Positions 1 to 59,323 of a stretch of 59,323 bases of DNA are shown here, in pieces. Made by a program: the position numbers and the translations under genes. Source of the DNA: an uncultured Mycoplasmatota bacterium (GTDB taxonomy: Bacteria > Bacillota_I > Bacilli_A > RF39 > UBA660); contig USNG01000004.1 in the NCBI GenBank assembly GCA_900556025.1, positions 1 to 59,323 of the forward strand. The letters are read 5' to 3'. How positions within the stretch are numbered: the stretch's first letter is position 1; each line of letters opens with the position of its first letter. The notes under the pieces are model-generated. The model was not told the DNA's origin, ran no database searches, and worked only from the letters and a program-made list of their open reading frames with translations.

Positions 1-18
1 ATTCAAAGATAAATATGG

Positions 19-45
19 AATCACTGATTAATAGTGATTTTTTAT
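19..45 (+). terminator. Intrinsic terminator of an upstream gene
   Basis: The hairpin AATCACT / AGTGATT with a 7-nt loop is followed by a run of T. It should end a transcript entering from before the window. The next gene starts 13 nt later, so that gene depends on read-through or on a promoter at or before the window edge. Confidence 0.7.
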
Positions 46-57
46 TAGGTGAAAAAT

Positions 58-324
58 ATGAATATAGATAATCAAAATATAAATATAGACGATTTATATG
101 ATCAAAAGTATATGCATAAAGAAGTTAAAAAAGGTATTTTCTTATCAGAATATCAACTTGAAGTATTAAAAAGATATCAAATTGATATAGATAGTATTTC
201 ATCAATTACTGACCTTTTATTTGAAATAGATGAGATATTAGATAATGACCCTGATGCTGATGATTTAGAAGCAATAGAGATAGAAATCTCAGATTTTAAT
301 TATTATGCTAATACTAATAAATAA
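58..324 (+). CDS. Small acidic protein of unknown function
   Basis: An 88-residue soluble protein rich in Asp, Glu, Ile and Asn, with no signal peptide or membrane segment. The C-terminal half is strongly acidic (DNDPDADDLEAIEIE). The ATG at 58 is preferred over an in-frame GTG at 49 because AGGTG lies 6-7 nt upstream of it. No family is recognised. A separate promoter follows before the next gene, so it is probably monocistronic or the end of an upstream unit. Confidence 0.6.
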   Translation: MNIDNQNINIDDLYDQKYMHKEVKKGIFLSEYQLEVLKRYQIDIDSISSITDLLFEIDEILDNDPDADDLEAIEIEISDFNYYANTNK

Positions 325-359
325 TTGAAAAAAATAATAGTTTTGTTTATAATATAGAT
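325..359 (+). promoter_or_regulatory. Sigma-A promoter giving a likely leaderless mRNA
   Basis: TTGAAA (325-330), a 17-nt spacer and TATAAT (348-353) form a near-consensus promoter. The -10 box ends 6 nt before the ATG at 360, so the expected transcription start falls on the start codon itself. There is no Shine-Dalgarno sequence. Confidence 0.7.
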
Positions 360-1154
360 ATGAAGAATAAGAATGTATTGATAATTTTAATTATTATCTT
401 AATGTCTTTACTCATATCTATTTTTAATTTCAATAGATATAGTTCAAAAACATTAGATAAAAGAATATTTAATAGAGATTGGTATTACTATGATTATAGT
501 ACAGGGCACTATGATAAATTGTATTTAACTGAAAATAAAGTTACATTCACTATACCAAATGAAAAAGTAAATACACAATATTCAAAATGCAAAAACTATT
601 CATTTGATAAAAGAACAAATACAATTAAATTAGATTGTAATCTAAATCTACAAATAAAAGAAGTCACAGAAAGCTATATTACATTAAATATGAATAATAA
701 AATTGTAAAATATTTTTCTAATCCAGATGACGCTTTAAATTATAGATTTGAATTATACTATGGTCAAAATATAGTAAGTTATAAAAAAGAAAAATCTCAA
801 GCTTTAAATTACATAAATATTAATCAAAATAAATTAAAAGAATTATATAATGATAATGAATTTTCAAAAGTAGTATTTTTAGGCAATAAATGTACTAGTA
901 TAGATTGTACTTTATTTTTAGATGTATTAGAACATTGGTTAACTAAAGATAATAATATCTATTATATTGATTCTGATCAATTAACAACTACAACTATAAA
1001 AGAATTAAATAAATTAAATCCAAAATTCAGTAATGATTTACTATCGTATAATGATGTATATCCTAAAATCATGATAATTGGAAACAAACAAGTAGTTGAT
1101 GAATATTTAGTTAAATGTACAGGATTTAATTGTGAACAATATATAAAAGATTAA
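360..1154 (+). CDS. Membrane-anchored extracytoplasmic protein, possible thioredoxin-like fold
   Basis: 264 residues. An N-terminal hydrophobic helix (about 5-23) without a lipobox suggests a signal anchor with the rest outside the cell. It has six cysteines in three pairs: 77/93, 178/183 and 253/258. The strand VVFLGNKC (171-178), the strand IYYIDSD and then VYPKIMIIGN (234-242, a possible cis-Pro strand) resemble the strand order of thioredoxin-like proteins, but there is no CxxC. The thioredoxin-like reading is inference. It recalls the redox lipoproteins at 56.6-58.2 kb. The promoter places the transcription start at the ATG. Confidence 0.55.
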   Translation: MKNKNVLIILIIILMSLLISIFNFNRYSSKTLDKRIFNRDWYYYDYSTGHYDKLYLTENKVTFTIPNEKVNTQYSKCKNYSFDKRTNTIKLDCNLNLQIKEVTESYITLNMNNKIVKYFSNPDDALNYRFELYYGQNIVSYKKEKSQALNYININQNKLKELYNDNEFSKVVFLGNKCTSIDCTLFLDVLEHWLTKDNNIYYIDSDQLTTTTIKELNKLNPKFSNDLLSYNDVYPKIMIIGNKQVVDEYLVKCTGFNCEQYIKD

Positions 1155-1227
1155 TTTCATAATAATCATTGAAATTTCACTAGAATTTCATATTATAATA
1201 TTATATTATAAACATGAGGTGAAAAGT

Positions 1228-1893
1228 ATGAAAGTATTAATCGCAGATGATGAAAAATTAATAAGAGATGTTATAAAAGAATACTGTTTAGGTAGCGGTT
1301 ATGAAGTACTAGAAGCAGTTAATGGAATAGAAGCAGTAGAAAAAGCAAAAGATGCTGATATTATAGTACTAGATATAATGATGCCTAAAATGGATGGATT
1401 TACTGCATATAAATTAATTAAAGAAAAATACAATACACCTACAATAATGCTTTCAGCTAGAGGAGAAGAATATGATAAACTAGCTGGATTTGATTTAGGA
1501 ATAGATGATTATATGACAAAACCATTTAGTCCAAAAGAACTAATGGCAAGAATAAATGCAGTAACTAAAAGATATAAAGGAGAAGAAAGTTTCTTTAAAT
1601 ATAAAGATTTAAAAGTAGATTTTTTAGGTCATTCAGTATACATTAAAGATAAAGAACTTCCACTCACACCAAAAGAATATGATTTATTAGTATATTTTAT
1701 AAATAATAAAGGGATTGCATTATCAAGAGAACAATTACTTAATAATATTTGGAATTATGACTATTTTGGTAATGATAGAACAATAGATACACATATTAAA
1801 ATGCTTAGAAATAATTTAGGAGAATACAGAGATTTAATAACTACAGTAAGAAGGATGGGTTATAAATTTGATATCAAAAACAAAGAAAATTAA
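1228..1893 (+). CDS. OmpR/PhoB-family response regulator
   Basis: The receiver domain has acidic residues D7/D8, phospho-acceptor D49 (IIVLDIMMPKMDG), S76 and K98 (YMTKPFSP). A C-terminal winged helix (about 125-221) ends in the usual TIDTHIKMLRNNLG and VRRMGYKF patterns. The ATG at 1228 is chosen over the in-frame GTG at 1219 because GAGGTG sits just upstream. The histidine kinase gene overlaps its 3' end, so the two are translationally coupled partners. The stimulus and regulon are unknown. A role in regulating the downstream hydrogenase is possible but unproven. Confidence 0.93.
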   Translation: MKVLIADDEKLIRDVIKEYCLGSGYEVLEAVNGIEAVEKAKDADIIVLDIMMPKMDGFTAYKLIKEKYNTPTIMLSARGEEYDKLAGFDLGIDDYMTKPFSPKELMARINAVTKRYKGEESFFKYKDLKVDFLGHSVYIKDKELPLTPKEYDLLVYFINNKGIALSREQLLNNIWNYDYFGNDRTIDTHIKMLRNNLGEYRDLITTVRRMGYKFDIKNKEN

Positions 1894-3256
1894 ACAACTA
1901 GTATGGACTTCACTATTTGCTTTCTCAGTATTAATACTGGGTATTCTTTTTTTTACACAAATAGTTTTCCTAAACAAATATTATGAAATATACAAAACAA
2001 ATCAATTAGACACAATAGCTCATGAAATAAAACAAAATGATGACTTAACTATTTCAGAATTAGAAGATATGTCATATGAATATGGAATATGTATTTCTAT
2101 TTATACTAATAATGACACAAAAACTGTATCTAATCTTTATAATAGAGGATGTTTAATAGGAGATAGTAAAACAAATACTGAATTTATAACAAACTTTATA
2201 GAGAGTGATGATACAGAAAAAACATATTTATTAAAAAATTCTAGATTTGGAAATTCAAATTTAGTAAGAGCGATTAAATATGGAAATAATTTATATATAT
2301 TTTTAAATACATCTATTCAACCTTTGGATGATTCGATATTAATTCTAAAAAAGCAATTTATTTATATAGCTGGATTCCTTTTAGTAGTATCTTTATTAAT
2401 AGTTCATTTTATATCAAATAAAATATCAAAACCAATTGAAAATATAAGTACTTCAGCTAAAAAAATGGCTAATGGAAATTATGATGTTAATTTTAGTACA
2501 AAGAGTAATATAGTAGAAATAGAAGAATTATCAGATGCTTTAGACTTAGCTAAGAAAGAAATGTCAAAAACAGATGAATTAAGAAAAGATCTAATGGCAA
2601 ATGTTGGCCATGATTTAAGAACACCTCTTACAATGATAAAAGCATATGCAGAAATGACAAGAGACTTAGAAAATCAAACACCAGCTAAAAGAAAAGAAAA
2701 CTTAAATATTATTATAGAAGAAACAGATAGATTAAATATTTTAGTAGGTGATATTCTTGACTTATCAAAATTACAATCTAAAACATATGAACTTAATATA
2801 GAAGAATTTGATTTAAATGATTTAATAAAAGAAATTATTAGAAGATATTATATTTTAATAGATAATGAAGGATATGAATTTGTCTATGAAAATGATAAAC
2901 CAATCATGGTAAAAGCTGATAAAAAAAGAATGGAACAAGTTATATATAATTTAGTCAATAACGCTGTAAATTATACTGGAGATGACAAGAAAATATATAT
3001 AAACTTAACAGAAAAGAAAAAAACTGTATTAGTTGAAATAAAGGATACAGGAAAAGGGATAGACGAGAAAGATATTAAGTATATTTGGGATAAATATTAT
3101 CACAACGAAAAGAAACACAAAAGAAATGCATTTGGTACAGGACTAGGATTATCTATAGTAAAAACTATTCTTGAAACACATGGATATAAGTATGGAGTTA
3201 AGTCTAAATTAGGAGAAGGAACAACCTTTTATTTTGAGATTAGTAAATCTAAATAA
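1868..3256 (+). CDS. Sensor histidine kinase
   Basis: 462 residues. A membrane segment (about 11-33) leads to an extracellular sensor region (about 35-160), a second membrane segment (about 163-182) and a HAMP domain. HisKA carries H248 in the motif GHDLRTPLTM. The HATPase domain shows the N box (NLVNNAVNYTG, 361-371), G1 (DTGKGID, about 393) and G2 (GTGLGLSIVK, about 423). The proposed TTG start lies inside the response regulator gene behind AAGGATGG. The extracellular region contains two cysteines (75 and 95) and has no recognised ligand-binding fold. Confidence 0.9.
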   Translation: MISKTKKIKQLVWTSLFAFSVLILGILFFTQIVFLNKYYEIYKTNQLDTIAHEIKQNDDLTISELEDMSYEYGICISIYTNNDTKTVSNLYNRGCLIGDSKTNTEFITNFIESDDTEKTYLLKNSRFGNSNLVRAIKYGNNLYIFLNTSIQPLDDSILILKKQFIYIAGFLLVVSLLIVHFISNKISKPIENISTSAKKMANGNYDVNFSTKSNIVEIEELSDALDLAKKEMSKTDELRKDLMANVGHDLRTPLTMIKAYAEMTRDLENQTPAKRKENLNIIIEETDRLNILVGDILDLSKLQSKTYELNIEEFDLNDLIKEIIRRYYILIDNEGYEFVYENDKPIMVKADKKRMEQVIYNLVNNAVNYTGDDKKIYINLTEKKKTVLVEIKDTGKGIDEKDIKYIWDKYYHNEKKHKRNAFGTGLGLSIVKTILETHGYKYGVKSKLGEGTTFYFEISKSK

Positions 3257-3294
3257 TATATGATATAATATATTAAAGAATAAGGAGAGTTGTT

Positions 3295-4803
3295 ATGAAA
3301 TACATATGTAATAAGTGTGGATATATAGAAGAAAAAGAAGAATTATCAGATGATTATAAATGTCCTATGTGTGAATCTACAAAAGATAATTTTAATAAAA
3401 TAGAAGAAGATATAACTGATATAGGATTAGATTCCATTATTGATTCAGTAGTAGAAGAAACAACTCAAATAGAAAAAAGTAAAATTATAAACGATCATTT
3501 AGAAGATAAAAAGATTCGTATTAGTGAATATAATAATTGTATTGCAAGAGTTAATGAAAGATGTATTAATTGTGGACAATGTAAAAAAACATGTGAAAAT
3601 ATAGTTGGTTTAAGATATGATTTAAACAAATGTAAAGAACCAATATGTTTAGGCTGTGGTCAATGTATTTTAAAGTGCCCTACAGGAGCAATGATTCCAA
3701 AGTATTCTTACAAAGATATTAAAAATATATTGGATATAAATGAAAAAATAGTGGTTGCAATAATTGCTCCAGCTGTTAGAGTATCTATTGGCGAAGCTTT
3801 CGGTTTAGAAGCGGGAGATAATACAGAATTAAAGTTAGTTTCATCATTAAAAAAATTAGGATTTGATTATGTATTTGATACAGCTTTTGGGGCAGATTTA
3901 ACAATTATCGAAGAGACAGAAGAATTTTCTCAAAGATTAAAAAATAATGGACCACTACCACAATTTACTAGTTGTTGTCCAGCATGGGTTAAATATGCAG
4001 AAGTATATCATCCAGAACTTTTAGACAACTTATCAACATGCAAAAGTCCAATAGGTATGCAATGTGCTATGATTAAAAGTTATTTTTCAGAAGAGAAAGG
4101 ATTTGATCCAAATAGAATAGTAACAGTAGCAATAACACCTTGTACATCTAAAAAGATGGAGGCTAAAGAATATACGCTTAACATAGATTATGTAGTTACT
4201 GCTAGTGAACTTGCTTTACTTCTTAAAGAAGAGGACATTGATTTAAGTGAATTACCAGAAACACCATACGACACAATGATGGGAACTAGTAGTGGAGCAG
4301 GTGTTATATTTGGATCAACTGGCGGAGTAACAGAAGCATTAATAAGAGCATTCTATAGAATGAAAACTAAAAAGAATATAAAAGATAGTGAAATTAATTT
4401 CGAAAATATCAGAGGCTTTGATGGCATAAAAGAAACAAGTATTAATGTAAATGGTGAAACTATTAAAATAGCAATAGTTCAACAAATGGAAAATTTAGAA
4501 AAATTATTAGAAAATAATGAATATAAAAAATATCATTTTATAGAAGTAATGAATTGCAAAGGTGGATGTATCGGTGGTGGAGGCCAACCATTATGTGCAA
4601 TACCTAAATTAGAAGAGATAAAAAAGAAAAGAAGTGAAGGATTATATAAAATAGATAAGAAAAGAAAAAATAAATGTTCTTATGATAATCCAGAAATAAA
4701 AATGCTTTATAAAAATTATCTAAAAAGACCTTTAAGTGAACCAAGTAAGACTTTATTACATACTTCATATTCAGATAAAAGTAATTTGTTAAATAATAAA
4801 TAA
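3295..4803 (+). CDS. Rubredoxin-ferredoxin-[FeFe] hydrogenase fusion
   Basis: 502 residues. The N-terminus is a rubredoxin-like Cys4 site (C5, C8, C23, C26: CNKCGY and CPMC). Next come two [4Fe-4S] motifs (CINCGQCKKTC at 90-100 and CLGCGQCILKCP at 118-129). The H-cluster domain follows, with TSCCPAW (225-231), TPCTSKKME (281-289) and EVMNCKGGC (417-425). The expected reaction is reversible proton reduction with ferredoxin- or rubredoxin-type electron input. The L2 motif begins TPC where the well-studied catalytic enzymes have MPC, so activity or a sensory role is uncertain. No maturase genes (hydE, hydF, hydG) are in the window. The start has AAGGAGAG upstream. Confidence 0.9.
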   Translation: MKYICNKCGYIEEKEELSDDYKCPMCESTKDNFNKIEEDITDIGLDSIIDSVVEETTQIEKSKIINDHLEDKKIRISEYNNCIARVNERCINCGQCKKTCENIVGLRYDLNKCKEPICLGCGQCILKCPTGAMIPKYSYKDIKNILDINEKIVVAIIAPAVRVSIGEAFGLEAGDNTELKLVSSLKKLGFDYVFDTAFGADLTIIEETEEFSQRLKNNGPLPQFTSCCPAWVKYAEVYHPELLDNLSTCKSPIGMQCAMIKSYFSEEKGFDPNRIVTVAITPCTSKKMEAKEYTLNIDYVVTASELALLLKEEDIDLSELPETPYDTMMGTSSGAGVIFGSTGGVTEALIRAFYRMKTKKNIKDSEINFENIRGFDGIKETSINVNGETIKIAIVQQMENLEKLLENNEYKKYHFIEVMNCKGGCIGGGGQPLCAIPKLEEIKKKRSEGLYKIDKKRKNKCSYDNPEIKMLYKNYLKRPLSEPSKTLLHTSYSDKSNLLNNK

Positions 4804-4820
4804 AAAAGATTAAAAAAATA

Positions 4821-4849
4821 TTGACAACTTATTATTATCTTGATACAAT
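4821..4849 (+). promoter_or_regulatory. Near-consensus sigma-A promoter without an ORF
   Basis: TTGACA (4821-4826), exactly 17 nt, then TACAAT (4844-4849). This is one of the best-matching promoters in the window, yet no open frame follows for almost 600 nt. It therefore appears to drive a non-coding transcript. Confidence 0.8.
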
Positions 4850-4856
4850 AATAATG

Positions 4857-5343
4857 TCCTAAAGAATAGTTATGAAATATTTTGATTGTTAAGTCCACTA
4901 AACTGGATAACGATTGATATTTCTGATTGTTTAGTGAAAAAGTTCTATATAATATATTATTATATAGTTGTAATAATTATTATAGTTTCATGTATAATAT
5001 TAAATTATTGTATATAGAGATTATATTTAATATTACATTATGTATATATTTATTTTAATATTTATGTTGTTGTTAATATTAGTTTATTAATTTATGATAT
5101 TTATGTTTAATAATATATATTTTATAATAATATAACTCTTATTAATTTAAGAAATAGAATTCTTATCTACTATGGACAAATGATGTATCATTGAGAAAGT
5201 AAACTCAAAAATGATAAGTGGTTATGCTAAATACTGATAATATTTAGAACATGTTTAAGTCATTAAATGTGATTTAAACGATTATAATCGATTTTCGTTC
5301 AAACTCGGAGCAATCATGTTTTATCAGAACTGATTGCTTTTTG
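4857..5343 (+). ncRNA. Candidate structured non-coding RNA, family unknown
   Basis: This is the gene-free interval between the hydrogenase and fic genes. It begins at the expected start of the promoter at 4821 and ends at a strong terminator. Visible stems are CACTAAAC/GTTTAGTG (4896-4903 with 4929-4936), ATCATTGAG/CTCA..ATGAT (5187-5195 with 5204-5215), CTAAATA/TATTTAG (5227-5233 with 5241-5247), GTTTAA/TTAAAC (5253-5258 with 5274-5279) and a CGATTATAATCG palindrome (5279-5290). The middle (about 4945-5150) is almost pure A/T. I saw no RNase P, tmRNA, SRP or T-box signature. The transcript, about 490 nt, is inferred, not observed. Confidence 0.5.
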
Positions 5344-5344
5344 T
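5309..5344 (+). terminator. Intrinsic terminator of the candidate ncRNA
   Basis: AGCAATCA (5309-5316) pairs with TGATTGCT (5331-5338). The stem is extended inward by GTT/AAC after a single bulged base, leaving a 7-nt loop, and is followed by TTTTTG. It lies upstream of fic and ends the ncRNA. Confidence 0.8.
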
Positions 5345-5362
5345 TTTATAAAATAATTAACT

Positions 5363-5396
5363 AAATATACATATTTCACACTAAATATGTATATTT
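5363..5396 (+). promoter_or_regulatory. 14-bp perfect inverted repeat upstream of fic
   Basis: The arms AAATATACATATTT (5363-5376) and AAATATGTATATTT (5383-5396) are exact reverse complements around a 6-nt centre. Each arm is itself nearly palindromic. The repeat lies 40 nt before the fic ATG, so it may be an operator or a structured leader. A second terminator is possible because the right arm runs into a T-rich tail. Confidence 0.6.
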
Positions 5397-5435
5397 TTAT
5401 TTAAAAAAATGATAAAATTATACTGAGGTGATAAT

Positions 5436-6512
5436 ATGGAACCATACAAAGCTAGAAAAATGCCATTTGATTATACACCATCAAATGAAATATCAGCTTT
5501 ATTATTTGAAGCAAGAGAAATATATGGAGAATATAAAGGATATCTAAGAAACATGCAATTTGACTATAAATGTTTTCTTGAAGCAGAATATAGTTTAGAA
5601 CTTTATAATTCATTTAAAATAGATGGAGCTAAAATAGATAAAGATAACACATATTTTATGCCATATATGGTAAAAAATAATATTTCTATAGAATTTGAAA
5701 ATCTTAAGAAATCATTATCATTCGCATTATCAGAATTACAAAATGGAAAAATAGATATTCCATTCTACAATAATATTAATAAAATGTTATTTATGGACTG
5801 CAAAAAAGATAATAAAACTAAAGGCAGTGGTCACTTAAGAAAGAAACAAAATTTTCTTCTAAAACCAGGATTAGCTGGATCAGTCGTATCTTTCATTCCA
5901 CCTGTTTATACAGAAGTAAATGAACTAATGAAAAATATGTGTGAATATATTAATTCTAAAGAAGATGAAGTATTTTTAAGTACAGCATTAACACATTATC
6001 AATATGAAAAAATACATCCATACTTATCAGGAAATGGAAAAATGGGAAGATTTATGATACCAGTTCAAGTATCATTTTATAAAAAAGAACCACCTATTTT
6101 ATTTATATCAGAAAGTATTGATGCTTTAAAAAATACTTACTTTACTTTATTAAGTGGTGAAATAGAAGAAGATGTAGAAAAGTTTGTTAAATTCTTTCTT
6201 CAATGTATAATAAATCAATGTAATATAAACATTAAAAGAATTAAAAAAATCAATAAAGTATATAAAAATGATTTAGAAGAATTTAAAAAAGAAATTGGTG
6301 GAACAACTATATATAAAATATATCCAGAAATGATGAAGAAAATAGTATTCACAACAAGTGATATTGTCAATGATTGTGGAATACATATAAATTCAGTCAA
6401 TAAAGTTATAAATAAACTAGTAGATAAAGGATTCTTAATCAAACAAAAAAAGAAAGATACTAATAGAGTAACTTTCTGTTATAAAAACGCATATGATGTA
6501 TTTATGAAGTAA
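5436..6512 (+). CDS. Fic-domain protein with C-terminal winged helix
   Basis: 358 residues, laid out like the common bacterial Fic proteins: a Fic_N-type region, the Fic core and a C-terminal winged helix-turn-helix (about 295-350). The core motif is HPYLSGNGKMGR (194-205), with the catalytic His, the GNG phosphate loop and the Arg present. Family members transfer AMP from ATP to target hydroxyl groups. The N-terminal segment SFKIDG (59-64) matches the position of the auto-inhibitory [S/T]xxxE[G/N] helix but has Asp where Glu is usual. The start has GAGGTG 7 nt upstream. Its 3' end overlaps the convergent downstream gene by 11 nt. Confidence 0.88.
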   Translation: MEPYKARKMPFDYTPSNEISALLFEAREIYGEYKGYLRNMQFDYKCFLEAEYSLELYNSFKIDGAKIDKDNTYFMPYMVKNNISIEFENLKKSLSFALSELQNGKIDIPFYNNINKMLFMDCKKDNKTKGSGHLRKKQNFLLKPGLAGSVVSFIPPVYTEVNELMKNMCEYINSKEDEVFLSTALTHYQYEKIHPYLSGNGKMGRFMIPVQVSFYKKEPPILFISESIDALKNTYFTLLSGEIEEDVEKFVKFFLQCIINQCNINIKRIKKINKVYKNDLEEFKKEIGGTTIYKIYPEMMKKIVFTTSDIVNDCGIHINSVNKVINKLVDKGFLIKQKKKDTNRVTFCYKNAYDVFMK

Positions 6513-7026
6513 TATCTTCTAAATCTTCAATAATAGATATATGAAAGAGTAAATTCTTTTGATTAATATCATCAAAATAAGAATATGCTCTTTTTTTATG
6601 CTTATTAATATTATCTATTAATTCTAAAAAAGCTCTATGTTTAATATTAATGTGTTTTCTTAATATATTATAATTGATCTCATATTTATACAAAAATAAT
6701 TTGATAAATTCACTTTGATACCAATCTAAATTATCATAATAATATGATTTATCAAAAAACAAACTATTCAACTTGCTATCAACAGTAAGCTCAAGTATAT
6801 ATTTTAATTCTAAAGGATTTATAAACAAATAGTTCTTTATAAAACTAACATAATTATCTATATTAAAAATAACATTATCATAATAATTAATGTAATTATC
6901 TTTATGGATTAAATGACTTTTAACTTCAATCATTTCATTTTTATCTATAGAGATAATTTTATTTTTTAATGCATCACTTTTTAATAAAGAATATACTTCA
7001 GATAGATTATTTAAATTATTCATCAT
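6502..7026 (-). CDS. Unknown protein coupled to an XRE regulator
   Basis: About 174 residues, soluble, helical-looking and rich in Asn, Tyr, Ile and Lys; no family recognised. Of several clustered ATG codons, the one at 7026 is best placed (GAGG 6 nt upstream). It overlaps the end of the XRE gene by 11 nt, so the two are co-translated. A regulator followed by an overlapping small protein is a layout shared by toxin-antitoxin and other self-regulated pairs; that reading is inference. Its 3' end overlaps fic tail to tail. Confidence 0.6.
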   Translation of the reverse strand: MMNNLNNLSEVYSLLKSDALKNKIISIDKNEMIEVKSHLIHKDNYINYYDNVIFNIDNYVSFIKNYLFINPLELKYILELTVDSKLNSLFFDKSYYYDNLDWYQSEFIKLFLYKYEINYNILRKHINIKHRAFLELIDNINKHKKRAYSYFDDINQKNLLFHISIIEDLEDITS

Positions 7027-7270
7027 TATCATCCTCAAAAAATTTACTTATTGGTACCCTAAGTACAATAGATATCTTATATAAATTATTAATACTAATA
7101 CCTTTAATAACACTACTGCTTTCTAAATTACTTATTAATGAAACTGAAACATTAATTATCTCAGCAAGATCTTCTTGAGTCATCTTACCATACATTTTAT
7201 TATATAGTTTTCTATATTTTTTAACATTCTTTCCAATAATTATATCTAGTTCATCTTGATTCATTTTCAT
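7016..7270 (-). CDS. XRE-family transcriptional regulator
   Basis: 84 residues, essentially a single lambda-repressor-like helix-turn-helix (MTQEDLAEIINVSVSLISNL) followed by GISINNLYKISIVL..PISKFF. It is closely similar to the regulator at 7608-7868 and less so to that at 7361-7621, so the three are paralogues. No Shine-Dalgarno sequence is seen, but TATAAT ends exactly 6 nt before the ATG, suggesting a leaderless mRNA. It likely controls its own operon with the overlapping downstream gene. Confidence 0.82.
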   Translation of the reverse strand: MKMNQDELDIIIGKNVKKYRKLYNKMYGKMTQEDLAEIINVSVSLISNLESSSVIKGISINNLYKISIVLRVPISKFFEDDNDE

Positions 7271-7305
7271 ATATCAATTATAAACCTTTTAATCGAAAAT
7301 GTATA
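7271..7305 (-). promoter_or_regulatory. Promoter with -10 six nt before the ATG (leaderless)
   Basis: On the minus strand TATACA, 17 nt and TATAAT precede the start, and six bases (TGATAT) separate the -10 box from ATG. The nearest purine-rich stretch (AAAAGG) is too far upstream to act as a ribosome binding site. Confidence 0.6.
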
Positions 7306-7360
7306 GTATTACATTACATAAAATTCATGTTAAAAAATGTACAATTAAATTGGTGATTGT

Positions 7361-7621
7361 ATGACAAAATTTAAAAGAGAATTCAATTTTGATAACAATA
7401 TTATAGAAACTATAGCATATAACGTTATTAAATATAGAAAATTAAATAAAATAACTCAAGAACAACTAGCAGTAGATATTGGTGTATCACCAGAATTTAT
7501 AAGAAAGTTTGAAAGTACTAAAGGAAGTGAAGGACTATCATTAATGTCTTTATATAAAATTTCAATAGTATTAAACACTTCCATAGATAAATTCTTTGAA
7601 TCAATTACTAATGATCAATAA
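7361..7621 (+). CDS. XRE-family transcriptional regulator
   Basis: 86 residues with one helix-turn-helix (ITQEQLAVDIGVSPEFIRKF) and the same C-terminal signature, LYKISIVL..SIDKFF, as its two neighbours. It is the most diverged of the trio and lies between them on the opposite strand. GGTGAT is 3 nt upstream of the ATG. Its last 14 nt overlap the end of the convergent paralogue, so the two mRNAs would be antisense to each other at their 3' ends. Confidence 0.78.
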   Translation: MTKFKREFNFDNNIIETIAYNVIKYRKLNKITQEQLAVDIGVSPEFIRKFESTKGSEGLSLMSLYKISIVLNTSIDKFFESITNDQ

Positions 7622-7868
7622 AAAAATTATCAATAGACACATCTAATATTTTACTTATTTTATACAAATTATAAATACTTATCCCTTGATAAGTTTTTTT
7701 ACTTTCTAAGTTACCTATAAGAGATGTAGAAACATTTATTATTTCTGCTAATTTTTCCTGAGTCATCTCATCATTATTAATTGAATAAAGTTTTCTATAA
7801 TATCTTATATTCTTGCCAATTATTGAATATAAATCTTTTTCATCTTTAAATAAATATTCGTCTTTCAT
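7608..7868 (-). CDS. XRE-family transcriptional regulator
   Basis: 86 residues from the preferred ATG at 7868 (GAGGG just upstream, and N-terminal alignment with the paralogue at 7016-7270). An upstream in-frame ATG at 7895 lacks a ribosome binding site. The helix-turn-helix MTQEKLAEIINVSTSLIGNL is followed by GISIYNLYKISKIL. A perfect inverted repeat at 7934-7950 lies in its promoter region and could be its operator. Confidence 0.78.
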   Translation of the reverse strand: MKDEYLFKDEKDLYSIIGKNIRYYRKLYSINNDEMTQEKLAEIINVSTSLIGNLESKKTYQGISIYNLYKISKILDVSIDNFFIDH

Positions 7869-7933
7869 CTTTCCCTCATATAAATATTTTGCCATTATTT
7901 GGATATTTTCGCCATTTACTGTGAATGATAATT

Positions 7934-7950
7934 TATCACTACAAGTGATA
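7934..7950. promoter_or_regulatory. Putative operator TATCACT-aca-AGTGATA
   Basis: A perfect 7-bp inverted repeat with a 3-nt centre in the divergent interval between the XRE gene (minus) and typA (plus), upstream of the typA -35 box. Its size and symmetry suit a dimeric XRE repressor. Binding is inferred. Confidence 0.45.
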
Positions 7951-7975
7951 TTTTGCTAAAAAAGTAAAGTTTTTC

Positions 7976-8004
7976 TTGAAATAATAGATAAAATGGTGTA
8001 ATAT
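7976..8004 (+). promoter_or_regulatory. Sigma-A promoter of typA
   Basis: TTGAAA (7976-7981), a 17-nt spacer and TAATAT (7999-8004). The leader is about 25 nt and contains the ribosome binding site AAGGGG. Confidence 0.7.
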
Positions 8005-8035
8005 TAATAGTCGTATTAAAAAAGGGGATGACTTT

Positions 8036-9838
8036 ATGCAAAAAATAATTAATTTCGCTGTAGTAGCTCACGTAGATGCTGGTAAAAGTACACTAGTAGA
8101 TGCTCTTTTAAAACAAAATGGAGTATTTAGAGATAACCAACAAGTAGTTGATTGCGTTATGGATAGTGGAGACTTAGAACGTGAAAGAGGAATTACTATC
8201 ACAGCAAAAAATTGCGCTATAAATTATAAAGGTATCAAAATGAATATAGTTGATACTCCAGGACATGCTGATTTTTCTAGTGAAATTGAAAGAATTATTA
8301 AAACTGTAGATACAGTTGTATTATTAGTAGATTCAGCAGAAGGACCAATGCCTCAAACCAGATTCGTTTTAAAAGAAGCATTAAAATATGGCTTAAAACC
8401 AATTCTATTTATTAATAAGATAGATAAAAAAGATGCTAGAGTCGAAGAAGTTGTTAATATGACATTTGATTTATTCTGTGAATTAGGAGCTAACAATGAA
8501 CAATTAGACTTTAAGATTTTATATGGTATAGCTCGTGATGGAATAGCTAAATATGAAGAAAATGATGATAATAATGATATAACACCATTATTAGATACAA
8601 TAATTGAAACAACAGCTCCATTTGAAGGAAATGAAAATGATCCATTACAATTCCAAATTTCATCTTTAGATTATGATGACTATATTGGAAGACTTGGAAT
8701 TGGTAGAATTAATAAAGGAAAAATCAAAACAGGTCAAATGGTTACAATTGTTAAGAATGATGGTTCAATAGTAAAAGAAAAAATTACTAAAATGTTTGTT
8801 AATGAAGGAATTAAGAAAAAAGAAGTTACAGAAGCATACTATGGAGATATTGTTACAGTAGCTGGATGTCCAGAAATATCAATTGGTGATACAATATGTG
8901 ATCCAAATCATATAGATCCACTACCAAGTATTGAAATAGAAAAACCAACTCTATCAATGAACTTTATGGTAAATACAAGTCCATTTGCTGGTAAAACTGG
9001 TAAATTTGTAACATCTAGACATTTAAGAGATAGATTAATGGCTGAATTAGAAAGAAATGTAGGTTTAGAAGTAGAAGAACTACCTGGTTCAGACGGATTT
9101 AAAGTATCAGGTCGTGGTGAATTACACTTATCTATCTTAATTGAAAATATGAGAAGAGAAGGATATGAATTAGGAGTATCTAAACCAGAAGTTATCACTA
9201 AAGAAATAGATGGTGTTTTATGTGAACCATATGAAAAAGTAATAGTAAACGTTCCAAATGATTATTCAGGAACAGTAATTAGTGATATAAGTGAAAGAAA
9301 AGGTACAATGGAATTAATGCAACCAGCAGAAGACAATTACATTAGATTAGAATTCAATGTACCAACAAGAGGTTTAATTGGTTATAGAAGTAACTTTATT
9401 ACAAATACTAAAGGTGAAGGTATTATGGTTAGAAGCTTTGATAGTTATAAACCATATGCTGGAGAAATCTCTGGTAGAAAAAATGGTGTGTTAGTTTCTA
9501 TGGAAACTGGAAAAACATTTGGTTATGCACTTTATAATTTATTAGATAGAGGAACTATGTTAGTAGAACCTGCAACTGATGTATATAAAGGAATGATTAT
9601 TGGTATTCACAATAGAGAAAATGATTTAAATGTTAACCCATGTAAAAACAAAGAATTCTCAAATACACGTTCTTCTGGTAGCGATGAAGCAATAGTATTA
9701 CCAAAAGCTAAAACATATACATTAGAAGAAGCATTAGAATTCATTGAAAATGATGAATTAGTAGAAGTAACTCCTGATGCTATTAGATTAAGAAAGAAAA
9801 TACTAGACGAAAAAGAAAGATTTAGAAGTAATAGATAG
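8036..9838 (+). CDS. typA: Ribosome-associated GTPase TypA/BipA
   Basis: 600 residues, the usual family length. G-domain motifs are AHVDAGKST (G1), RGITI (G2), DTPGHADF (G3) and NKID (G4), followed by EF-G-like domains II, III and V and the TypA-specific C-terminus. TypA binds the ribosome and assists 50S assembly and stress or low-temperature growth in studied bacteria. It is monocistronic: it has its own promoter and a terminator directly after the stop. Confidence 0.96.
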   Translation: MQKIINFAVVAHVDAGKSTLVDALLKQNGVFRDNQQVVDCVMDSGDLERERGITITAKNCAINYKGIKMNIVDTPGHADFSSEIERIIKTVDTVVLLVDSAEGPMPQTRFVLKEALKYGLKPILFINKIDKKDARVEEVVNMTFDLFCELGANNEQLDFKILYGIARDGIAKYEENDDNNDITPLLDTIIETTAPFEGNENDPLQFQISSLDYDDYIGRLGIGRINKGKIKTGQMVTIVKNDGSIVKEKITKMFVNEGIKKKEVTEAYYGDIVTVAGCPEISIGDTICDPNHIDPLPSIEIEKPTLSMNFMVNTSPFAGKTGKFVTSRHLRDRLMAELERNVGLEVEELPGSDGFKVSGRGELHLSILIENMRREGYELGVSKPEVITKEIDGVLCEPYEKVIVNVPNDYSGTVISDISERKGTMELMQPAEDNYIRLEFNVPTRGLIGYRSNFITNTKGEGIMVRSFDSYKPYAGEISGRKNGVLVSMETGKTFGYALYNLLDRGTMLVEPATDVYKGMIIGIHNRENDLNVNPCKNKEFSNTRSSGSDEAIVLPKAKTYTLEEALEFIENDELVEVTPDAIRLRKKILDEKERFRSNR

Positions 9839-9843
9839 TAAAG

Positions 9844-9869
9844 GAGACATGTATTATGTCTCTTTTATT
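9844..9869 (+). terminator. Terminator of typA
   Basis: GAGACAT / ATGTCTC with loop GTATT, followed by TTTTATTG. Confidence 0.8.
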
Positions 9870-9915
9870 GTAAAAAATGTAAAAAAATGTTATTCTTAAT
9901 ATGAAGAGGTGTATT

Positions 9916-10185
9916 ATGGAAAAGATAGATATAGATTATATGTTTGAATTACACGGAAAAGACTATATAGTTTTAGCTAAAACAATATATAATAATACAA
10001 CATATTTTTTCTGTAATGAAGTTGTAAATGATGAGCCAACTTCAAAATATAAAATTTATAAAGAAATTGGTGAAGAATTTATAGAAGAAACAAATAGAAC
10101 GATATTAGAAGAAATAATTGAAGATTTTAATGAACAAATAGAAGTTAGAATCAGAGATTTTAGAGATTCCATTGGGATGGAATAA
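9916..10185 (+). CDS. Small acidic protein, DUF1292-like in appearance
   Basis: 89 residues, acidic and without membrane segments. The pattern of short beta strands (MFELHGKDYIVLAK, TTYFFCNEVV, KYKIYKEI) followed by an acidic helix resembles DUF1292-type small proteins of Firmicutes; this is a weak, unverified likeness. The ATG at 9916 is chosen because GAGGTG precedes it. The next gene follows after 9 nt, so the two form an operon. Confidence 0.6.
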   Translation: MEKIDIDYMFELHGKDYIVLAKTIYNNTTYFFCNEVVNDEPTSKYKIYKEIGEEFIEETNRTILEEIIEDFNEQIEVRIRDFRDSIGME

Positions 10186-10194
10186 GGGGGAAAT

Positions 10195-11391
10195 ATGAAT
10201 AGTTCAGAATATAATAATGCAAAAGATAATTTAAAACAATTACAAGAAGAAATGGACAGAATACAAAGTTCATATAATTCTTTAGTTAATGCAAATAAAG
10301 TTGATTTAGAACACATAAATGTTTTAAATGAACAATTAAAAGCTATTGTAACTAAAGCAAGAGATGAATTAAAAGATGTTGATTTTTTAAGAGTAAGTGA
10401 ATCTGAAGAAGATAATGTAATGTATGACAACTTACAAGCAGAAAAAACAAAAATAACTAATCATTTAATAAGACAAATTATATCTCAAGAAAAAAATAGA
10501 TTAGATAGAATGGTTGGTGTTAAAGAAGAAAATGGTAAATATTCTTTAACTGATGCTAAAAGAAAAGAACTAAAAGAAAAATTAGATAAAAAACATAAAT
10601 ATGAAGCCGAAATAAAAAGAAACAAAGAAGAGATTAAAGAATTACAAGAAAGACTTAGTAAAGAAACAGACGAACTTATCATAAAAAATATAAAGAATGA
10701 TATTAGAACAAAAAATCAATATATTCAAACTTATGTTACAGAAATGAAAAAAATAAGACAAGAACTTGTATCAGAAATGAGTAAAGCTAAAAGTCTTTAT
10801 GAAGAAGATGTTAAAGTAGAAAATGGAGTATATACTAAAACACACTTTAATTCATTTATAGAAGAAATATCACAAGACGGAAAAGTTATAAATCCATTAA
10901 GAAACATTTCTGATATTGAAGAAGAAGACAGAAAGATAATTGAAGAAAGACGTTCTAAGTATGAAAAGTTTAAACCAATAGCTCCACCACAACCAGAAAA
11001 GAGTATGGAGTCACAAGAAGAAAACAAAGATAAGGCTGAAACTAAAGCAGAAGCTAAAACGGATGAAAAAGCAAAAGCTCAAGAACAAAAACAAGAAGAA
11101 AGACCAATGACAGAAGAAGAAATTGAACAAGCAATAAACGAAGAAATGGATGAAAATGAAGCTAAAGAAAAAGCTGAAAAAGAGAAAAAGGAAAAAGAAG
11201 AAAAAGAAAAACAAGAGAAAGAAAAGAAAAATGGTAATGTTCCTATAAATAAAGGAAAGAAATCATCCACAGCACTAAAGAAATTAGGAAACTTTGCTCT
11301 TAAAGCACCAGGTGCTATATTAAAATTTGCATTTGATATGGTTGGAGAAATCATAGAATGTGGAAAAGTTATATATGGAAAAGTTAAGTAA
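10195..11391 (+). CDS. Long coiled-coil protein of unknown function
   Basis: 398 residues. Residues 1-60 and 85-200 are charged heptad-like coiled coils. Residues 260-350 are a low-complexity Lys/Glu/Ala linker. The C-terminal 45 residues are basic and amphipathic to hydrophobic (KLGNFALKAPGAILKFAF), possibly a membrane- or nucleic-acid-binding tail. No enzymatic motif is seen. It is co-transcribed with the small gene before it. The start has AAGGGGG 5 nt upstream. Confidence 0.65.
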   Translation: MNSSEYNNAKDNLKQLQEEMDRIQSSYNSLVNANKVDLEHINVLNEQLKAIVTKARDELKDVDFLRVSESEEDNVMYDNLQAEKTKITNHLIRQIISQEKNRLDRMVGVKEENGKYSLTDAKRKELKEKLDKKHKYEAEIKRNKEEIKELQERLSKETDELIIKNIKNDIRTKNQYIQTYVTEMKKIRQELVSEMSKAKSLYEEDVKVENGVYTKTHFNSFIEEISQDGKVINPLRNISDIEEEDRKIIEERRSKYEKFKPIAPPQPEKSMESQEENKDKAETKAEAKTDEKAKAQEQKQEERPMTEEEIEQAINEEMDENEAKEKAEKEKKEKEEKEKQEKEKKNGNVPINKGKKSSTALKKLGNFALKAPGAILKFAFDMVGEIIECGKVIYGKVK

Positions 11392-11394
11392 GAT

Positions 11395-11907
11395 TTATTT
11401 CTTACTTTTCTTTTTATATCTAAGTAATGCTATTATAGTTGAAATAATTTCAAAAATATTTCCTAGCGTTGAAATAAAAGCACCAACTTTAAAGTTATAA
11501 TAAAACCATAATACAGCACAAATACCAAAAACAATCTTATATGTTTTAGCACTTTTAATTGAAGCTCCAACAATATATGAAATAGATGTAACAATTGGTA
11601 TTAAAGATAAATATCCATCATAACTAAAAACACCAATTATTAAAACAATAACAATCAAAAGCAAAGATAATCTTTTAGGTACTTTCTTTCTAGTTTTATC
11701 ATATTTATTAAATAAAATACATCTTAAAACAGTCACTAAACTAGTAGCAACAGCTGTATATGCATGCAATACTAAGTACTGAATAGCATAAAAAACATTA
11801 GCAACCATTTGCAAAAACATCATCTTAGTTTTCTTCTTAAACTGAAGAGATATAACTACACAAGCAATCGCCAAAATTCCAAATATTTGTGCTATATATA
11901 CATTCAT
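11395..11907 (-). CDS. YgjV-like inner membrane protein
   Basis: 170 residues with five or six predicted membrane helices, matching the small YgjV/Imp-YgjV family (N-terminal IAQIFGILAIACVVISLQFKK, then QMVANVFYAIQYLVL). The biochemical function of the family is unknown. It ends 3 nt from the convergent coiled-coil gene. It has no Shine-Dalgarno sequence; TATAAT lies 7 nt before the ATG, so the transcript may be leaderless. Confidence 0.75.
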   Translation of the reverse strand: MNVYIAQIFGILAIACVVISLQFKKKTKMMFLQMVANVFYAIQYLVLHAYTAVATSLVTVLRCILFNKYDKTRKKVPKRLSLLLIVIVLIIGVFSYDGYLSLIPIVTSISYIVGASIKSAKTYKIVFGICAVLWFYYNFKVGAFISTLGNIFEIISTIIALLRYKKKSKK

Positions 11908-12004
11908 AATAACAATTATAATAAAAAATGAATCAAAATTATCAATTATTTAATCAAAAAACATTTAAATGTAAAGTAAAATGAAGAATTTTTTAAAAAT
12001 AATA

Positions 12005-12033
12005 TTGTTTAAAAAACATGTTTATGCTATAAT
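12005..12033 (+). promoter_or_regulatory. Sigma-A promoter of rpsF-ssb-rpsR
   Basis: TTGTTT (12005-12010), a 17-nt spacer and TATAAT (12028-12033), with an extended -10 TGC directly before it. Confidence 0.75.
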
Positions 12034-12042
12034 ACACTCGAA

Positions 12043-12086
12043 CTAAAAAAGTTCCTTGCTTCATTTAATGAAGCCGTAAGACCAAA
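12043..12086 (+). promoter_or_regulatory. Likely S6:S18-binding mRNA leader
   Basis: The rpsF leader holds the hairpin GCTTC/GAAGC, with loop ATTTAAT, followed directly by CCG and then TAAGACC. A CCG element next to a hairpin ahead of rpsF is the known motif by which the S6:S18 complex represses its own operon. The match is by eye; a covariance-model search is needed to confirm it. Confidence 0.6.
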
Positions 12087-12096
12087 AGGAGGTGTA

Positions 12097-12390
12097 ATGA
12101 TGAATAAATATGAGATAATGTTTATCGTTAAAACAGATATTGATGAAAAGACTCAAAAAGATGTTGTAAAGACATTTGAAAAAGTGCTTACAGATATGAA
12201 AGCTAAAATCAATAATACTAAAGATATGGGACAAAAAAAATTAGCTTATCCTATTAACAAACAACTTAGAGGTAATTACTATGTATTTAACGTTGAAGCT
12301 TCTACTGATGCAGTAAAAGAATTCGATCGTAAAGCTAGAATCGATGAGAATATTTTAAGACATATTATCATTAGAGAAGAAGAGGAGTAA
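12097..12390 (+). CDS. rpsF: Ribosomal protein S6
   Basis: 97 residues, normal length. It opens with the typical NKYEIMFIVKTD strand and contains KKLAYPINKQLRGNYYVFNVEA, the central S6 signature. S6 binds S18 and 16S rRNA in the 30S platform. It is first in the conserved rpsF-ssb-rpsR operon, with AGGAGGTG upstream. Either of two adjacent ATG codons could be used. Confidence 0.96.
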   Translation: MMNKYEIMFIVKTDIDEKTQKDVVKTFEKVLTDMKAKINNTKDMGQKKLAYPINKQLRGNYYVFNVEASTDAVKEFDRKARIDENILRHIIIREEEE

Positions 12391-12393
12391 TTA

Positions 12394-12867
12394 ATGAATA
12401 AGATTGTTTTAGTCGGAAGACTAACAAGGGATCCTGAATTAAGAAGTACAACTGCTGGATTTTCAACTGCTAGTTTTACAGTTGCAGTAAATAGAAACTT
12501 CAAAAATAAAGATGGTGGCTATGATGCTGACTTCTTACCTTGTGTTGCTTTTAGAAATACTGCTGATTTCGTATCAAAGTTTTTCAAAAAAGGTAGTATG
12601 ATTGGTGTAGAAGGAAGAGTACAAACTAGAAGTTATGATGCTCAAGATGGAAGCAAAAGATATGTTACTGAAATAGTAGTAGAAAATGCAGAATTTGTTG
12701 GTGGAAGAAACGAAAATAGTGGAAGTCAACCTACAAATAATGCTTATGTAGATGCACCATCAGTAGCACCTATTGATCCAATGCCAGAATATGATATTTC
12801 TGCTTCAGATCCATATGAAAATTATGACAAAGAGGTATCATTAAGTGATAATGATTTACCATTCTAA
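12394..12867 (+). CDS. ssb: Single-stranded DNA-binding protein
   Basis: 157 residues. The N-terminal OB fold (MNKIVLVGRLTRDPELR, VAFRNTADFVSKFFKKG, VEGRVQTRSYD) is followed by a flexible linker and the acidic tip DNDLPF, which recruits replication and repair proteins in studied homologues. It lies 3 nt after rpsF and 12 nt before rpsR, the standard Firmicute order. Confidence 0.97.
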   Translation: MNKIVLVGRLTRDPELRSTTAGFSTASFTVAVNRNFKNKDGGYDADFLPCVAFRNTADFVSKFFKKGSMIGVEGRVQTRSYDAQDGSKRYVTEIVVENAEFVGGRNENSGSQPTNNAYVDAPSVAPIDPMPEYDISASDPYENYDKEVSLSDNDLPF

Positions 12868-12879
12868 GGAGGATTAAAA

Positions 12880-13092
12880 ATGGCAGAATTTTATAGAAGA
12901 AAAAAAATATGTCAAATGTGTGCTGGAAAAAGCGTTGATTATAAAGATGTTCCAATCTTATTAAAATATATTAATGAAAAAGGTAAAATTTTACCTAGAA
13001 GAATGACTGGAGCTTGCGCTAAACATCAAAGACATATTGCTACTCAAATTAAGAGAGCTAGATATATGGCCTTATTACCATATACAAAATAA
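12880..13092 (+). CDS. rpsR: Ribosomal protein S18
   Basis: 70 residues. It contains RRKKICQMC and [25 protein letters not shown], the S18 core. It keeps cysteines of the zinc-binding (C+) type (CQMC plus a third Cys in GAC), unlike zinc-free S18 paralogues. AAGGAGG is upstream and an intrinsic terminator follows at once. Confidence 0.97.
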
Positions 13093-13095
13093 TTT

Positions 13096-13121
13096 AAACT
13101 AATCATTTGATTAGTTTTTTA
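13096..13121 (+). terminator. Terminator of rpsF-ssb-rpsR
   Basis: AAACTAATCA / TGATTAGTTT with a minimal loop, followed by a T run. Confidence 0.85.
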
Positions 13122-13162
13122 TTTTAAACATAAAATTAGCTTATATAAAAAGAAAAACAAAA

Positions 13163-13204
13163 TAAAAAGTATATTTATATCAAAATGTAAATATACCTTT
13201 TTAA
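13163..13204 (-). terminator. Terminator of the Zn-protease gene
   Basis: A stem formed by GTATATTTA and TAAATATAC with flanking A/T pairs. Read on the minus strand it is followed by TTTTTATTTT; it could work in both directions. Confidence 0.6.
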
Positions 13205-13215
13205 ATGTCTTTAAA

Positions 13216-13884
13216 TTAATCTCTATTTCTACTAATTAATACTAATCTTAATATTTGTAAAGCTTCAGCAATAAATCCAGCAACATAAGTAAATGCTGCA
13301 GCACTTAATACTTGCTTAACTCCACTTTTTTCCTTGCTTTTAACAATACCACATATCTCTAATTGATCTTTAGCTCTAGTACTAGCATTAAATTCAACAG
13401 GTAATGTAACTAATTGGAATAATAAACCAACTAATAAACATATAATACCTACATCTAATAAATCTAATGCTTCAAATATAAACCCAAATATAATAAATAT
13501 AGAAGCAATTCTAGAAGTAAAGTTAACAATAGGTACTAAAGCACTTCTAAATCTCAAAAATTTATAATTTTCTTTATCTTGTATAGCATGACCACATTCA
13601 TGAGCAGCAACAGCTACAGAAGAAACAGATTTTGAATTATATATATCACTAGATAAAACAACCATTTTCTTTTTAGGATCATAATAGTCAGTCAAAGTTC
13701 CACTAGTTTCATATACATTCACATTAGATAATCCATTCTTTTTAAGTATCATTTTAGCAGCTTCTGCTCCAGTTAATTCACTTTCATTTTTAACTTTCAT
13801 ATATTTATTATAAGTAGCGTTTATTTTTAATTGAGCAATAATTGGTAAAAATATAATAATTAATAACATTAAATCCACTTTCAT
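13216..13884 (-). CDS. Membrane zinc metalloprotease, YugP family
   Basis: About 222 residues. An N-terminal membrane segment is followed by a catalytic region with the gluzincin motif AAHECGHAIQ (two Zn-binding His and the catalytic Glu) and then two further membrane segments, as in B. subtilis YugP (Zn_peptidase_2 family). The substrate is unknown. The start is uncertain: ATG 13884 is used here, but ATG 13869 would give the short hydrophobic N-terminus typical of the family. Confidence 0.88.
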   Translation of the reverse strand: MKVDLMLLIIIFLPIIAQLKINATYNKYMKVKNESELTGAEAAKMILKKNGLSNVNVYETSGTLTDYYDPKKKMVVLSSDIYNSKSVSSVAVAAHECGHAIQDKENYKFLRFRSALVPIVNFTSRIASIFIIFGFIFEALDLLDVGIICLLVGLLFQLVTLPVEFNASTRAKDQLEICGIVKSKEKSGVKQVLSAAAFTYVAGFIAEALQILRLVLISRNRD

Positions 13885-13958
13885 CACCAACTTAATAATA
13901 ACATACTAATGTGAAATCTAAAAGAAAAGAATGGATATTTCCATTCTTAACCTTTTAA

Positions 13959-15401
13959 TTATAATATTATCATTGCAGCTATTAATACAACTACTACTAT
14001 AGCAAATAGTGTAAGTACTAATTTCCAAGTTTTCTTAATCCATTCTTTATATGGAATGTTTAAGTAACTTAAGCCTAAGATAACAGCAATACTAGTTGGA
14101 GCAACAAACATTGTAACACCATAGATACTTTGAACAAGTATAGCAATTAATGTTGTATTAACATCTTGAGTTGCTAATTGAGGTACTACATAATTTGCTA
14201 CATATAATATATCAACATGTAATGCTGAACCAATAATAGCTACTATTGTACTAAAGAAAATATTAAATTTACTTGTAATGCTTAATAATAAATTAGCAAT
14301 TGTTGTATAGAACATTGTATTACCAGCAAAATAGATAACTGTATAACTTAATACAACTAATAATGCTGGAGCTAACATCTTTTTAGCACCTTCAGCCATA
14401 TATGATAGTCTTTCAGACCATTTCATTCTGAAGAAAGCACCAATAATTAATGCAGCAAGTAAACACATAACAGCCATTTCAGAATAATACCATTCTCCAA
14501 ATGCAGATACAGTTCCGAATAATTTACCAAAAATTGCAACTTTTTCAACTTTAGCATCTACTCCATCCGTAGTAACATGGAAGTGTGGCAATTTAACTTC
14601 AGCTTTAGTAATAGTAGAATTTAAATCACTGAAGAAGTTAATATTGAATTCTTTTGACCAATTAGTACAACCAATAACCATTAATACAAATAATACTGAT
14701 AATACTACTATAATAGGTACAATAGAATATTTATTTGATGATTTTTCACCAATAAACATATCTTCATCTGCATTCTTATTTAATATTTTTGTTCTTTTAG
14801 CTTTAACTAAAAAGAAGAACAATGCAGCTAATGATAAAACAAATAAAGCTATTTTGAAATAAATTCCAGTACTACTTTCAGCACTTAAAATACTACTTAT
14901 TGTTCCTGCTGTATTATAACTAATTGTGTTACCAATAGTTCCAACTAACATAGCACCAAATGTAGTTAAAGCAGCTGTAACTTTATCATAACCCATAGCT
15001 AATATAATACTAATTAGTAATGGGAAGAAGATAAACATGCTTAGTCCATAATCAAATACTGATGTTAATGCAGCAATAACAAAAGCTGTTGCTAATAGAA
15101 AGATAACTTCAGAACCTTTCATTTTATTAGCTACTTTTTCAATCCAAGCTCTATATTTTCCAGTTTTACCAAGTACCCCATAAAGAGCACCAATAGAAAC
15201 TAATAAGATAAAGATTTGGATGAAGTACTCGAATTCAAAAGAACCAAATAATAATTGGAAAAAATCAAAGAATCCAACATTATACATTCCAAGTTCAACT
15301 AATTCACCATTATTGATATAACTAGCTGAGAAAATCCAAGTAGTTACCACTATTCCAAGTAGTATAAACATGATTATTTTGAATAATCCAGTCTTTCTCA
15401 T
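13959..15401 (-). CDS. YfcC/DcuC-like membrane carrier
   Basis: 480 residues and about 12 membrane helices. The N-terminal pattern (GIVVTTWIFSASYINNGE, then an FFQLLFGSFEF loop) and the repeated helix-loop-helix organisation fit the YfcC/C4-dicarboxylate anaerobic carrier superfamily, whose members move amino acids, peptides or dicarboxylates with cations. The substrate cannot be read from the sequence. The start has a strong GGAGGAATAGG site. A large soluble loop (about 200-300) separates the two halves. Confidence 0.65.
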   Translation of the reverse strand: MRKTGLFKIIMFILLGIVVTTWIFSASYINNGELVELGMYNVGFFDFFQLLFGSFEFEYFIQIFILLVSIGALYGVLGKTGKYRAWIEKVANKMKGSEVIFLLATAFVIAALTSVFDYGLSMFIFFPLLISIILAMGYDKVTAALTTFGAMLVGTIGNTISYNTAGTISSILSAESSTGIYFKIALFVLSLAALFFFLVKAKRTKILNKNADEDMFIGEKSSNKYSIVPIIVVLSVLFVLMVIGCTNWSKEFNINFFSDLNSTITKAEVKLPHFHVTTDGVDAKVEKVAIFGKLFGTVSAFGEWYYSEMAVMCLLAALIIGAFFRMKWSERLSYMAEGAKKMLAPALLVVLSYTVIYFAGNTMFYTTIANLLLSITSKFNIFFSTIVAIIGSALHVDILYVANYVVPQLATQDVNTTLIAILVQSIYGVTMFVAPTSIAVILGLSYLNIPYKEWIKKTWKLVLTLFAIVVVVLIAAMIIL

Positions 15402-15432
15402 TTCCTATTCCTCCTTAATTTTCATTATATAA

Positions 15433-15467
15433 CAAAAAATACCAGTAATACAAGGATTTACTGGCAC
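15433..15467 (-). terminator. Terminator of dusB
   Basis: On the minus strand CCAGTAA / TTACTGG with an 8-9 nt loop is followed by TATTTTTTG. Confidence 0.75.
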
Positions 15468-15479
15468 TTTTAGTAATTT

Positions 15480-16466
15480 TTACTTATTTATCACATTAAT
15501 ATGATTATAGATTTTATTAACACAATTATAGAATTCATCTTCAGTTTTACAAAGAGCAATTTCAGTCTTTAATTGTTTAGATTGTGGTATATATTTCAAG
15601 TATGCTAAAGCATGTGTTTTAATATCTAAAATAGCTTTTTTATCACCTTCATTTTTCTTAATTAATTCATAGTGATATACCATCATATCTATTCTTTCTT
15701 TATTAGTAGGTTCATCTATTATATTATTGTTTTCAACATATTCTACACATTCACGTATAAACCATGGATTTCCAATAGTTGCTCTACCTATCATTATTGC
15801 ATCACAACCAGTTTCTTCAAGTATTCTTTTAGCATCATATATAGTTGTAATGTCACCATTTCCAATTACGGGGATATTAACTCTTTCTTTAACAGCTTTA
15901 ATTAAGTTCCAATCAGCTTTTCCACTATATCCTTGTTCACGTGTTCTTGGATGAATAGCTATTGCAGAAGCACCAGCTTTTTCTATAAGTTTAGCAACTT
16001 CTACACAATTAATAGTATTATTATTCCATCCAGCTCTAATTTTAACCGTAACAGGAACATTAACACTATTAACTACAGCATTAACTATTTCATATATTTT
16101 TTGTGGATCTTTTAAAAGACCACTACCAGCTTGAGATCTAAGAGCAACCTTAGGTACTGGACATCCCATATTTATATCAATAATATCAGGTTTAGCATTT
16201 TCACAAACATATTTACTAGCTTTAACAAAACTATCAACATCACTACCAAATATTTGAATACTAATAGGTCTTTCTTCATCATTAATTTTCAACATATTTA
16301 TTGTATTCTTACTATTATAAATAATACCCATATTACTTACCATTTCAGAATAAATAAGACCTGCTCCCATACTCTTTATTATTGATCTAAAACTTTCATT
16401 AGAAATACCAGCCATAGGTGCAAAAACTATTCTATTTTTAATTTCAACATTTCCAATTTTCCACAT
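15480..16466 (-). CDS. dusB: tRNA-dihydrouridine synthase
   Basis: About 328 residues. The FMN-binding TIM barrel opens with WKIGNVEIKNRIVFAPMAGI. The active-site loop DINMGCPVPKV carries the catalytic Cys, and IHPRTREQGYSGKADW and VIGNGDI match the Dus substrate and FMN loops. It reduces uridine to dihydrouridine in the tRNA D-loop. The ATG at 16466 is preferred (GAGG 9 nt upstream and the usual MWKIG/MFKIG start) over one five codons earlier. Confidence 0.93.
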   Translation of the reverse strand: MWKIGNVEIKNRIVFAPMAGISNESFRSIIKSMGAGLIYSEMVSNMGIIYNSKNTINMLKINDEERPISIQIFGSDVDSFVKASKYVCENAKPDIIDINMGCPVPKVALRSQAGSGLLKDPQKIYEIVNAVVNSVNVPVTVKIRAGWNNNTINCVEVAKLIEKAGASAIAIHPRTREQGYSGKADWNLIKAVKERVNIPVIGNGDITTIYDAKRILEETGCDAIMIGRATIGNPWFIRECVEYVENNNIIDEPTNKERIDMMVYHYELIKKNEGDKKAILDIKTHALAYLKYIPQSKQLKTEIALCKTEDEFYNCVNKIYNHINVINK

Positions 16467-16518
16467 ACTTTTTTTCCTCATTGATACTTTATCATTTTAT
16501 AAACAAATTATCAACAAA

Positions 16519-16543
16519 AAAAGTTTTCAATTAAGAAAACTTA
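16519..16543 (-). terminator. Terminator of the Cys-repeat surface protein gene
   Basis: On the minus strand AAGTTTTC / GAAAACTT with loop TTAATT is followed by seven T residues; the stem overlaps the stop codon. Confidence 0.75.
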
Positions 16544-17578
16544 TTTTCCATTAGTAACTTTACAAGTCATATCACTAGAAATATCTAAATATTCATAAAA
16601 GTAAGTATATTCATCATTTTGTTTTTTAGTACTTGGTTGTCTTCCACCACAATCAATAATTGGTTCTTTTCCATTTTCAGCTCTTAAAGTAAAGTTTTCA
16701 CCACTACCAGCAGAAATCTTAACTCCATTTATTAAATCTCCTCCAGTAGTAACAGTAATTCCTTCTTCTAATATTAATTTGAAAGTATACACTTTAACAG
16801 GAGTTTTTTTAAATTTAACACTACATTTAGTATCACTAGTTAATTTTTCAATTGATAAAATATATTTTTCAACATCATAAGTTGCTACTTGACCATTTGA
16901 GCATGTAATTTGAGGTTCTTTTCCTTCATAACCACTTTTAGGTTTAACAACAGCAGTTACAGAATCACCATAATTATAAGTAGCTTCATCACTACCAGTT
17001 CCACTTTCAGTATCAACCATAACATTAAATTTTAATTTAGTAACAGAAAATATCAACTTACAAGCAACATCTTTAGTAACTGAATCAATTGTCAATGTAT
17101 TAGTTGAAGCATCCCATTTGACTTCTTTATTATCACTACAAGTAGCACTATCAAAAATATATCCTTCATTAGGAGTAATGCTATATGTAACACTTTCTTC
17201 TCTATTAACAGTTTTAGTATTATTTTCATCATTAACAATTCCATTACTTACTGTAACTGTTGTTTCATAAACTTTTTTAACAAAATATAATTGACAAGTT
17301 GCTTTTTTATTAACTTCTGGTACAAATTTCCATTTTTCTTCATCAAATTCAGCTTTAATATTATCAGTACAATTAAACTTAGAAAAAAGATAATCATCTT
17401 TACTAGGTAATTTATCAGTAAGAGCATCTTCTATATAATATTCATAAACTATTTCGTCTTTAGGAGGTTCAGGAACTACAACATCTTCTTCCTTATAATT
17501 AATAAAACCTACAACTGCACAAGCACTAGAAATAACAAATAAAATAGATAATATTATTATAGGTACTTTGTTCTTCAT
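16541..17578 (-). CDS. Membrane-anchored surface protein with four Cys-paired repeats
   Basis: 345 residues. An N-terminal hydrophobic helix with a short basic start anchors the protein. A Pro/acidic linker follows, then four beta-rich repeats of about 60-80 residues, each with two cysteines in the pattern (T/D)C..(about 30)..C.(L/V).(F/N). Repeats 2 and 3 share VT..I.PN.GY.F..ATC-like spacing, resembling InlB B-repeat or 'bacterial repeat' surface modules. Each Cys pair probably forms an intra-repeat disulfide (inference). GGAGGTG fixes the start. No sortase motif or enzymatic domain is visible. Confidence 0.7.
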   Translation of the reverse strand: MKNKVPIIILSILFVISSACAVVGFINYKEEDVVVPEPPKDEIVYEYYIEDALTDKLPSKDDYLFSKFNCTDNIKAEFDEEKWKFVPEVNKKATCQLYFVKKVYETTVTVSNGIVNDENNTKTVNREESVTYSITPNEGYIFDSATCSDNKEVKWDASTNTLTIDSVTKDVACKLIFSVTKLKFNVMVDTESGTGSDEATYNYGDSVTAVVKPKSGYEGKEPQITCSNGQVATYDVEKYILSIEKLTSDTKCSVKFKKTPVKVYTFKLILEEGITVTTGGDLINGVKISAGSGENFTLRAENGKEPIIDCGGRQPSTKKQNDEYTYFYEYLDISSDMTCKVTNGK

Positions 17579-17696
17579 ATACACCTCCATATCATATAAT
17601 ATATTTTATAATGATATTAATAATATGTCAAGAAAGCTAAAATGAAAAAAATGTCGAAAAATGATAGTAAAAATCAAGTAAAAAGCTCAAAAACAT

Positions 17697-17725
17697 TTGA
17701 CATTTACTATTTCTTTTTATATAAT
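17697..17725 (+). promoter_or_regulatory. Consensus sigma-A promoter of rplM-rpsI
   Basis: TTGACA (17697-17702), 17 nt and TATAAT (17720-17725): a perfect consensus match, as expected for ribosomal protein genes. Confidence 0.85.
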
Positions 17726-17731
17726 ATTCCC

Positions 17732-17822
17732 GGTACATTTTGATGGAGGCATAGTTTCTGTGGGATAGAAATGATTATAGTTGCAAATGTAATCGGTGTT
17801 AAAGTCAAAGAAGGGAAAAAAT
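17732..17822 (+). promoter_or_regulatory. Possible L13-type ribosomal leader
   Basis: A leader of about 90 nt separates the promoter from rplM and is G-richer than the surrounding spacers (TGATGGAGGC, CTGTGGGATAG). An autoregulatory L13 leader is known in this position in Firmicutes. I could not verify the conserved structure, so the call rests mainly on position and length. Confidence 0.4.
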
Positions 17823-17823
17823 T

Positions 17824-18255
17824 ATGAAAACATTTATGTTAAGAAAAGAAGACGTTGAACATAAGTGGTATGTAATCGATGCTGAAGGAAAAACTTTAGG
17901 TAAAGTTGCTGCTTTAGCTGCTAGTGTATTAAGAGGAAAAAATAAACCTACATATACACCACATGTAGCTTGTGGAGATAACGTTATTATTATTAATGCT
18001 GAAAAAGTAAAATTAACTGGAAATAAACTAGAAGATAAAATATATTATAATCATAGTGGATATCCAGGTGGTCTTAGAGAAAGAACTGCTAAAACAATGG
18101 TAGAAAAATACCCAGTAGAAATGGTTGAAAGAGCTGTTAAAGGTATGCTTCCAAAAAATAGATTAGGAAGACAAATCTACAGACAATTATTTGTTTATGC
18201 TGGAAGTGAACATAAACATGAAGCACAAAAACCAGAAAGGTTAGAGGTAAAGTAA
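17824..18255 (+). CDS. rplM: Ribosomal protein L13
   Basis: 143 residues. It has the L13 hallmarks [40 protein letters not shown] and [12 protein letters not shown]. It is an early-assembly 50S protein. rpsI starts 1 nt after its stop, the universal pairing. Confidence 0.98.
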
Positions 18256-18256
18256 C

Positions 18257-18652
18257 ATGGCTAAAGAAAATAAATATACTGCTATAGGTAGAAGAAAAAG
18301 AAGTGTTGCTAAAGTAACATTAACTCCTGGAAAAGGAAATATTACTGTTAATGGAAAAGATGTTAAAGATTACATGCCATATGAAACATTAGTAATCGAT
18401 TTAACACAACCATTAGCTTTAATTGATTCTAAAGACAAATATGATATTAACATTGTAGTTAAAGGTGGAGGCTTTTCAGGACAAACTGGAGCTATCAGAT
18501 TAGGTATTACAAGAGCTTTAATGCTTGCTAATCAAGAAAATAGACCAGTTCTAAAAGCTAACGGAATGGTAACTCGTGATGCTAGAATTAAGGAAAGAAA
18601 GAAATATGGACTTAAGAAAGCACGTAGAGCACCACAATTCTCTAAGAGATAA
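18257..18652 (+). CDS. rpsI: Ribosomal protein S9
   Basis: 131 residues. It opens with YTAIGRRKRSVAKV and ends with the basic tail KKARRAPQFSKR, which reaches the P-site tRNA in the 30S subunit. GGGFSGQTGAIRLGI is the conserved core. GAGG, inside the end of rplM, serves as the ribosome binding site. Confidence 0.98.
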   Translation: MAKENKYTAIGRRKRSVAKVTLTPGKGNITVNGKDVKDYMPYETLVIDLTQPLALIDSKDKYDINIVVKGGGFSGQTGAIRLGITRALMLANQENRPVLKANGMVTRDARIKERKKYGLKKARRAPQFSKR

Positions 18653-18667
18653 TTTTATCTATGTACT

Positions 18668-18700
18668 AAACTCTATAAATTGTTTTATAGAGTTTTTTCT
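18668..18700 (+). terminator. Terminator of rplM-rpsI
   Basis: AAACTCTATAAA / TTTATAGAGTTT with loop TTGT, followed by a T run. Confidence 0.88.
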
Positions 18701-18744
18701 TTGCGTAAAAAACATAAAAATTAGTTTTAAAAACTAAACTTAAG

Positions 18745-18761
18745 TGATATAATCTATATCA
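18745..18761. promoter_or_regulatory. Inverted repeat overlapping the Abi gene -10 box
   Basis: TGATATA-atc-TATATCA is a perfect 7-bp inverted repeat that includes TATAAT (18748-18753), so a bound repressor would block the promoter. AT-rich sequence makes chance palindromes more likely. Confidence 0.45.
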
Positions 18762-18776
18762 TAGGGAGAGTGAAGT

Positions 18777-19706
18777 ATGTCAGCTAAAGTATTTAAAACA
18801 ATAGAAGAACAAATAGATATTCTAAAAAGTAAAGGTTTAATTGTAGAAGACTATGATAAAGCTAAAGAAATACTTTTAAGAGAAAATTATTTCTTTCTAA
18901 ACGGATATCGTTCTCCATTTCTAGTAACCGGATCAAAAAGATTTGTTGATGGAGCTACATTTGAAGAATTATATGCTTTATTCACATTTGATAGATACTT
19001 TAGAAACATAATATTCAAAAACATACTTATCGTAGAAAATAACTACAAATCAATATATAGCTATGTTATGAGTAGAAAATATGGTTATAAAGAAAAAGAC
19101 TATTTAAATCCAAATAACTTTGTAAAAGGAAAAGAAAAAAATAGACAAATAAATGATTTAATAAGAAAAGTAAAAAGACAAATTAGAATAAATGGTTATC
19201 AACATGAAGCAACGAGTCACTATATAAATAATTATGGATATATTCCTTTATGGGTAGGGGTTAAAGTATTAAGTTTTGGTCTAATGAGTGAAATGTATAC
19301 TGTACTTAAAGATGAAGATAAAGATGAAATAGCTAGTTATTATAACTTAAGTGGTGATGAATTATCAGACTATTTATCAATACTATCTAACTATAGAAAT
19401 CTTTGTGCACATGAAGATATAGTTTTTAATCATGAAACTCAAAAAGGAATAGATGAAACAAGATTCCATAATTTACTTAACATTCCTAAAGTAGATGATG
19501 AATATATTTATGGAGTACATGATATATTTGCTTTAATTATTATTTTAAAACAAGTATTAACATTTACTGACTTCAAAATGATGATGAATGAAATAGATTA
19601 TGAAATAGATTGGCTTTCTTCAAAATTAAGAAGTATAAGTGTACAAAAAGTACTTTATAGAATGGGATTCCCTGATAACTATAAACAAATATCTTATTTA
19701 GAATAG
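18777..19706 (+). CDS. Abi_2 (AbiD/AbiF-type) HEPN protein
   Basis: 309 residues. The N-terminus (EQIDILKSKGLIVEDYDKAK, then ENYFFLNGYRSPF) and the C-terminal HEPN RNase motif RNLCAH (R207 to H212, Rx4H) are typical of Abi_2 family abortive-infection proteins. These are thought to cleave RNA during phage infection, and some are held in check by a small RNA. Only about 75 nt separate it from the preceding terminator, so no room for a large antitoxin RNA is seen upstream. GGGAGAG fixes the start. htrA follows after 7 nt. Confidence 0.85.
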   Translation: MSAKVFKTIEEQIDILKSKGLIVEDYDKAKEILLRENYFFLNGYRSPFLVTGSKRFVDGATFEELYALFTFDRYFRNIIFKNILIVENNYKSIYSYVMSRKYGYKEKDYLNPNNFVKGKEKNRQINDLIRKVKRQIRINGYQHEATSHYINNYGYIPLWVGVKVLSFGLMSEMYTVLKDEDKDEIASYYNLSGDELSDYLSILSNYRNLCAHEDIVFNHETQKGIDETRFHNLLNIPKVDDEYIYGVHDIFALIIILKQVLTFTDFKMMMNEIDYEIDWLSSKLRSISVQKVLYRMGFPDNYKQISYLE

Positions 19707-19713
19707 GAGAGAT

Positions 19714-20805
19714 ATGAAAAAGAATATTACATATAATATTTGCATTATTATTTTGTTTTTATTTATAGGCGCAGGATGTATGTATTTAATAATACAACAT
19801 TATCCACTTGCCGCATCTAATGTTGGAGGAACAACAAATACTATTGAAAAAAATATAACTGTTAATGAAAATAATGGTATATCAAAAGGAATAGAAAATA
19901 TCTATGATGCAGTTGTAGTTGTTGAAAACTATAATAATTCTAAATTAAGTGGAATAGGTTCTGGATTTGTTTATGATAAAGAAGGCTATATCATGACAAA
20001 TCATCATGTAATAGAAAATGCTACTGAAATAAAAGTAACAACTATGAGTGGAGAATCATTAAATGCTACCGTAATTGGTAGTGATGAATATGCGGATATA
20101 GCAGTAATAAAAATAGATAAAAAATATGTTACAAAAGTAGCATCAATTGGAAACAATGAAACAACTAAATTAGGAGATACTGTATTTACTATTGGTTCTC
20201 CAATGAGTAGTACATATGCTGGTACAGTAACAAGAGGCATATTAAGTGGAAAAAATAGAATGGTAGAAGTATCAGTTAGTTCAAGTACAAATGACTGGAT
20301 TATGAACGTTATGCAAACAGATGCTGCAATAAATCCTGGAAATAGTGGAGGACCTCTTTGTAATATAAATGGCGATGTAATTGGCATTAATTCGATGAAA
20401 GTAGTTCAATCAGAAATAGAAGGAATTGGTTTTGCAATACCTATAGAAGATGCTATGGAATATGCTAATAAAATCGTAAAAGGTGAAGAAATAAAAAGAG
20501 CATACTTAGGAATAAGCATGGCTGAAATAAGTACTTCAAAATATTATTTAAAAAGACAAGGAATTAGTATAGATGACTCTATAACATCAGGAGTAATCGT
20601 AGTAAGCGTTGAAGACAAAGGTCCAAGCGATAAAGCTGGAATTGAAAAAGGTGACGTTATTGTTAAAATTGGAAAATACAATGTTAAAAATGTAGCAGAA
20701 TTAAGATACTATTTATATAAACATGAACCTAACGATAAAGTAGATTTAGAAGTTATAAGAGGCGCAACTAAAACCACATTAAAAATAACTTTAGGAGCAA
20801 GTTAA
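19714..20805 (+). CDS. HtrA/DegP-type membrane-anchored serine protease
   Basis: 363 residues. A membrane anchor (about 7-28) is followed by the trypsin-like domain with catalytic H98 (TNHHVI), D128 (YADIAVIKI) and S210 (NPGNSGGP), then one PDZ domain (about 255-355, containing GPSDKAGIEKGDVIVKIG). It degrades or refolds damaged proteins outside the membrane. GGAGAG lies upstream. The 7-nt gap to the Abi gene suggests co-transcription. Confidence 0.94.
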   Translation: MKKNITYNICIIILFLFIGAGCMYLIIQHYPLAASNVGGTTNTIEKNITVNENNGISKGIENIYDAVVVVENYNNSKLSGIGSGFVYDKEGYIMTNHHVIENATEIKVTTMSGESLNATVIGSDEYADIAVIKIDKKYVTKVASIGNNETTKLGDTVFTIGSPMSSTYAGTVTRGILSGKNRMVEVSVSSSTNDWIMNVMQTDAAINPGNSGGPLCNINGDVIGINSMKVVQSEIEGIGFAIPIEDAMEYANKIVKGEEIKRAYLGISMAEISTSKYYLKRQGISIDDSITSGVIVVSVEDKGPSDKAGIEKGDVIVKIGKYNVKNVAELRYYLYKHEPNDKVDLEVIRGATKTTLKITLGAS

Positions 20806-20819
20806 CTTGCTCTTTTTTT
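20795..20819 (+). terminator. Terminator of the Abi-htrA unit
   Basis: The palindrome GAGCAAGTTAACTTGCTC, which contains the stop codon, is followed by seven T residues. Confidence 0.85.
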
Positions 20820-20874
20820 ATTGAAAAAAGCCTACTTATTTATTATAATATTATATAAGATAGGATGTGTATAT

Positions 20875-23517
20875 ATGAAAGATTCATATGAATTTTTAAC
20901 TAAAGATGAAGCAATGAAGAAGTTAAAAACTACTATAGGTGGTCTTAGTTCATCAGAAGCTAAAAGAAGAATCAAAAAATACGGTTTAAATGAGTTACCA
21001 AAAGAAAAACAAAAAAATATCTTTCAAATATTTTTAGAATCTATAAATGATCCTATAATATATGTTTTAATAGTTGCAACTATATTATCATTTATAGTAG
21101 GAGAAGTAGTTGATGCTTTAGCAATAATATTTATTATTATAGTAGATGCAGTAGTTTCAACTATTCAAGAAATAAAAGCAGAAAAAAATTCAGAAGCTTT
21201 AAAGAATTTGATAAAGGTTAAAGTAAAAGTTATTAGAGATAATAGACATTTAGAAATAGACTCTAGTGATGTAGTTCCTGGAGATATAATAGTTGTTGAA
21301 TCTGGTACGAAAATAGCTGCTGACGCTAGAGTAATAAGTTCAAATAATTTAACTATGGATGAATCAATTCTAACTGGAGAAAGTATTGGAGTTGTAAAAA
21401 ATAATGAAAAAACTAAATTAGATGAAGAAAGTAAAAATTCTATATTATATGCTGGAACTTCTACACTAACTGGTAGAGCATTAGCTGTTGTATTTGCTAC
21501 TGGTCTTAATACTGAAATAGGTAAAATAGCAGAAAAAGTAGCAACTACAGAAGAAAGTAAATCTCCACTTACTATAAGAATGGAAAAATTCTCAAAACAA
21601 ATAACTATGATTATTGTAGTAATAGCAATAATCATCGCAGTAGTTCTATATTATAAAAATTATGATGCAATGGAGATATTCTTATCAGTTGTAGCATTAG
21701 CAGTTTCTGCTATGCCAGAGGGGTTACCACTTGCTTTAACAATGGCATTAACTATTGGTTCAAATAAAATGAGTAAAAGAAAAGTAATTGTTAAAAAACT
21801 AAACTCTGTTGAAAGTTTAGGAAGCTGTACAGTAATTGCAAGTGATAAAACAGGAACACTTACAGTAAATGAACAAACAGCAAAAGTAATATTATTACCA
21901 AATGGAGAAAGATTTGAAATCGAAGGTAATGGTTATAACGATGAAGGAAAAGTAATAAAAATAGATGAATCTAATATAGAAAATGCAAAATTTATATCTT
22001 CTCTTGGTAGAATAAATAATGAAGCATTATTAGAAAAAAGTAATGGCAAATGGGAAAAGTTTGGAGACTCAATAGATATTGCATTCCTATCACTATCAAG
22101 AAAGTTAGAAACATATGATATAGAGTACAAAAAAATATATGACATTCCATATGAATCAGAAAAAAAATATAGCGCTGTATTCTATAAAAAAGACGATAAA
22201 GTTTATTGTACTGCAAAAGGATCAATAGAAGTAATATTAGACTTCTGCTCACATTCTTATTCAAATAATAGAAGAAATCAATTAGATAAAGAAAAAATAT
22301 TAAAACAAAATGAAGAATTAGCAAGTGCTGGATATAGAGTAATAGCTCTATGTAATGGTGAAGTAAAAGCTCAAGAATCATACAAAGAAGGAGATATTAC
22401 AAATTTAAATTTTGTTGGTTTAGTTGGATTTATAGATCCAGTTAGAAAAGAAGCAGCTGCTTCTATAAAAGAATGTAAAACAGCTGGAATTAAAGTTATT
22501 ATGATTACAGGAGATCATGCTCTTACAGCATGTGCAATAGCAAAAGATTTAAAGTTAATTGAATCAAAAGAAGAAGTAACAACAGGTAGTGATTTAGATT
22601 TTTATATAGATGATAATGAAAAATTTGATGAATTTATTAAAGATAAAAAAGTATTTGCAAGAGTAACACCTATTCAAAAATTAAAAATTGTAGAATCTCT
22701 ACAAAGACAAGGCGAGTTTGTAGCAGTAACAGGCGATGGTGTAAATGATGCTCCAGCTATTAAAGCAGCAAATATTGGAGTTGCTATGGGTAGTGGAACA
22801 GATGTAGCAAAAGAAACAGCAAAAATGATTATAATAGATGATAATTTCTCATCAATAGTGGCTGGTATAGAAGAAGGTAGAAATGCTTACTCAAATATAA
22901 GAAAAATTTCAATAATGTTATTATCTTGTGGATTAGCTGAAGTATTATTCTTTGTACTTGCAATAGTATTTGATATGCCTATACCATTAATTGCAATTCA
23001 ATTATTATGGTTAAATTTAGTAACAGATGGTTTACAAGATATGGCTTTATCATTTGAAAGAGAAACTGATACTATAATGAAAGAAAAGCCTCGTAAAACT
23101 ACAGAAAGTTTATTTGAAAAAGAGATGGCAAAACAAATATTATTATCAGGTTTATGGATAGGAATTATAGTATTTGGAGTATGGTATATACTAATAAATG
23201 TATTTGATATGGAAGTAAATCATGCTAGAGGTTATGTTTTAGCATTAATGGTATTTATTCAAAATGTTCATGTTATTAACTGTAGAAGTGAAAGCAAAAG
23301 CGTATTTAAAAATAGCTTTAAAAAGAATCCATTCATATTAATAACAATAGTTGGAACAATAATATTACAATTTATAGTTATGGAAGTACCAGTACTTTCA
23401 AATATATTACAAACATATAGTATTCCTATTGGTAAATTAATACTATTATTTACTGCATCTCTTCCAGTACTATTAGTTATGGAGCTATATAAAAAAATAA
23501 AAAGAAATAAAAAATAA
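20875..23517 (+). CDS. Cation-transporting P-type ATPase, Ca2+ (P2B-like)
   Basis: 880 residues. Key motifs are the cation-ATPase N-terminal domain, TGES (actuator), PEGLPLAL in the M4 ion site, SDKTGTLT with phospho-acceptor D324, KGS (nucleotide binding) and TGDGVNDAPA (hinge), plus about ten membrane helices. AMPEGLPLA resembles plasma-membrane-type calcium pumps. The expected role is ATP-driven Ca2+ efflux. The ATG at 20875 (AGGATG 7 nt upstream) is preferred over an earlier ATG at 20821, which would overlap the previous terminator and lacks a ribosome binding site. The next gene starts 12 nt later. Confidence 0.92.
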   Translation: MKDSYEFLTKDEAMKKLKTTIGGLSSSEAKRRIKKYGLNELPKEKQKNIFQIFLESINDPIIYVLIVATILSFIVGEVVDALAIIFIIIVDAVVSTIQEIKAEKNSEALKNLIKVKVKVIRDNRHLEIDSSDVVPGDIIVVESGTKIAADARVISSNNLTMDESILTGESIGVVKNNEKTKLDEESKNSILYAGTSTLTGRALAVVFATGLNTEIGKIAEKVATTEESKSPLTIRMEKFSKQITMIIVVIAIIIAVVLYYKNYDAMEIFLSVVALAVSAMPEGLPLALTMALTIGSNKMSKRKVIVKKLNSVESLGSCTVIASDKTGTLTVNEQTAKVILLPNGERFEIEGNGYNDEGKVIKIDESNIENAKFISSLGRINNEALLEKSNGKWEKFGDSIDIAFLSLSRKLETYDIEYKKIYDIPYESEKKYSAVFYKKDDKVYCTAKGSIEVILDFCSHSYSNNRRNQLDKEKILKQNEELASAGYRVIALCNGEVKAQESYKEGDITNLNFVGLVGFIDPVRKEAAASIKECKTAGIKVIMITGDHALTACAIAKDLKLIESKEEVTTGSDLDFYIDDNEKFDEFIKDKKVFARVTPIQKLKIVESLQRQGEFVAVTGDGVNDAPAIKAANIGVAMGSGTDVAKETAKMIIIDDNFSSIVAGIEEGRNAYSNIRKISIMLLSCGLAEVLFFVLAIVFDMPIPLIAIQLLWLNLVTDGLQDMALSFERETDTIMKEKPRKTTESLFEKEMAKQILLSGLWIGIIVFGVWYILINVFDMEVNHARGYVLALMVFIQNVHVINCRSESKSVFKNSFKKNPFILITIVGTIILQFIVMEVPVLSNILQTYSIPIGKLILLFTASLPVLLVMELYKKIKRNKK

Positions 23518-23529
23518 AAGGAGTAAAAT

Positions 23530-24987
23530 ATGAAAAAAAATATATTATTGCTTATAAATGGTTTTGGAATAGAACAAGCCGATTCATATAATGTCTATTC
23601 AAAAGAAGTTATGCCTAATTTAGATAAATTAACTACAGATGGTGTATTTAAAACTATTCAAAACAATTATTTAGATTATAAAAGTGGATATAGAAACTTT
23701 AGTATTGGAATATCAGAACCGCTAACATATAGTTTAATTGAAAATGAAGTATCATCTAAAGCATACAAAGATAATCAAGTATTAAAATACATAGCAAACG
23801 AATCAAACAAATTTAACTCTAAAATACATGTATTTTGTTACTTCGATTCAGTAAGAATAATAGAGCAACTAAAAGCATATTTAACAGAATTACAATCTTT
23901 ATCAAATAATACTATTTATCTACATCTTATGTTATGTCAACAATCTTTTAATGAATACAAAGATGTAGAAAGAGGTTTCTCATCATTTAGTTATGAATTA
24001 GGAAATAAAGTAAAACTAGGTATTGTTTCAGGAAACAATAAAATTAAAGAAGGAATGCCTCTAAAAGAATTTGTAAAGTTATTTGTAACAGAAACTGGTG
24101 AAAAATGGAAAGATCTAGAAAAGAAAGTAAAAGTTTTAATACAAACTAAAACAAAACCAGAAGATGCTAGACCATTCGCAGTTAATACTGGGTATATGCT
24201 ATCAAATAATGATCAAATTCTATTATTTAATTATTCAAGTGTAGATTTAACATCATTTAAAAGAGAATTATCTTTACAAAGATATAGAGAAATTGATTTA
24301 AATACTATCAAGTATTATTCACTTTTCCCTATTACTACAACAGAGCAAGTACCATATATGTACACATATGCAGTATCATCAACATACTTCTTAAATTCAT
24401 TAAAAACTGCAAATGTAAATTGTTTAGTTTTAGATAAGAAAGAAAGATGTCCATATATAAATTATTATTTCACTGGCTTAAGAAATGATATAGATGAAAG
24501 TCTAAAGTTTCTAGCTACTGATGATGGAATCAACTATGATGAAACTAAATTAATCGAGGTATTAAATAAATATGATAGAAATTTAGTTATTATTAATTAT
24601 GAAATAGAGTCATCAAAAACAATTGAGGAATTAAAAGATAATTTAGCTAAAATAGATAAAATGATAGGTATACTTTTCAAATATGCCACTGATAATAGTA
24701 TAGGTTTCTTTATTTCTTCACTTTATGGTTTTGAAAGAGAAATGTATAACGCAAAAGGAGAATTATTAAAAATAAACTTCTATTCAAAAGTACCTTTAAT
24801 TTTCTATGATGAAGATATAGATTTAAATAATTATAGTATTTCTGAAGGATCATTATTTGATTTATCTAATACATTAATTTGGAATTGTAATAGATTATAT
24901 AAAAATAGTGGTATAATAAAAAAGAAATCCTCATTATTATCTATATTTCGTAAAAAACTAAAGGAGGTAAAGAAAGATGAAAAATAA
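23530..24987 (+). CDS. Degenerate phosphoglycerate-mutase-like (alkaline phosphatase superfamily) protein
   Basis: 485 residues. The fold pattern follows cofactor-independent phosphoglycerate mutase: LLLINGFGI at the usual DG.G position, MPNLDKL, then KSGYRNFSIG where the enzyme has NSEVGHLNIG, and a mid-domain strand KVKLGIVSG. The first metal-ligand Asp is Asn (N10). The later DxxGH and ADHGN motifs are not recognisable (NYEIESSKT; SSLYGFER). The Ser (S52) may remain. It is therefore probably catalytically inactive, or active in another way. It lies in a run with the ATPase, RDD and rpiB genes and overlaps the RDD gene by 11 nt. Confidence 0.6.
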   Translation: MKKNILLLINGFGIEQADSYNVYSKEVMPNLDKLTTDGVFKTIQNNYLDYKSGYRNFSIGISEPLTYSLIENEVSSKAYKDNQVLKYIANESNKFNSKIHVFCYFDSVRIIEQLKAYLTELQSLSNNTIYLHLMLCQQSFNEYKDVERGFSSFSYELGNKVKLGIVSGNNKIKEGMPLKEFVKLFVTETGEKWKDLEKKVKVLIQTKTKPEDARPFAVNTGYMLSNNDQILLFNYSSVDLTSFKRELSLQRYREIDLNTIKYYSLFPITTTEQVPYMYTYAVSSTYFLNSLKTANVNCLVLDKKERCPYINYYFTGLRNDIDESLKFLATDDGINYDETKLIEVLNKYDRNLVIINYEIESSKTIEELKDNLAKIDKMIGILFKYATDNSIGFFISSLYGFEREMYNAKGELLKINFYSKVPLIFYDEDIDLNNYSISEGSLFDLSNTLIWNCNRLYKNSGIIKKKSSLLSIFRKKLKEVKKDEK

Positions 24988-25633
24988 ACCAACATTCAAA
25001 AGAGTATGTGCATATATTATAGATTTAGTTTTAGTATCATTTATATCTAGTTTATTTGCAAGTATAGAATTTATTAATCCAAAGTTAGATGAATACAATA
25101 AGAATTATGAAGAATATAGAAATTATGTACAAAGCATTACAAGTGGTAGTGAAACAGTTGACACTAATGAACTACTAAATGGAGAAAAAGTTAATGATTT
25201 TACATACAATATTGCTTCTTCAGGTGTAATTACATCAGAAATAACTTTAATTATTAGTATTTTGTACTTTATAGTATTCCAATATTATAATAATGGTAAA
25301 ACAGTAGGTAAGGCTTTATTGAAAATACAAGTTAAATCAAAAGATAATAAAAAATTAAAACTAACACAAATGATTTTAAGAAGCGTAGTTATTAACAGTT
25401 TATTAACATCATTAATATCTATTATATGTATATTAACATTATCTAAATCAACTTATTTAACTGCTAGCAATTATATTCAAATGATTGATATGGCAGTAAT
25501 GCTTGTAACATTTGGTATGATTATGTTTAGAGAAGATGGAAGAGGATTACATGATCTTTTAGCTAACACAATAGTTGTACCAACAGAAGATGTAAAAGAA
25601 GCTGTAATAGTTAAAAAAACGAAAGGAAAATAA
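24977..25633 (+). CDS. RDD-family membrane protein
   Basis: 218 residues. The RDD signature appears as RVCAYIIDLVLVSF at the start and FREDGRGLHDLLANTIVV near the end. There are about four hydrophobic segments and a soluble loop at 36-75. RDD proteins are linked to Na+ or Li+ antiport in some species, but most are uncharacterised. GGAGGT lies inside the preceding gene; the stop is 1 nt from rpiB. Confidence 0.87.
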   Translation: MKNKPTFKRVCAYIIDLVLVSFISSLFASIEFINPKLDEYNKNYEEYRNYVQSITSGSETVDTNELLNGEKVNDFTYNIASSGVITSEITLIISILYFIVFQYYNNGKTVGKALLKIQVKSKDNKKLKLTQMILRSVVINSLLTSLISIICILTLSKSTYLTASNYIQMIDMAVMLVTFGMIMFREDGRGLHDLLANTIVVPTEDVKEAVIVKKTKGK

Positions 25634-25634
25634 T

Positions 25635-26063
25635 ATGAAAATAGCAATAGCAAATGATCATCACGGAGTAGCATTAAAATCAAGAATAATAGATTATTTA
25701 AAAAATAAAAATATTGAATATATTAATTTAGGCTGTGATGAAGTAAATAATGTGGATTATGTAGATTATGCAGAAATGTTATGTAAGAAAATAAATGATA
25801 AAGAAGCAGACTTAGGAATATTAGTTTGCGGAACTGGAATTGGTATGAGTATTGCTGCTAATAAAATACATGGAATTATGGCAGGAAAAGTAAATACACC
25901 AAGAGAAGCTCATTTAATTAGAGAACATAATAAAGCAAATGTTATGACATTAGCAGAATATACTGAAAATCTAGAAGATATCTTAGATGAATTTATTAAC
26001 ACTAAACCATCTGAAGAAGAAAGATATCAAAGAAGAGTAGATAAAATAATGAATCTAAAGTAA
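25635..26063 (+). CDS. rpiB: Ribose 5-phosphate isomerase B (RpiB/LacAB family)
   Basis: 142 residues. It opens with KIAIANDHHGVALK and carries the catalytic loop LVCGTGIGMSIAANK with the active-site Cys, then NTPREAHLIREHNKANV. It interconverts ribose 5-phosphate and ribulose 5-phosphate in the pentose phosphate pathway. It is last in the operon with the RDD gene. Confidence 0.93.
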   Translation: MKIAIANDHHGVALKSRIIDYLKNKNIEYINLGCDEVNNVDYVDYAEMLCKKINDKEADLGILVCGTGIGMSIAANKIHGIMAGKVNTPREAHLIREHNKANVMTLAEYTENLEDILDEFINTKPSEEERYQRRVDKIMNLK

Positions 26064-26088
26064 TAATTTTATTTATTAGTCATATAAT
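26060..26088 (+). promoter_or_regulatory. Promoter of spoIID, probably leaderless
   Basis: CATATAAT (26081-26088) ends 6 nt before the ATG and no Shine-Dalgarno sequence is present. The -35 region is poor for sigma-A. The CATATAAT shape, with TAATA 15-16 nt upstream, could suit the sporulation factor sigma-E (inference). Confidence 0.5.
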
Positions 26089-26094
26089 TATACT

Positions 26095-27018
26095 ATGAAA
26101 AGAAAAGTCATAGTATTTTTTATTTGTTTAATACTTTTATTAACTAGTTATCCACAAAAAGAAAATAATATTGTAGAAGAACATGATAATATAGTTGAAG
26201 AAATAAAAGAAGAACCAAAACCGTCAAAAACAGTTAGTCTAATATATAATGATAATAAAATAGACATGGACTTAGAGGATTATGTTGTTGGAGTAGTTTC
26301 ATGTGAAGTTCCTGTTTCATTTGAAGAAGAAGCTCTAAAAGCAATGTCAGTTGCTGCTAGAACATTTGCTCTTTATAAAATAGAAACAAATAAAAACTAT
26401 GTTCTTAAAACTAATACAAGTGATCAGTGTTATAACTCAATAGATGATATGAAGAAAAAATGGAAAACTAACTATGATAAAAACTATAAAAAAATCAAAA
26501 ATGCAGTAGAATCTACAAAAGGTGAATATATGACATATAAAGATAAAGTTATAATTGCATTCTATTTTTCTATTTCAAATGGTTATACTGAAAATTGTGA
26601 AAATGTATTTAGTCAAAAATTAGATTATCTAGTTAGTGTAGACTCATCATGGGATAAAGAATATAAATATAAAGAATCAACTAAAACAATAGATATTAAA
26701 ACATTCTTAAGTAAATTAAATATTTCTGAACAAACTATCAACAATATAAAAATAGATAGAAGTACAACAGGAAGAATAAATTATATAACAATTAACTCTA
26801 AAAAATTTAAAGGAACTAAATTTAGACAATTATTAGGTTTAAAGTCAACAGACATAGAAATAACTAACGATTCAAAAAACGTTTATATTAAAACAAAAGG
26901 TTATGGTCATGGAGTTGGAATGAGTCAATTAGGAAGTAATGTTATGGCTAAAAAAGGATATAAGTATGAAGATATTTTAAAATATTATTACACTGGAGTA
27001 AAAATAGTGAATAATTAA
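26095..27018 (+). CDS. spoIID: SpoIID-like lytic transglycosylase
   Basis: 307 residues. A signal-anchor helix (about 4-18) and an acidic linker are followed by the SpoIID/LytB domain. It includes LEDYVVGVVSCEVP with the catalytic Glu, EALKAMSVAARTFAL and the C-terminal GYGHGVGMSQLGSNVMAKKG. In spore formers it cleaves peptidoglycan during engulfment together with SpoIIP and SpoIIM. spoIIQ follows, as in conserved sporulation neighbourhoods. Vegetative SpoIID-like paralogues exist, so the sporulation role is inferred from context. Confidence 0.85.
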   Translation: MKRKVIVFFICLILLLTSYPQKENNIVEEHDNIVEEIKEEPKPSKTVSLIYNDNKIDMDLEDYVVGVVSCEVPVSFEEEALKAMSVAARTFALYKIETNKNYVLKTNTSDQCYNSIDDMKKKWKTNYDKNYKKIKNAVESTKGEYMTYKDKVIIAFYFSISNGYTENCENVFSQKLDYLVSVDSSWDKEYKYKESTKTIDIKTFLSKLNISEQTINNIKIDRSTTGRINYITINSKKFKGTKFRQLLGLKSTDIEITNDSKNVYIKTKGYGHGVGMSQLGSNVMAKKGYKYEDILKYYYTGVKIVNN

Positions 27019-27028
27019 TTTAAAACTG

Positions 27029-27053
27029 TTCACTCTATTATTAGGAGAGTGAA
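27029..27053 (+). promoter_or_regulatory. Hairpin masking the spoIIQ ribosome binding site
   Basis: TTCACTCT (27029-27036) pairs perfectly with AGAGTGAA (27046-27053). The right arm and loop include the AGGAGAGTG ribosome binding site, 3 nt before ATG. There is no T run, so it is more likely a translational control or mRNA-end structure than a terminator. Confidence 0.5.
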
Positions 27054-27055
27054 TT

Positions 27056-27685
27056 ATGGGAAAATATACAAAATACTTAATGCCAACATTATATTTAGGA
27101 GTTATCGCAGTAATGATATTTAGTGTAGTATTAATTATATCTGGTATTAAAACTTATATAACAGATAGTAATAACAAATTTACACTAGATAAAGTATTTG
27201 AAGGAGAAGTATTACCAGTTACTAAAATAGAGAGCAATATTATAGTTAAACCATTCATATCAGAAAAAGTTAAAGTTGGTAAATACTTTTATGATTATGA
27301 AGATGAATCAAAAAAACAAGCAGAATCTTTAATTTATTATGAAAACACTTATATGCAAAATAATGGAGTAGATTATATTAGTGATGAAGATTTTGAAATA
27401 GTATCTGTTTTAGATGGTGAGGTAATTTCAGTAGAAGAAAATGATGTTTATGGTAAAGTAATAACTATAAAGCATAATAATAATTTAAATACTGTTTATA
27501 GTAATGTAAAAGATGTTCTTGTTAATGTTGGATATAAAACTTCTCAAGGAGAAATAATTGCTACTAGTGATACTTCAAGATTAGAAGAATCAAAAAAGCC
27601 AACACTTCATTTTGAAGTTTATTATAAAGGTAACACTATTGATCCAGAAGAAATGTATACATTAAAAGTAAGTGATTTAAAGTAG
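27056..27685 (+). CDS. spoIIQ: SpoIIQ-like membrane protein with degenerate M23 domain
   Basis: 209 residues. A membrane helix (about 9-32) leads to a LytM/M23 fold (about 115-200; VLDGEVISV, GKVITIKHNNNLNTVYSNV, TLHFEVYY). The metal site is incomplete: NNGVD replaces the usual HxGxD His, and TLH replaces HLH. SpoIIQ is the forespore partner of SpoIIIAH in the engulfment channel, and its M23 domain is often degenerate. Its position next to spoIID supports the call. Confidence 0.78.
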   Translation: MGKYTKYLMPTLYLGVIAVMIFSVVLIISGIKTYITDSNNKFTLDKVFEGEVLPVTKIESNIIVKPFISEKVKVGKYFYDYEDESKKQAESLIYYENTYMQNNGVDYISDEDFEIVSVLDGEVISVEENDVYGKVITIKHNNNLNTVYSNVKDVLVNVGYKTSQGEIIATSDTSRLEESKKPTLHFEVYYKGNTIDPEEMYTLKVSDLK

Positions 27686-27706
27686 ACAACGAAAGTTGTC
27701 TTTTTA
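27684..27706 (+). terminator. Terminator of spoIIQ
   Basis: AGACAAC / GTTGTCT with loop GAAA, followed by TTTTT. Confidence 0.85.
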
Positions 27707-27740
27707 ATTAAATTTGTATTTAGCCCTGTTTTGTGTTATC

Positions 27741-27769
27741 ATTAAGGAGTAGGTAATATTATTAAGGAG
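27741..27769 (+). promoter_or_regulatory. Direct repeat ATTAAGGAG upstream of agrA
   Basis: ATTAAGGAG occurs at 27741-27749 and again at 27761-27769, a 20-nt period. The second copy is also the agrA ribosome binding site. Paired about 9-bp half-sites one to two helical turns apart are typical of LytTR regulators, so autoregulation is possible; chance is not excluded. Confidence 0.35.
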
Positions 27770-27778
27770 CTTTTTGAA

Positions 27779-28495
27779 ATGATAAATTTTATATTAGTTG
27801 ATGATAATGACAATCATAGGAAAAAAGTGAATAATATCATAGTTAGTAAAATGATGAATAATAAAATAGACTTTAAGGTGTATCAATTCTCAGATTATTC
27901 AAACGAATTATTAAAATTTATTAGACTAAATAAGGAAGATTGCATTTATATTTTAGATTTAGAACTTCCAAATGGTGATGGAATAGATATAGCTAGAATG
28001 ATAAGAAATGATACTAACAATTGGATTAATCCTATAATTATTCTTACTGCCCATAGTTCACTTTATTATGAGGTTTACAAACAAAGACTTCAGATATTAG
28101 ATTTTATTGGTAAATGTGAAGATGTCAAAACTAACTTGTCAGAAAACATCGATATTTGTTTAAGAATGCTAAATAAGGATAAAGTATATCGGTATACTTA
28201 TAAGAGTATAGATTATACAATTCCTTTAAATCATATAAATTATATTCAAAGAGATGATAGAAGAACTAGAATAGTTACTAAAGATAATGAATACTTTCAA
28301 AATATTTCAATAAACATTATCAAAGAAGAATTACCAACATATTTTATTCCTTCTTCTAAAGGAACTTTGATTAACTTAAAAAATGTTAGAAAAATAGATT
28401 GGAACAGTTACATGGTATATTTTAAAGATGGTACTAGTGGTTATCTAGTATCAAAGAGTCACAAGAAGGAGATAGATTCATATGAATGTGATTAA
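27779..28495 (+). CDS. agrA: AgrA-like LytTR response regulator
   Basis: 238 residues. The receiver domain has D8/D9 and phospho-acceptor D60 (YILDLELPNGDG). A C-terminal LytTR DNA-binding domain (about 140-235; LNHINYIQRDDRRTRIVTK, FIPSSKGTLINLKNV) follows. It is the expected output of the neighbouring AgrC kinase and would activate genes in response to the AgrD-derived peptide. It overlaps agrC by 14 nt. AAGGAG is 9 nt upstream. Confidence 0.92.
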   Translation: MINFILVDDNDNHRKKVNNIIVSKMMNNKIDFKVYQFSDYSNELLKFIRLNKEDCIYILDLELPNGDGIDIARMIRNDTNNWINPIIILTAHSSLYYEVYKQRLQILDFIGKCEDVKTNLSENIDICLRMLNKDKVYRYTYKSIDYTIPLNHINYIQRDDRRTRIVTKDNEYFQNISINIIKEELPTYFIPSSKGTLINLKNVRKIDWNSYMVYFKDGTSGYLVSKSHKKEIDSYECD

Positions 28496-29777
28496 ATACG
28501 TTGTAATTGGTCTATTAGCTATGTTTAGTTCTTACATACAATTATTATCCTATAATAGATTAAGTGGAAATAACAAAATAGTAGTAAATGGAAAGATAGT
28601 GTCAGCTTCTATCTTATCTGGAATAATAATTTCAATAGTTTTTTATAACAATGAAAGTTCATCAAGGATTATTTTAAACATGTTAATTCTTATGATAAGT
28701 GCATTAGTTGTCTTCAATGATAAACTTCCAAAAGTCACTATAAATACTATTATGTGTTTTATAATCATGTTATTATTTGAGTTAGTTAGTTCATTTATAT
28801 TAGTGGTTTTACATATAACAAGTTTAAGCATTTTTGATGATAATATGTTAGTAAAAATCATATATTCATTAATAAATGTATTATTTTTGTTTATTATGAC
28901 CGGAAATAAAAAGATACAGAAATTATCAAATACAGTTAATGTATTTATGGGAAGAAATAATATAACATTATTTTTATCAATAGTAATATTAATAGTATTC
29001 ACTTTATTAGATTACAAAATGGTTATAATGGGAAATAAGAAAATATATTTTACTAATATCGTAATCGTTTTATGTTTCGTTCTTATAGTTATATATGGAA
29101 TTTATAATAATATTAAATCTGTAAAAGAAGTTGAGAAAACAGAAACACTCTTGAATTTTATATCTACATATGAAAAGAAAATTGATGAAGATAGAATTAA
29201 TAGACATGAAATGTTAAATAATCTATTAATATTAAGAAGCTTTGAAGATAAAAATTCAAAAGATTTTAATGATACATTAGAAGATTTAATAAAAATATAT
29301 GATAAAAAAGGTATAGGAGTTAAAAATATTAACAAACTACCTGCTGGTTTAAAAGGATTGGTTTATTATAAACTTGAAGATGTACAAAAGAAAAACCTAA
29401 ATGTAAATATGAACATTTCTAAACAAGTATCATTAAGTTTAGAAAAGTTAAATCATAAAGAATATGTATTACTTTGCAAAACTGTAGGAATAACATTAGA
29501 TAATGCTATTGAAGCTGCAAGTAATAGCAAGGATAAAGTGTTAAACATAGATGTTTATAAAGAAAAAGAAGACGTAGTAATAATGATTGACAATTCTTTT
29601 AATAAACCAATTGATATTAAAAAAATAGGTACAAAGAATTATTCTACAAAAGGTGAAGGAAGAGGATTAGGCTTATATATTATTAAAAATCTTTTAAAGA
29701 ATAGTGATAATTTAATATTAGAACAAAATGTTCATAATCAAATATTTAGTTCTAAAATCATAGTAAAACAAAACTAA
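28482..29777 (+). CDS. agrC: AgrC-like peptide-sensing histidine kinase
   Basis: 431 residues. Six or seven membrane helices (about 5-205) form the sensor. The GHKL-type kinase domain has H242 (NRHEMLNNLLIL), the N box LDNAIEAA (N341) and the G box GRGLGLYIIKNLL (about 397). This is the HPK10/AgrC layout that detects cyclic peptides from outside the cell. It sits directly after agrA and faces agrBD tail to tail. Confidence 0.92.
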   Translation: MNVIKYVVIGLLAMFSSYIQLLSYNRLSGNNKIVVNGKIVSASILSGIIISIVFYNNESSSRIILNMLILMISALVVFNDKLPKVTINTIMCFIIMLLFELVSSFILVVLHITSLSIFDDNMLVKIIYSLINVLFLFIMTGNKKIQKLSNTVNVFMGRNNITLFLSIVILIVFTLLDYKMVIMGNKKIYFTNIVIVLCFVLIVIYGIYNNIKSVKEVEKTETLLNFISTYEKKIDEDRINRHEMLNNLLILRSFEDKNSKDFNDTLEDLIKIYDKKGIGVKNINKLPAGLKGLVYYKLEDVQKKNLNVNMNISKQVSLSLEKLNHKEYVLLCKTVGITLDNAIEAASNSKDKVLNIDVYKEKEDVVIMIDNSFNKPIDIKKIGTKNYSTKGEGRGLGLYIIKNLLKNSDNLILEQNVHNQIFSSKIIVKQN

Positions 29778-29797
29778 TTGAATTAATCAATTAGTTT
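29771..29797. terminator. Bidirectional terminator between agrC and agrD
   Basis: AAACTAATTG / CAATTAGTTT with a 7-nt loop overlaps the agrC stop. T runs or T-rich tails flank it on both strands, so it can end both convergent transcripts. Confidence 0.7.
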
Positions 29798-29825
29798 TAT
29801 TTTTTGTTTTAGTTAGTAATTAAAA

Positions 29826-29942
29826 TTATAATAATGAAGAAGGCATTTCTGGTTCATCTAAAAGTAATAAAATGCATCCCATTGAAGCAGTAGCTGCGAT
29901 AAAAGCACCAATAGTAGCTGCTAATCCTGCAAAGAATTTCAT
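29826..29942 (-). CDS. agrD: AgrD-like signal peptide precursor
   Basis: 38 codons. An N-terminal hydrophobic/amphipathic leader (MKFFAGLAATIGAFIAA) precedes the predicted signal core with C23 (SMGCILLLL). The charged tail DEPEMPSSLL carries the DE-P-E-x-P motif conserved in AgrD. The ATG overlaps the agrB stop as ATGA, and GGAGGAAAC is upstream. AgrB would cut before D29 and close a thiolactone on C23. CILLLL has one residue more than the five-residue ring of S. aureus and is wholly aliphatic. The mature sequence is inferred. Confidence 0.88.
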   Translation of the reverse strand: MKFFAGLAATIGAFIAATASMGCILLLLDEPEMPSSLL

Positions 29943-30547
29943 AAGTTTCCTCCTTTCTTTTTATAGTTATTATATTGAACTCCGAATAATTTATATGTTA
30001 TAGGTAATATAAGAATTACTTGATTTAATAAAGAATAAAACAAGATATTTTTCATATAAATATTCTTAGAGAATATAATGAATAAAACATAAATTGTAGA
30101 AATTATTATTGTTAACAACTTATAAATATTTCTTTTTTTCTTGTTATATATTGGTCTTTTTTCAGTATCAGCTGGAGCATAAATAGCAAGTATAACTAAA
30201 AATATCATTGAAAGAATATTCATTAACAAGTTATTAACAACAGCAAATTTAATAAGTAATGGCAGTACTGTAAATGTAAATATAGAAGAAATCCAACAAT
30301 GCCATGACTTTTTAGCATGAACTCCAAATGCTGTTAACCTAAGGAGTCCATAGAATACAAATAAAAGTATCAGCTCTTTTGTAAAATGAAATATAAATGA
30401 TATTATAAATATAACAAGTGTTTTAAATATTGATAAATATAATGATTCAATACCATATTTAATCTCTGCTAACTTAACATCATCATAATTGTAATATCTT
30501 TTAATATTACTAATAATACTATTTACTACTACTTCCTTCATAATCAT
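29939..30547 (-). CDS. agrB: AgrB-like peptide-processing membrane protease
   Basis: 202 residues with about five or six membrane helices. The active site is H77 and C84 (GVHAKKSWHC), with the same seven-residue spacing, and even the same numbering, as S. aureus AgrB. It cleaves and cyclises AgrD. agrD overlaps its 3' end by 4 nt. No ribosome binding site is present; TATGAT ends exactly 6 nt before the first ATG, suggesting a leaderless message. A second ATG lies two codons later. Confidence 0.93.
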   Translation of the reverse strand: MIMKEVVVNSIISNIKRYYNYDDVKLAEIKYGIESLYLSIFKTLVIFIISFIFHFTKELILLFVFYGLLRLTAFGVHAKKSWHCWISSIFTFTVLPLLIKFAVVNNLLMNILSMIFLVILAIYAPADTEKRPIYNKKKRNIYKLLTIIISTIYVLFIIFSKNIYMKNILFYSLLNQVILILPITYKLFGVQYNNYKKKGGNL

Positions 30548-30559
30548 GATTCAATCATA
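30548..30559 (-). promoter_or_regulatory. -10 box of agrBD (leaderless)
   Basis: On the minus strand TATGAT is followed by TGAATC and then ATG. The -35 region is weak, which would fit activation by AgrA, but I found no convincing AgrA site nearby. Confidence 0.45.
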
Positions 30560-30770
30560 CAGCATATCCCTAAAAAATATGTAAATTTGTCATTAAATCC
30601 ACTTTATTCGTTTTAAAAGGTAAAAATCACGCTAAAAATGAGTAAAAAAGTTAGTTTTCGACAAAAATAGTTACATTAATGACAATTATTCAAATAAATC
30701 ACTTTTATAATGTAGACTAGAATAGTACGCAAGAATAGTGTGCAAAATATATAGAAGGGAAGGTGTATTT

Positions 30771-30995
30771 ATGAGTAGAGGTAGAGTAAAGTGGTTTAAC
30801 AATGAGAAAGGGTATGGATTTATCGAATTTGAAGGAGATATGAATGAAGACATATTTGTTCACTATTCAGCCATTGACCAAGAAGGTTACAAAACTCTTA
30901 AAGAAGGTGAGCTTGTAGAATTTACACTGATTAATACAGTTAAAGGAAGCCAAGCAATAAACGTTAGAGAAGTAAAACTAAACGCTGCAGTATAA
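30771..30995 (+). CDS. Cold-shock-type RNA chaperone
   Basis: 74 residues: a single cold-shock domain with the RNP1-like KGYGFIEF and RNP2-like DIFVHYSAI motifs and [11 protein letters not shown]. It binds single-stranded RNA and DNA and melts secondary structure. GGAAGGTG fixes the start at 30771. TATAAT at 30706-30711 implies a leader of about 55 nt, and leader-based temperature control is common in the family. Confidence 0.95.
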
Positions 30996-30997
30996 TT

Positions 30998-31024
30998 AAA
31001 TACACGAAGTTTGTGTATTTTTTA
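30998..31024 (+). terminator. Terminator of the csp gene
   Basis: AAATACAC / GTGTATTT with a 7-nt loop, followed by a T run. Confidence 0.85.
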
Positions 31025-31108
31025 ATTGTAAAACTTTTGTGTAATTTTCACGAGTTTGTAGAATCAATATTGAATTTATGTTATGATTTAGATAAGGAGG
31101 AATAATAT

Positions 31109-31642
31109 ATGAGATATAATATCCGTGGTAATAAAATTGATGTTACCGAAGCAATTAATGATTACATTAAGAGCAAATTATCTAAATTAGAGAAATACTT
31201 AGATGACAATGATGAGGTAGAAGCAAAAGCAATTGTTTCTGCTAAAGGAAAGGATCAAAAAGTAGAAGTAACTATATGGAGTGGTAAATATAATATTAGA
31301 GCTGAGGTAGTAAATCCTGATTTATATTCCGCTATTGATTTAGTTATTGATAAATTAGAAAGGCAATTTAAAAAATATAGAGGTAAACTAACTAGTAAAA
31401 GAAATTCTTCTAAAGAATCAGTTATGCCTGAAATAGAAGAATACTTTGAAGAAGAATATGATAATTCTGTAGTAGTAAGAAGAAAAGAAATTTTCTTAAA
31501 ACCAATTGATGAAGAAGAAGCAATAACTCAAATGGAACTTTTAGGACACTCATTCTTTATCTTTAAAAATGTAGATACAGATAAAATCAATGTAGTTTAT
31601 AAAAGAGCTGATGATGGTTATGGCATCATTGAAGCAAATTAA
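31109..31642 (+). CDS. hpf: Long-form ribosome hibernation promoting factor
   Basis: 177 residues: an N-terminal S30AE/YfiA domain (MRYNIRGNKIDVTEAINDYI, about 1-95) and a C-terminal dimerisation domain (about 120-177; RKEIFLKPIDEEEAITQMEL, LGHSFFIF). The long form pairs 70S ribosomes into inactive 100S dimers in stationary phase. It lies upstream of secA as in many Firmicutes. Confidence 0.95.
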   Translation: MRYNIRGNKIDVTEAINDYIKSKLSKLEKYLDDNDEVEAKAIVSAKGKDQKVEVTIWSGKYNIRAEVVNPDLYSAIDLVIDKLERQFKKYRGKLTSKRNSSKESVMPEIEEYFEEEYDNSVVVRRKEIFLKPIDEEEAITQMELLGHSFFIFKNVDTDKINVVYKRADDGYGIIEAN

Positions 31643-31669
31643 TTTAAAAACTATAGTGTTTAAGTGATA

Positions 31670-31697
31670 GAAAAGTGAAAAACATTCACTTTTCTTT
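31670..31697 (+). terminator. Terminator of hpf
   Basis: GAAAAGTGAA / TTCACTTTTC with a 5-nt loop, followed by TTTTTA. Confidence 0.8.
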
Positions 31698-31735
31698 TTA
31701 GTTTTGCTATAATAATTGCTGTGGAGGATGATTAC

Positions 31736-34231
31736 ATGGGAATCTTTAAAAATATTTTTGATTACGAAACAAAAGAATTAAAAAAGATAAATAAATTAAC
31801 AGATCAAGTTGAAGCTTTAGATGAAGAAATGACTAAATTAAAAGATGTAGAAATAAAAGCTAAGACTGAAGAATTTAAAAAAAGATTAAGCGAAGGAGAA
31901 ACTCTTGATGATATATTAGTTGAAGCAATAGCTTTAGCTAGAGAAGCTTGTTTTAGAGCAATTGGTGAAAAACCATATAGAGTTCAAATAATTGGTGGTA
32001 TAGCTATTCATAGAGGAAATATAGCAGAAATGAAAACTGGTGAAGGAAAAACATTAACAACAGTTTTACCAGCTTATTTAAATGCTTTAAGTGGTTTAGG
32101 TGTTCATGTAATTACTACAAATGAATACTTATCAACACGTAATGCGGAATGGATGAAGCCTATTTATGACTTATTAGGTGTATCAGTAGGAATTAACTTA
32201 AGAGATAAAACTCCAGAAGAAAAAAGAGAAGCTTACGCAGCAGATATAACATATACAACTAATAATGAATTAGGATTTGATTACTTAAGAGATAATATGG
32301 TTGTAAGACGTGAAAAAAGAACACAAAGAGGCTTAAACTTTGCTATTATCGATGAAGTAGATTCAATTCTAATTGATGAAGCTAGAACACCTTTAATTAT
32401 CTCTGGTGGTTCTGCTAAAAGTGCAAATGTTTATAAAGATGCAGATAGAGTAGCAAAAAGTCTTTCAGTAGATGATTATGTATTAGATGAAAAAACAAAA
32501 AGGGTTACTCTTACAGAAGATGGAGTAAAACATGTAGAAAAACTATTACATTTAGACAATCTATATGATATAGATAATAGTGTTATGGTTCATAATTTAG
32601 ATAAAGCAATGGTAGCAAATTATGGATTTAAAAAAGATGTTGATTATGTAGTAGAAAATGGAAAAGTAATTATTGTTGATACATTCACAGGTCGTTTAAT
32701 GCATGGACGTCAATTTAGTGAAGGATTACATCAAGCAATTGAAGCTAAAGAAGGTGTAGAAATCAATGAAGAAACTAAAACTTTAGCAACAATAACTTTC
32801 CAAAATTTATTTAGAATGTATAATAAACTAGCTGGTATGACTGGTACTGCTAAAACAGAAGAAGAAGAATTTAGAAATATTTATAACACATACGTTGTTT
32901 GTATTCCTACTAATAAACCAGTTATAAGAGATGATCAAGTAGATTTAATCTATTCATCTTTAAATGGAAAATATAAAGCATTAGTAAGAACAGTAAAAGA
33001 AATTCATTCAACAGGAAGACCAATCTTAATTGGAGCAGCAACAGTAGAAACTAGTGAAGTTATAAGTCAATTATTAACAAAAGCTGGAATTAAACATGAA
33101 TTATTAAATGCTAAAAATCACGAAAGAGAAGCTCATATAATTGAAAATGCTGGTAAAAAGAATGCTGTTACTATCGCAACAAATATGGCAGGACGTGGAA
33201 CTGATATTAAATTAGGTGAGGGCGTAAGAGAATTAGGCGGCTTATATGTAATTGGTACAGAAAGACATGATTCAAGACGTATAGATAACCAACTTCGTGG
33301 ACGTTCAGGTAGACAAGGAGATCCAGGTACTACAAGATTCTTCGTTTCTATGGAAGATGATTTAATGTTAAAATTCGGTTCTGAAAAAATGAAAAATATT
33401 ATGCAATCATTAGGTATAGAAGAAGATCAAGCTATATCAAATAAAATGATTTCCAAGAACTTAGAAGCAGCTCAAAAGAAAGTAGAAGGATTCAACTTTG
33501 ATAGACGTAAAGGATTATTAGATTTTGATAATGTTATTAGTAAACAAAGAGAAATAATTTATGAAAGAAGAAATGAAATCTTAGATAAAGATAGTATTCG
33601 TGATAGAGTTTTAGATACTTTTAAAACATATGTACAAGATCAAATAAACGTTCATATTCCACCAGAAGGATATTTAACTGATAATGATATTAATAATATT
33701 ATTGAACACTTTAATGCTCATTTATTAAAGAGTAAAAAATTAACAAAAGAAGATTTTAAAGATAAATCTAATGAAGAAATTGTAGACACTATTTATAATA
33801 TAGTTGTTGAAGACTACAATAAAAAACTTGAGGATGTTCCAAAAGAAATTCAAGATGATTTTGAAAAATCTATTTCACTAAGAATTATTGATAAAAACTG
33901 GATGGATCAATTAGATGCTATGGAAGCATTAAAAGAAGGTGTTGGACTTAGAGGCTATGCTCAAAGTAACCCTCTTCAAGTGTATGCTTTAGAAGGTTTT
34001 GAATTATTTGATAAAATGATGGCTACAATAAGTGCAGAAATATCAACATACTTACTTAATGCAGAAGTTAGACAAAATATTGAAAGAAAAGAAGTAGCTA
34101 AAAATATTAGAACAAATGATGGAAAAGAATCAGTAAAAAGTACTCCTAAAAAAGCACAAGCAAAAATAGGAAGAAATGATCCATGTCCATGTGGAAGTGG
34201 AAAGAAATACAAGAACTGTTGTGGCAAATAG
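31736..34231 (+). CDS. secA: Preprotein translocase ATPase SecA
   Basis: 831 residues, full length. Walker A is MKTGEGKT, Walker B IIDEVDSILIDEARTPLI, and the helicase motifs are NMAGRGTDI and GRSGRQGDPG. The C-terminal SEC-C zinc motif CPCGSGKKYKNCC is intact. It drives protein export through SecYEG. The ATG at 31736 has GGAGG upstream. prfB, its usual downstream neighbour, is absent here and appears 24 kb later. Confidence 0.98.
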   Translation: MGIFKNIFDYETKELKKINKLTDQVEALDEEMTKLKDVEIKAKTEEFKKRLSEGETLDDILVEAIALAREACFRAIGEKPYRVQIIGGIAIHRGNIAEMKTGEGKTLTTVLPAYLNALSGLGVHVITTNEYLSTRNAEWMKPIYDLLGVSVGINLRDKTPEEKREAYAADITYTTNNELGFDYLRDNMVVRREKRTQRGLNFAIIDEVDSILIDEARTPLIISGGSAKSANVYKDADRVAKSLSVDDYVLDEKTKRVTLTEDGVKHVEKLLHLDNLYDIDNSVMVHNLDKAMVANYGFKKDVDYVVENGKVIIVDTFTGRLMHGRQFSEGLHQAIEAKEGVEINEETKTLATITFQNLFRMYNKLAGMTGTAKTEEEEFRNIYNTYVVCIPTNKPVIRDDQVDLIYSSLNGKYKALVRTVKEIHSTGRPILIGAATVETSEVISQLLTKAGIKHELLNAKNHEREAHIIENAGKKNAVTIATNMAGRGTDIKLGEGVRELGGLYVIGTERHDSRRIDNQLRGRSGRQGDPGTTRFFVSMEDDLMLKFGSEKMKNIMQSLGIEEDQAISNKMISKNLEAAQKKVEGFNFDRRKGLLDFDNVISKQREIIYERRNEILDKDSIRDRVLDTFKTYVQDQINVHIPPEGYLTDNDINNIIEHFNAHLLKSKKLTKEDFKDKSNEEIVDTIYNIVVEDYNKKLEDVPKEIQDDFEKSISLRIIDKNWMDQLDAMEALKEGVGLRGYAQSNPLQVYALEGFELFDKMMATISAEISTYLLNAEVRQNIERKEVAKNIRTNDGKESVKSTPKKAQAKIGRNDPCPCGSGKKYKNCCGK

Positions 34232-34290
34232 TGCATAAAATTAATTAGAAGATATTATGGAATATTGAAAGAAAATAATAACTACAGTAT

Positions 34291-34323
34291 GAATGTTAAC
34301 AACTTTTGTTAGCATTCTTTTTG
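34291..34323 (+). terminator. Terminator of secA
   Basis: GAATGTTAACAA / TTGTTAGCATTC (one G-T pair) with a 3-nt loop, followed by TTTTTG. Confidence 0.8.
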
Positions 34324-34558
34324 TTTAGAAAAAATAAAATAATGATAAATATAAAAAAGTTATTAAAGTTTTTAAAAATGTAATGAAAAAATTTTAATTT
34401 GGTCGAATTCAATCAAATTATTGTTTAATAATACAAAAAACAGTATAATATCAAATATAAATGATGAAAGATTACTTGAAAGAATTAAATTAATTCATAC
34501 AAGCAAAAGAATAATTTTATCTAAAATTAAGTATTAATACGAGTTATGGGGGATTAAT
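34324..34558. other. Gene-free spacer at the secA side of the accessory block
   Basis: This holds no convincing gene. An open frame without a start codon runs from 34376 to 34537 on the plus strand and could be a decayed gene tail, but it may be chance. The WYL gene's ribosome binding site (GGGGG) is at its end. I saw no direct repeats or tRNA marking an insertion point. Confidence 0.4.
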
Positions 34559-35137
34559 ATGTCAAAGGTTTCAAAAAATATAAAAATGCTTGATATTTTA
34601 TCATCTGGTAGAAGATATTCTTGTAAAGAGTTGGCTGATAAATTAGAAATAAGTCCAAGAATGGTGCGTTTATATAAAGATGAACTAGAAAAAGATGGGA
34701 TTTATATTGATTCTATCTATGGTAAGGATGGTGGATATCAATTACGTTCTAAATTAAATCTTCCTTTAATTTTATTTAATGAAAGTGACATTGAAACAAT
34801 TGATAATGCAATTTCTTGCTGTAACGATAATAAAAAAGTAGAAAAATTACTTGATTTGAGAGAAAAAATAGTATGTTATTGTAATTTAATAAATTATAAA
34901 GAAGATTTTTTTGATGAAAAACAAAAAGGCCTTTTAAAAATTATTAGCGAATCAATACAAAAACGAGAAAAAATTAAAATTGAATACAAAAGCAAAGGAG
35001 TGAAAAAACAAAGAATAGTATACCCCCAAAAAATTTATAAATATGATAATTTCGTCATGGTTGTTGTGCAGTATTCTGAAGATATAAATGATATAAGACA
35101 TTTGAATCTGAATAGAATTGAAAAAATTATAAATTAG
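34559..35137 (+). CDS. HTH-WYL transcriptional regulator, short form
   Basis: 192 residues. The N-terminal HTH_11 domain (LDILSSGRRYSCKELADKLE, about 8-60, with the GKDGGYQLR wing) is followed by a WYL-like domain (about 125-190; REKIKIEYKSKG, RIVYPQKIYKYDNFVMVVVQ). It is shorter than typical WYL proteins because the WCX C-terminus is missing. WYL regulators often sit with defence or accessory genes and may sense nucleotides. Confidence 0.82.
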   Translation: MSKVSKNIKMLDILSSGRRYSCKELADKLEISPRMVRLYKDELEKDGIYIDSIYGKDGGYQLRSKLNLPLILFNESDIETIDNAISCCNDNKKVEKLLDLREKIVCYCNLINYKEDFFDEKQKGLLKIISESIQKREKIKIEYKSKGVKKQRIVYPQKIYKYDNFVMVVVQYSEDINDIRHLNLNRIEKIIN

Positions 35138-35190
35138 CATAATTGTTTCCTATTTTACTATTTATAATGATAGCAATAGGAGGTGTTAAT

Positions 35191-35547
35191 TTGATAAGTT
35201 TTGATCATGTTGCAATTACAGTGAAGAATTTGGAAGCATCAATACATTTTTATGAAAATTTAGGCTATACGTTACAATCCAAGTTTTGTGATAAGGATTA
35301 TAAATGGGCTACATTAAAATTGAAAGAAGCTGGTTTAGAACTTTTTCAACCATTACAAGGAAATGATTTGAATATTTTTCATATTGCATATAATTTTGTA
35401 GATGATGAAGAAGCTTTTGAATTTGCAAAAAACATTGGATATAGAATTGCTGATTTAAACGTCTTTTATGGTGATTTAAATCGAAAAAGTTTTTTTGTTC
35501 AAGATGATAACGGTGTGTCTATACAGTTAATAAAAAAGAAAAAATGA
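35191..35547 (+). CDS. VOC/glyoxalase-family protein
   Basis: 118 residues: one vicinal-oxygen-chelate fold (FDHVAITVKNLEASIHFYEN, GLELFQPL, FFVQDDNGVSIQLI). Metal ligands seem partly present (His in FDHVAI, Glu in ELFQP). The start is TTG, chosen because AGGAGGTG lies 5 nt upstream; it ends in TGA. The reaction is unknown. Confidence 0.8.
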   Translation: MISFDHVAITVKNLEASIHFYENLGYTLQSKFCDKDYKWATLKLKEAGLELFQPLQGNDLNIFHIAYNFVDDEEAFEFAKNIGYRIADLNVFYGDLNRKSFFVQDDNGVSIQLIKKKK

Positions 35548-35582
35548 ACTTGTGAAAGTGATAAATAACTTTACAAATAAAA

Positions 35583-35612
35583 AATACTAGCAAATTACTA
35601 GTATTTTTTTGT
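35583..35612. terminator. Bidirectional terminator
   Basis: AATACTAG / CTAGTATT with a 7-nt loop lies between convergent genes and has T runs on both strands. Confidence 0.75.
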
Positions 35613-35626
35613 AGTTATTATAAACT

Positions 35627-36847
35627 TTAAAATCTAGATTGTTTATTATTATTCCAAGTTGTAGGTTTAACAAGTACTCTATAATGTAATGGATTAACTT
35701 GTTTCGAATATTCTCTTTCATATTTTTCTTTTATAGCATCAATTAATAAATTGATTAATTTACACATCTCAGCAACATCAGTTGTAGTTTTTGCTAAATA
35801 GTATAAGTTTAGATAATATTCATCGATTATTTTAAAAGAATTGTTAATCTTCAAGGAAAATCTATTTATCATTTCTAAAACAATAAAATAAAAGTATTCA
35901 AAATCTTCAGTGTTATTAATGTATTTCTCATTAATTTTTAGTATTCTATTTTCTAAAATAACAATTAATTCTAATATTTCATCTTCATCAAGTAATGTAT
36001 CATCTATATCTTCTATAGATGGTAAATAATCATCAATATTTGAGCTTGTAATGTTTAAGTTATTCTTACATAAATCTGCTAATGCTTTTAAGCTATCAAT
36101 TCCAGTTAATGCATCTTCATTACTTACGATACATCTAGTAAATTTTAATATAAATTCATCATCAGGAATTTTTGATTTACAAAACCTTTCAGCATAGTCT
36201 TTATTATGATAAATTTTCCATATCTTTGCTGGAGGCAAATAACAGCATCCTGTAGATCTAGAGTAGAATTTTCTTATTTTTTCTAAAATTAAATAATAAT
36301 TCATTAAAAATTCTTTAGGATTATTCTTATAAATTTCCAATAAAGTATTAATATCATCATATATAGAAAACATTTCATATGTTATATCTTTACTATTTAA
36401 TGATGGAAAAGGAATAGAATATAAATTTATAATAAAATTTTGTAAGGCTCTAATCTTTTTTAAACTTTCATCATTTGTATAAAAAAATACTTGACCATGT
36501 CCAATAATTGTTAACAAAGCATTCTTTTGTTGTTTATGTGCTTCTTTTGCTTCATAGTAATATCCTTGAATGTTTCTAGCAAAATATTCAAATCGATATT
36601 TATCTATTAATTCAACACCTCTAACAATATTGCCACCATTTTTATTGTGATTTGTTTCATCACTAAAAGTTTCATCCATAATTATTTGTATATCAATATC
36701 TGAAAATTCATTATTATCATCATTTTTAAAACTTCCACAAAGAACCATTCCTAAAACATGATCATCACCATATTTATCTAAATATTTTTTAACAAATAAA
36801 TCTAAAATCTTTTTCTTATTATCGTCAATTTTACTATTAGTAAGCAT
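35627..36847 (-). CDS. Nucleotidyltransferase-domain protein
   Basis: 406 residues. The N-terminal pol-beta-like nucleotidyltransferase has GSF (38-40), then SDIDI with D50 and D52, and a third acidic residue E87 (RFEYF). The remainder is all helical, like the C-terminal halves of aminoglycoside or other small-molecule nucleotidyltransferases. It may modify a small molecule, protein or tRNA; the substrate is unknown. AAGGTGAT is upstream. Confidence 0.72.
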   Translation of the reverse strand: MLTNSKIDDNKKKILDLFVKKYLDKYGDDHVLGMVLCGSFKNDDNNEFSDIDIQIIMDETFSDETNHNKNGGNIVRGVELIDKYRFEYFARNIQGYYYEAKEAHKQQKNALLTIIGHGQVFFYTNDESLKKIRALQNFIINLYSIPFPSLNSKDITYEMFSIYDDINTLLEIYKNNPKEFLMNYYLILEKIRKFYSRSTGCCYLPPAKIWKIYHNKDYAERFCKSKIPDDEFILKFTRCIVSNEDALTGIDSLKALADLCKNNLNITSSNIDDYLPSIEDIDDTLLDEDEILELIVILENRILKINEKYINNTEDFEYFYFIVLEMINRFSLKINNSFKIIDEYYLNLYYLAKTTTDVAEMCKLINLLIDAIKEKYEREYSKQVNPLHYRVLVKPTTWNNNKQSRF

Positions 36848-37046
36848 AATATCACCTTAACGTGATAACTATTATAGCATAAAATGGAATTATTTATAAA
36901 AGTTACTACAAAATAGCTGCAATAATTAACTATAAATTATATGAAGATTCTTATAAATAATTAAAAGTTCTTGAAAGTAGTGTTTTTTAAAATATATAAA
37001 ATTAATTGTAATTAAATTATGATATAATGTAATAAAGAGGTAAAAA

Positions 37047-37898
37047 ATGAACTTTGAGTTTGTGGAAGCAATGACTAAACAAAATATTAAATTGTTTGGA
37101 TGTTTATCAAAAAATGATAATAAAAAATGTATACTGTATATACCTGGATTAACTGGAAATTTTTTTGAATCTAGTTTTCCAAGAGAAATAGCAAAAGAAA
37201 GCACTAAAAATGGGTATGACTTTTTATTCAGTCATAATCAAGGATCCTTTCAAGTTATTGAATTTCCTTTTTTAAGAGAAGATGGGAAAATGAAGTCTAA
37301 AATAAAAGGAGCTGCTTATGAAAAATTTGAAGATTCTTTTTATGACATTGATGCATGGCTTGATTTTTTAGAAGAAATGAAATACGAAGAAATTATTGTA
37401 TTGTGCCATAGTATGGGTTGCAATAAAATAGTGTATTATTTAAATCAAAAGATAGATAATAAAATATCAAAAATAATTATGCTAGCTCCTCAAGATAATG
37501 TTAATTTTTCTAGGTTAGAAATGCACAAGGGATTATTAGAAGAAGCGATTTATAATATTAATAATGAAAATCCAGATAAAATTTTGAGTAAAAAATTTTT
37601 AGGATTTTGTTTAATGTCTAGTGAAACTTATTTTCAAGAAATAACAAATAAAAATATTAATAATATTCCATACAAAACAATAAATGGAGATTATTCATCA
37701 TTAAAATCAATTGATAAACAAATATATATTATAATTGGTTCAGATGATATTGGAGAAAATGGAAAAGAATATATGGAAAGAATTATTAGCAATTGTCAAA
37801 ATGCTAAATACGATATTATAGATGATGCTAATCATAATTTCAAAAATAAAGAGAAAGAATTAACAGATCATGTTTTAAATTATTTAAATCAGAGTTAA
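37047..37898 (+). CDS. Alpha/beta hydrolase
   Basis: 283 residues. The oxyanion region is IPGLTGNFFESSFP, nucleophile S122 is in LCHSMGC, the probable acid is in IIGSDDIGEN, and the catalytic His is in DDANHNF. No signal peptide, so it is cytoplasmic. The substrate is unknown. It leads a run with the GNAT gene 33 nt downstream. Confidence 0.82.
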   Translation: MNFEFVEAMTKQNIKLFGCLSKNDNKKCILYIPGLTGNFFESSFPREIAKESTKNGYDFLFSHNQGSFQVIEFPFLREDGKMKSKIKGAAYEKFEDSFYDIDAWLDFLEEMKYEEIIVLCHSMGCNKIVYYLNQKIDNKISKIIMLAPQDNVNFSRLEMHKGLLEEAIYNINNENPDKILSKKFLGFCLMSSETYFQEITNKNINNIPYKTINGDYSSLKSIDKQIYIIIGSDDIGENGKEYMERIISNCQNAKYDIIDDANHNFKNKEKELTDHVLNYLNQS

Positions 37899-37931
37899 AT
37901 ATAAAAAAATAAGTATATAAAGAGTGATATT

Positions 37932-38384
37932 ATGAGTTTTATAGTTAGAGAAGCAACACTTGATGATTTGGATAGAGGATTATTGAAAGTCTTTATTGAG
38001 GGCTATAGATATCATCAAAATGGTAGACCTGATGTTTTTGCTGATATTTCTGATGAGATATTAAAAGAGGATTTAATAAAGAATTTCGAAACTTTATCAA
38101 CATTAGTAATATTAGACAAAGATGCAGTAGTAGGATATCTATCTTATAGAATGAAAGGAAAACATTCAAAAAAATTGGATGTTGATCAATTAATAATTGA
38201 TGAAAACTACAGGCATCAAGGTTTAGGCAAAAAAATGATGGAAGAAGTTAAAAGAATAGCCACAGAAAATAAATGCGATAGAATAGAACTAAATTGTTGG
38301 TTATTTAACGAAAATGCATTAGCAATGTATGAACACATTGGTTTTAAAAGACAAAGAATAATTTATGAAATGCCATTAAAATAG
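37932..38384 (+). CDS. GNAT-family N-acetyltransferase
   Basis: 150 residues. The acetyl-CoA-binding motif is NYRHQGLGKKMMEEV, followed by NENALAMYEHIGFKR. The substrate is unknown. GAGTGAT precedes the start. Confidence 0.88.
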   Translation: MSFIVREATLDDLDRGLLKVFIEGYRYHQNGRPDVFADISDEILKEDLIKNFETLSTLVILDKDAVVGYLSYRMKGKHSKKLDVDQLIIDENYRHQGLGKKMMEEVKRIATENKCDRIELNCWLFNENALAMYEHIGFKRQRIIYEMPLK

Positions 38385-38411
38385 TAAATATTAAAAAAGG
38401 AAAATAAATTT

Positions 38412-39201
38412 ATGAAAGAAAGAAATTTAGATAGCATAATTAATTCATTTTATAAAGATAATTATGAAGAAGATGAAAGATTAACTAGAGATAAAATGCA
38501 TTATATTGAATTTGTTACCACTACTAAATATGTTGAAAAAGGGAGATAGAATATTAGAAATAGGTGCTGGTACTGGAGCATATTCTCTATATTATGCTAA
38601 ACAAGGTTATAAAGTAGATGCTATAGAATTAGCAGAAGCAAATGTTAATAAATTTAAATCAAAAATCACAAATGATTTAGATGTTAATGTCATTCAAGGA
38701 AATGCAATTGATTTATCAATGTATAGTGATAACACTTTTGATGTAACTTTATGTTTAGGACCACTTTATCATTTATTTAAAGAAGAAGAAATTAAAAAAG
38801 CAATAGAAGAAGCGGTAAGAGTAACGAAACCCGGAGGAGAAATATACCTAGCATTTATTCTATTTGATTTAAATATGTTAGTATGGGGATTCCAACAAAA
38901 AAATATATATGATAATTATGGTAAAGACAAAGAAGTATCAGAAGAATTTAAACCTAATAATGATGAAAAATTTATTTTTAACATGAGACACTTTAAGGAT
39001 ATTAAAAAACTTATAGATTCATTTAATGTTAAAAAGTTACATTATGTCGCTACAGATGGATTAGGTAGAGTTATGACAAAATATATAAATGATATGACTG
39101 ATGAAGAGTATGAATTGTTTTTAAAATATCATTTATCTATATGCGAAAGAGAAGATTTAATAGGTTATAGTGGGCACATATTATCAATTTTAGAAAAATA
39201 G
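38412..39201 (+). pseudogene. SAM-dependent methyltransferase, frameshifted
   Basis: Frame 1 starts at ATG 38412 (AGGA upstream) and encodes the usual N-terminus up to FVTTTKYVEKG before TAG at 38547. The rest, from KKGDRILEIGAGTG (SAM motif I) onward, is in the +1 frame to 39201. Together they give one methyltransferase (motif I GAGTG, then TLCLGPLYHLF). Relatives have a few extra residues at the junction, so a deletion of about 11 nt between A-rich tracts is likely. An internal TTG at 38506 has no good ribosome binding site. Function is probably lost unless the frame is restored. Confidence 0.72.
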
Positions 39202-39204
39202 TTT

Positions 39205-39229
39205 AGAAGTTAGCAATAACTTCTTTTTA
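39205..39229 (+). terminator. Terminator of the methyltransferase unit
   Basis: AGAAGTTA / TAACTTCT with loop GCAA, followed by TTTTAA. Confidence 0.75.
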
Positions 39230-39287
39230 ATTAATTAAAACTTTAAAAATTTTATTAACATGTTATAATATACGTGAGGTGTTAACT

Positions 39288-40664
39288 ATGTTTGGTCCAA
39301 AAGAACTAGATGCTAAAAATACATATATACCAAATTTACAAGATATTAAAGAATCAGCTGAACGAACATATGGTGAAGCAAATGCTTTTTTTAGAAAAGA
39401 AGACTTATATTTGCAAGATGTTGAAAGAAGAATTGAATCAGGTGGGTTATCTTCACCAAAAGACATTTATGATGAATGTCATTCAATAGCTTCAGATTTA
39501 GCAAAATGTTGTGAAATGTATTTAAAAGCATTATATATATTTGAAAATAATGTTTCTGGAAATCAAATAGATGACCTATGGGAAAAGTTAAAAAAAGGTG
39601 AATATAAAACAGATGAAAAAGGTAATTTAGTTTATCTAAACTCTTCAGGTTTTATTACATTTATGCAATATGACCAAAATGGTAATCCAATAGTAGACAC
39701 AAATGGAAAACCAATTTACTATGACCAAATGGGTAATACTTATAATGAAAATAATAGAGGAGCAAAAATAAAACAAACAGGACATCAACTTGATAGATTA
39801 ATTGAACTTTTATCACAAGACTCAAGAATGTTATTAGAAACTAGAATGTTGCGTATCCCAATGGAATCAACAGAAAAAAATAGTGCTATATCTATAATGG
39901 ATGTTTTGGCTAATAAAGGAATTATTGATTCATCAGAAAAAATAACATCAGAACAATATTTAGGCTGGATAGACCAACATAAGAAAACATTTGAGGAAGC
40001 TAGATATTCTGGACAACAATCAAGTGATGTGAATGTAGAATTTCTATATCATTTAGCGACACAAATCAAAGCTGTAGCTCAATATAAAATGGAACCAAAA
40101 CTAAGTCAAAGTTTTACTATAACGGATGAAGAATTATCTAAGCTACCACCAGAGATTAAAAATCTAGCAGTGTCTTATCCAAATTTAATGTCTGAAGAAT
40201 TAGTTAAGCTAATTGCTAATGATGAAGAAATTAGAAAAAAGATTTCATCACTTTTCTCAAATTATTATAAAGAAATCACTTTTTTGAAACCTGAAGATCT
40301 TTATCGAATGATAAGAATAATGAGTGAAAAAGAAATAATATATACAATATATTTATGTCAAATGTTGATGAACTATAATAATTTTCCAATTGATATAAAA
40401 AATGAGACCAATAAGAAAAAGATACAAAGGACATATGAATTAATAGGCAACTTAAGAAATATGCATATGAAACCTAGACATTTGATTAAATATCTAATTG
40501 AAGCTAAAGAAGCACTAGGTGATAGTTTAATAATAAATATAGATAATGTAGATACATTATTTAGAATTTTAAGAAATAGGATGGCTCATTATAGCTATAA
40601 TATATATAATATTCAAAAATCAGCATTAAAAGATATTTCTGAGAGTACAATGGGAATGCATTAA
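39288..40664 (+). CDS. HEPN-like repeat-family protein, copy 1 with C-terminal extension
   Basis: 458 residues. Residues about 14-310 form a module shared with both halves of the protein at 41321-43147: IKESAERTYGEANAFFRKE, then HSIASDLAKCCEMYLKAL (HEPN-like helices), then GHQLDRLIELL. An Asn/Gly-rich insert (YDQNGNPIVD, IYYDQMGN) lies at about 115-160. The extension (about 318-458) is a second helical region ending in RNRMAH, an Rx4H HEPN RNase-type motif. The family is not recognised; HEPN is inferred from helix pattern and motif. GAGGTG sets the start. Confidence 0.62.
   Translation: MFGPKELDAKNTYIPNLQDIKESAERTYGEANAFFRKEDLYLQDVERRIESGGLSSPKDIYDECHSIASDLAKCCEMYLKALYIFENNVSGNQIDDLWEKLKKGEYKTDEKGNLVYLNSSGFITFMQYDQNGNPIVDTNGKPIYYDQMGNTYNENNRGAKIKQTGHQLDRLIELLSQDSRMLLETRMLRIPMESTEKNSAISIMDVLANKGIIDSSEKITSEQYLGWIDQHKKTFEEARYSGQQSSDVNVEFLYHLATQIKAVAQYKMEPKLSQSFTITDEELSKLPPEIKNLAVSYPNLMSEELVKLIANDEEIRKKISSLFSNYYKEITFLKPEDLYRMIRIMSEKEIIYTIYLCQMLMNYNNFPIDIKNETNKKKIQRTYELIGNLRNMHMKPRHLIKYLIEAKEALGDSLIINIDNVDTLFRILRNRMAHYSYNIYNIQKSALKDISESTMGMH
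39330..40240 (+). repeat. HEPN-like module, copy A
   Basis: First of three homologous modules (the others are at 41363 and 42212). It includes the Asn/Gly-rich insert and is the most diverged at nucleotide level. Confidence 0.7.
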
Positions 40665-40685
40665 TATAAATAATAGGGAGGTTTT

Positions 40686-41153
40686 ATGGAAAAAATTAAT
40701 ACAGAGGATATAATAACAGCTTTACTTTTAGCAGGATTTGATAAAGTAGATTCGACACTAATAACATTTACTTTAGGATATATTTCATTAAATAATGGTT
40801 CACTAGGAGATTTTGAATTTAAAGCTGAAAAGTTAAGCTGGACATTTAATGATTTTGTTGTGTCAGAACAGGGCGCATATAGATTAAAAGATGGTTTTGA
40901 TTTAGATACAAATGTTTCACCAGTAAAAGAAAGAGAAATACCTTTAAGACGAATTTTACACACAAATAGAAAACTTTTAAGTTATATTGAATCATTAGAT
41001 TTTACACCAATACTAACCAGAAAAATAGAAGCAATTGGTTATGATAGAATTTCTAGTTTTGAGAGTTTATTTTGTGATAAAGAAAAGCAAATTATATCTG
41101 AAAATATAGATAAAAACTTATTTTCAAAAAGAAAAAGAACAATGAAAAAATAA
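40686..41153 (+). CDS. Unknown protein between the HEPN-like paralogues
   Basis: 155 residues, mixed alpha/beta, basic C-terminus (FSKRKRTMKK), no membrane segment and no recognised motif. GGGAGG precedes the start. It lies 21 nt after the first HEPN-like gene, so it is co-transcribed and may be a functional partner. Confidence 0.58.
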   Translation: MEKINTEDIITALLLAGFDKVDSTLITFTLGYISLNNGSLGDFEFKAEKLSWTFNDFVVSEQGAYRLKDGFDLDTNVSPVKEREIPLRRILHTNRKLLSYIESLDFTPILTRKIEAIGYDRISSFESLFCDKEKQIISENIDKNLFSKRKRTMKK

Positions 41154-41320
41154 CCAAAATATTAAGAAATGAATGTAATGACAAAACCAACTCAAATGCA
41201 ATGAAAATATGCTTAAATGATAATATACAAAAATCATATGGAATACTATAAGTAATTAGAATCATAAGAAATTTCGCAACAAACTTGCCAATGCTTTAAA
41301 ATGTATATGGAGGAATGAAT
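41154..41320. other. Short spacer before the tandem HEPN-like gene
   Basis: No gene or clear promoter. It ends in the GGAGG ribosome binding site of the next gene. Confidence 0.5.
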
Positions 41321-43147
41321 ATGTTAGGAGCAAAAGAACTAGATACAAAAAATACGTATGTGCCCGATTTAACTGATATTAAAGAATCAGCAGAACGAAC
41401 ATATGGAGAAGCAAATGCCTTTTTTAGAAAGGAAGAGTTGTATTTGAAAGATGTAGAAAGAAGATTAAAATCGGGAATACTATATCTGCCGGAAGATATA
41501 TATGATGAACGTCATTCAATCGCGTCAGATTTGGCAAAATGTTGTGAAATGTATTTAAAAGCCTTGTTTATATTTGAAAATAATACACCAGGAAATAAAA
41601 TAAATGATTTGTGGGATAAATTAAAAAAGACTGAATATGAAACAAATTCAAAAGGCATAAAAACAAGAAAAACAAGTCACCAAATTGATAGGTTAATTTC
41701 TTACTTATCTGCAGATTCTAGGATATTACTAGAAACTAGGATGTTACATGTTCCGATGGATTTAACAGATAAATATAATGAAATTGGTATAAGCGATTTT
41801 TTAGCAAAAAAGGGTGTTATTGAATCTACAGAAAAAATTACATTTGAGCAATATTTTGGCTGGGTAGAACAACATAAAAAAGCATATGAAAAGGCAAGAT
41901 ATTCTGGAGAACAATCAAGTGATGTTAATATTGACTTTCTGTTCCATTTAGCTACTCAATTAAAAGCAGTGGCCCAATATAAAATAAAACCATGGGCGCA
42001 CCAAAAATTCAATATATCAGAAGAAGAATTGTCAAAATTGCCACCTGAAGTTAAAAATCTAGCAGCATCTTATCCAAATATAATGTCAGAAGGAATTGTT
42101 AAGTTAATTGCTAACAATGAAGAAGTTAATAAAACAATTTCAGCAATGTTTGAATCATTAACTACATTACATCAACGTCAACAATATAATGAACTTCAAG
42201 CTGAATACACTCCCGATTTAACCAATATTAAAGAATCAGCAGAACGAACTTATGGAGAAGCAAATGCTTTTTTTAGAAAAGAAGAATTATATCTACAAGA
42301 TGTAGAAAGAAGATTAAAATCAGAGATACTATATCAACCAGAAGATATATATGATGAACGACATTCAATCGCTTCAGATTTGGCAAAATGTTGTGAAATG
42401 TATTTAAAAGCATTGTATATATTTGAAAATAATGTTCTTGGAAATAAAATAAATGATTTATGGGATAAATTAAAAAAGACAGATTACGAGACAGACGAAA
42501 AAGGAAATTTGATCTATCAAGCATCAGACGGTTCAATTACATTTATGAAATATGATCAAAATGGAAATCAAATAGTAGATACAAAAGGAAGACCAATTTA
42601 TTACGATCAAAACGGAAAAGTTTACAATGAAAATAATAGGGGAGCAAAAATAAAACGAACAAGACATCAACTTGATAGATTAATTTCTTATTTATCTGAA
42701 GATTCTAAGATGTTATTAGAAACTAGAATGATACATATTCCAAAGAGTTTAACGCAAAAATATAATGAAGTAGGTATGATTGATTTTCTAGTAAAAAAAG
42801 GAATAATTGACTTTAAAGAGGAAATAACGTCAGAACAATATTTAAGTTTGATAAAACAACACAAAAAAGTTTTTGAAGAATCAAGATATTCTGGAGAGCA
42901 ATCAAGTGATGCAAGTGTTGAATTTTTGTATCATTTGGCTACTCAATTAAGAGCAGTGGCTCAATATAAAATAAAACCATGGTCACGTCAAATAATTGAC
43001 ATACCTGATAAAATATTATGTAAGTTACCACCAGAGATTAAAAAATTGGTCGTTGAGAATCCATATATAATGACAGAAGCATTTATTATATCAATTGCCA
43101 ATAACGAAGATATAAATGAGACAATATCATCAATGTATAGACATTAA
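41321..43147 (+). CDS. HEPN-like repeat-family protein, two tandem modules
   Basis: 608 residues: two copies of the module of the protein at 39288-40664, with a pitch of 849 nt. The first copy lacks the Asn/Gly-rich insert (about 46 residues); the second has it (YDQNGNQIVD, IYYDQNGK). Both keep IKESAERTYGEANAFFRKEE and SIASDLAKCCEMYLKAL nearly unchanged. There is no C-terminal RNRMAH-type extension. The genes contain codons rare elsewhere in the window (CGT, GCG, CCG, CGG), hinting at acquisition. ATG 41321 has GGAGG 7 nt upstream. Function unknown. Confidence 0.62.
   Translation: MLGAKELDTKNTYVPDLTDIKESAERTYGEANAFFRKEELYLKDVERRLKSGILYLPEDIYDERHSIASDLAKCCEMYLKALFIFENNTPGNKINDLWDKLKKTEYETNSKGIKTRKTSHQIDRLISYLSADSRILLETRMLHVPMDLTDKYNEIGISDFLAKKGVIESTEKITFEQYFGWVEQHKKAYEKARYSGEQSSDVNIDFLFHLATQLKAVAQYKIKPWAHQKFNISEEELSKLPPEVKNLAASYPNIMSEGIVKLIANNEEVNKTISAMFESLTTLHQRQQYNELQAEYTPDLTNIKESAERTYGEANAFFRKEELYLQDVERRLKSEILYQPEDIYDERHSIASDLAKCCEMYLKALYIFENNVLGNKINDLWDKLKKTDYETDEKGNLIYQASDGSITFMKYDQNGNQIVDTKGRPIYYDQNGKVYNENNRGAKIKRTRHQLDRLISYLSEDSKMLLETRMIHIPKSLTQKYNEVGMIDFLVKKGIIDFKEEITSEQYLSLIKQHKKVFEESRYSGEQSSDASVEFLYHLATQLRAVAQYKIKPWSRQIIDIPDKILCKLPPEIKKLVVENPYIMTEAFIISIANNEDINETISSMYRH
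41363..42211 (+). repeat. HEPN-like module, copy B (short)
   Basis: Tandem with copy C. The Asn/Gly-rich insert is cleanly absent. Confidence 0.72.
42212..43147 (+). repeat. HEPN-like module, copy C
   Basis: Shares long near-identical nucleotide stretches with copy B and has the insert seen in copy A. Confidence 0.72.
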
Positions 43148-43186
43148 TGATTTTAAATCGTATGTAAATAGTTCAATGAAAAAAAG

Positions 43187-43215
43187 TCAAGCAAAAACAA
43201 TTGTTTGATTTTTTT
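43187..43215 (+). terminator. Terminator of the tandem HEPN-like gene
   Basis: TCAAGCAA / TTGTTTGA (one G-T pair) with a 6-nt loop, followed by seven T residues. Confidence 0.75.
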
Positions 43216-43297
43216 ATTAAAATATGGTATAATCTATAGCAACCAACGGAGCATATACATCATTTGTAAAATCTTTATAAAAAAGGGGGGTTGTTTT

Positions 43298-43891
43298 ATG
43301 AAGAATAAAGAAATGAAATTATATGAAAAACTTGGAGTAAGAGAATTTAGATGGCTTGCTTTCTCATTACGTAAAGTTTTTTTGTATCCTTTTACTATAG
43401 GTATGTCAGAAAAAGAAAGAAGAAACTTTATGAATAGACCTGATAATTATAATATGGGATATACAAGAAATATAAAAGAAATAGGTGAATATAAAAATAA
43501 TTTATTTCTAAATGCAGGTATTCATGTATTTAGTTTATTGTATTGTATTAAAGGATTTATTGATTATCCATATTTAATTACAGTTCCTATATTAGCTTTA
43601 CCAATAGTCATAAATATTTACTGTTTAATGCTTCAAAGATATAATTATATAAGAATAAAACAGTTTACTGAAAGAATTAAATCAAGAAATGAAAAAGTTA
43701 ATCAACCAGAAGAAACAGAACCACAAAAAGAATTATCTATGAGTAAAAACATATCTAATAAAAGATTAGATACTATTAAAGAACTTAAACAACATAGAAA
43801 TTATTTAGAAAGTTTAAGAAGGGCTAATCAAGCCCAAACAGTAACAAAAGAATCTCAAATGAAATTATGTTATAGACAAAAAAATTTTTAA
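43298..43891 (+). CDS. Unknown membrane protein, possibly CrtO-acyltransferase-like
   Basis: 197 residues. An amphipathic N-terminus (KLYEKLGVREFRWLAF) is followed by two hydrophobic segments (about 62-105), then LMLQRYNYIRIKQF and a charged tail. YEKLGV and xxQRYNxxR resemble the acyltransferase domain of CrtO-like membrane enzymes, but the likeness is faint. AAGGGGGG fixes the start at 43298. It is bounded by terminators and so is monocistronic. Confidence 0.5.
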   Translation: MKNKEMKLYEKLGVREFRWLAFSLRKVFLYPFTIGMSEKERRNFMNRPDNYNMGYTRNIKEIGEYKNNLFLNAGIHVFSLLYCIKGFIDYPYLITVPILALPIVINIYCLMLQRYNYIRIKQFTERIKSRNEKVNQPEETEPQKELSMSKNISNKRLDTIKELKQHRNYLESLRRANQAQTVTKESQMKLCYRQKNF

Positions 43892-43917
43892 TTGAAATTA
43901 ACACCAGACAATATTAA

Positions 43918-43952
43918 AATTCTTATTTCACTTTTGAAATAAGAATTTTTTA
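43918..43952 (+). terminator. Strong terminator after the membrane protein gene
   Basis: AATTCTTATTTCA / TGAAATAAGAATT with loop CTTT, followed by a T run. Confidence 0.88.
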
Positions 43953-44056
43953 ATGAAAAAAATTAGTATATTTTTACTTTACAATTTTACACTTAAAATA
44001 TCATAAATTAAATAAAAAAAATTATACATGATATAATAAAAGAGAGTGTGATATTT

Positions 44057-46432
44057 ATGGGATTAGTAAAAAGATATGAACCTGATTTTAAAAAAGGTTT
44101 AACTGAAGCACAAGTTAATGAAAGAATAGAAAATGGACTTGTCAATTATGATAATCAACCTAAAACAAAAACAATAGGTCAAATAATTCGTGGTAACTTA
44201 TTTACATACTTTAATTTTTTAAATATCGTATTAGCCACAGCTATATTAATAGTTGGTATTATTAATGGAGAACTATTATATTCACTTAAAAATTGTTTGT
44301 TTTTAGGAGTAATTATAAGTAATACAACTATTAGTACTATTCAAGAAATAGTTTCTAAGAAAATAATTGATAAATTATCTTTTATAGCTTCAAGCAAAGT
44401 TGATGTTGTTAGAAATTCAAACACAAAAGAAATAGGTATTAATGAAATAGTTTTAGATGACATTATTTCTTTAAATATTGGTAATCAAGTTGTAACTGAT
44501 TCAATTATATTGGATGGCGAAGTGGAAGTTAATGAAGCTTTTCTTACTGGAGAAGTAGAACCTATTCATAAAAAGAAAGGTGATACATTGTTATCAGGTA
44601 GTTTTATTGTTAGTGGATCTTGCTTTGCAAGAGTAGAACATGTAGGAGATACTAACTATATTTCAACAATATCACAAGAAGCTGCATATAATAAAAAAGT
44701 AAATTCAGTTATAATGGATTCATTTAATAAACTATTAAAAGTTTTATCAATTATTATTGTCCCTATTGGAATATTATTCTATTTTAATCAATATTCAATA
44801 ACTGGTAATGTTTATGATTCTGTTTTTGTTACAGTTGCAGCATTAATTGGTATGATACCAGGAGGACTTATATTATTAACAAGTTCAGTAATGGCAGTAA
44901 GTGTTATTAGATTATATGATTATAAAGTTTTAGTTCAACAATTATATTGTATAGAAACTTTAGCTAGAGTAGATGTAATTTGTTTAGATAAAACAGGTAC
45001 TTTAACTGAAGGAAAAATGAAAGTAATTGATACTAAATTACAAGGAAAACATGAGTTAAATGAAGTAGAAGAAATACTATCAGAAATTTGTTCAGTAAGT
45101 AAAGATACTAGTTCAACTTTTCAAGCCATCTTAGATAAATTTGGTAAAAATAATAAGTGGGAAATGGAAGATAATATACCATTTTCATCAAGTAGAAAAT
45201 TTTCAGCTGTTTCATTCAAAGAAAAAGGTTCTTATTATTTAGGAGCCCCTGAATTTATATTAGGCGACGATTATAAAAAAGTTGAAAAAGATGTTCAAAA
45301 ATACCAAGAAGATTATAGAGTATTACTACTTGCTCATAATGATGAAAAATTAACAGAAAAACCTAAAAAATTAGATAATGTGGCATTTATTCTAATACAA
45401 GATATAATTAGAGAAAATGCTAAAGATACACTTAAATATTTTGAAAAACAAGGTGTAGAAATTAAAATTATATCAGGGGATCACTATAAAACAGTATCTA
45501 ATATTGCAGCTTCTGCTGGTGTTAAAAATCCAACTGGTATAGATGCTTCCCTATTAAAAGATGAAGACATACCAGAAGCGGTTCAAAAATATAATGTATT
45601 TGGAAGAGTAACTCCAATTCAAAAAAAGAAAATTATTGAAGCTTTAAAAGCACAAGGACACACAGTTGCTATGACAGGTGATGGTGTAAATGATGTATTA
45701 GCTTTAAAAGAAGCAGATTGTAGTATAGCAATGGCAAGTGGTAGTGATGCAAGTCGTAATGTAAGTCAATTAGTGTTGTTAGATTCTGATTTTGCAAGTA
45801 TTCCACATATTGTTGCTGAAGGAAGAAGAACAATAAATAATATTGAAAGAAGTGCTTCACTTTTGTTAGTTAAAACTATGTTTACATTATTATTAGTGTT
45901 ATTATGTGTGGTATTATCAAGCCAATACTTCTTCATTCCAATTCAATTAACATTAATTACATTATTTACAATTGGTATACCATCATTTGTATTAGCACTA
46001 GAGCCAAATACAGAAATTGTAAAAGGAAACTTCTTATTAAAAGTAATAGGTAAAAGTGTACCAGCAGCTTTAACAGTAGTATTTAACGTATTATTAGTAA
46101 TATTATTTAAGTCAGCATTTGGTTTATCACAAGAAGTAGTTTCAAGTTTAGTAGTATTCCTAACAGGAACAACTGGATTTATATTCTTATATAAATTAAG
46201 TCAACCATTCAATTATTTTAGATTAATATTATGGTTTGCTCTACTAGATGGTTTTGCATATTGTTCAATATATCAATATTCATTCTTTAATGTACAAGCA
46301 ATAAATCTTCAAATTGGATTAGTATTTGGTGTTCTATTAATATGTTCACTATATGTATTTGATAAATTAAATAGATTGACACACTATTTATTAAATAAAT
46401 ATGAAAAGAGAAAAAAAGATGAAAGAAATTGA
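44057..46432 (+). CDS. P-type ATPase, CtpE-like
   Basis: 791 residues. N-terminal GLTEAQVNERIENGLVN and TIGQIIRGNLFTYFNFLN are typical of the CtpE-like group. Actuator TGE, M4 IPGGL, phospho-acceptor D311 (LDKTGTLTEGKM) and the hinge TGDGVNDVLAL are present. CtpE of mycobacteria imports Ca2+; here the ion is unproven. The ATG at 44057 is preferred over an earlier GTG. It is distinct from the ATPase at 20875-23517. Confidence 0.87.
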   Translation: MGLVKRYEPDFKKGLTEAQVNERIENGLVNYDNQPKTKTIGQIIRGNLFTYFNFLNIVLATAILIVGIINGELLYSLKNCLFLGVIISNTTISTIQEIVSKKIIDKLSFIASSKVDVVRNSNTKEIGINEIVLDDIISLNIGNQVVTDSIILDGEVEVNEAFLTGEVEPIHKKKGDTLLSGSFIVSGSCFARVEHVGDTNYISTISQEAAYNKKVNSVIMDSFNKLLKVLSIIIVPIGILFYFNQYSITGNVYDSVFVTVAALIGMIPGGLILLTSSVMAVSVIRLYDYKVLVQQLYCIETLARVDVICLDKTGTLTEGKMKVIDTKLQGKHELNEVEEILSEICSVSKDTSSTFQAILDKFGKNNKWEMEDNIPFSSSRKFSAVSFKEKGSYYLGAPEFILGDDYKKVEKDVQKYQEDYRVLLLAHNDEKLTEKPKKLDNVAFILIQDIIRENAKDTLKYFEKQGVEIKIISGDHYKTVSNIAASAGVKNPTGIDASLLKDEDIPEAVQKYNVFGRVTPIQKKKIIEALKAQGHTVAMTGDGVNDVLALKEADCSIAMASGSDASRNVSQLVLLDSDFASIPHIVAEGRRTINNIERSASLLLVKTMFTLLLVLLCVVLSSQYFFIPIQLTLITLFTIGIPSFVLALEPNTEIVKGNFLLKVIGKSVPAALTVVFNVLLVILFKSAFGLSQEVVSSLVVFLTGTTGFIFLYKLSQPFNYFRLILWFALLDGFAYCSIYQYSFFNVQAINLQIGLVFGVLLICSLYVFDKLNRLTHYLLNKYEKRKKDERN

Positions 46433-47072
46433 TATTGAAAATTGGAATAGAAAAAACACATACAATTGGTTTAAAACTTTTAGTAATTCTACATATGGAG
46501 TTAATGTTAAACTGAATGTAACATCATTAGTAAAGTTATCTAAGTTAAGAAAAGAATCATTCTTTACAAATATGTTATTTATTGTTATGAAATCATTAAA
46601 TAGTATTGATGCTATGAGAATGAGATATGAAAACGGAGTTCCTGTTATATATGATGAGATTAATCCATCTTTTACAGTTATGACTGAATCAGGAACATTT
46701 GATAATGCAAGATTTAAGAATATATCTGATTATAAAGAATTTTATAATAAAACAAGAAGTGTCATTAATGAAATATCAAAGCAAACAACTTTAAAAGAAA
46801 GTGACTATAATCCATCTATGACACATGATGAATATTATATAACATGTGTACCATGGCTAAACTTTGAATCAAGTACTCATCCAATACCAGATGATAAAGA
46901 TTCTCAATGTGTACCAAGAATCGGATGGGGCAAATATGTCATAAATAATGATAAATATGAAATGACTATGAATATAACAGTTAGTCATATATTTGTAGAT
47001 GGTAAACATATTTCTGATGCTTTTAATAAAATTCAAGAATTACTTGACACATGTGAAGAAATTTTAAAATAA
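46419..47072 (+). CDS. Chloramphenicol-acetyltransferase (CAT) family protein
   Basis: 217 residues. The CAT fold is shown by NRKNTYNWFKTFSN, the YNPSMTHDEYYITCVPWLNF region and the catalytic block TVSHIFVDGKHI, whose His matches HHAVCDG of CAT. Many family members do not confer drug resistance, so the acceptor is uncertain. It overlaps the ATPase gene by 14 nt and is translationally coupled. The start is uncertain because the ribosome binding site is weak. Confidence 0.8.
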   Translation: MKEIDIENWNRKNTYNWFKTFSNSTYGVNVKLNVTSLVKLSKLRKESFFTNMLFIVMKSLNSIDAMRMRYENGVPVIYDEINPSFTVMTESGTFDNARFKNISDYKEFYNKTRSVINEISKQTTLKESDYNPSMTHDEYYITCVPWLNFESSTHPIPDDKDSQCVPRIGWGKYVINNDKYEMTMNITVSHIFVDGKHISDAFNKIQELLDTCEEILK

Positions 47073-47077
47073 AATAG

Positions 47078-47111
47078 AAAAAGTATAACTAAAAAATGTT
47101 ATACTTTTTAT
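47078..47111 (+). terminator. Terminator of the ATPase-CAT unit
   Basis: AAAAAGTATAAC / GTTATACTTTTT with an 8-nt loop. The tail is only partly T-rich. Confidence 0.65.
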
Positions 47112-47123
47112 GTAGGTGATTAT

Positions 47124-48851
47124 ATGAATTCATTACTTTCAATATATAATGATGGATCAAAAAACAGTGTTATAAATGATGATAATTTTTTAAATGCTGT
47201 TTTAAACTATTATAAAACAAGTGATAGATCACATGCTAATTTAAGAAATGGTAGTAATGGTAAAAGTCTTTCAAGAATAAATCCATTATATGATTTTCTA
47301 ACAGGCACTCCTACTATACGTGATACTACAAAAGTAAATAAAGAAGATTATGAAAAATACTATATAAAAATGACTGATATATGGTTAAAGAATATTAAAT
47401 CACTTACAAAAAGTAAATTAGAAGAACTTAAAAGACAAGGTTTACCTGGATATGAAATATTACAAAAAGCATTAAAAAACATAGATTCAGTAGAGTCTAT
47501 GCGTGATATAGACAAAATTTATACAATTATGGTAAGAAATCTTGATATTGATTTTGAAAAATATAATTATTTTTGGAGATCAAAACAAGAGACATCTGGT
47601 TTCTTTCCACAAAGTGATTATATTGGTGACTTTATTCATGTAGATTCTAGATATATTCATGCTAGAAAAATAAGAAGAGATAAAACTGAATTTAGAATAT
47701 ACATAGATTGTGCTAATGAAGATTTATTTAAAATAATATCAGAATACACTCGTCTTTGTGAAACAAATAGAATACCATACTATTTTAAATTTCAAACTGA
47801 TCCTAAAAGAAATGATAAGTTCCTAGTATATTGTTCTTTAAAAGAACTAAAAGCTAATATAGATATTTTAAATTTTATTGGTGCTAAATATCCAAACATG
47901 GTAAGTAGATGTGGAAATCCGCCAATATTAACAAATAAAATAAATAAATGGATGGGTTTAGGTGAAGAACCTGATAACGAACATCTTGAATTTAGGCATT
48001 CATTTAATACATTAAGAGCCGATGTGCTAGATGATTCATGTGAGATCTTAATGATAAATTATATCAAGAATCATTTAAATAAAACAGTAAATCATAATGG
48101 AAAGAAAGTATTCTTTGCAAGTCTTCTTTTAGAAAATGCAGCTTCTGTTATAATGGATGACTTAAACACAAAAGATCCTGAATTTAAAAAACGTATTTTA
48201 GAAACACTTAAAGCTAAAAGTAAATCAGGTATACCAAATATATTTACAGGTTTTAAAAGATTAGAAGAAGTATTACCTGAAAAGGGAATTCTTTATTCAA
48301 CTAATTATAGCCCAATATTTAAGATAAAACTTCCTGATGAAAGAGAATACGATTTTTCAATAAAAACAGCTGATAAAGTACTAAAATCAATGATAGATGT
48401 AATGAAAGAAAACGATATAAATTATATTAGTACATTACGAGAATATATTAAAAAAACATCTAGTATTTATGGAGTAGATCCAAATAATATAGCGTTAAAT
48501 TCAGATACACATGAAAAATTTAAAACAATAGAATCAAAAACTATCAAAATAGATGAACAATTCATAAATAAATTAAAGTCAATAAGAAGTAAATACTTAT
48601 CTAATGATACTATGTTAAGAAGTTATTATCAAGAAAGAAAACAAAATAATGCTACAAATAGAGAATTAAATGAAATAGCTAAAATAATACTTAATAATAA
48701 AACATGCTATGAAAATATTGATACAGATATTAAATTGATAATAAGAACTAAACCTTTAAGTCAAATTGAATCACATATGATTAATAAATATGAAAATTAT
48801 GTAAGTTACACATTTAATTTGCCACCTCAAGAATTTAAATATTCTCTATAA
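47124..48851 (+). CDS. Unknown large soluble protein, possible HopA1-like core
   Basis: 575 residues, no membrane segments. The centre (about 185-290) has HARKIRRDKTEFRIYIDC, then IPYYFKFQTDPKRNDKFLVY and GNPPILTNKINKWMGLGEEP. This order (FK, then R-D-K-x-L-V-Y, then a Pro/Gly GLxxEP segment) recalls the HopA1 effector-family core, which also occurs outside pathogens. The likeness is by eye only. The N- and C-terminal thirds are helical and unrecognised. AGGTGAT is upstream. Confidence 0.5.
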   Translation: MNSLLSIYNDGSKNSVINDDNFLNAVLNYYKTSDRSHANLRNGSNGKSLSRINPLYDFLTGTPTIRDTTKVNKEDYEKYYIKMTDIWLKNIKSLTKSKLEELKRQGLPGYEILQKALKNIDSVESMRDIDKIYTIMVRNLDIDFEKYNYFWRSKQETSGFFPQSDYIGDFIHVDSRYIHARKIRRDKTEFRIYIDCANEDLFKIISEYTRLCETNRIPYYFKFQTDPKRNDKFLVYCSLKELKANIDILNFIGAKYPNMVSRCGNPPILTNKINKWMGLGEEPDNEHLEFRHSFNTLRADVLDDSCEILMINYIKNHLNKTVNHNGKKVFFASLLLENAASVIMDDLNTKDPEFKKRILETLKAKSKSGIPNIFTGFKRLEEVLPEKGILYSTNYSPIFKIKLPDEREYDFSIKTADKVLKSMIDVMKENDINYISTLREYIKKTSSIYGVDPNNIALNSDTHEKFKTIESKTIKIDEQFINKLKSIRSKYLSNDTMLRSYYQERKQNNATNRELNEIAKIILNNKTCYENIDTDIKLIIRTKPLSQIESHMINKYENYVSYTFNLPPQEFKYSL

Positions 48852-48871
48852 TAAATAAATTAATACACACA

Positions 48872-48903
48872 AAAACCTCATTAAATGTATAAAATGAGGT
48901 TTT
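48872..48903. terminator. Bidirectional terminator
   Basis: AAAACCTCATT / AATGAGGTTTT with a 10-nt loop lies between convergent genes. Confidence 0.8.
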
Positions 48904-48907
48904 ATTT

Positions 48908-49459
48908 TTATTTACCCAATAATTTTGAAATTTCTTTAATATCTTTTTTGAATAATAAAGTGTCAACAATATTAGAAATTGCAAATAACATAATAATTAT
49001 TCCAAGAGAAGTAGTTAATGCAATAGTACCTAAATTTGGATTAATTATAATAATTAAACCACAAACAATAGATATTAATGAACAAATAAATATTGATAAC
49101 CAACTACTATAATTATTATTATGAAGTAATATAGATAATCTTAAATCTAAAGAAGATTTAGCTATCATTATAATACCAACAACAATAGGGAATATTGTTT
49201 TAACAATATCAGGATTTACTAGCATAATAATTCCAAGTAATATTTCTACAACACCAAGTGTTAAAAAGTTAGAAAAGAATATACTTGATTCTTTTTCAAT
49301 AACAAAATATAATCCATTAATAATTAATACTATTGATAAGATATATGTTATTGTTTTAAAAGAAATATCAGGATATATCATAAATATTAATCCAATAATA
49401 AACATTATTACAGATATTATAATAGATGAATATAAAAACTTATTCAATTTCTTTAACAT
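48908..49459 (-). CDS. DUF308/HdeD-like membrane protein
   Basis: 183 residues, six hydrophobic helices arranged as three similar hairpins (IIGLIFMIYPDISFKTI, LLGIIMLVNPDIVKTI, VCGLIIIINPNLGTIAL), the DUF308 repeat pattern with Gly and NP at fixed spacing. HdeD is linked to acid resistance in E. coli; here the role is unknown. GGAG is upstream. Confidence 0.85.
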   Translation of the reverse strand: MLKKLNKFLYSSIIISVIMFIIGLIFMIYPDISFKTITYILSIVLIINGLYFVIEKESSIFFSNFLTLGVVEILLGIIMLVNPDIVKTIFPIVVGIIMIAKSSLDLRLSILLHNNNYSSWLSIFICSLISIVCGLIIIINPNLGTIALTTSLGIIIMLFAISNIVDTLLFKKDIKEISKLLGK

Positions 49460-49524
49460 GTTTAATTCTCCTTTCTATAATCATTGTAATATATTTTTAA
49501 TAATAAGTAAATATTAAAATGACC

Positions 49525-49545
49525 ATTGGACATTTTAAAAGTGTG
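49525..49545. promoter_or_regulatory. Near-perfect inverted repeat upstream of the ASCH gene
   Basis: AAAATGACCA-T-TGGACATTTT has 9 of 10 matching arm positions and lies just upstream of a TATAAT (about 49551) in the divergent interval. A candidate operator. Confidence 0.4.
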
Positions 49546-49568
49546 TTATAATATATATGGAGGCAACT

Positions 49569-50429
49569 ATGAAAGCAATAACTATAAAAGAACCATATGC
49601 TTCATTAATAAGTAATGGAGTTAAAAAGATTGAAACAAGAAGTTGGAAAACTAACTATAGAGGATATCTATATATTCATGCTGGTAAGACAACTCAGAAG
49701 GTAAGTGATGATGTATTATCTTTGTTAAAAGGTAGTAAAACTAACAATGGAAAAATATTATGTAGATGTAAATTAAAAGATTGTGTTTACATGACAGAAG
49801 AATTTATTGCTAATTTAAAAAATGCTAATCCTATAGAATATAAATGCGGAAAATATGAAGTAGGTAGATATGCATGGATATTAGATGATATTGAACCAGT
49901 AGACATGGTAGATGTTAAAGGAAACTTAAATTTATGGGATTTTTATGATGAAAATGAAATAATGAATCTTATGGAAAATATTGAATATGGATGGCTAGAT
50001 ATATATGGAAATAGACATTTAAAACTAGATCCAAGTATAAAAAAAGATTGTTATTTACAATCTCCTAAAGAATTAATTAAATCAAAATTAGGTTTATGTA
50101 TAGATCAAGTAGAATTACAAAGATATTATTTCAAGTATCCAACGAAATCATACATAATTGTTTACAAGGATAATGATTATGAAAGAATGCACACTTTCTT
50201 AACATTTAAAAAGAATGATAAACTCTATTGGTTTGAACATGCATGGACAGACTTAAAAGGAATCTATGAATATAATTCTCTCGATGAACTATTTGAAGAT
50301 GTTAAAGACAAATATGAAGAATTTGAATTAAAGTTTAAATGCAAGAGAGATAAATTAAATATATATGAATATTCTAAACCAAAATATAATCTTTCACCAA
50401 CAGAATTTAGAAAACAATGTAATATTTAA
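49569..50429 (+). CDS. ASCH domain fused to a transglutaminase-like domain
   Basis: 286 residues. The N-terminal ASCH domain (about 1-125; TIKEPYASLISNGVKKIETR, YRGYLYIHAGKT) belongs to a PUA-like, RNA- or nucleotide-related superfamily. The C-terminal domain (about 160-270) has C177 (KLGLCIDQVELQRYYF), H208 (ERMHTF) and E223 (YWFEHAW), matching the Cys-His-acid order of transglutaminase-like enzymes. GGAGG fixes the start. It ends overlapping the convergent XRE gene by 4 nt. Confidence 0.72.
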   Translation: MKAITIKEPYASLISNGVKKIETRSWKTNYRGYLYIHAGKTTQKVSDDVLSLLKGSKTNNGKILCRCKLKDCVYMTEEFIANLKNANPIEYKCGKYEVGRYAWILDDIEPVDMVDVKGNLNLWDFYDENEIMNLMENIEYGWLDIYGNRHLKLDPSIKKDCYLQSPKELIKSKLGLCIDQVELQRYYFKYPTKSYIIVYKDNDYERMHTFLTFKKNDKLYWFEHAWTDLKGIYEYNSLDELFEDVKDKYEEFELKFKCKRDKLNIYEYSKPKYNLSPTEFRKQCNI

Positions 50430-52126
50430 TCTTCTTTAACTAATGCTTTAAAATTATTTATCGCATCAACTAATTTAGGATGTCTAATCACAAAATGAAT
50501 AATTGGTGTTTGTTTTTTAGAGATAACAACGTATTTTTTACCAACAATACTAACAGAAATATTATCAAATGTTCTTTCTTTTAATTCATTAACAATATAA
50601 TTTTCATTAAATTTTAAAGTGTTTTTTAAATGTTCACAATATTCATTATAATTATAATAAATAGCTTTATCATAAAATATATTTTCCAGTGATAAAGTTA
50701 TTTTTTTATCTTTAAAATCCTTTTCATCATAAATAAACAAATTATCAACAATAGTATTTGTCTTTAACAAATTATTAACATTTAAAAGTTCTTCTTTTCT
50801 ATATTCTAAGATTTTTTTAACATCTTCACTAGAAACTTTATTTCTTTTTAATATCTTTTTAAGTAGTTCTTCACTAATTGTAAACAATGGTAAAGAATAA
50901 ATATATCTTTTTCTATTTTCATGTATATTATAGTCACTATTTTTAAATTGAATAAATTCACTATTATAAGAAGTGTATATGTCCATTAAAGAATTTGCTT
51001 TATTTAATAATAATTTGGATTTAGTTTTATAGTATTCTAAATCTTTTTTATCTGTTATTAGAGTATATTTTCCTTTATTATGTTCTCCAGTTATACATTC
51101 TCCATTTAGCGCAGCAATTCCAGAAACATAATTTAAATGATTATAAACAGTATTTTTTAAATTTTTAAAATAATATGGTCTTATTTGACCTGTCATATAT
51201 ATAGGTATCCAACTTTCAAGACCAAGCATCATTTCATTAAAAGGTCTATCTAAATTATGAATAATATTTAAATGTAACCCCTTCTTTAAACATAATGCTA
51301 TCCCAAACATCCACTTCTTACCAAAATCTATATCTTCAGCCATATCTTCCATAGGCATATCACTACACATAAATATATCATCATTATTTTTAGATAAAAC
51401 AGTTGCTTTAAAGAAATCAAGTTCACCTTTTTTCATTTCTTCAATTCCATAATAAGTTTTACTTTTAGCTCTATAAAAAGGGATACTTGGTACTTTTAAT
51501 TCATCAAACTTAATAGATTTAATATAATTATTTAAATCAAAACTATCTAGTTTATTTAAGAAATTAGAAATATTCTCTTCACCATAATCTTGATTACTAG
51601 TTAACCAATAAAATAATTTATTATACATATTATCAACATTTAATTCATCTTTTATTAAACTATTTAAAATATCTAAATTATTACTATACTTACTCATCAC
51701 ATAATTAGTTATTTTATTAGCTAATTCACTTGGATTAGATGGTTTACTTTTGTTATATCTTATTCTTGAAATATAAGAAGAATCAAACATAATATATTTA
51801 GACATATCATTTATATTAATATTTAATGCTTTAATTAATAAATTTAAGTTTTTACTAAATGTTTCATAATTAAAATCTTCTTCATTTAAACTATCATTTA
51901 TATTTTTTTCTATTTCTTCTTTTTTTATTGACATGTTTTTTGACACTGAAATTTCATATAAACCATTTATTAAATCATTTAATTGCTTACCATTAACTTT
52001 AGGTTTTCTTTTACCCCTTCTGTATCTACTTATAACAGATTCTGAAATATTTGATTTTATAGCTACTTCTTTAGATGAAGAGTTTAAAATAGATATATAA
52101 TTATTTAATACTTCATTGAATTTCAT
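50426..52126 (-). CDS. Large XRE-like regulator with two N-terminal HTH regions
   Basis: 566 residues. The first HTH (about 15-45; EVAIKSNISESVISRYRRGK) and a second HTH-like region (about 95-130; SKYIMFDSSYISRIRYNKSK) both end in an R-x-x-x-S/R-K-P wing. The remaining 430 residues are a large unrecognised sensor or effector region containing FMCSDMPMEDMAEDIDFGKK and GLHLNIIHNLDRPFNEM. It is likely a transcription regulator that senses a signal. AGGTGAT lies upstream, and an inverted repeat sits in its promoter. Confidence 0.68.
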   Translation of the reverse strand: MKFNEVLNNYISILNSSSKEVAIKSNISESVISRYRRGKRKPKVNGKQLNDLINGLYEISVSKNMSIKKEEIEKNINDSLNEEDFNYETFSKNLNLLIKALNININDMSKYIMFDSSYISRIRYNKSKPSNPSELANKITNYVMSKYSNNLDILNSLIKDELNVDNMYNKLFYWLTSNQDYGEENISNFLNKLDSFDLNNYIKSIKFDELKVPSIPFYRAKSKTYYGIEEMKKGELDFFKATVLSKNNDDIFMCSDMPMEDMAEDIDFGKKWMFGIALCLKKGLHLNIIHNLDRPFNEMMLGLESWIPIYMTGQIRPYYFKNLKNTVYNHLNYVSGIAALNGECITGEHNKGKYTLITDKKDLEYYKTKSKLLLNKANSLMDIYTSYNSEFIQFKNSDYNIHENRKRYIYSLPLFTISEELLKKILKRNKVSSEDVKKILEYRKEELLNVNNLLKTNTIVDNLFIYDEKDFKDKKITLSLENIFYDKAIYYNYNEYCEHLKNTLKFNENYIVNELKERTFDNISVSIVGKKYVVISKKQTPIIHFVIRHPKLVDAINNFKALVKED

Positions 52127-52157
52127 ATGCATCACCTAATAACTATTATACACTAAC

Positions 52158-52188
52158 TTGCCATTAAAAGCATTGATTATTGTGGCAA
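52158..52188. promoter_or_regulatory. Putative operator TTGCCA-N19-TGGCAA
   Basis: Two inverted half-sites lie in the divergent interval between the large XRE gene and the gene at 52243. The left half lies within the spacer of the minus-strand promoter (TATAAT about 52145-52150). A paired HTH protein could bind them. Inferred. Confidence 0.4.
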
Positions 52189-52193
52189 CTTAA

Positions 52194-52222
52194 TTGCTAT
52201 AAAAAGTAATATAAAATATACT
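52194..52222 (+). promoter_or_regulatory. Promoter of the 52243 operon
   Basis: TTGCTA (52194-52199), 17 nt and TATACT (52217-52222), about 20 nt before the start codon. Confidence 0.6.
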
Positions 52223-52242
52223 ATAAATAGTAGAGGTGAAAT

Positions 52243-53325
52243 ATGAAAAAAATAGACTTTAAGTGGCTAAAAAAGATTGACAAAAAATGGCTAATATTAG
52301 GAGGAATAGTAGTAGTGGCATTAATATCAATATTATTATCGGGAAATGGAACTTTTAAATCTCCAGAAGATAATTTAAAAATAATTGCTTCTGCTGCTAG
52401 TAAAGTAGAATTAGAAACTTATACGAGTAATGAATTTACTATCAAAAAGCCAAAAGGTTGGAAAGTAGATACTATAGGTGATTATATTCACTATACGATT
52501 AAAGTATATGATCCACAAAATCCAACTTATCAATTCTTCTTTAATTTAAAAACAGAAGGATATAACAAATCTGAGGATGCTAAGAAGTGGCAACAAAAGT
52601 ATTATCCAGATAACATATTTGCAAAAACAAGCGTAATAGCAACAAAAGATACTTTAGGATTTTATAAAATATTTAATGATTTAGGAACAATGAATAACAC
52701 AGCAGCATTCACATTTCCAACATTAACAGATTTTAATGTAAGTGAAAACTTAGGCAAAAGTAGTCTAGGTGGAGATATGTTAAGAGCAACATTTAAAGAT
52801 GCAAATGGCAAAGAGGGAGAGGGCATATTTACTGCTTATGTTTATGACGCAGGACCATATTATGTTTATGAAAATATAGTTTCAGGTAAACAAATAGATA
52901 TACAATATTTAAATGTATATGACACGATATTTATTACAACTCCAAAAGATGAATTCATAGATTGGCAAGATATACTAAATACCATTTGTTCCTCACTTAA
53001 CTTTACTGATTCATTTATTAATGGATTCAATAATCAACAAGATGCTGTTATGAAAAATTTTCAACAAATTAGAGCAATTGGAAATCAAATATCAGATGGA
53101 ATAATGGATTCTTGGAATAAGAGAAATACTTCTTTTGATATTATGAGTCAAAAACAAAGTGATGCAACACTTGGATATGAAAGAGTTTATAACACTGAAA
53201 CAGGTGAAATTTACAAAGCATATAATGGCTTCACAAATGATTATGATGGTAAAAAATATCAATCAATCTCAGACGATATGTATACTAAAAAAACATCTGG
53301 ATACATTGAAAAAATAGGTGAATAA
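52243..53325 (+). CDS. Membrane-anchored extracytoplasmic protein
   Basis: 360 residues. A basic N-terminus and one membrane helix (about 15-34) anchor a large outside domain. It contains a PsbP/Mog1-like beta segment (TSNEFTIKKPKGWKVDTIGD, about 60-130) and a C-terminal conserved-looking region (IMDSWNKRNTSFDIMSQKQS, LGYERVYNTETGEIYKAYNG). Function unknown. The next gene starts inside its stop codon (TAATG), so the two are tightly coupled. GAGGTG is upstream. Confidence 0.62.
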   Translation: MKKIDFKWLKKIDKKWLILGGIVVVALISILLSGNGTFKSPEDNLKIIASAASKVELETYTSNEFTIKKPKGWKVDTIGDYIHYTIKVYDPQNPTYQFFFNLKTEGYNKSEDAKKWQQKYYPDNIFAKTSVIATKDTLGFYKIFNDLGTMNNTAAFTFPTLTDFNVSENLGKSSLGGDMLRATFKDANGKEGEGIFTAYVYDAGPYYVYENIVSGKQIDIQYLNVYDTIFITTPKDEFIDWQDILNTICSSLNFTDSFINGFNNQQDAVMKNFQQIRAIGNQISDGIMDSWNKRNTSFDIMSQKQSDATLGYERVYNTETGEIYKAYNGFTNDYDGKKYQSISDDMYTKKTSGYIEKIGE

Positions 53326-54263
53326 TGAAAGACAAAAAAACATGGATAATAGTCGGAAGTATTATTTTAATATTAATAATTGTCACAAGCATAATATTAT
53401 TAAGAAGGAAAGATAATTTAAATAATAAAGATGATAATAAAAAAAGTTCTCTAATTGAAAAAGCTGCCAAAAACAGTGGAAAAGAAATAAGTGAATATAA
53501 AAAATTTCAAGGCGGAGAAATATTAAATGAAAATACATATTTTAATGAGTATACTTTTATAAGTAATAATAAGGCTTATATATTTGATCCAGCTAAACTT
53601 AAAAATAATGAATTAAGCTATGTTAAAGTTTATGATATTCCAGAAGATTTAAAAGTTGTTAATATTGGAATTCCATATGGACCAGACATTCGTTTTATAA
53701 CAAGTGATGACTCATTCTATACAATTCGAGATAATAATATTGACAACAAAGTACAAGCAGGTTTCAATATGTTCGCAAATGCTAAGTATGAACTAAAGAA
53801 AATGTATGATTCATATAGTAAAGAAACATATGGAGAAAAACTTGATTATGATTTAATATTTAATCTACACATGGTAAAAGATAATATTTTATATACTTTA
53901 ACTATTCCATTTGATAGTTGGTATGATAAGAAATATTATCCATTTACTAAAACTAAAGTTAGTGGAAACTATGAAGGTGAAAAAATATTAAATGTTTATA
54001 ATGATAGAATTATCAAAACAGATAAAGCTTTCTATGAAGTAGTTGATTATTATAAAGATGGTGCAAAAACAACTTCAACATTAAAAATGCAAATGTTATC
54101 TAAATACTATGATGATGTTTTAACATTCACATATGAATATGTAATACTTAAAGATTATACTTTAATTCCTATAAAAGATACATTTGTAAATAGAAGAAAA
54201 AAATATGTAGAATACAATTATAAGGATTGTTTCGAAGAAGAAATAACTGATTTTACAGAATAA
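53325..54263 (+). CDS. Membrane-anchored extracytoplasmic protein
   Basis: 312 residues. An N-terminal helix (about 6-26) anchors a beta-rich outside region of unknown fold with several repeated short strands (NKAYIFDPAKL, DSFYTIRDN, DNILYTLTIPFDSW). Translated by stop-start overlap with the preceding gene, so probably a partner protein. Confidence 0.6.
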   Translation: MKDKKTWIIVGSIILILIIVTSIILLRRKDNLNNKDDNKKSSLIEKAAKNSGKEISEYKKFQGGEILNENTYFNEYTFISNNKAYIFDPAKLKNNELSYVKVYDIPEDLKVVNIGIPYGPDIRFITSDDSFYTIRDNNIDNKVQAGFNMFANAKYELKKMYDSYSKETYGEKLDYDLIFNLHMVKDNILYTLTIPFDSWYDKKYYPFTKTKVSGNYEGEKILNVYNDRIIKTDKAFYEVVDYYKDGAKTTSTLKMQMLSKYYDDVLTFTYEYVILKDYTLIPIKDTFVNRRKKYVEYNYKDCFEEEITDFTE

Positions 54264-54297
54264 AAGACATTATTAAAAGTAAAGAATAATGTCTTTT
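54262..54297 (+). terminator. Hairpin terminator of the membrane-protein pair
   Basis: AAAAGACATTATT / AATAATGTCTTTT with a 10-nt loop. The downstream T tract is interrupted. Confidence 0.65.
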
Positions 54298-54341
54298 ACT
54301 TTAATTTTATAAAAATATGATATAATCAAAATGGTGATAAA

Positions 54342-54983
54342 ATGAATACAATGGAAGTTAATTTTAAATTAGATGGTAATTATGAAAAATATTATCAATT
54401 ACTATCAGCTCATAAAATACCAAATACTTTAACAATAGAAAAGCATGATATTTATTGGACAAAATCAGATTTAGGAGATAAAACAGAAGAACAAATAGAA
54501 CCTCTATGTACAATATTAAGATGTCATAAAATAGTCGGAGGTACACAACACAAAGATAAAAAATTTTTTGGTTTAATTAACAATATTGAAAAGTGTAAAA
54601 TGTGGTATGAAAATTTAGATACATCTGGTTTTAACAAACAAGATTCTAAATTATTTAACGGCACATTCACTAGTGAAAGTACTATGACAAAAACAATTGA
54701 TTTGATAAATTCAAGAGGATTTAAAAAGGTATTTGATTTAAATTACACTGAGTATCAATTTACAGTTCCAACATCATCTGCAGTAATAAAATTAAGAAGA
54801 ATAGGTAATCTAGGACTAATTTGTACATTTAGTAATAAGAATTTATCAACATTACCATTAGATATGCAAAGAAATAGATTAATTGAAGATTTAAGTAATT
54901 ATGGATTTGATGTAACTTATAATTCTAAACAAATAGATGTATTAAGATCTCTTTATTTTAATAGAGAAATGTATAAAAATTAA
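54342..54983 (+). CDS. Unknown soluble protein
   Basis: 213 residues. No membrane segment or recognised motif. The alternation of short strands and helices (EVNFKLDGNYEKYYQLLSAH, FTVPTSSAVIKLRRIGNLGL) suggests an alpha/beta domain. It is a small single-gene unit between two terminators, with GGTGAT upstream. Confidence 0.55.
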   Translation: MNTMEVNFKLDGNYEKYYQLLSAHKIPNTLTIEKHDIYWTKSDLGDKTEEQIEPLCTILRCHKIVGGTQHKDKKFFGLINNIEKCKMWYENLDTSGFNKQDSKLFNGTFTSESTMTKTIDLINSRGFKKVFDLNYTEYQFTVPTSSAVIKLRRIGNLGLICTFSNKNLSTLPLDMQRNRLIEDLSNYGFDVTYNSKQIDVLRSLYFNREMYKN

Positions 54984-55010
54984 TAGTATGATTTATTCAT
55001 ACTATTTTTA
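54983..55010 (+). terminator. Terminator
   Basis: ATAGTATG / CATACTAT with a 7-nt loop, followed by TTTTTATG. Confidence 0.8.
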
Positions 55011-55036
55011 TGCTATACTCTTTCTAGGAGGCAAAA

Positions 55037-55780
55037 ATGAATAGTAATTTGTTTATTAGAAAAATAGTTTTAGATAGAGATAAAATAGATAATTTTAATA
55101 AATATCCATTTAATATAGAAATTGTTAAGAACTTCAAAGAATTAGAATTTAATAAACCAGTTACATTCTTTGTCGGAGAAAATGGTATTGGAAAATCTAC
55201 TTTTATAGAAGCGATAGCTGTAAGTCTAGGATTAAATCCAGAAGGTGGAACTAATAATTTTATATTCAAATCTTCTGACACTCATTCTGAACTACATAAT
55301 TATTTACATGTTTTAACCTATAACACACCAAAAATAAAATTCTTTTTACGAGCAGAAAGTTTTTATAATTTTGGAACAGAAGTAAACAGATTAATCGAAG
55401 AAAATTCATTTCTAACACTAAAAAGATTATATGGAGATTTACAAGCTTGTTCTCATGGAGAATCATTCATACAATTAGTAAAAAATAGATTTATACCTCA
55501 TGGATTATATATATTAGATGAACCAGAATCCGCTTTATCACCTGAAAGACAAATGACTTTATTATATCTTATTGATGATTTAGTAAAACAAGGTTCACAA
55601 TTTATAATTGCAACTCATTCACCAATATTAATATCATATATTAATGGAGAAATATTAGATTTAAACAATGATTTTAAAGTTACGAAATACGAAGATAGTG
55701 AAATATATAGAACATATAAAATGTATTTAGATGATCCTTATGGAATGCAAAGAAGATTATTTGAAGAAGAAAATGATTAA
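55037..55780 (+). CDS. ABC/AAA-type ATPase without membrane domain
   Basis: 247 residues. Walker A is GENGIGKST (47-55), the signature-like SHGES is about 139-143, Walker B LYILDEPESALSP has D161/E162, and the switch His is ATHSP (H194). It resembles the stand-alone AAA ATPases related to SMC/RecF. The short signature and lack of a permease gene argue against an ordinary transporter. AGGAGG is upstream. Confidence 0.85.
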   Translation: MNSNLFIRKIVLDRDKIDNFNKYPFNIEIVKNFKELEFNKPVTFFVGENGIGKSTFIEAIAVSLGLNPEGGTNNFIFKSSDTHSELHNYLHVLTYNTPKIKFFLRAESFYNFGTEVNRLIEENSFLTLKRLYGDLQACSHGESFIQLVKNRFIPHGLYILDEPESALSPERQMTLLYLIDDLVKQGSQFIIATHSPILISYINGEILDLNNDFKVTKYEDSEIYRTYKMYLDDPYGMQRRLFEEEND

Positions 55781-55809
55781 TGATATAATATTCAATAATG
55801 GAGTAAATT

Positions 55810-56502
55810 ATGGATCAAGAAAAAATCGGAAAATTTATAAAAGAAATTAGAAAAAAGAATAATTTAACTCAAGCAGAACTTGCTGAAAAGTATAATGTTA
55901 CATACCAAGCAGTCTCAAAATGGGAAAATGGTAAAAATATGCCAGACATTTCTCTAATAAAGCAAATGTCAAAAGACTTCAATATTAGTTTAGAAGAATT
56001 TTATGATGGAGAGTACAAAAATATCAAAAAGAATAAAAAAATATACATCATAATAGCAATCTGTGTATTAATATTATTTTTAATTGTTATATATTGTCTA
56101 AAACTTAACAGTTCATTTAACTTTAAACCAATATCAACTTCATGTGAGGATTTTAAAATATCTGGAAGTATTTCATATAACAAAATAAAGTCTGCTATAT
56201 ATATTACTAATATTGAATATTGTGGTGAAGAAGATGATAACGTCTATAAAAGTGTAGATTGTACATTGTATGAATCACATAATAATGTTATTAAAAGAGT
56301 AAGTAATGAATCATTTTATGGAAAAGATGTAAAATTAGAAACATTTTTAGACACAGTAACATTTGTAATAGATAACTATACAAGTTCATGTAAAGAGTAC
56401 AAAGATAATGAATTATATCTAGAAATAAAAGCTGTAAATAATGATAATAAAACTATAACATATAAGGTTCCTTTATCACTTGGAAATAGTTGTGAAAAGT
56501 AA
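55810..56502 (+). CDS. Membrane-anchored XRE regulator
   Basis: 230 residues. The N-terminal HTH (KNNLTQAELAEKYNVTYQAV, then SKWENGKNMPD) is followed by one membrane helix (about 77-97) and an outside domain with four cysteines (ITNIEYCGEEDD, SVDCTLYE, TSSCKEYK). The layout suggests an HTH regulator tied to an external, possibly redox-sensitive, sensor; that is inference. GGAG is upstream. Confidence 0.75.
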   Translation: MDQEKIGKFIKEIRKKNNLTQAELAEKYNVTYQAVSKWENGKNMPDISLIKQMSKDFNISLEEFYDGEYKNIKKNKKIYIIIAICVLILFLIVIYCLKLNSSFNFKPISTSCEDFKISGSISYNKIKSAIYITNIEYCGEEDDNVYKSVDCTLYESHNNVIKRVSNESFYGKDVKLETFLDTVTFVIDNYTSSCKEYKDNELYLEIKAVNNDNKTITYKVPLSLGNSCEK

Positions 56503-56520
56503 CTCAACCAATTGTTGAGT
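56502..56520. promoter_or_regulatory. Inverted repeat after the membrane XRE gene
   Basis: ACTCAAC / GTTGAGT with a 5-nt centre and no T run. It lies ahead of the rhodanese operon and may be an operator for the neighbouring regulator. Confidence 0.35.
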
Positions 56521-56590
56521 GAATTCAACTTAAAGATTATATATAATTTTAATTAAGTAAGTTATATTTATAAACGAAAGGAGTAATTAT

Positions 56591-57241
56591 ATGAAAAAAA
56601 TTATAGTGAGTGTTTTATTAATTATTTGTATGTGTGGTTGTACAAATGAAACACTATCAAAATTACCACAACCTGAATTATCAGAAGGGCAAAGAGGTCA
56701 ACTTGGAATTGATAAAAATATCAATGAAAGTACTATTGACTTTTATCTAGATCGCGAAGATAGCGTTTATAGAGATATGAGAATGCTTAAAGATGATGGA
56801 GCATATGAAAATATTGGAGGAGACTCTTACATATCAGGATTTGTTAAAGGATTTGAAGTTGTTCCATATCCATATCTTGCACCATTATCTGGATTACCAG
56901 AAGAAATCGGAGAAGGATACACTGGCAAAACATTATTTAGAATAGAAGATGGTAAATATGTAGCCAATTACAAAGAATCACTTGATATTTTAGAATATCT
57001 ATTTCCAAAAGATAAAACTATTTTCCTAATGTGTGGTGGTGGTGGATATGCAGGATTCACTAAAAATCTATTAGTTTCACTAGGATGGGATGAAAATAAA
57101 ATATATAATGTTGGTGGATACTGGTATTATGAAGGACAAAACTATATTGAAGTAAAAACTGATAAATATGGCGATACTTCATATCAATTCTATAAAATAC
57201 CATATCACAATATAGACTTTGATACTTTACACGAGGTTTAA
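56591..57241 (+). CDS. Rhodanese-domain lipoprotein
   Basis: 216 residues. Signal peptide with lipobox ending at C17 (ICMCGC). The rhodanese-like fold shows active-loop C148 in LMCGGGGYAGFTK and then NVGGYWYY. Rhodaneses carry sulfane sulfur on the active Cys. It lies outside the membrane, with AAAGGAG upstream. It is the first of three genes for thiol-type extracytoplasmic proteins. Confidence 0.82.
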   Translation: MKKIIVSVLLIICMCGCTNETLSKLPQPELSEGQRGQLGIDKNINESTIDFYLDREDSVYRDMRMLKDDGAYENIGGDSYISGFVKGFEVVPYPYLAPLSGLPEEIGEGYTGKTLFRIEDGKYVANYKESLDILEYLFPKDKTIFLMCGGGGYAGFTKNLLVSLGWDENKIYNVGGYWYYEGQNYIEVKTDKYGDTSYQFYKIPYHNIDFDTLHEV

Positions 57242-57242
57242 A

Positions 57243-57695
57243 ATGAAAAAAATAATTTTATTGTTAATAAGTTGTTTATTAATTGGTTGTACAAAAGAAG
57301 AAAAAATAGAAAAATTCTATTTAAATGATAACTATTATTCAAACATAGAAATAAAAGAAATATCTGACACAGAATATAATAATCTAATAGAAAATAAAGA
57401 TTCATTTGCATTATTAATTTATATGCCAGGATGTACAACATCAGCAAAATTTAGTAAAATAGTAGAAGATTTTAGTAATAAAAATAATATATCATTTTAC
57501 AAAATGAAATGGGCAGATGCAAAAAAAACTAAAATTTATGATTTTTTAAAATACTATCCATCTGTTATAGTGTATAATAAAGGAGAATATAAAGCTTATC
57601 TAAAAGCTGATAGTGATGATGATCTAGTTTATTATGAATCAGTAAATGATTTTAAAACTTGGATGGAAAAATATGTTTATTTAGACAAGGAGTAA
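57243..57695 (+). CDS. Thioredoxin-like lipoprotein with a single active Cys
   Basis: 150 residues. The lipobox is LLIGC (C16). The thioredoxin fold has MPGCTTSAKF, where the second Cys of CxxC is Ser (C64, S67), and the cis-Pro strand YYPSVIVYNKGEY. A lone Cys suits a disulfide isomerase or mixed-disulfide role rather than a reductant. The ATG at 57243 is preferred over upstream starts; it is 1 nt from the rhodanese stop. Confidence 0.75.
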   Translation: MKKIILLLISCLLIGCTKEEKIEKFYLNDNYYSNIEIKEISDTEYNNLIENKDSFALLIYMPGCTTSAKFSKIVEDFSNKNNISFYKMKWADAKKTKIYDFLKYYPSVIVYNKGEYKAYLKADSDDDLVYYESVNDFKTWMEKYVYLDKE

Positions 57696-57698
57696 ATT

Positions 57699-58190
57699 AT
57701 GAAAAAAAGTAACAAATTAATAATTATAGGTGTATCTTTAATATTTGTAAGTTTATTATTAATATTAATGATTTTTAATAGAGCAACAAATACTATAGAA
57801 AAAAATGCTACACTTGATATGATTGACTGTAATAGTTCAAAAGTAAATGTATTTGTATTTTGGGGAGATGGATGTCCTCACTGTAAAAAAGAATTTGAAT
57901 ATTTAGAAAAAATATCTAAAAGATACAGTAGTTACTTTGATGTTTATGGATTTGAAACTTGGTTTAATGAAGATAATTCAAAAATGATGAATAAATTTAG
58001 AGAATTAATTAAAGATGATGCTTCAGGTATTCCTTATACAATAGTTGGAGATAAAGTATTTCATGGATTTGCAAATGAAATGCAAGATGAATTATTAAAT
58101 ACTATTATAGAAAAATATAAATCAAAAGATAAAACAAATTATTGTGAAGAAATAAAAAAAGAATTCACAACTAACAATAAAACAGAATAG
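57699..58190 (+). CDS. Membrane-anchored thioredoxin-like protein
   Basis: 163 residues. One membrane helix (about 7-26) and a thioredoxin fold with the CPHC active site (C59, C62; FWGDGCPHCKKE) and the cis-Pro strand GIPYTIVGDKVFHGF. CPHC resembles DsbA-type oxidants. Two more cysteines flank the fold (C44, C148). It lies 3 nt after the previous gene. Confidence 0.85.
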   Translation: MKKSNKLIIIGVSLIFVSLLLILMIFNRATNTIEKNATLDMIDCNSSKVNVFVFWGDGCPHCKKEFEYLEKISKRYSSYFDVYGFETWFNEDNSKMMNKFRELIKDDASGIPYTIVGDKVFHGFANEMQDELLNTIIEKYKSKDKTNYCEEIKKEFTTNNKTE

Positions 58191-58210
58191 GTTATCCTAT
58201 TCTTTTTTTG
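58186..58210 (+). terminator. Terminator of the rhodanese-thioredoxin operon
   Basis: AATAGG / CCTATT with loop TTAT, followed by CTTTTTTTG. Confidence 0.75.
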
Positions 58211-58217
58211 ACATTAA

Positions 58218-58232
58218 TGATATAATTTTAGT
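58218..58232 (+). promoter_or_regulatory. Extended -10 promoter of prfB (leaderless)
   Basis: TGATATAAT (extended -10 TGn plus TATAAT at 58221-58226) ends 6 nt before ATG. There is no ribosome binding site. TTGACA at 58208 is too close (7 nt) to act as -35. Confidence 0.6.
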
Positions 58233-59315
58233 ATGGAAACAAAAGAAATAGAAAAAAGAATTAATGAATTTTTAAGTTCACTAGAAGATTTAAAAAATAA
58301 ACTAGAAATAGATGATAAAAAGAAAAGAATGGAAGAATTAAATAAAATATCATCAAGTCTAGATTTTTGGAATGATATAGAAAGTACAAAACCAGTATTA
58401 GAAGAACAAAAAAGATTAGGAACTATCATTAATAAGTATGATAATATTTTTGATAGTGTAACTACATTAAATGAAATGTTAGAACTTGAATTAGAAGAAG
58501 GAGATTTAGAATCATTAACATCTGAAATAGAAGAATTAGATTCAAAAATAAATGATTTAAAACTAGCCACATTTCTGAATGGAGAATACGATTCATCTAA
58601 TGCATATGTAGAAATACATTCAGGAGCAGGAGGAACAGAAAGCAATGATTGGGCTAATATGTTACTTAGAATGTATACAAGATACTTTGATAAGAATGAT
58701 TATAAATATGAAATAATAAGTAAAAATGATGGAGAAGAAGTTGGTATTAAAGGAGCTGTATTACTAGTTAAAGGAAATTATCCTTTTGGTTATTTAAAAG
58801 GAGAAACAGGAGTTCATAGATTAGTAAGAATTAGTCCATTTGATAGTAATAGTAGACGTCATACATCATTTGCATCAGTATTAGTTACACCAGAAATAAA
58901 TAAAAACTTAAATGTAGAAATAAAAGAAAGTGATTTAAGAATAGATGTATATAGATCTAGTGGTTGTGGTGGCCAAGGAGTAAATACAACAGATTCAGCA
59001 GTAAGAATAACCCACTTACCTACAGGATTAGTAACATCTTGTCAAATAGAAAGAAGTCAAATTAAAAATAAAGAAAGAGCCATGGAAATGTTAAAAAGTA
59101 AACTATTCATGCTTAATTTAAATGAATTTAATGATAAAGTCAAAGAATTAAAAGGTGACGTAATGGATGTAAACTTTGGAAGTGCGATAAGAAGTTACGT
59201 AATGTGTCCATATACACTAGTAAAAGATAATAGAACAAACTATGAAACATCTAGTGTAGACAAAGTATTAGATGGAGAAATACAAGAATTTCTTGATGAA
59301 TATTTAAAAAAATAA
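58233..59315 (+). CDS. prfB: Peptide chain release factor 2
   Basis: 360 residues, full length. SPFDSNSRRHTSF carries the SPF tripeptide that reads UGA/UAA. SSGCGGQGVNTTDSAVRITH carries the GGQ peptidyl-hydrolysis loop. The frame is continuous: the usual UGA frameshift control site near codon 25 is absent. Its presence shows that UGA is used as stop. It normally follows secA in related genomes. Eight bases remain after its stop, too few to show the next gene. Confidence 0.96.
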   Translation: METKEIEKRINEFLSSLEDLKNKLEIDDKKKRMEELNKISSSLDFWNDIESTKPVLEEQKRLGTIINKYDNIFDSVTTLNEMLELELEEGDLESLTSEIEELDSKINDLKLATFLNGEYDSSNAYVEIHSGAGGTESNDWANMLLRMYTRYFDKNDYKYEIISKNDGEEVGIKGAVLLVKGNYPFGYLKGETGVHRLVRISPFDSNSRRHTSFASVLVTPEINKNLNVEIKESDLRIDVYRSSGCGGQGVNTTDSAVRITHLPTGLVTSCQIERSQIKNKERAMEMLKSKLFMLNLNEFNDKVKELKGDVMDVNFGSAIRSYVMCPYTLVKDNRTNYETSSVDKVLDGEIQEFLDEYLKK

Positions 59316-59323
59316 GAGAAGAA

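Follow-up and report, generated by a model that had tools for sequence, protein, structure and literature searches.

The uncultured bacterium whose DNA is described here and its close kin, a group of low-GC gut Bacilli probably of the RF39 type, probably use two kinds of leaderless promoter, one of a housekeeping type and one sigma-E-like, for roughly 2-3% of their ATG genes. Genes of its relatives that lack a Shine-Dalgarno sequence (SD) show a peak of -10-like boxes at 5 to 7 nt before the ATG, the phase is conserved from relative to relative, and at prfB it follows a pattern on the phylogenetic tree. The first class (a) would be transcribed with the housekeeping sigma factor from a TATAAT-like box, often TGn-extended, which ends 6-7 nt from the ATG; its members would be prfB and gene 360 in the window (the whole stretch of 59,323 nt analysed here, 25% G+C) and mutS and others in relatives. 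The second class (b) would consist of sporulation promoters, CATAwAAT and similar, which end about 5 nt from the ATG of spoIID, SpoVB-like, YlbD and YlmC/YmxH genes. In both, RNA polymerase would start on or beside the A of the ATG, and translation would begin at the 5'-terminal AUG without SD pairing. We infer the exact +1, the translation from the 5' end and the sigma factors from the sequence.

Boxes of the window and their phase in relatives

The original prediction had placed TATAAT 6 nt before the ATGs at 360, 26095 and 58233 (forward strand) and 7270 (reverse strand), TATGAT 6 nt before 30547 (reverse strand) and TATAAT 7 nt before 11907 (reverse strand). All six boxes were found there when the sequence was re-read. 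The features of the window are as follows.

325..330, forward strand: -35-like TTGAAA (5/6 match), N17 to the -10 box of gene 360
348..353, forward strand: -10 box TATAAT, ending 6 nt 5' of the ATG at 360
360..1154, forward strand: gene 360, an open reading frame of 264 aa with a hydrophobic N-terminus
7016..7270, reverse strand: small HTH protein of the Cro/CI type (PF01381)
7277..7282, reverse strand: -10 box TATAAT, ending 6 nt 5' of the ATG at 7270
11395..11907, reverse strand: Imp-YgjV membrane protein (PF10688)
11915..11920, reverse strand: TATAAT, 7 nt 5' of the ATG at 11907, with a -35-like TTGATA at N19
26081..26088, forward strand: CATATAAT, a sigma-E-like -10 sequence, 6 nt 5' of the ATG at 26095
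26095..27018, forward strand: spoIID (TIGR02870, 293.8 bits, cut-off 234.75)
29939..30547, reverse strand: agrB-like gene (PF04647)
30554..30559, reverse strand: TATGAT, 6 nt 5' of the ATG at 30547, probably no leaderless promoter
58184..58203, forward strand: terminator-like hairpin, then a T run, 5' of prfB (fold z -3.7)
58221..58226, forward strand: -10 box TATAAT, ending 6 nt 5' of the ATG at 58233
58233..59315, forward strand: prfB (release factor 2), a single open frame of 360 aa (TIGR00020, 463.6 bits, cut-off 370)

The -35 matches of these boxes are uneven: 5/6 at 360 (TTGAAA, N17) and 11907 (TTGATA, N19), 4/6 at 7270, 3/6 each at 26095 and 30547, and 2/6 at 58233 (prfB), where no -35 element is recognisable although a TTGACA-like one at 16-18 nt is expected for sigma-A. 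The absence of an SD, claimed for all of these genes, was found at prfB, gene 360 and spoIID, but 7270 was classed as SD because AAGGT stands upstream of its box. The genes at 30547 (agrB) and 11907 are absent from the called gene set, and the codon score of agrB is -10.3.

The six genes had been chosen for having a box, and the phasing was therefore tested on genes not so chosen. The sample was made up of stretches of four relatives' genomes (G010, G003, G002 and G008) and the loci L001, L004, L005 and L006. Genes were called with a simple codon-score caller, ATG starts were kept, and these were then sorted by SD, which gave 1024 ATG genes: 815 with an SD, 112 without (noSD), and 97 noSD genes with a likely downstream SD start, which were set aside. 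A -10-like box was defined as at least a 5/6 match to TATAAT that keeps the T, the A and the final T, and k as the number of nt from the end of the box to the ATG.

Among the 112 noSD genes, the boxes at k=3 to 9 number 2, 0, 8, 17, 6, 0 and 1, against a background of 1.9 boxes per k at k=9-30 (Poisson p 3e-11 for k=6). A box at k 5-8 is found in 31/112 noSD genes and in 1/815 SD genes (Fisher 2e-29); the boxes of SD genes climb from about 11 nt upstream outward, besides some at 0-1. Lack of room for an SD does not explain the peak at k 6, since k 3, 4, 8 and 9 leave equally little. Five of the 31 boxed genes are prfB, and their loci (L001, L004, L005, L006, L011) had been fetched around that very gene, which makes this part of the sample a selected one. 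Without prfB the count is 26, in which spoIID, mutS and zupT are each still represented twice. After subtraction of chance hits, the predicted leaderless class amounts to about 2-3% of the 1024 ATG genes in the relatives' stretches. In the outgroup genome G124 the signal is weaker, with a box in 3/27 noSD genes (k 7 in each) and in 8/28 genes of the downstream-SD class.

The original prediction had put the chance of an exact TATAAT at one fixed position at 0.4%, and the noSD genes of relatives give 0.42% per position at 9-40 nt upstream. It had also judged the repeated phasing unlikely to be chance, and the peak at k 5-7 bears this out. That AT-rich spacers often give TATAAT near an ATG, from which the matching genes were then picked, does agree with the boxes of agrB and 11907, which are not conserved in close relatives, and with the raw pattern counts: TATAAT-N6-ATG occurs 874 times against 676 for the reversed pattern, summed over the whole genomes of ten relatives. 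Chance is nevertheless a highly improbable explanation, given the sharpness of the peak, with 0 boxes at k 4 and 8, and the conserved phase at prfB and gene 360. A genome-wide scan for TATAAT-N6-ATG had been proposed as the check, and it came out in part: the peak appears in noSD and not in SD genes of the relatives' stretches, but the raw whole-genome excess is modest, and a second raw pattern count gave no clear genome-wide excess. Raw pattern counts are a poor test because they are too noisy in DNA of 25% GC.

Among the raw-pattern matches listed, 20 places were picked, most of them for a 16-mer that recurs between genomes, and the frames after their ATGs were read. Five (L277, L281, L287-L289) open 291-434 aa, L276 opens 130 aa and L290 75 aa; the other 13 were rejected as gene starts, with frames of at most 38 aa. 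One protein of about 295 aa (L287-L289; just 75 aa in L290) has CATATAATTTAAT directly before its ATG in four genomes, and no Pfam match was found for L287. The leaderless geometry was also seen in both G003 and G008 at mutS (L040 and L208, the latter named by the likeness of its N-terminus to L040) and at a zupT-like zinc transporter gene (L048, L218).

Proposed loss of the frameshift and the leader at prfB

The prfB box is present in the window and in eight relatives (L001-L006, L008, L011), where it ends 6 nt from the ATG in seven of the nine and 7 nt from it in L001 and L011. The relatives come from an RF2 scan that returned 17 loci: 12 kin at 58-79% identity (including the fragmentary L016), four Gastranaerophilales and a fragment from Parcubacteria. 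In plain register, the mean pairwise identity is 0.66 in the box, 0.57 in the spacer and 0.39 at -50..-13; two columns of the spacer are T throughout.

The window prfB does not have the programmed frameshift (an SD-like stretch and CTTTGA near codon 25), and its TIGR00020 match runs over 12-359 in a single frame. RF2 genes were compared in 58 rows, three of which are Gastranaerophilales and two of which (L008 and L088) are the same gene. Of the 55 others, 44 more distant ones carry the frameshift site; 42 of these are SD-led and two are noSD, and a box at 4-8 nt is found in 0/44. The remaining 11 rows are in frame: nine are leaderless by their geometry (eight genes), and two, L007 of the same clade and L059, are SD-led. 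The frameshift genes are the best 30 matches at most per search, of 146 and 98 genomes, plus L010. Start codons with an SD were preferred when their starts were assigned, a rule biased towards the SD class; even so, 2/45 are noSD and have no box. The start of L089 looks wrong.

The in-frame genes are grouped into a single clade of the RF2 tree (100/95), from whose base the SD-led L059 branches; within it, a nested clade (99/87) holds the leaderless genes together with L007. The bootstrap for both is not fully settled. The simplest history of these sequences would be that the frameshift was lost, then the leader, and that an SD was regained in L007. The switch to a leaderless prfB would have followed or accompanied the loss of the programmed frameshift. 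RF2 output would then be set at the leaderless promoter, and it may be tied to the availability of free 70S ribosomes.

A second explanation is that the boxes are secondary promoters and that the main transcripts read through from upstream genes and carry long leaders. Same-strand ORFs do closely precede 360 and 26095, with gaps of 35 and 31 nt. This explanation is improbable all the same: prfB, gene 360 and spoIID have no SD, the geometry is conserved, and a terminator-like hairpin stands before prfB. The stem ends at 58203, 29 nt 5' of the ATG, and if it works, the prfB promoter must sit almost on the start codon.

A third explanation holds that the starts are misplaced, the true start being a downstream ATG with an SD and the upstream ATG lying inside a short leader. 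This does occur in the window, at 49557 (ATGGAGG..ATG) and 16541, it is the reason for which 97/1024 starts were set aside, and for 7270 and 30547 the alignment with most relatives begins at codon 3. It is improbable nonetheless. In the window, prfB, gene 360 and spoIID have no in-frame SD-led start in the next 60 nt. The prfB relatives align from residue 1, with METK opening 7/9 of the proteins and MEQK and MDKK the rest, and the relatives of gene 360 open alike with MKN or MKK.

TGA is the stop codon of 1/52 called genes of the window, of 9-14% of genes in the relatives' samples, and of 7% in G124, which bears the frameshift. A study of frameshift loss (PMC12421855) links it to frequent use of TGA, low-TGA Mycoplasmatota being an exception, and reports that the motif is absent from Actinomycetota and from those Mycoplasmatota that retain prfB, as it is from the window prfB. 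TGA is rare in the clade of the window, unlike in the genomes to which that link applies, and some of the relatives used here are labelled Tenericutes. The word 'leaderless' does not occur in the study's main text. If the proposed history is true, the loss of the prfB frameshift was accompanied by a changed translation start, in a clade with rare TGA, and close relatives in each prfB state would make a natural comparison for RF2 control.

Conservation at the other boxes

Outside prfB, the phase is also kept in the relatives of gene 360, but the close relatives of agrB, 7270 and 11907 are mostly SD-led. A TAnnAT box stands at 6 nt in 8/8 copies of gene 360 (the window and L132-L138), and L139 is SD-led. 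TTGAA of the -35 element is kept in 6/7 aligned relatives, and the identity is 0.82 in the box, 0.63 upstream and 0.43 in the spacer. No NCBIfam or Pfam family was found for the protein.

At 7270 an SD precedes the gene in the relatives, most of which begin at what is codon 3 in the window. The window gene does not have the relatives' SD stretch, so it would be at best a recent conversion. For 11907, the five nearest relatives (40-48% identity) are SD-led, and the distant L128-L130 have TATAAT at 6-8 nt. A leaderless agrB was rejected: among nine relatives, most have an SD leader and their match to the window gene begins at its codon 2 or 3, with L116 as one that has no SD. The original prediction had proposed that both a release factor and a quorum-sensing protease are leaderless; the conserved phase at prfB supports the former, and the latter is unsupported.

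The region around 7270 (7016-7895) holds three small genes on alternating strands, one an HTH protein by Pfam and the others alike by eye, and similar arrays are found in relatives, with 14 matches in G009. A PGK RNA motif (RF03040, 81.6 bits) lies at 5155-5247 on the forward strand, 3' of a [FeFe] hydrogenase gene.

The spoIID box seems to resemble a sigma-E box and not a housekeeping -10 box. The sigma-E -10 consensus is CATACAnT. Two sequence features separate the boxes of the relatives by phase. TGn precedes the box in 15/23 genes at k 6-7, against 122/375 leadered promoters (p 0.0025) and 7.9% of 11440 coding-interior boxes, but in 0/8 genes at k=5. CA precedes the box in 4/8 of the k=5 genes, against 4/375 leadered promoters. 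These eight are spoIID (two genomes), a SpoVB-like gene, a YlbD coat protein gene, YlmC/YmxH, a zupT-like gene (two genomes) and one unknown; 5/8 are spore genes and the zupT-like pair are not. The SpoVB-like (TIGR02900) and zupT-like assignments score below cut-off.

The spoIID relatives L104-L111 carry CATAwAAT or AATAAAAT at 5-6 nt, and L112 carries TATAAT at 7 nt. Identity over nine rows (L105 was left out of the profile) is 0.64 in the box, 0.65 in the spacer and 0.39 upstream; because box and spacer score alike, the alignment does not establish for spoIID that the box is conserved in its own right. In 8/9 genomes the SpoVB relative has a box ending 5 nt from the ATG, with the sequence CATANNNT or, once, AATATAAT. 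The ninth is G124, in which both spoIID (L113) and SpoVB (L314) are SD-led, and no close relative of SpoVB was found in G005, the tenth genome searched. In the same genomes SpoIVA (9 loci) has its CATA box 26-32 nt from the start and so has a leader; class (b) is thus not general to the regulon.

These observations suggest that class (b) boxes are sigma-E promoters. At spoIID, the CATA-type box and an AATA stretch were seen by eye in the alignments, and the sigma-E-like factor of the relatives is below cut-off: it was found in 10/12 relatives' genomes (TIGR02835, E 1e-91 to 9e-82), each time short of the curated threshold. For G002 and G007 the strongest matches are just 3e-20 and 2e-18, and neither genome has spoIID; incomplete assemblies may account for both absences. 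No k=5 gene was found in G002 (0/24 against 8/82 elsewhere), a difference that is not significant (p 0.19).

Passages of PMC517825 and PMC3789822 describe spoIID and spoVB as sigma-E genes in B. subtilis and spoIID as one in C. difficile, and an ATA motif in the -35 region of C. difficile sigma-E promoters (PMC3789822). Neither species has a leaderless sigma-E promoter in these passages, in contrast to class (b) here. It is an evenly balanced matter whether the fuller reading holds, namely that RF2 control was dismantled in two steps (the frameshift, then the leader and SD) and that a sigma-E-type promoter, one nt shorter in phase, made part of the mother-cell regulon (spoIID, SpoVB-like, YlbD, YlmC) leaderless.

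Known leaderless systems

The mechanism is not new: Firmicutes are known to have leaderless mRNAs of the same geometry. Zheng et al. 2011 (PMC3160421) took a TANNNT about 12 bp 5' of the start codon as a -10 box, and their tables give such TA-led genes in 56/209 Firmicutes genomes, including Lactobacillales and Mycoplasma, at a mean of 4.2% of genes. Here, likewise, a box stands about 12 bp upstream, prfB, gene 360 and spoIID have no SD, and there is an excess over chance in the relatives' stretches; the passages of Zheng et al. on TA-led genes name neither this clade, nor prfB, nor a sporulation-type box. In Streptococcus pyogenes, S. agalactiae and S. pneumoniae, 8.6-9% of mapped transcripts or operons are leaderless, 81% of the S. 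pyogenes set is common to S. agalactiae, and leaderless mRNA was efficiently translated in an S. pneumoniae reporter assay (PMC6431027, PMC6212727). Those 5' ends were mapped, whereas the ones of the present clade are predicted. A further difference lies at prfB, for which the same two papers mention frameshifting among the conserved leaders of S. pyogenes and a 5' UTR in S. pneumoniae. Just 15 leaderless candidates are given for C. difficile (PMC7438776).

The statement in the original prediction that leaderless mRNAs are uncommon in described Firmicutes thus runs against the figures for TA-led genes and for Streptococcus. Its gap of 6-7 nt, which would put the +1 on the A of the ATG, agrees with Mesoplasma florum, where most mapped starts fall 6 or 7 bases past the -10 box and some 70% of starts are A (PMC7745072). 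No report of a leaderless prfB or of leaderless sigma-E promoters was found in the open-licence literature searched, and leaderless use for prfB and some spore-formation genes looks new. What might surprise a specialist is the switch at prfB, together with the sporulation class. If true, the phasing would also give a sequence rule for start calling in metagenome-assembled genomes of the clade, where leaderless starts are easily misplaced.

A similar geometry was seen in Gastranaerophilales, which are non-photosynthetic cyanobacteria. Their prfB has TAAAAT 6 nt from the ATG in the three loci examined of four (L012, L014, L015), and L014 still carries the frameshift site. In the whole genomes G011-G013, TATAAT-N6-ATG outnumbers the reversed pattern by 108 to 27, 92 to 29 and 142 to 27, and in stretches of G012 a box stands at 5-8 nt in 11/28 noSD genes.
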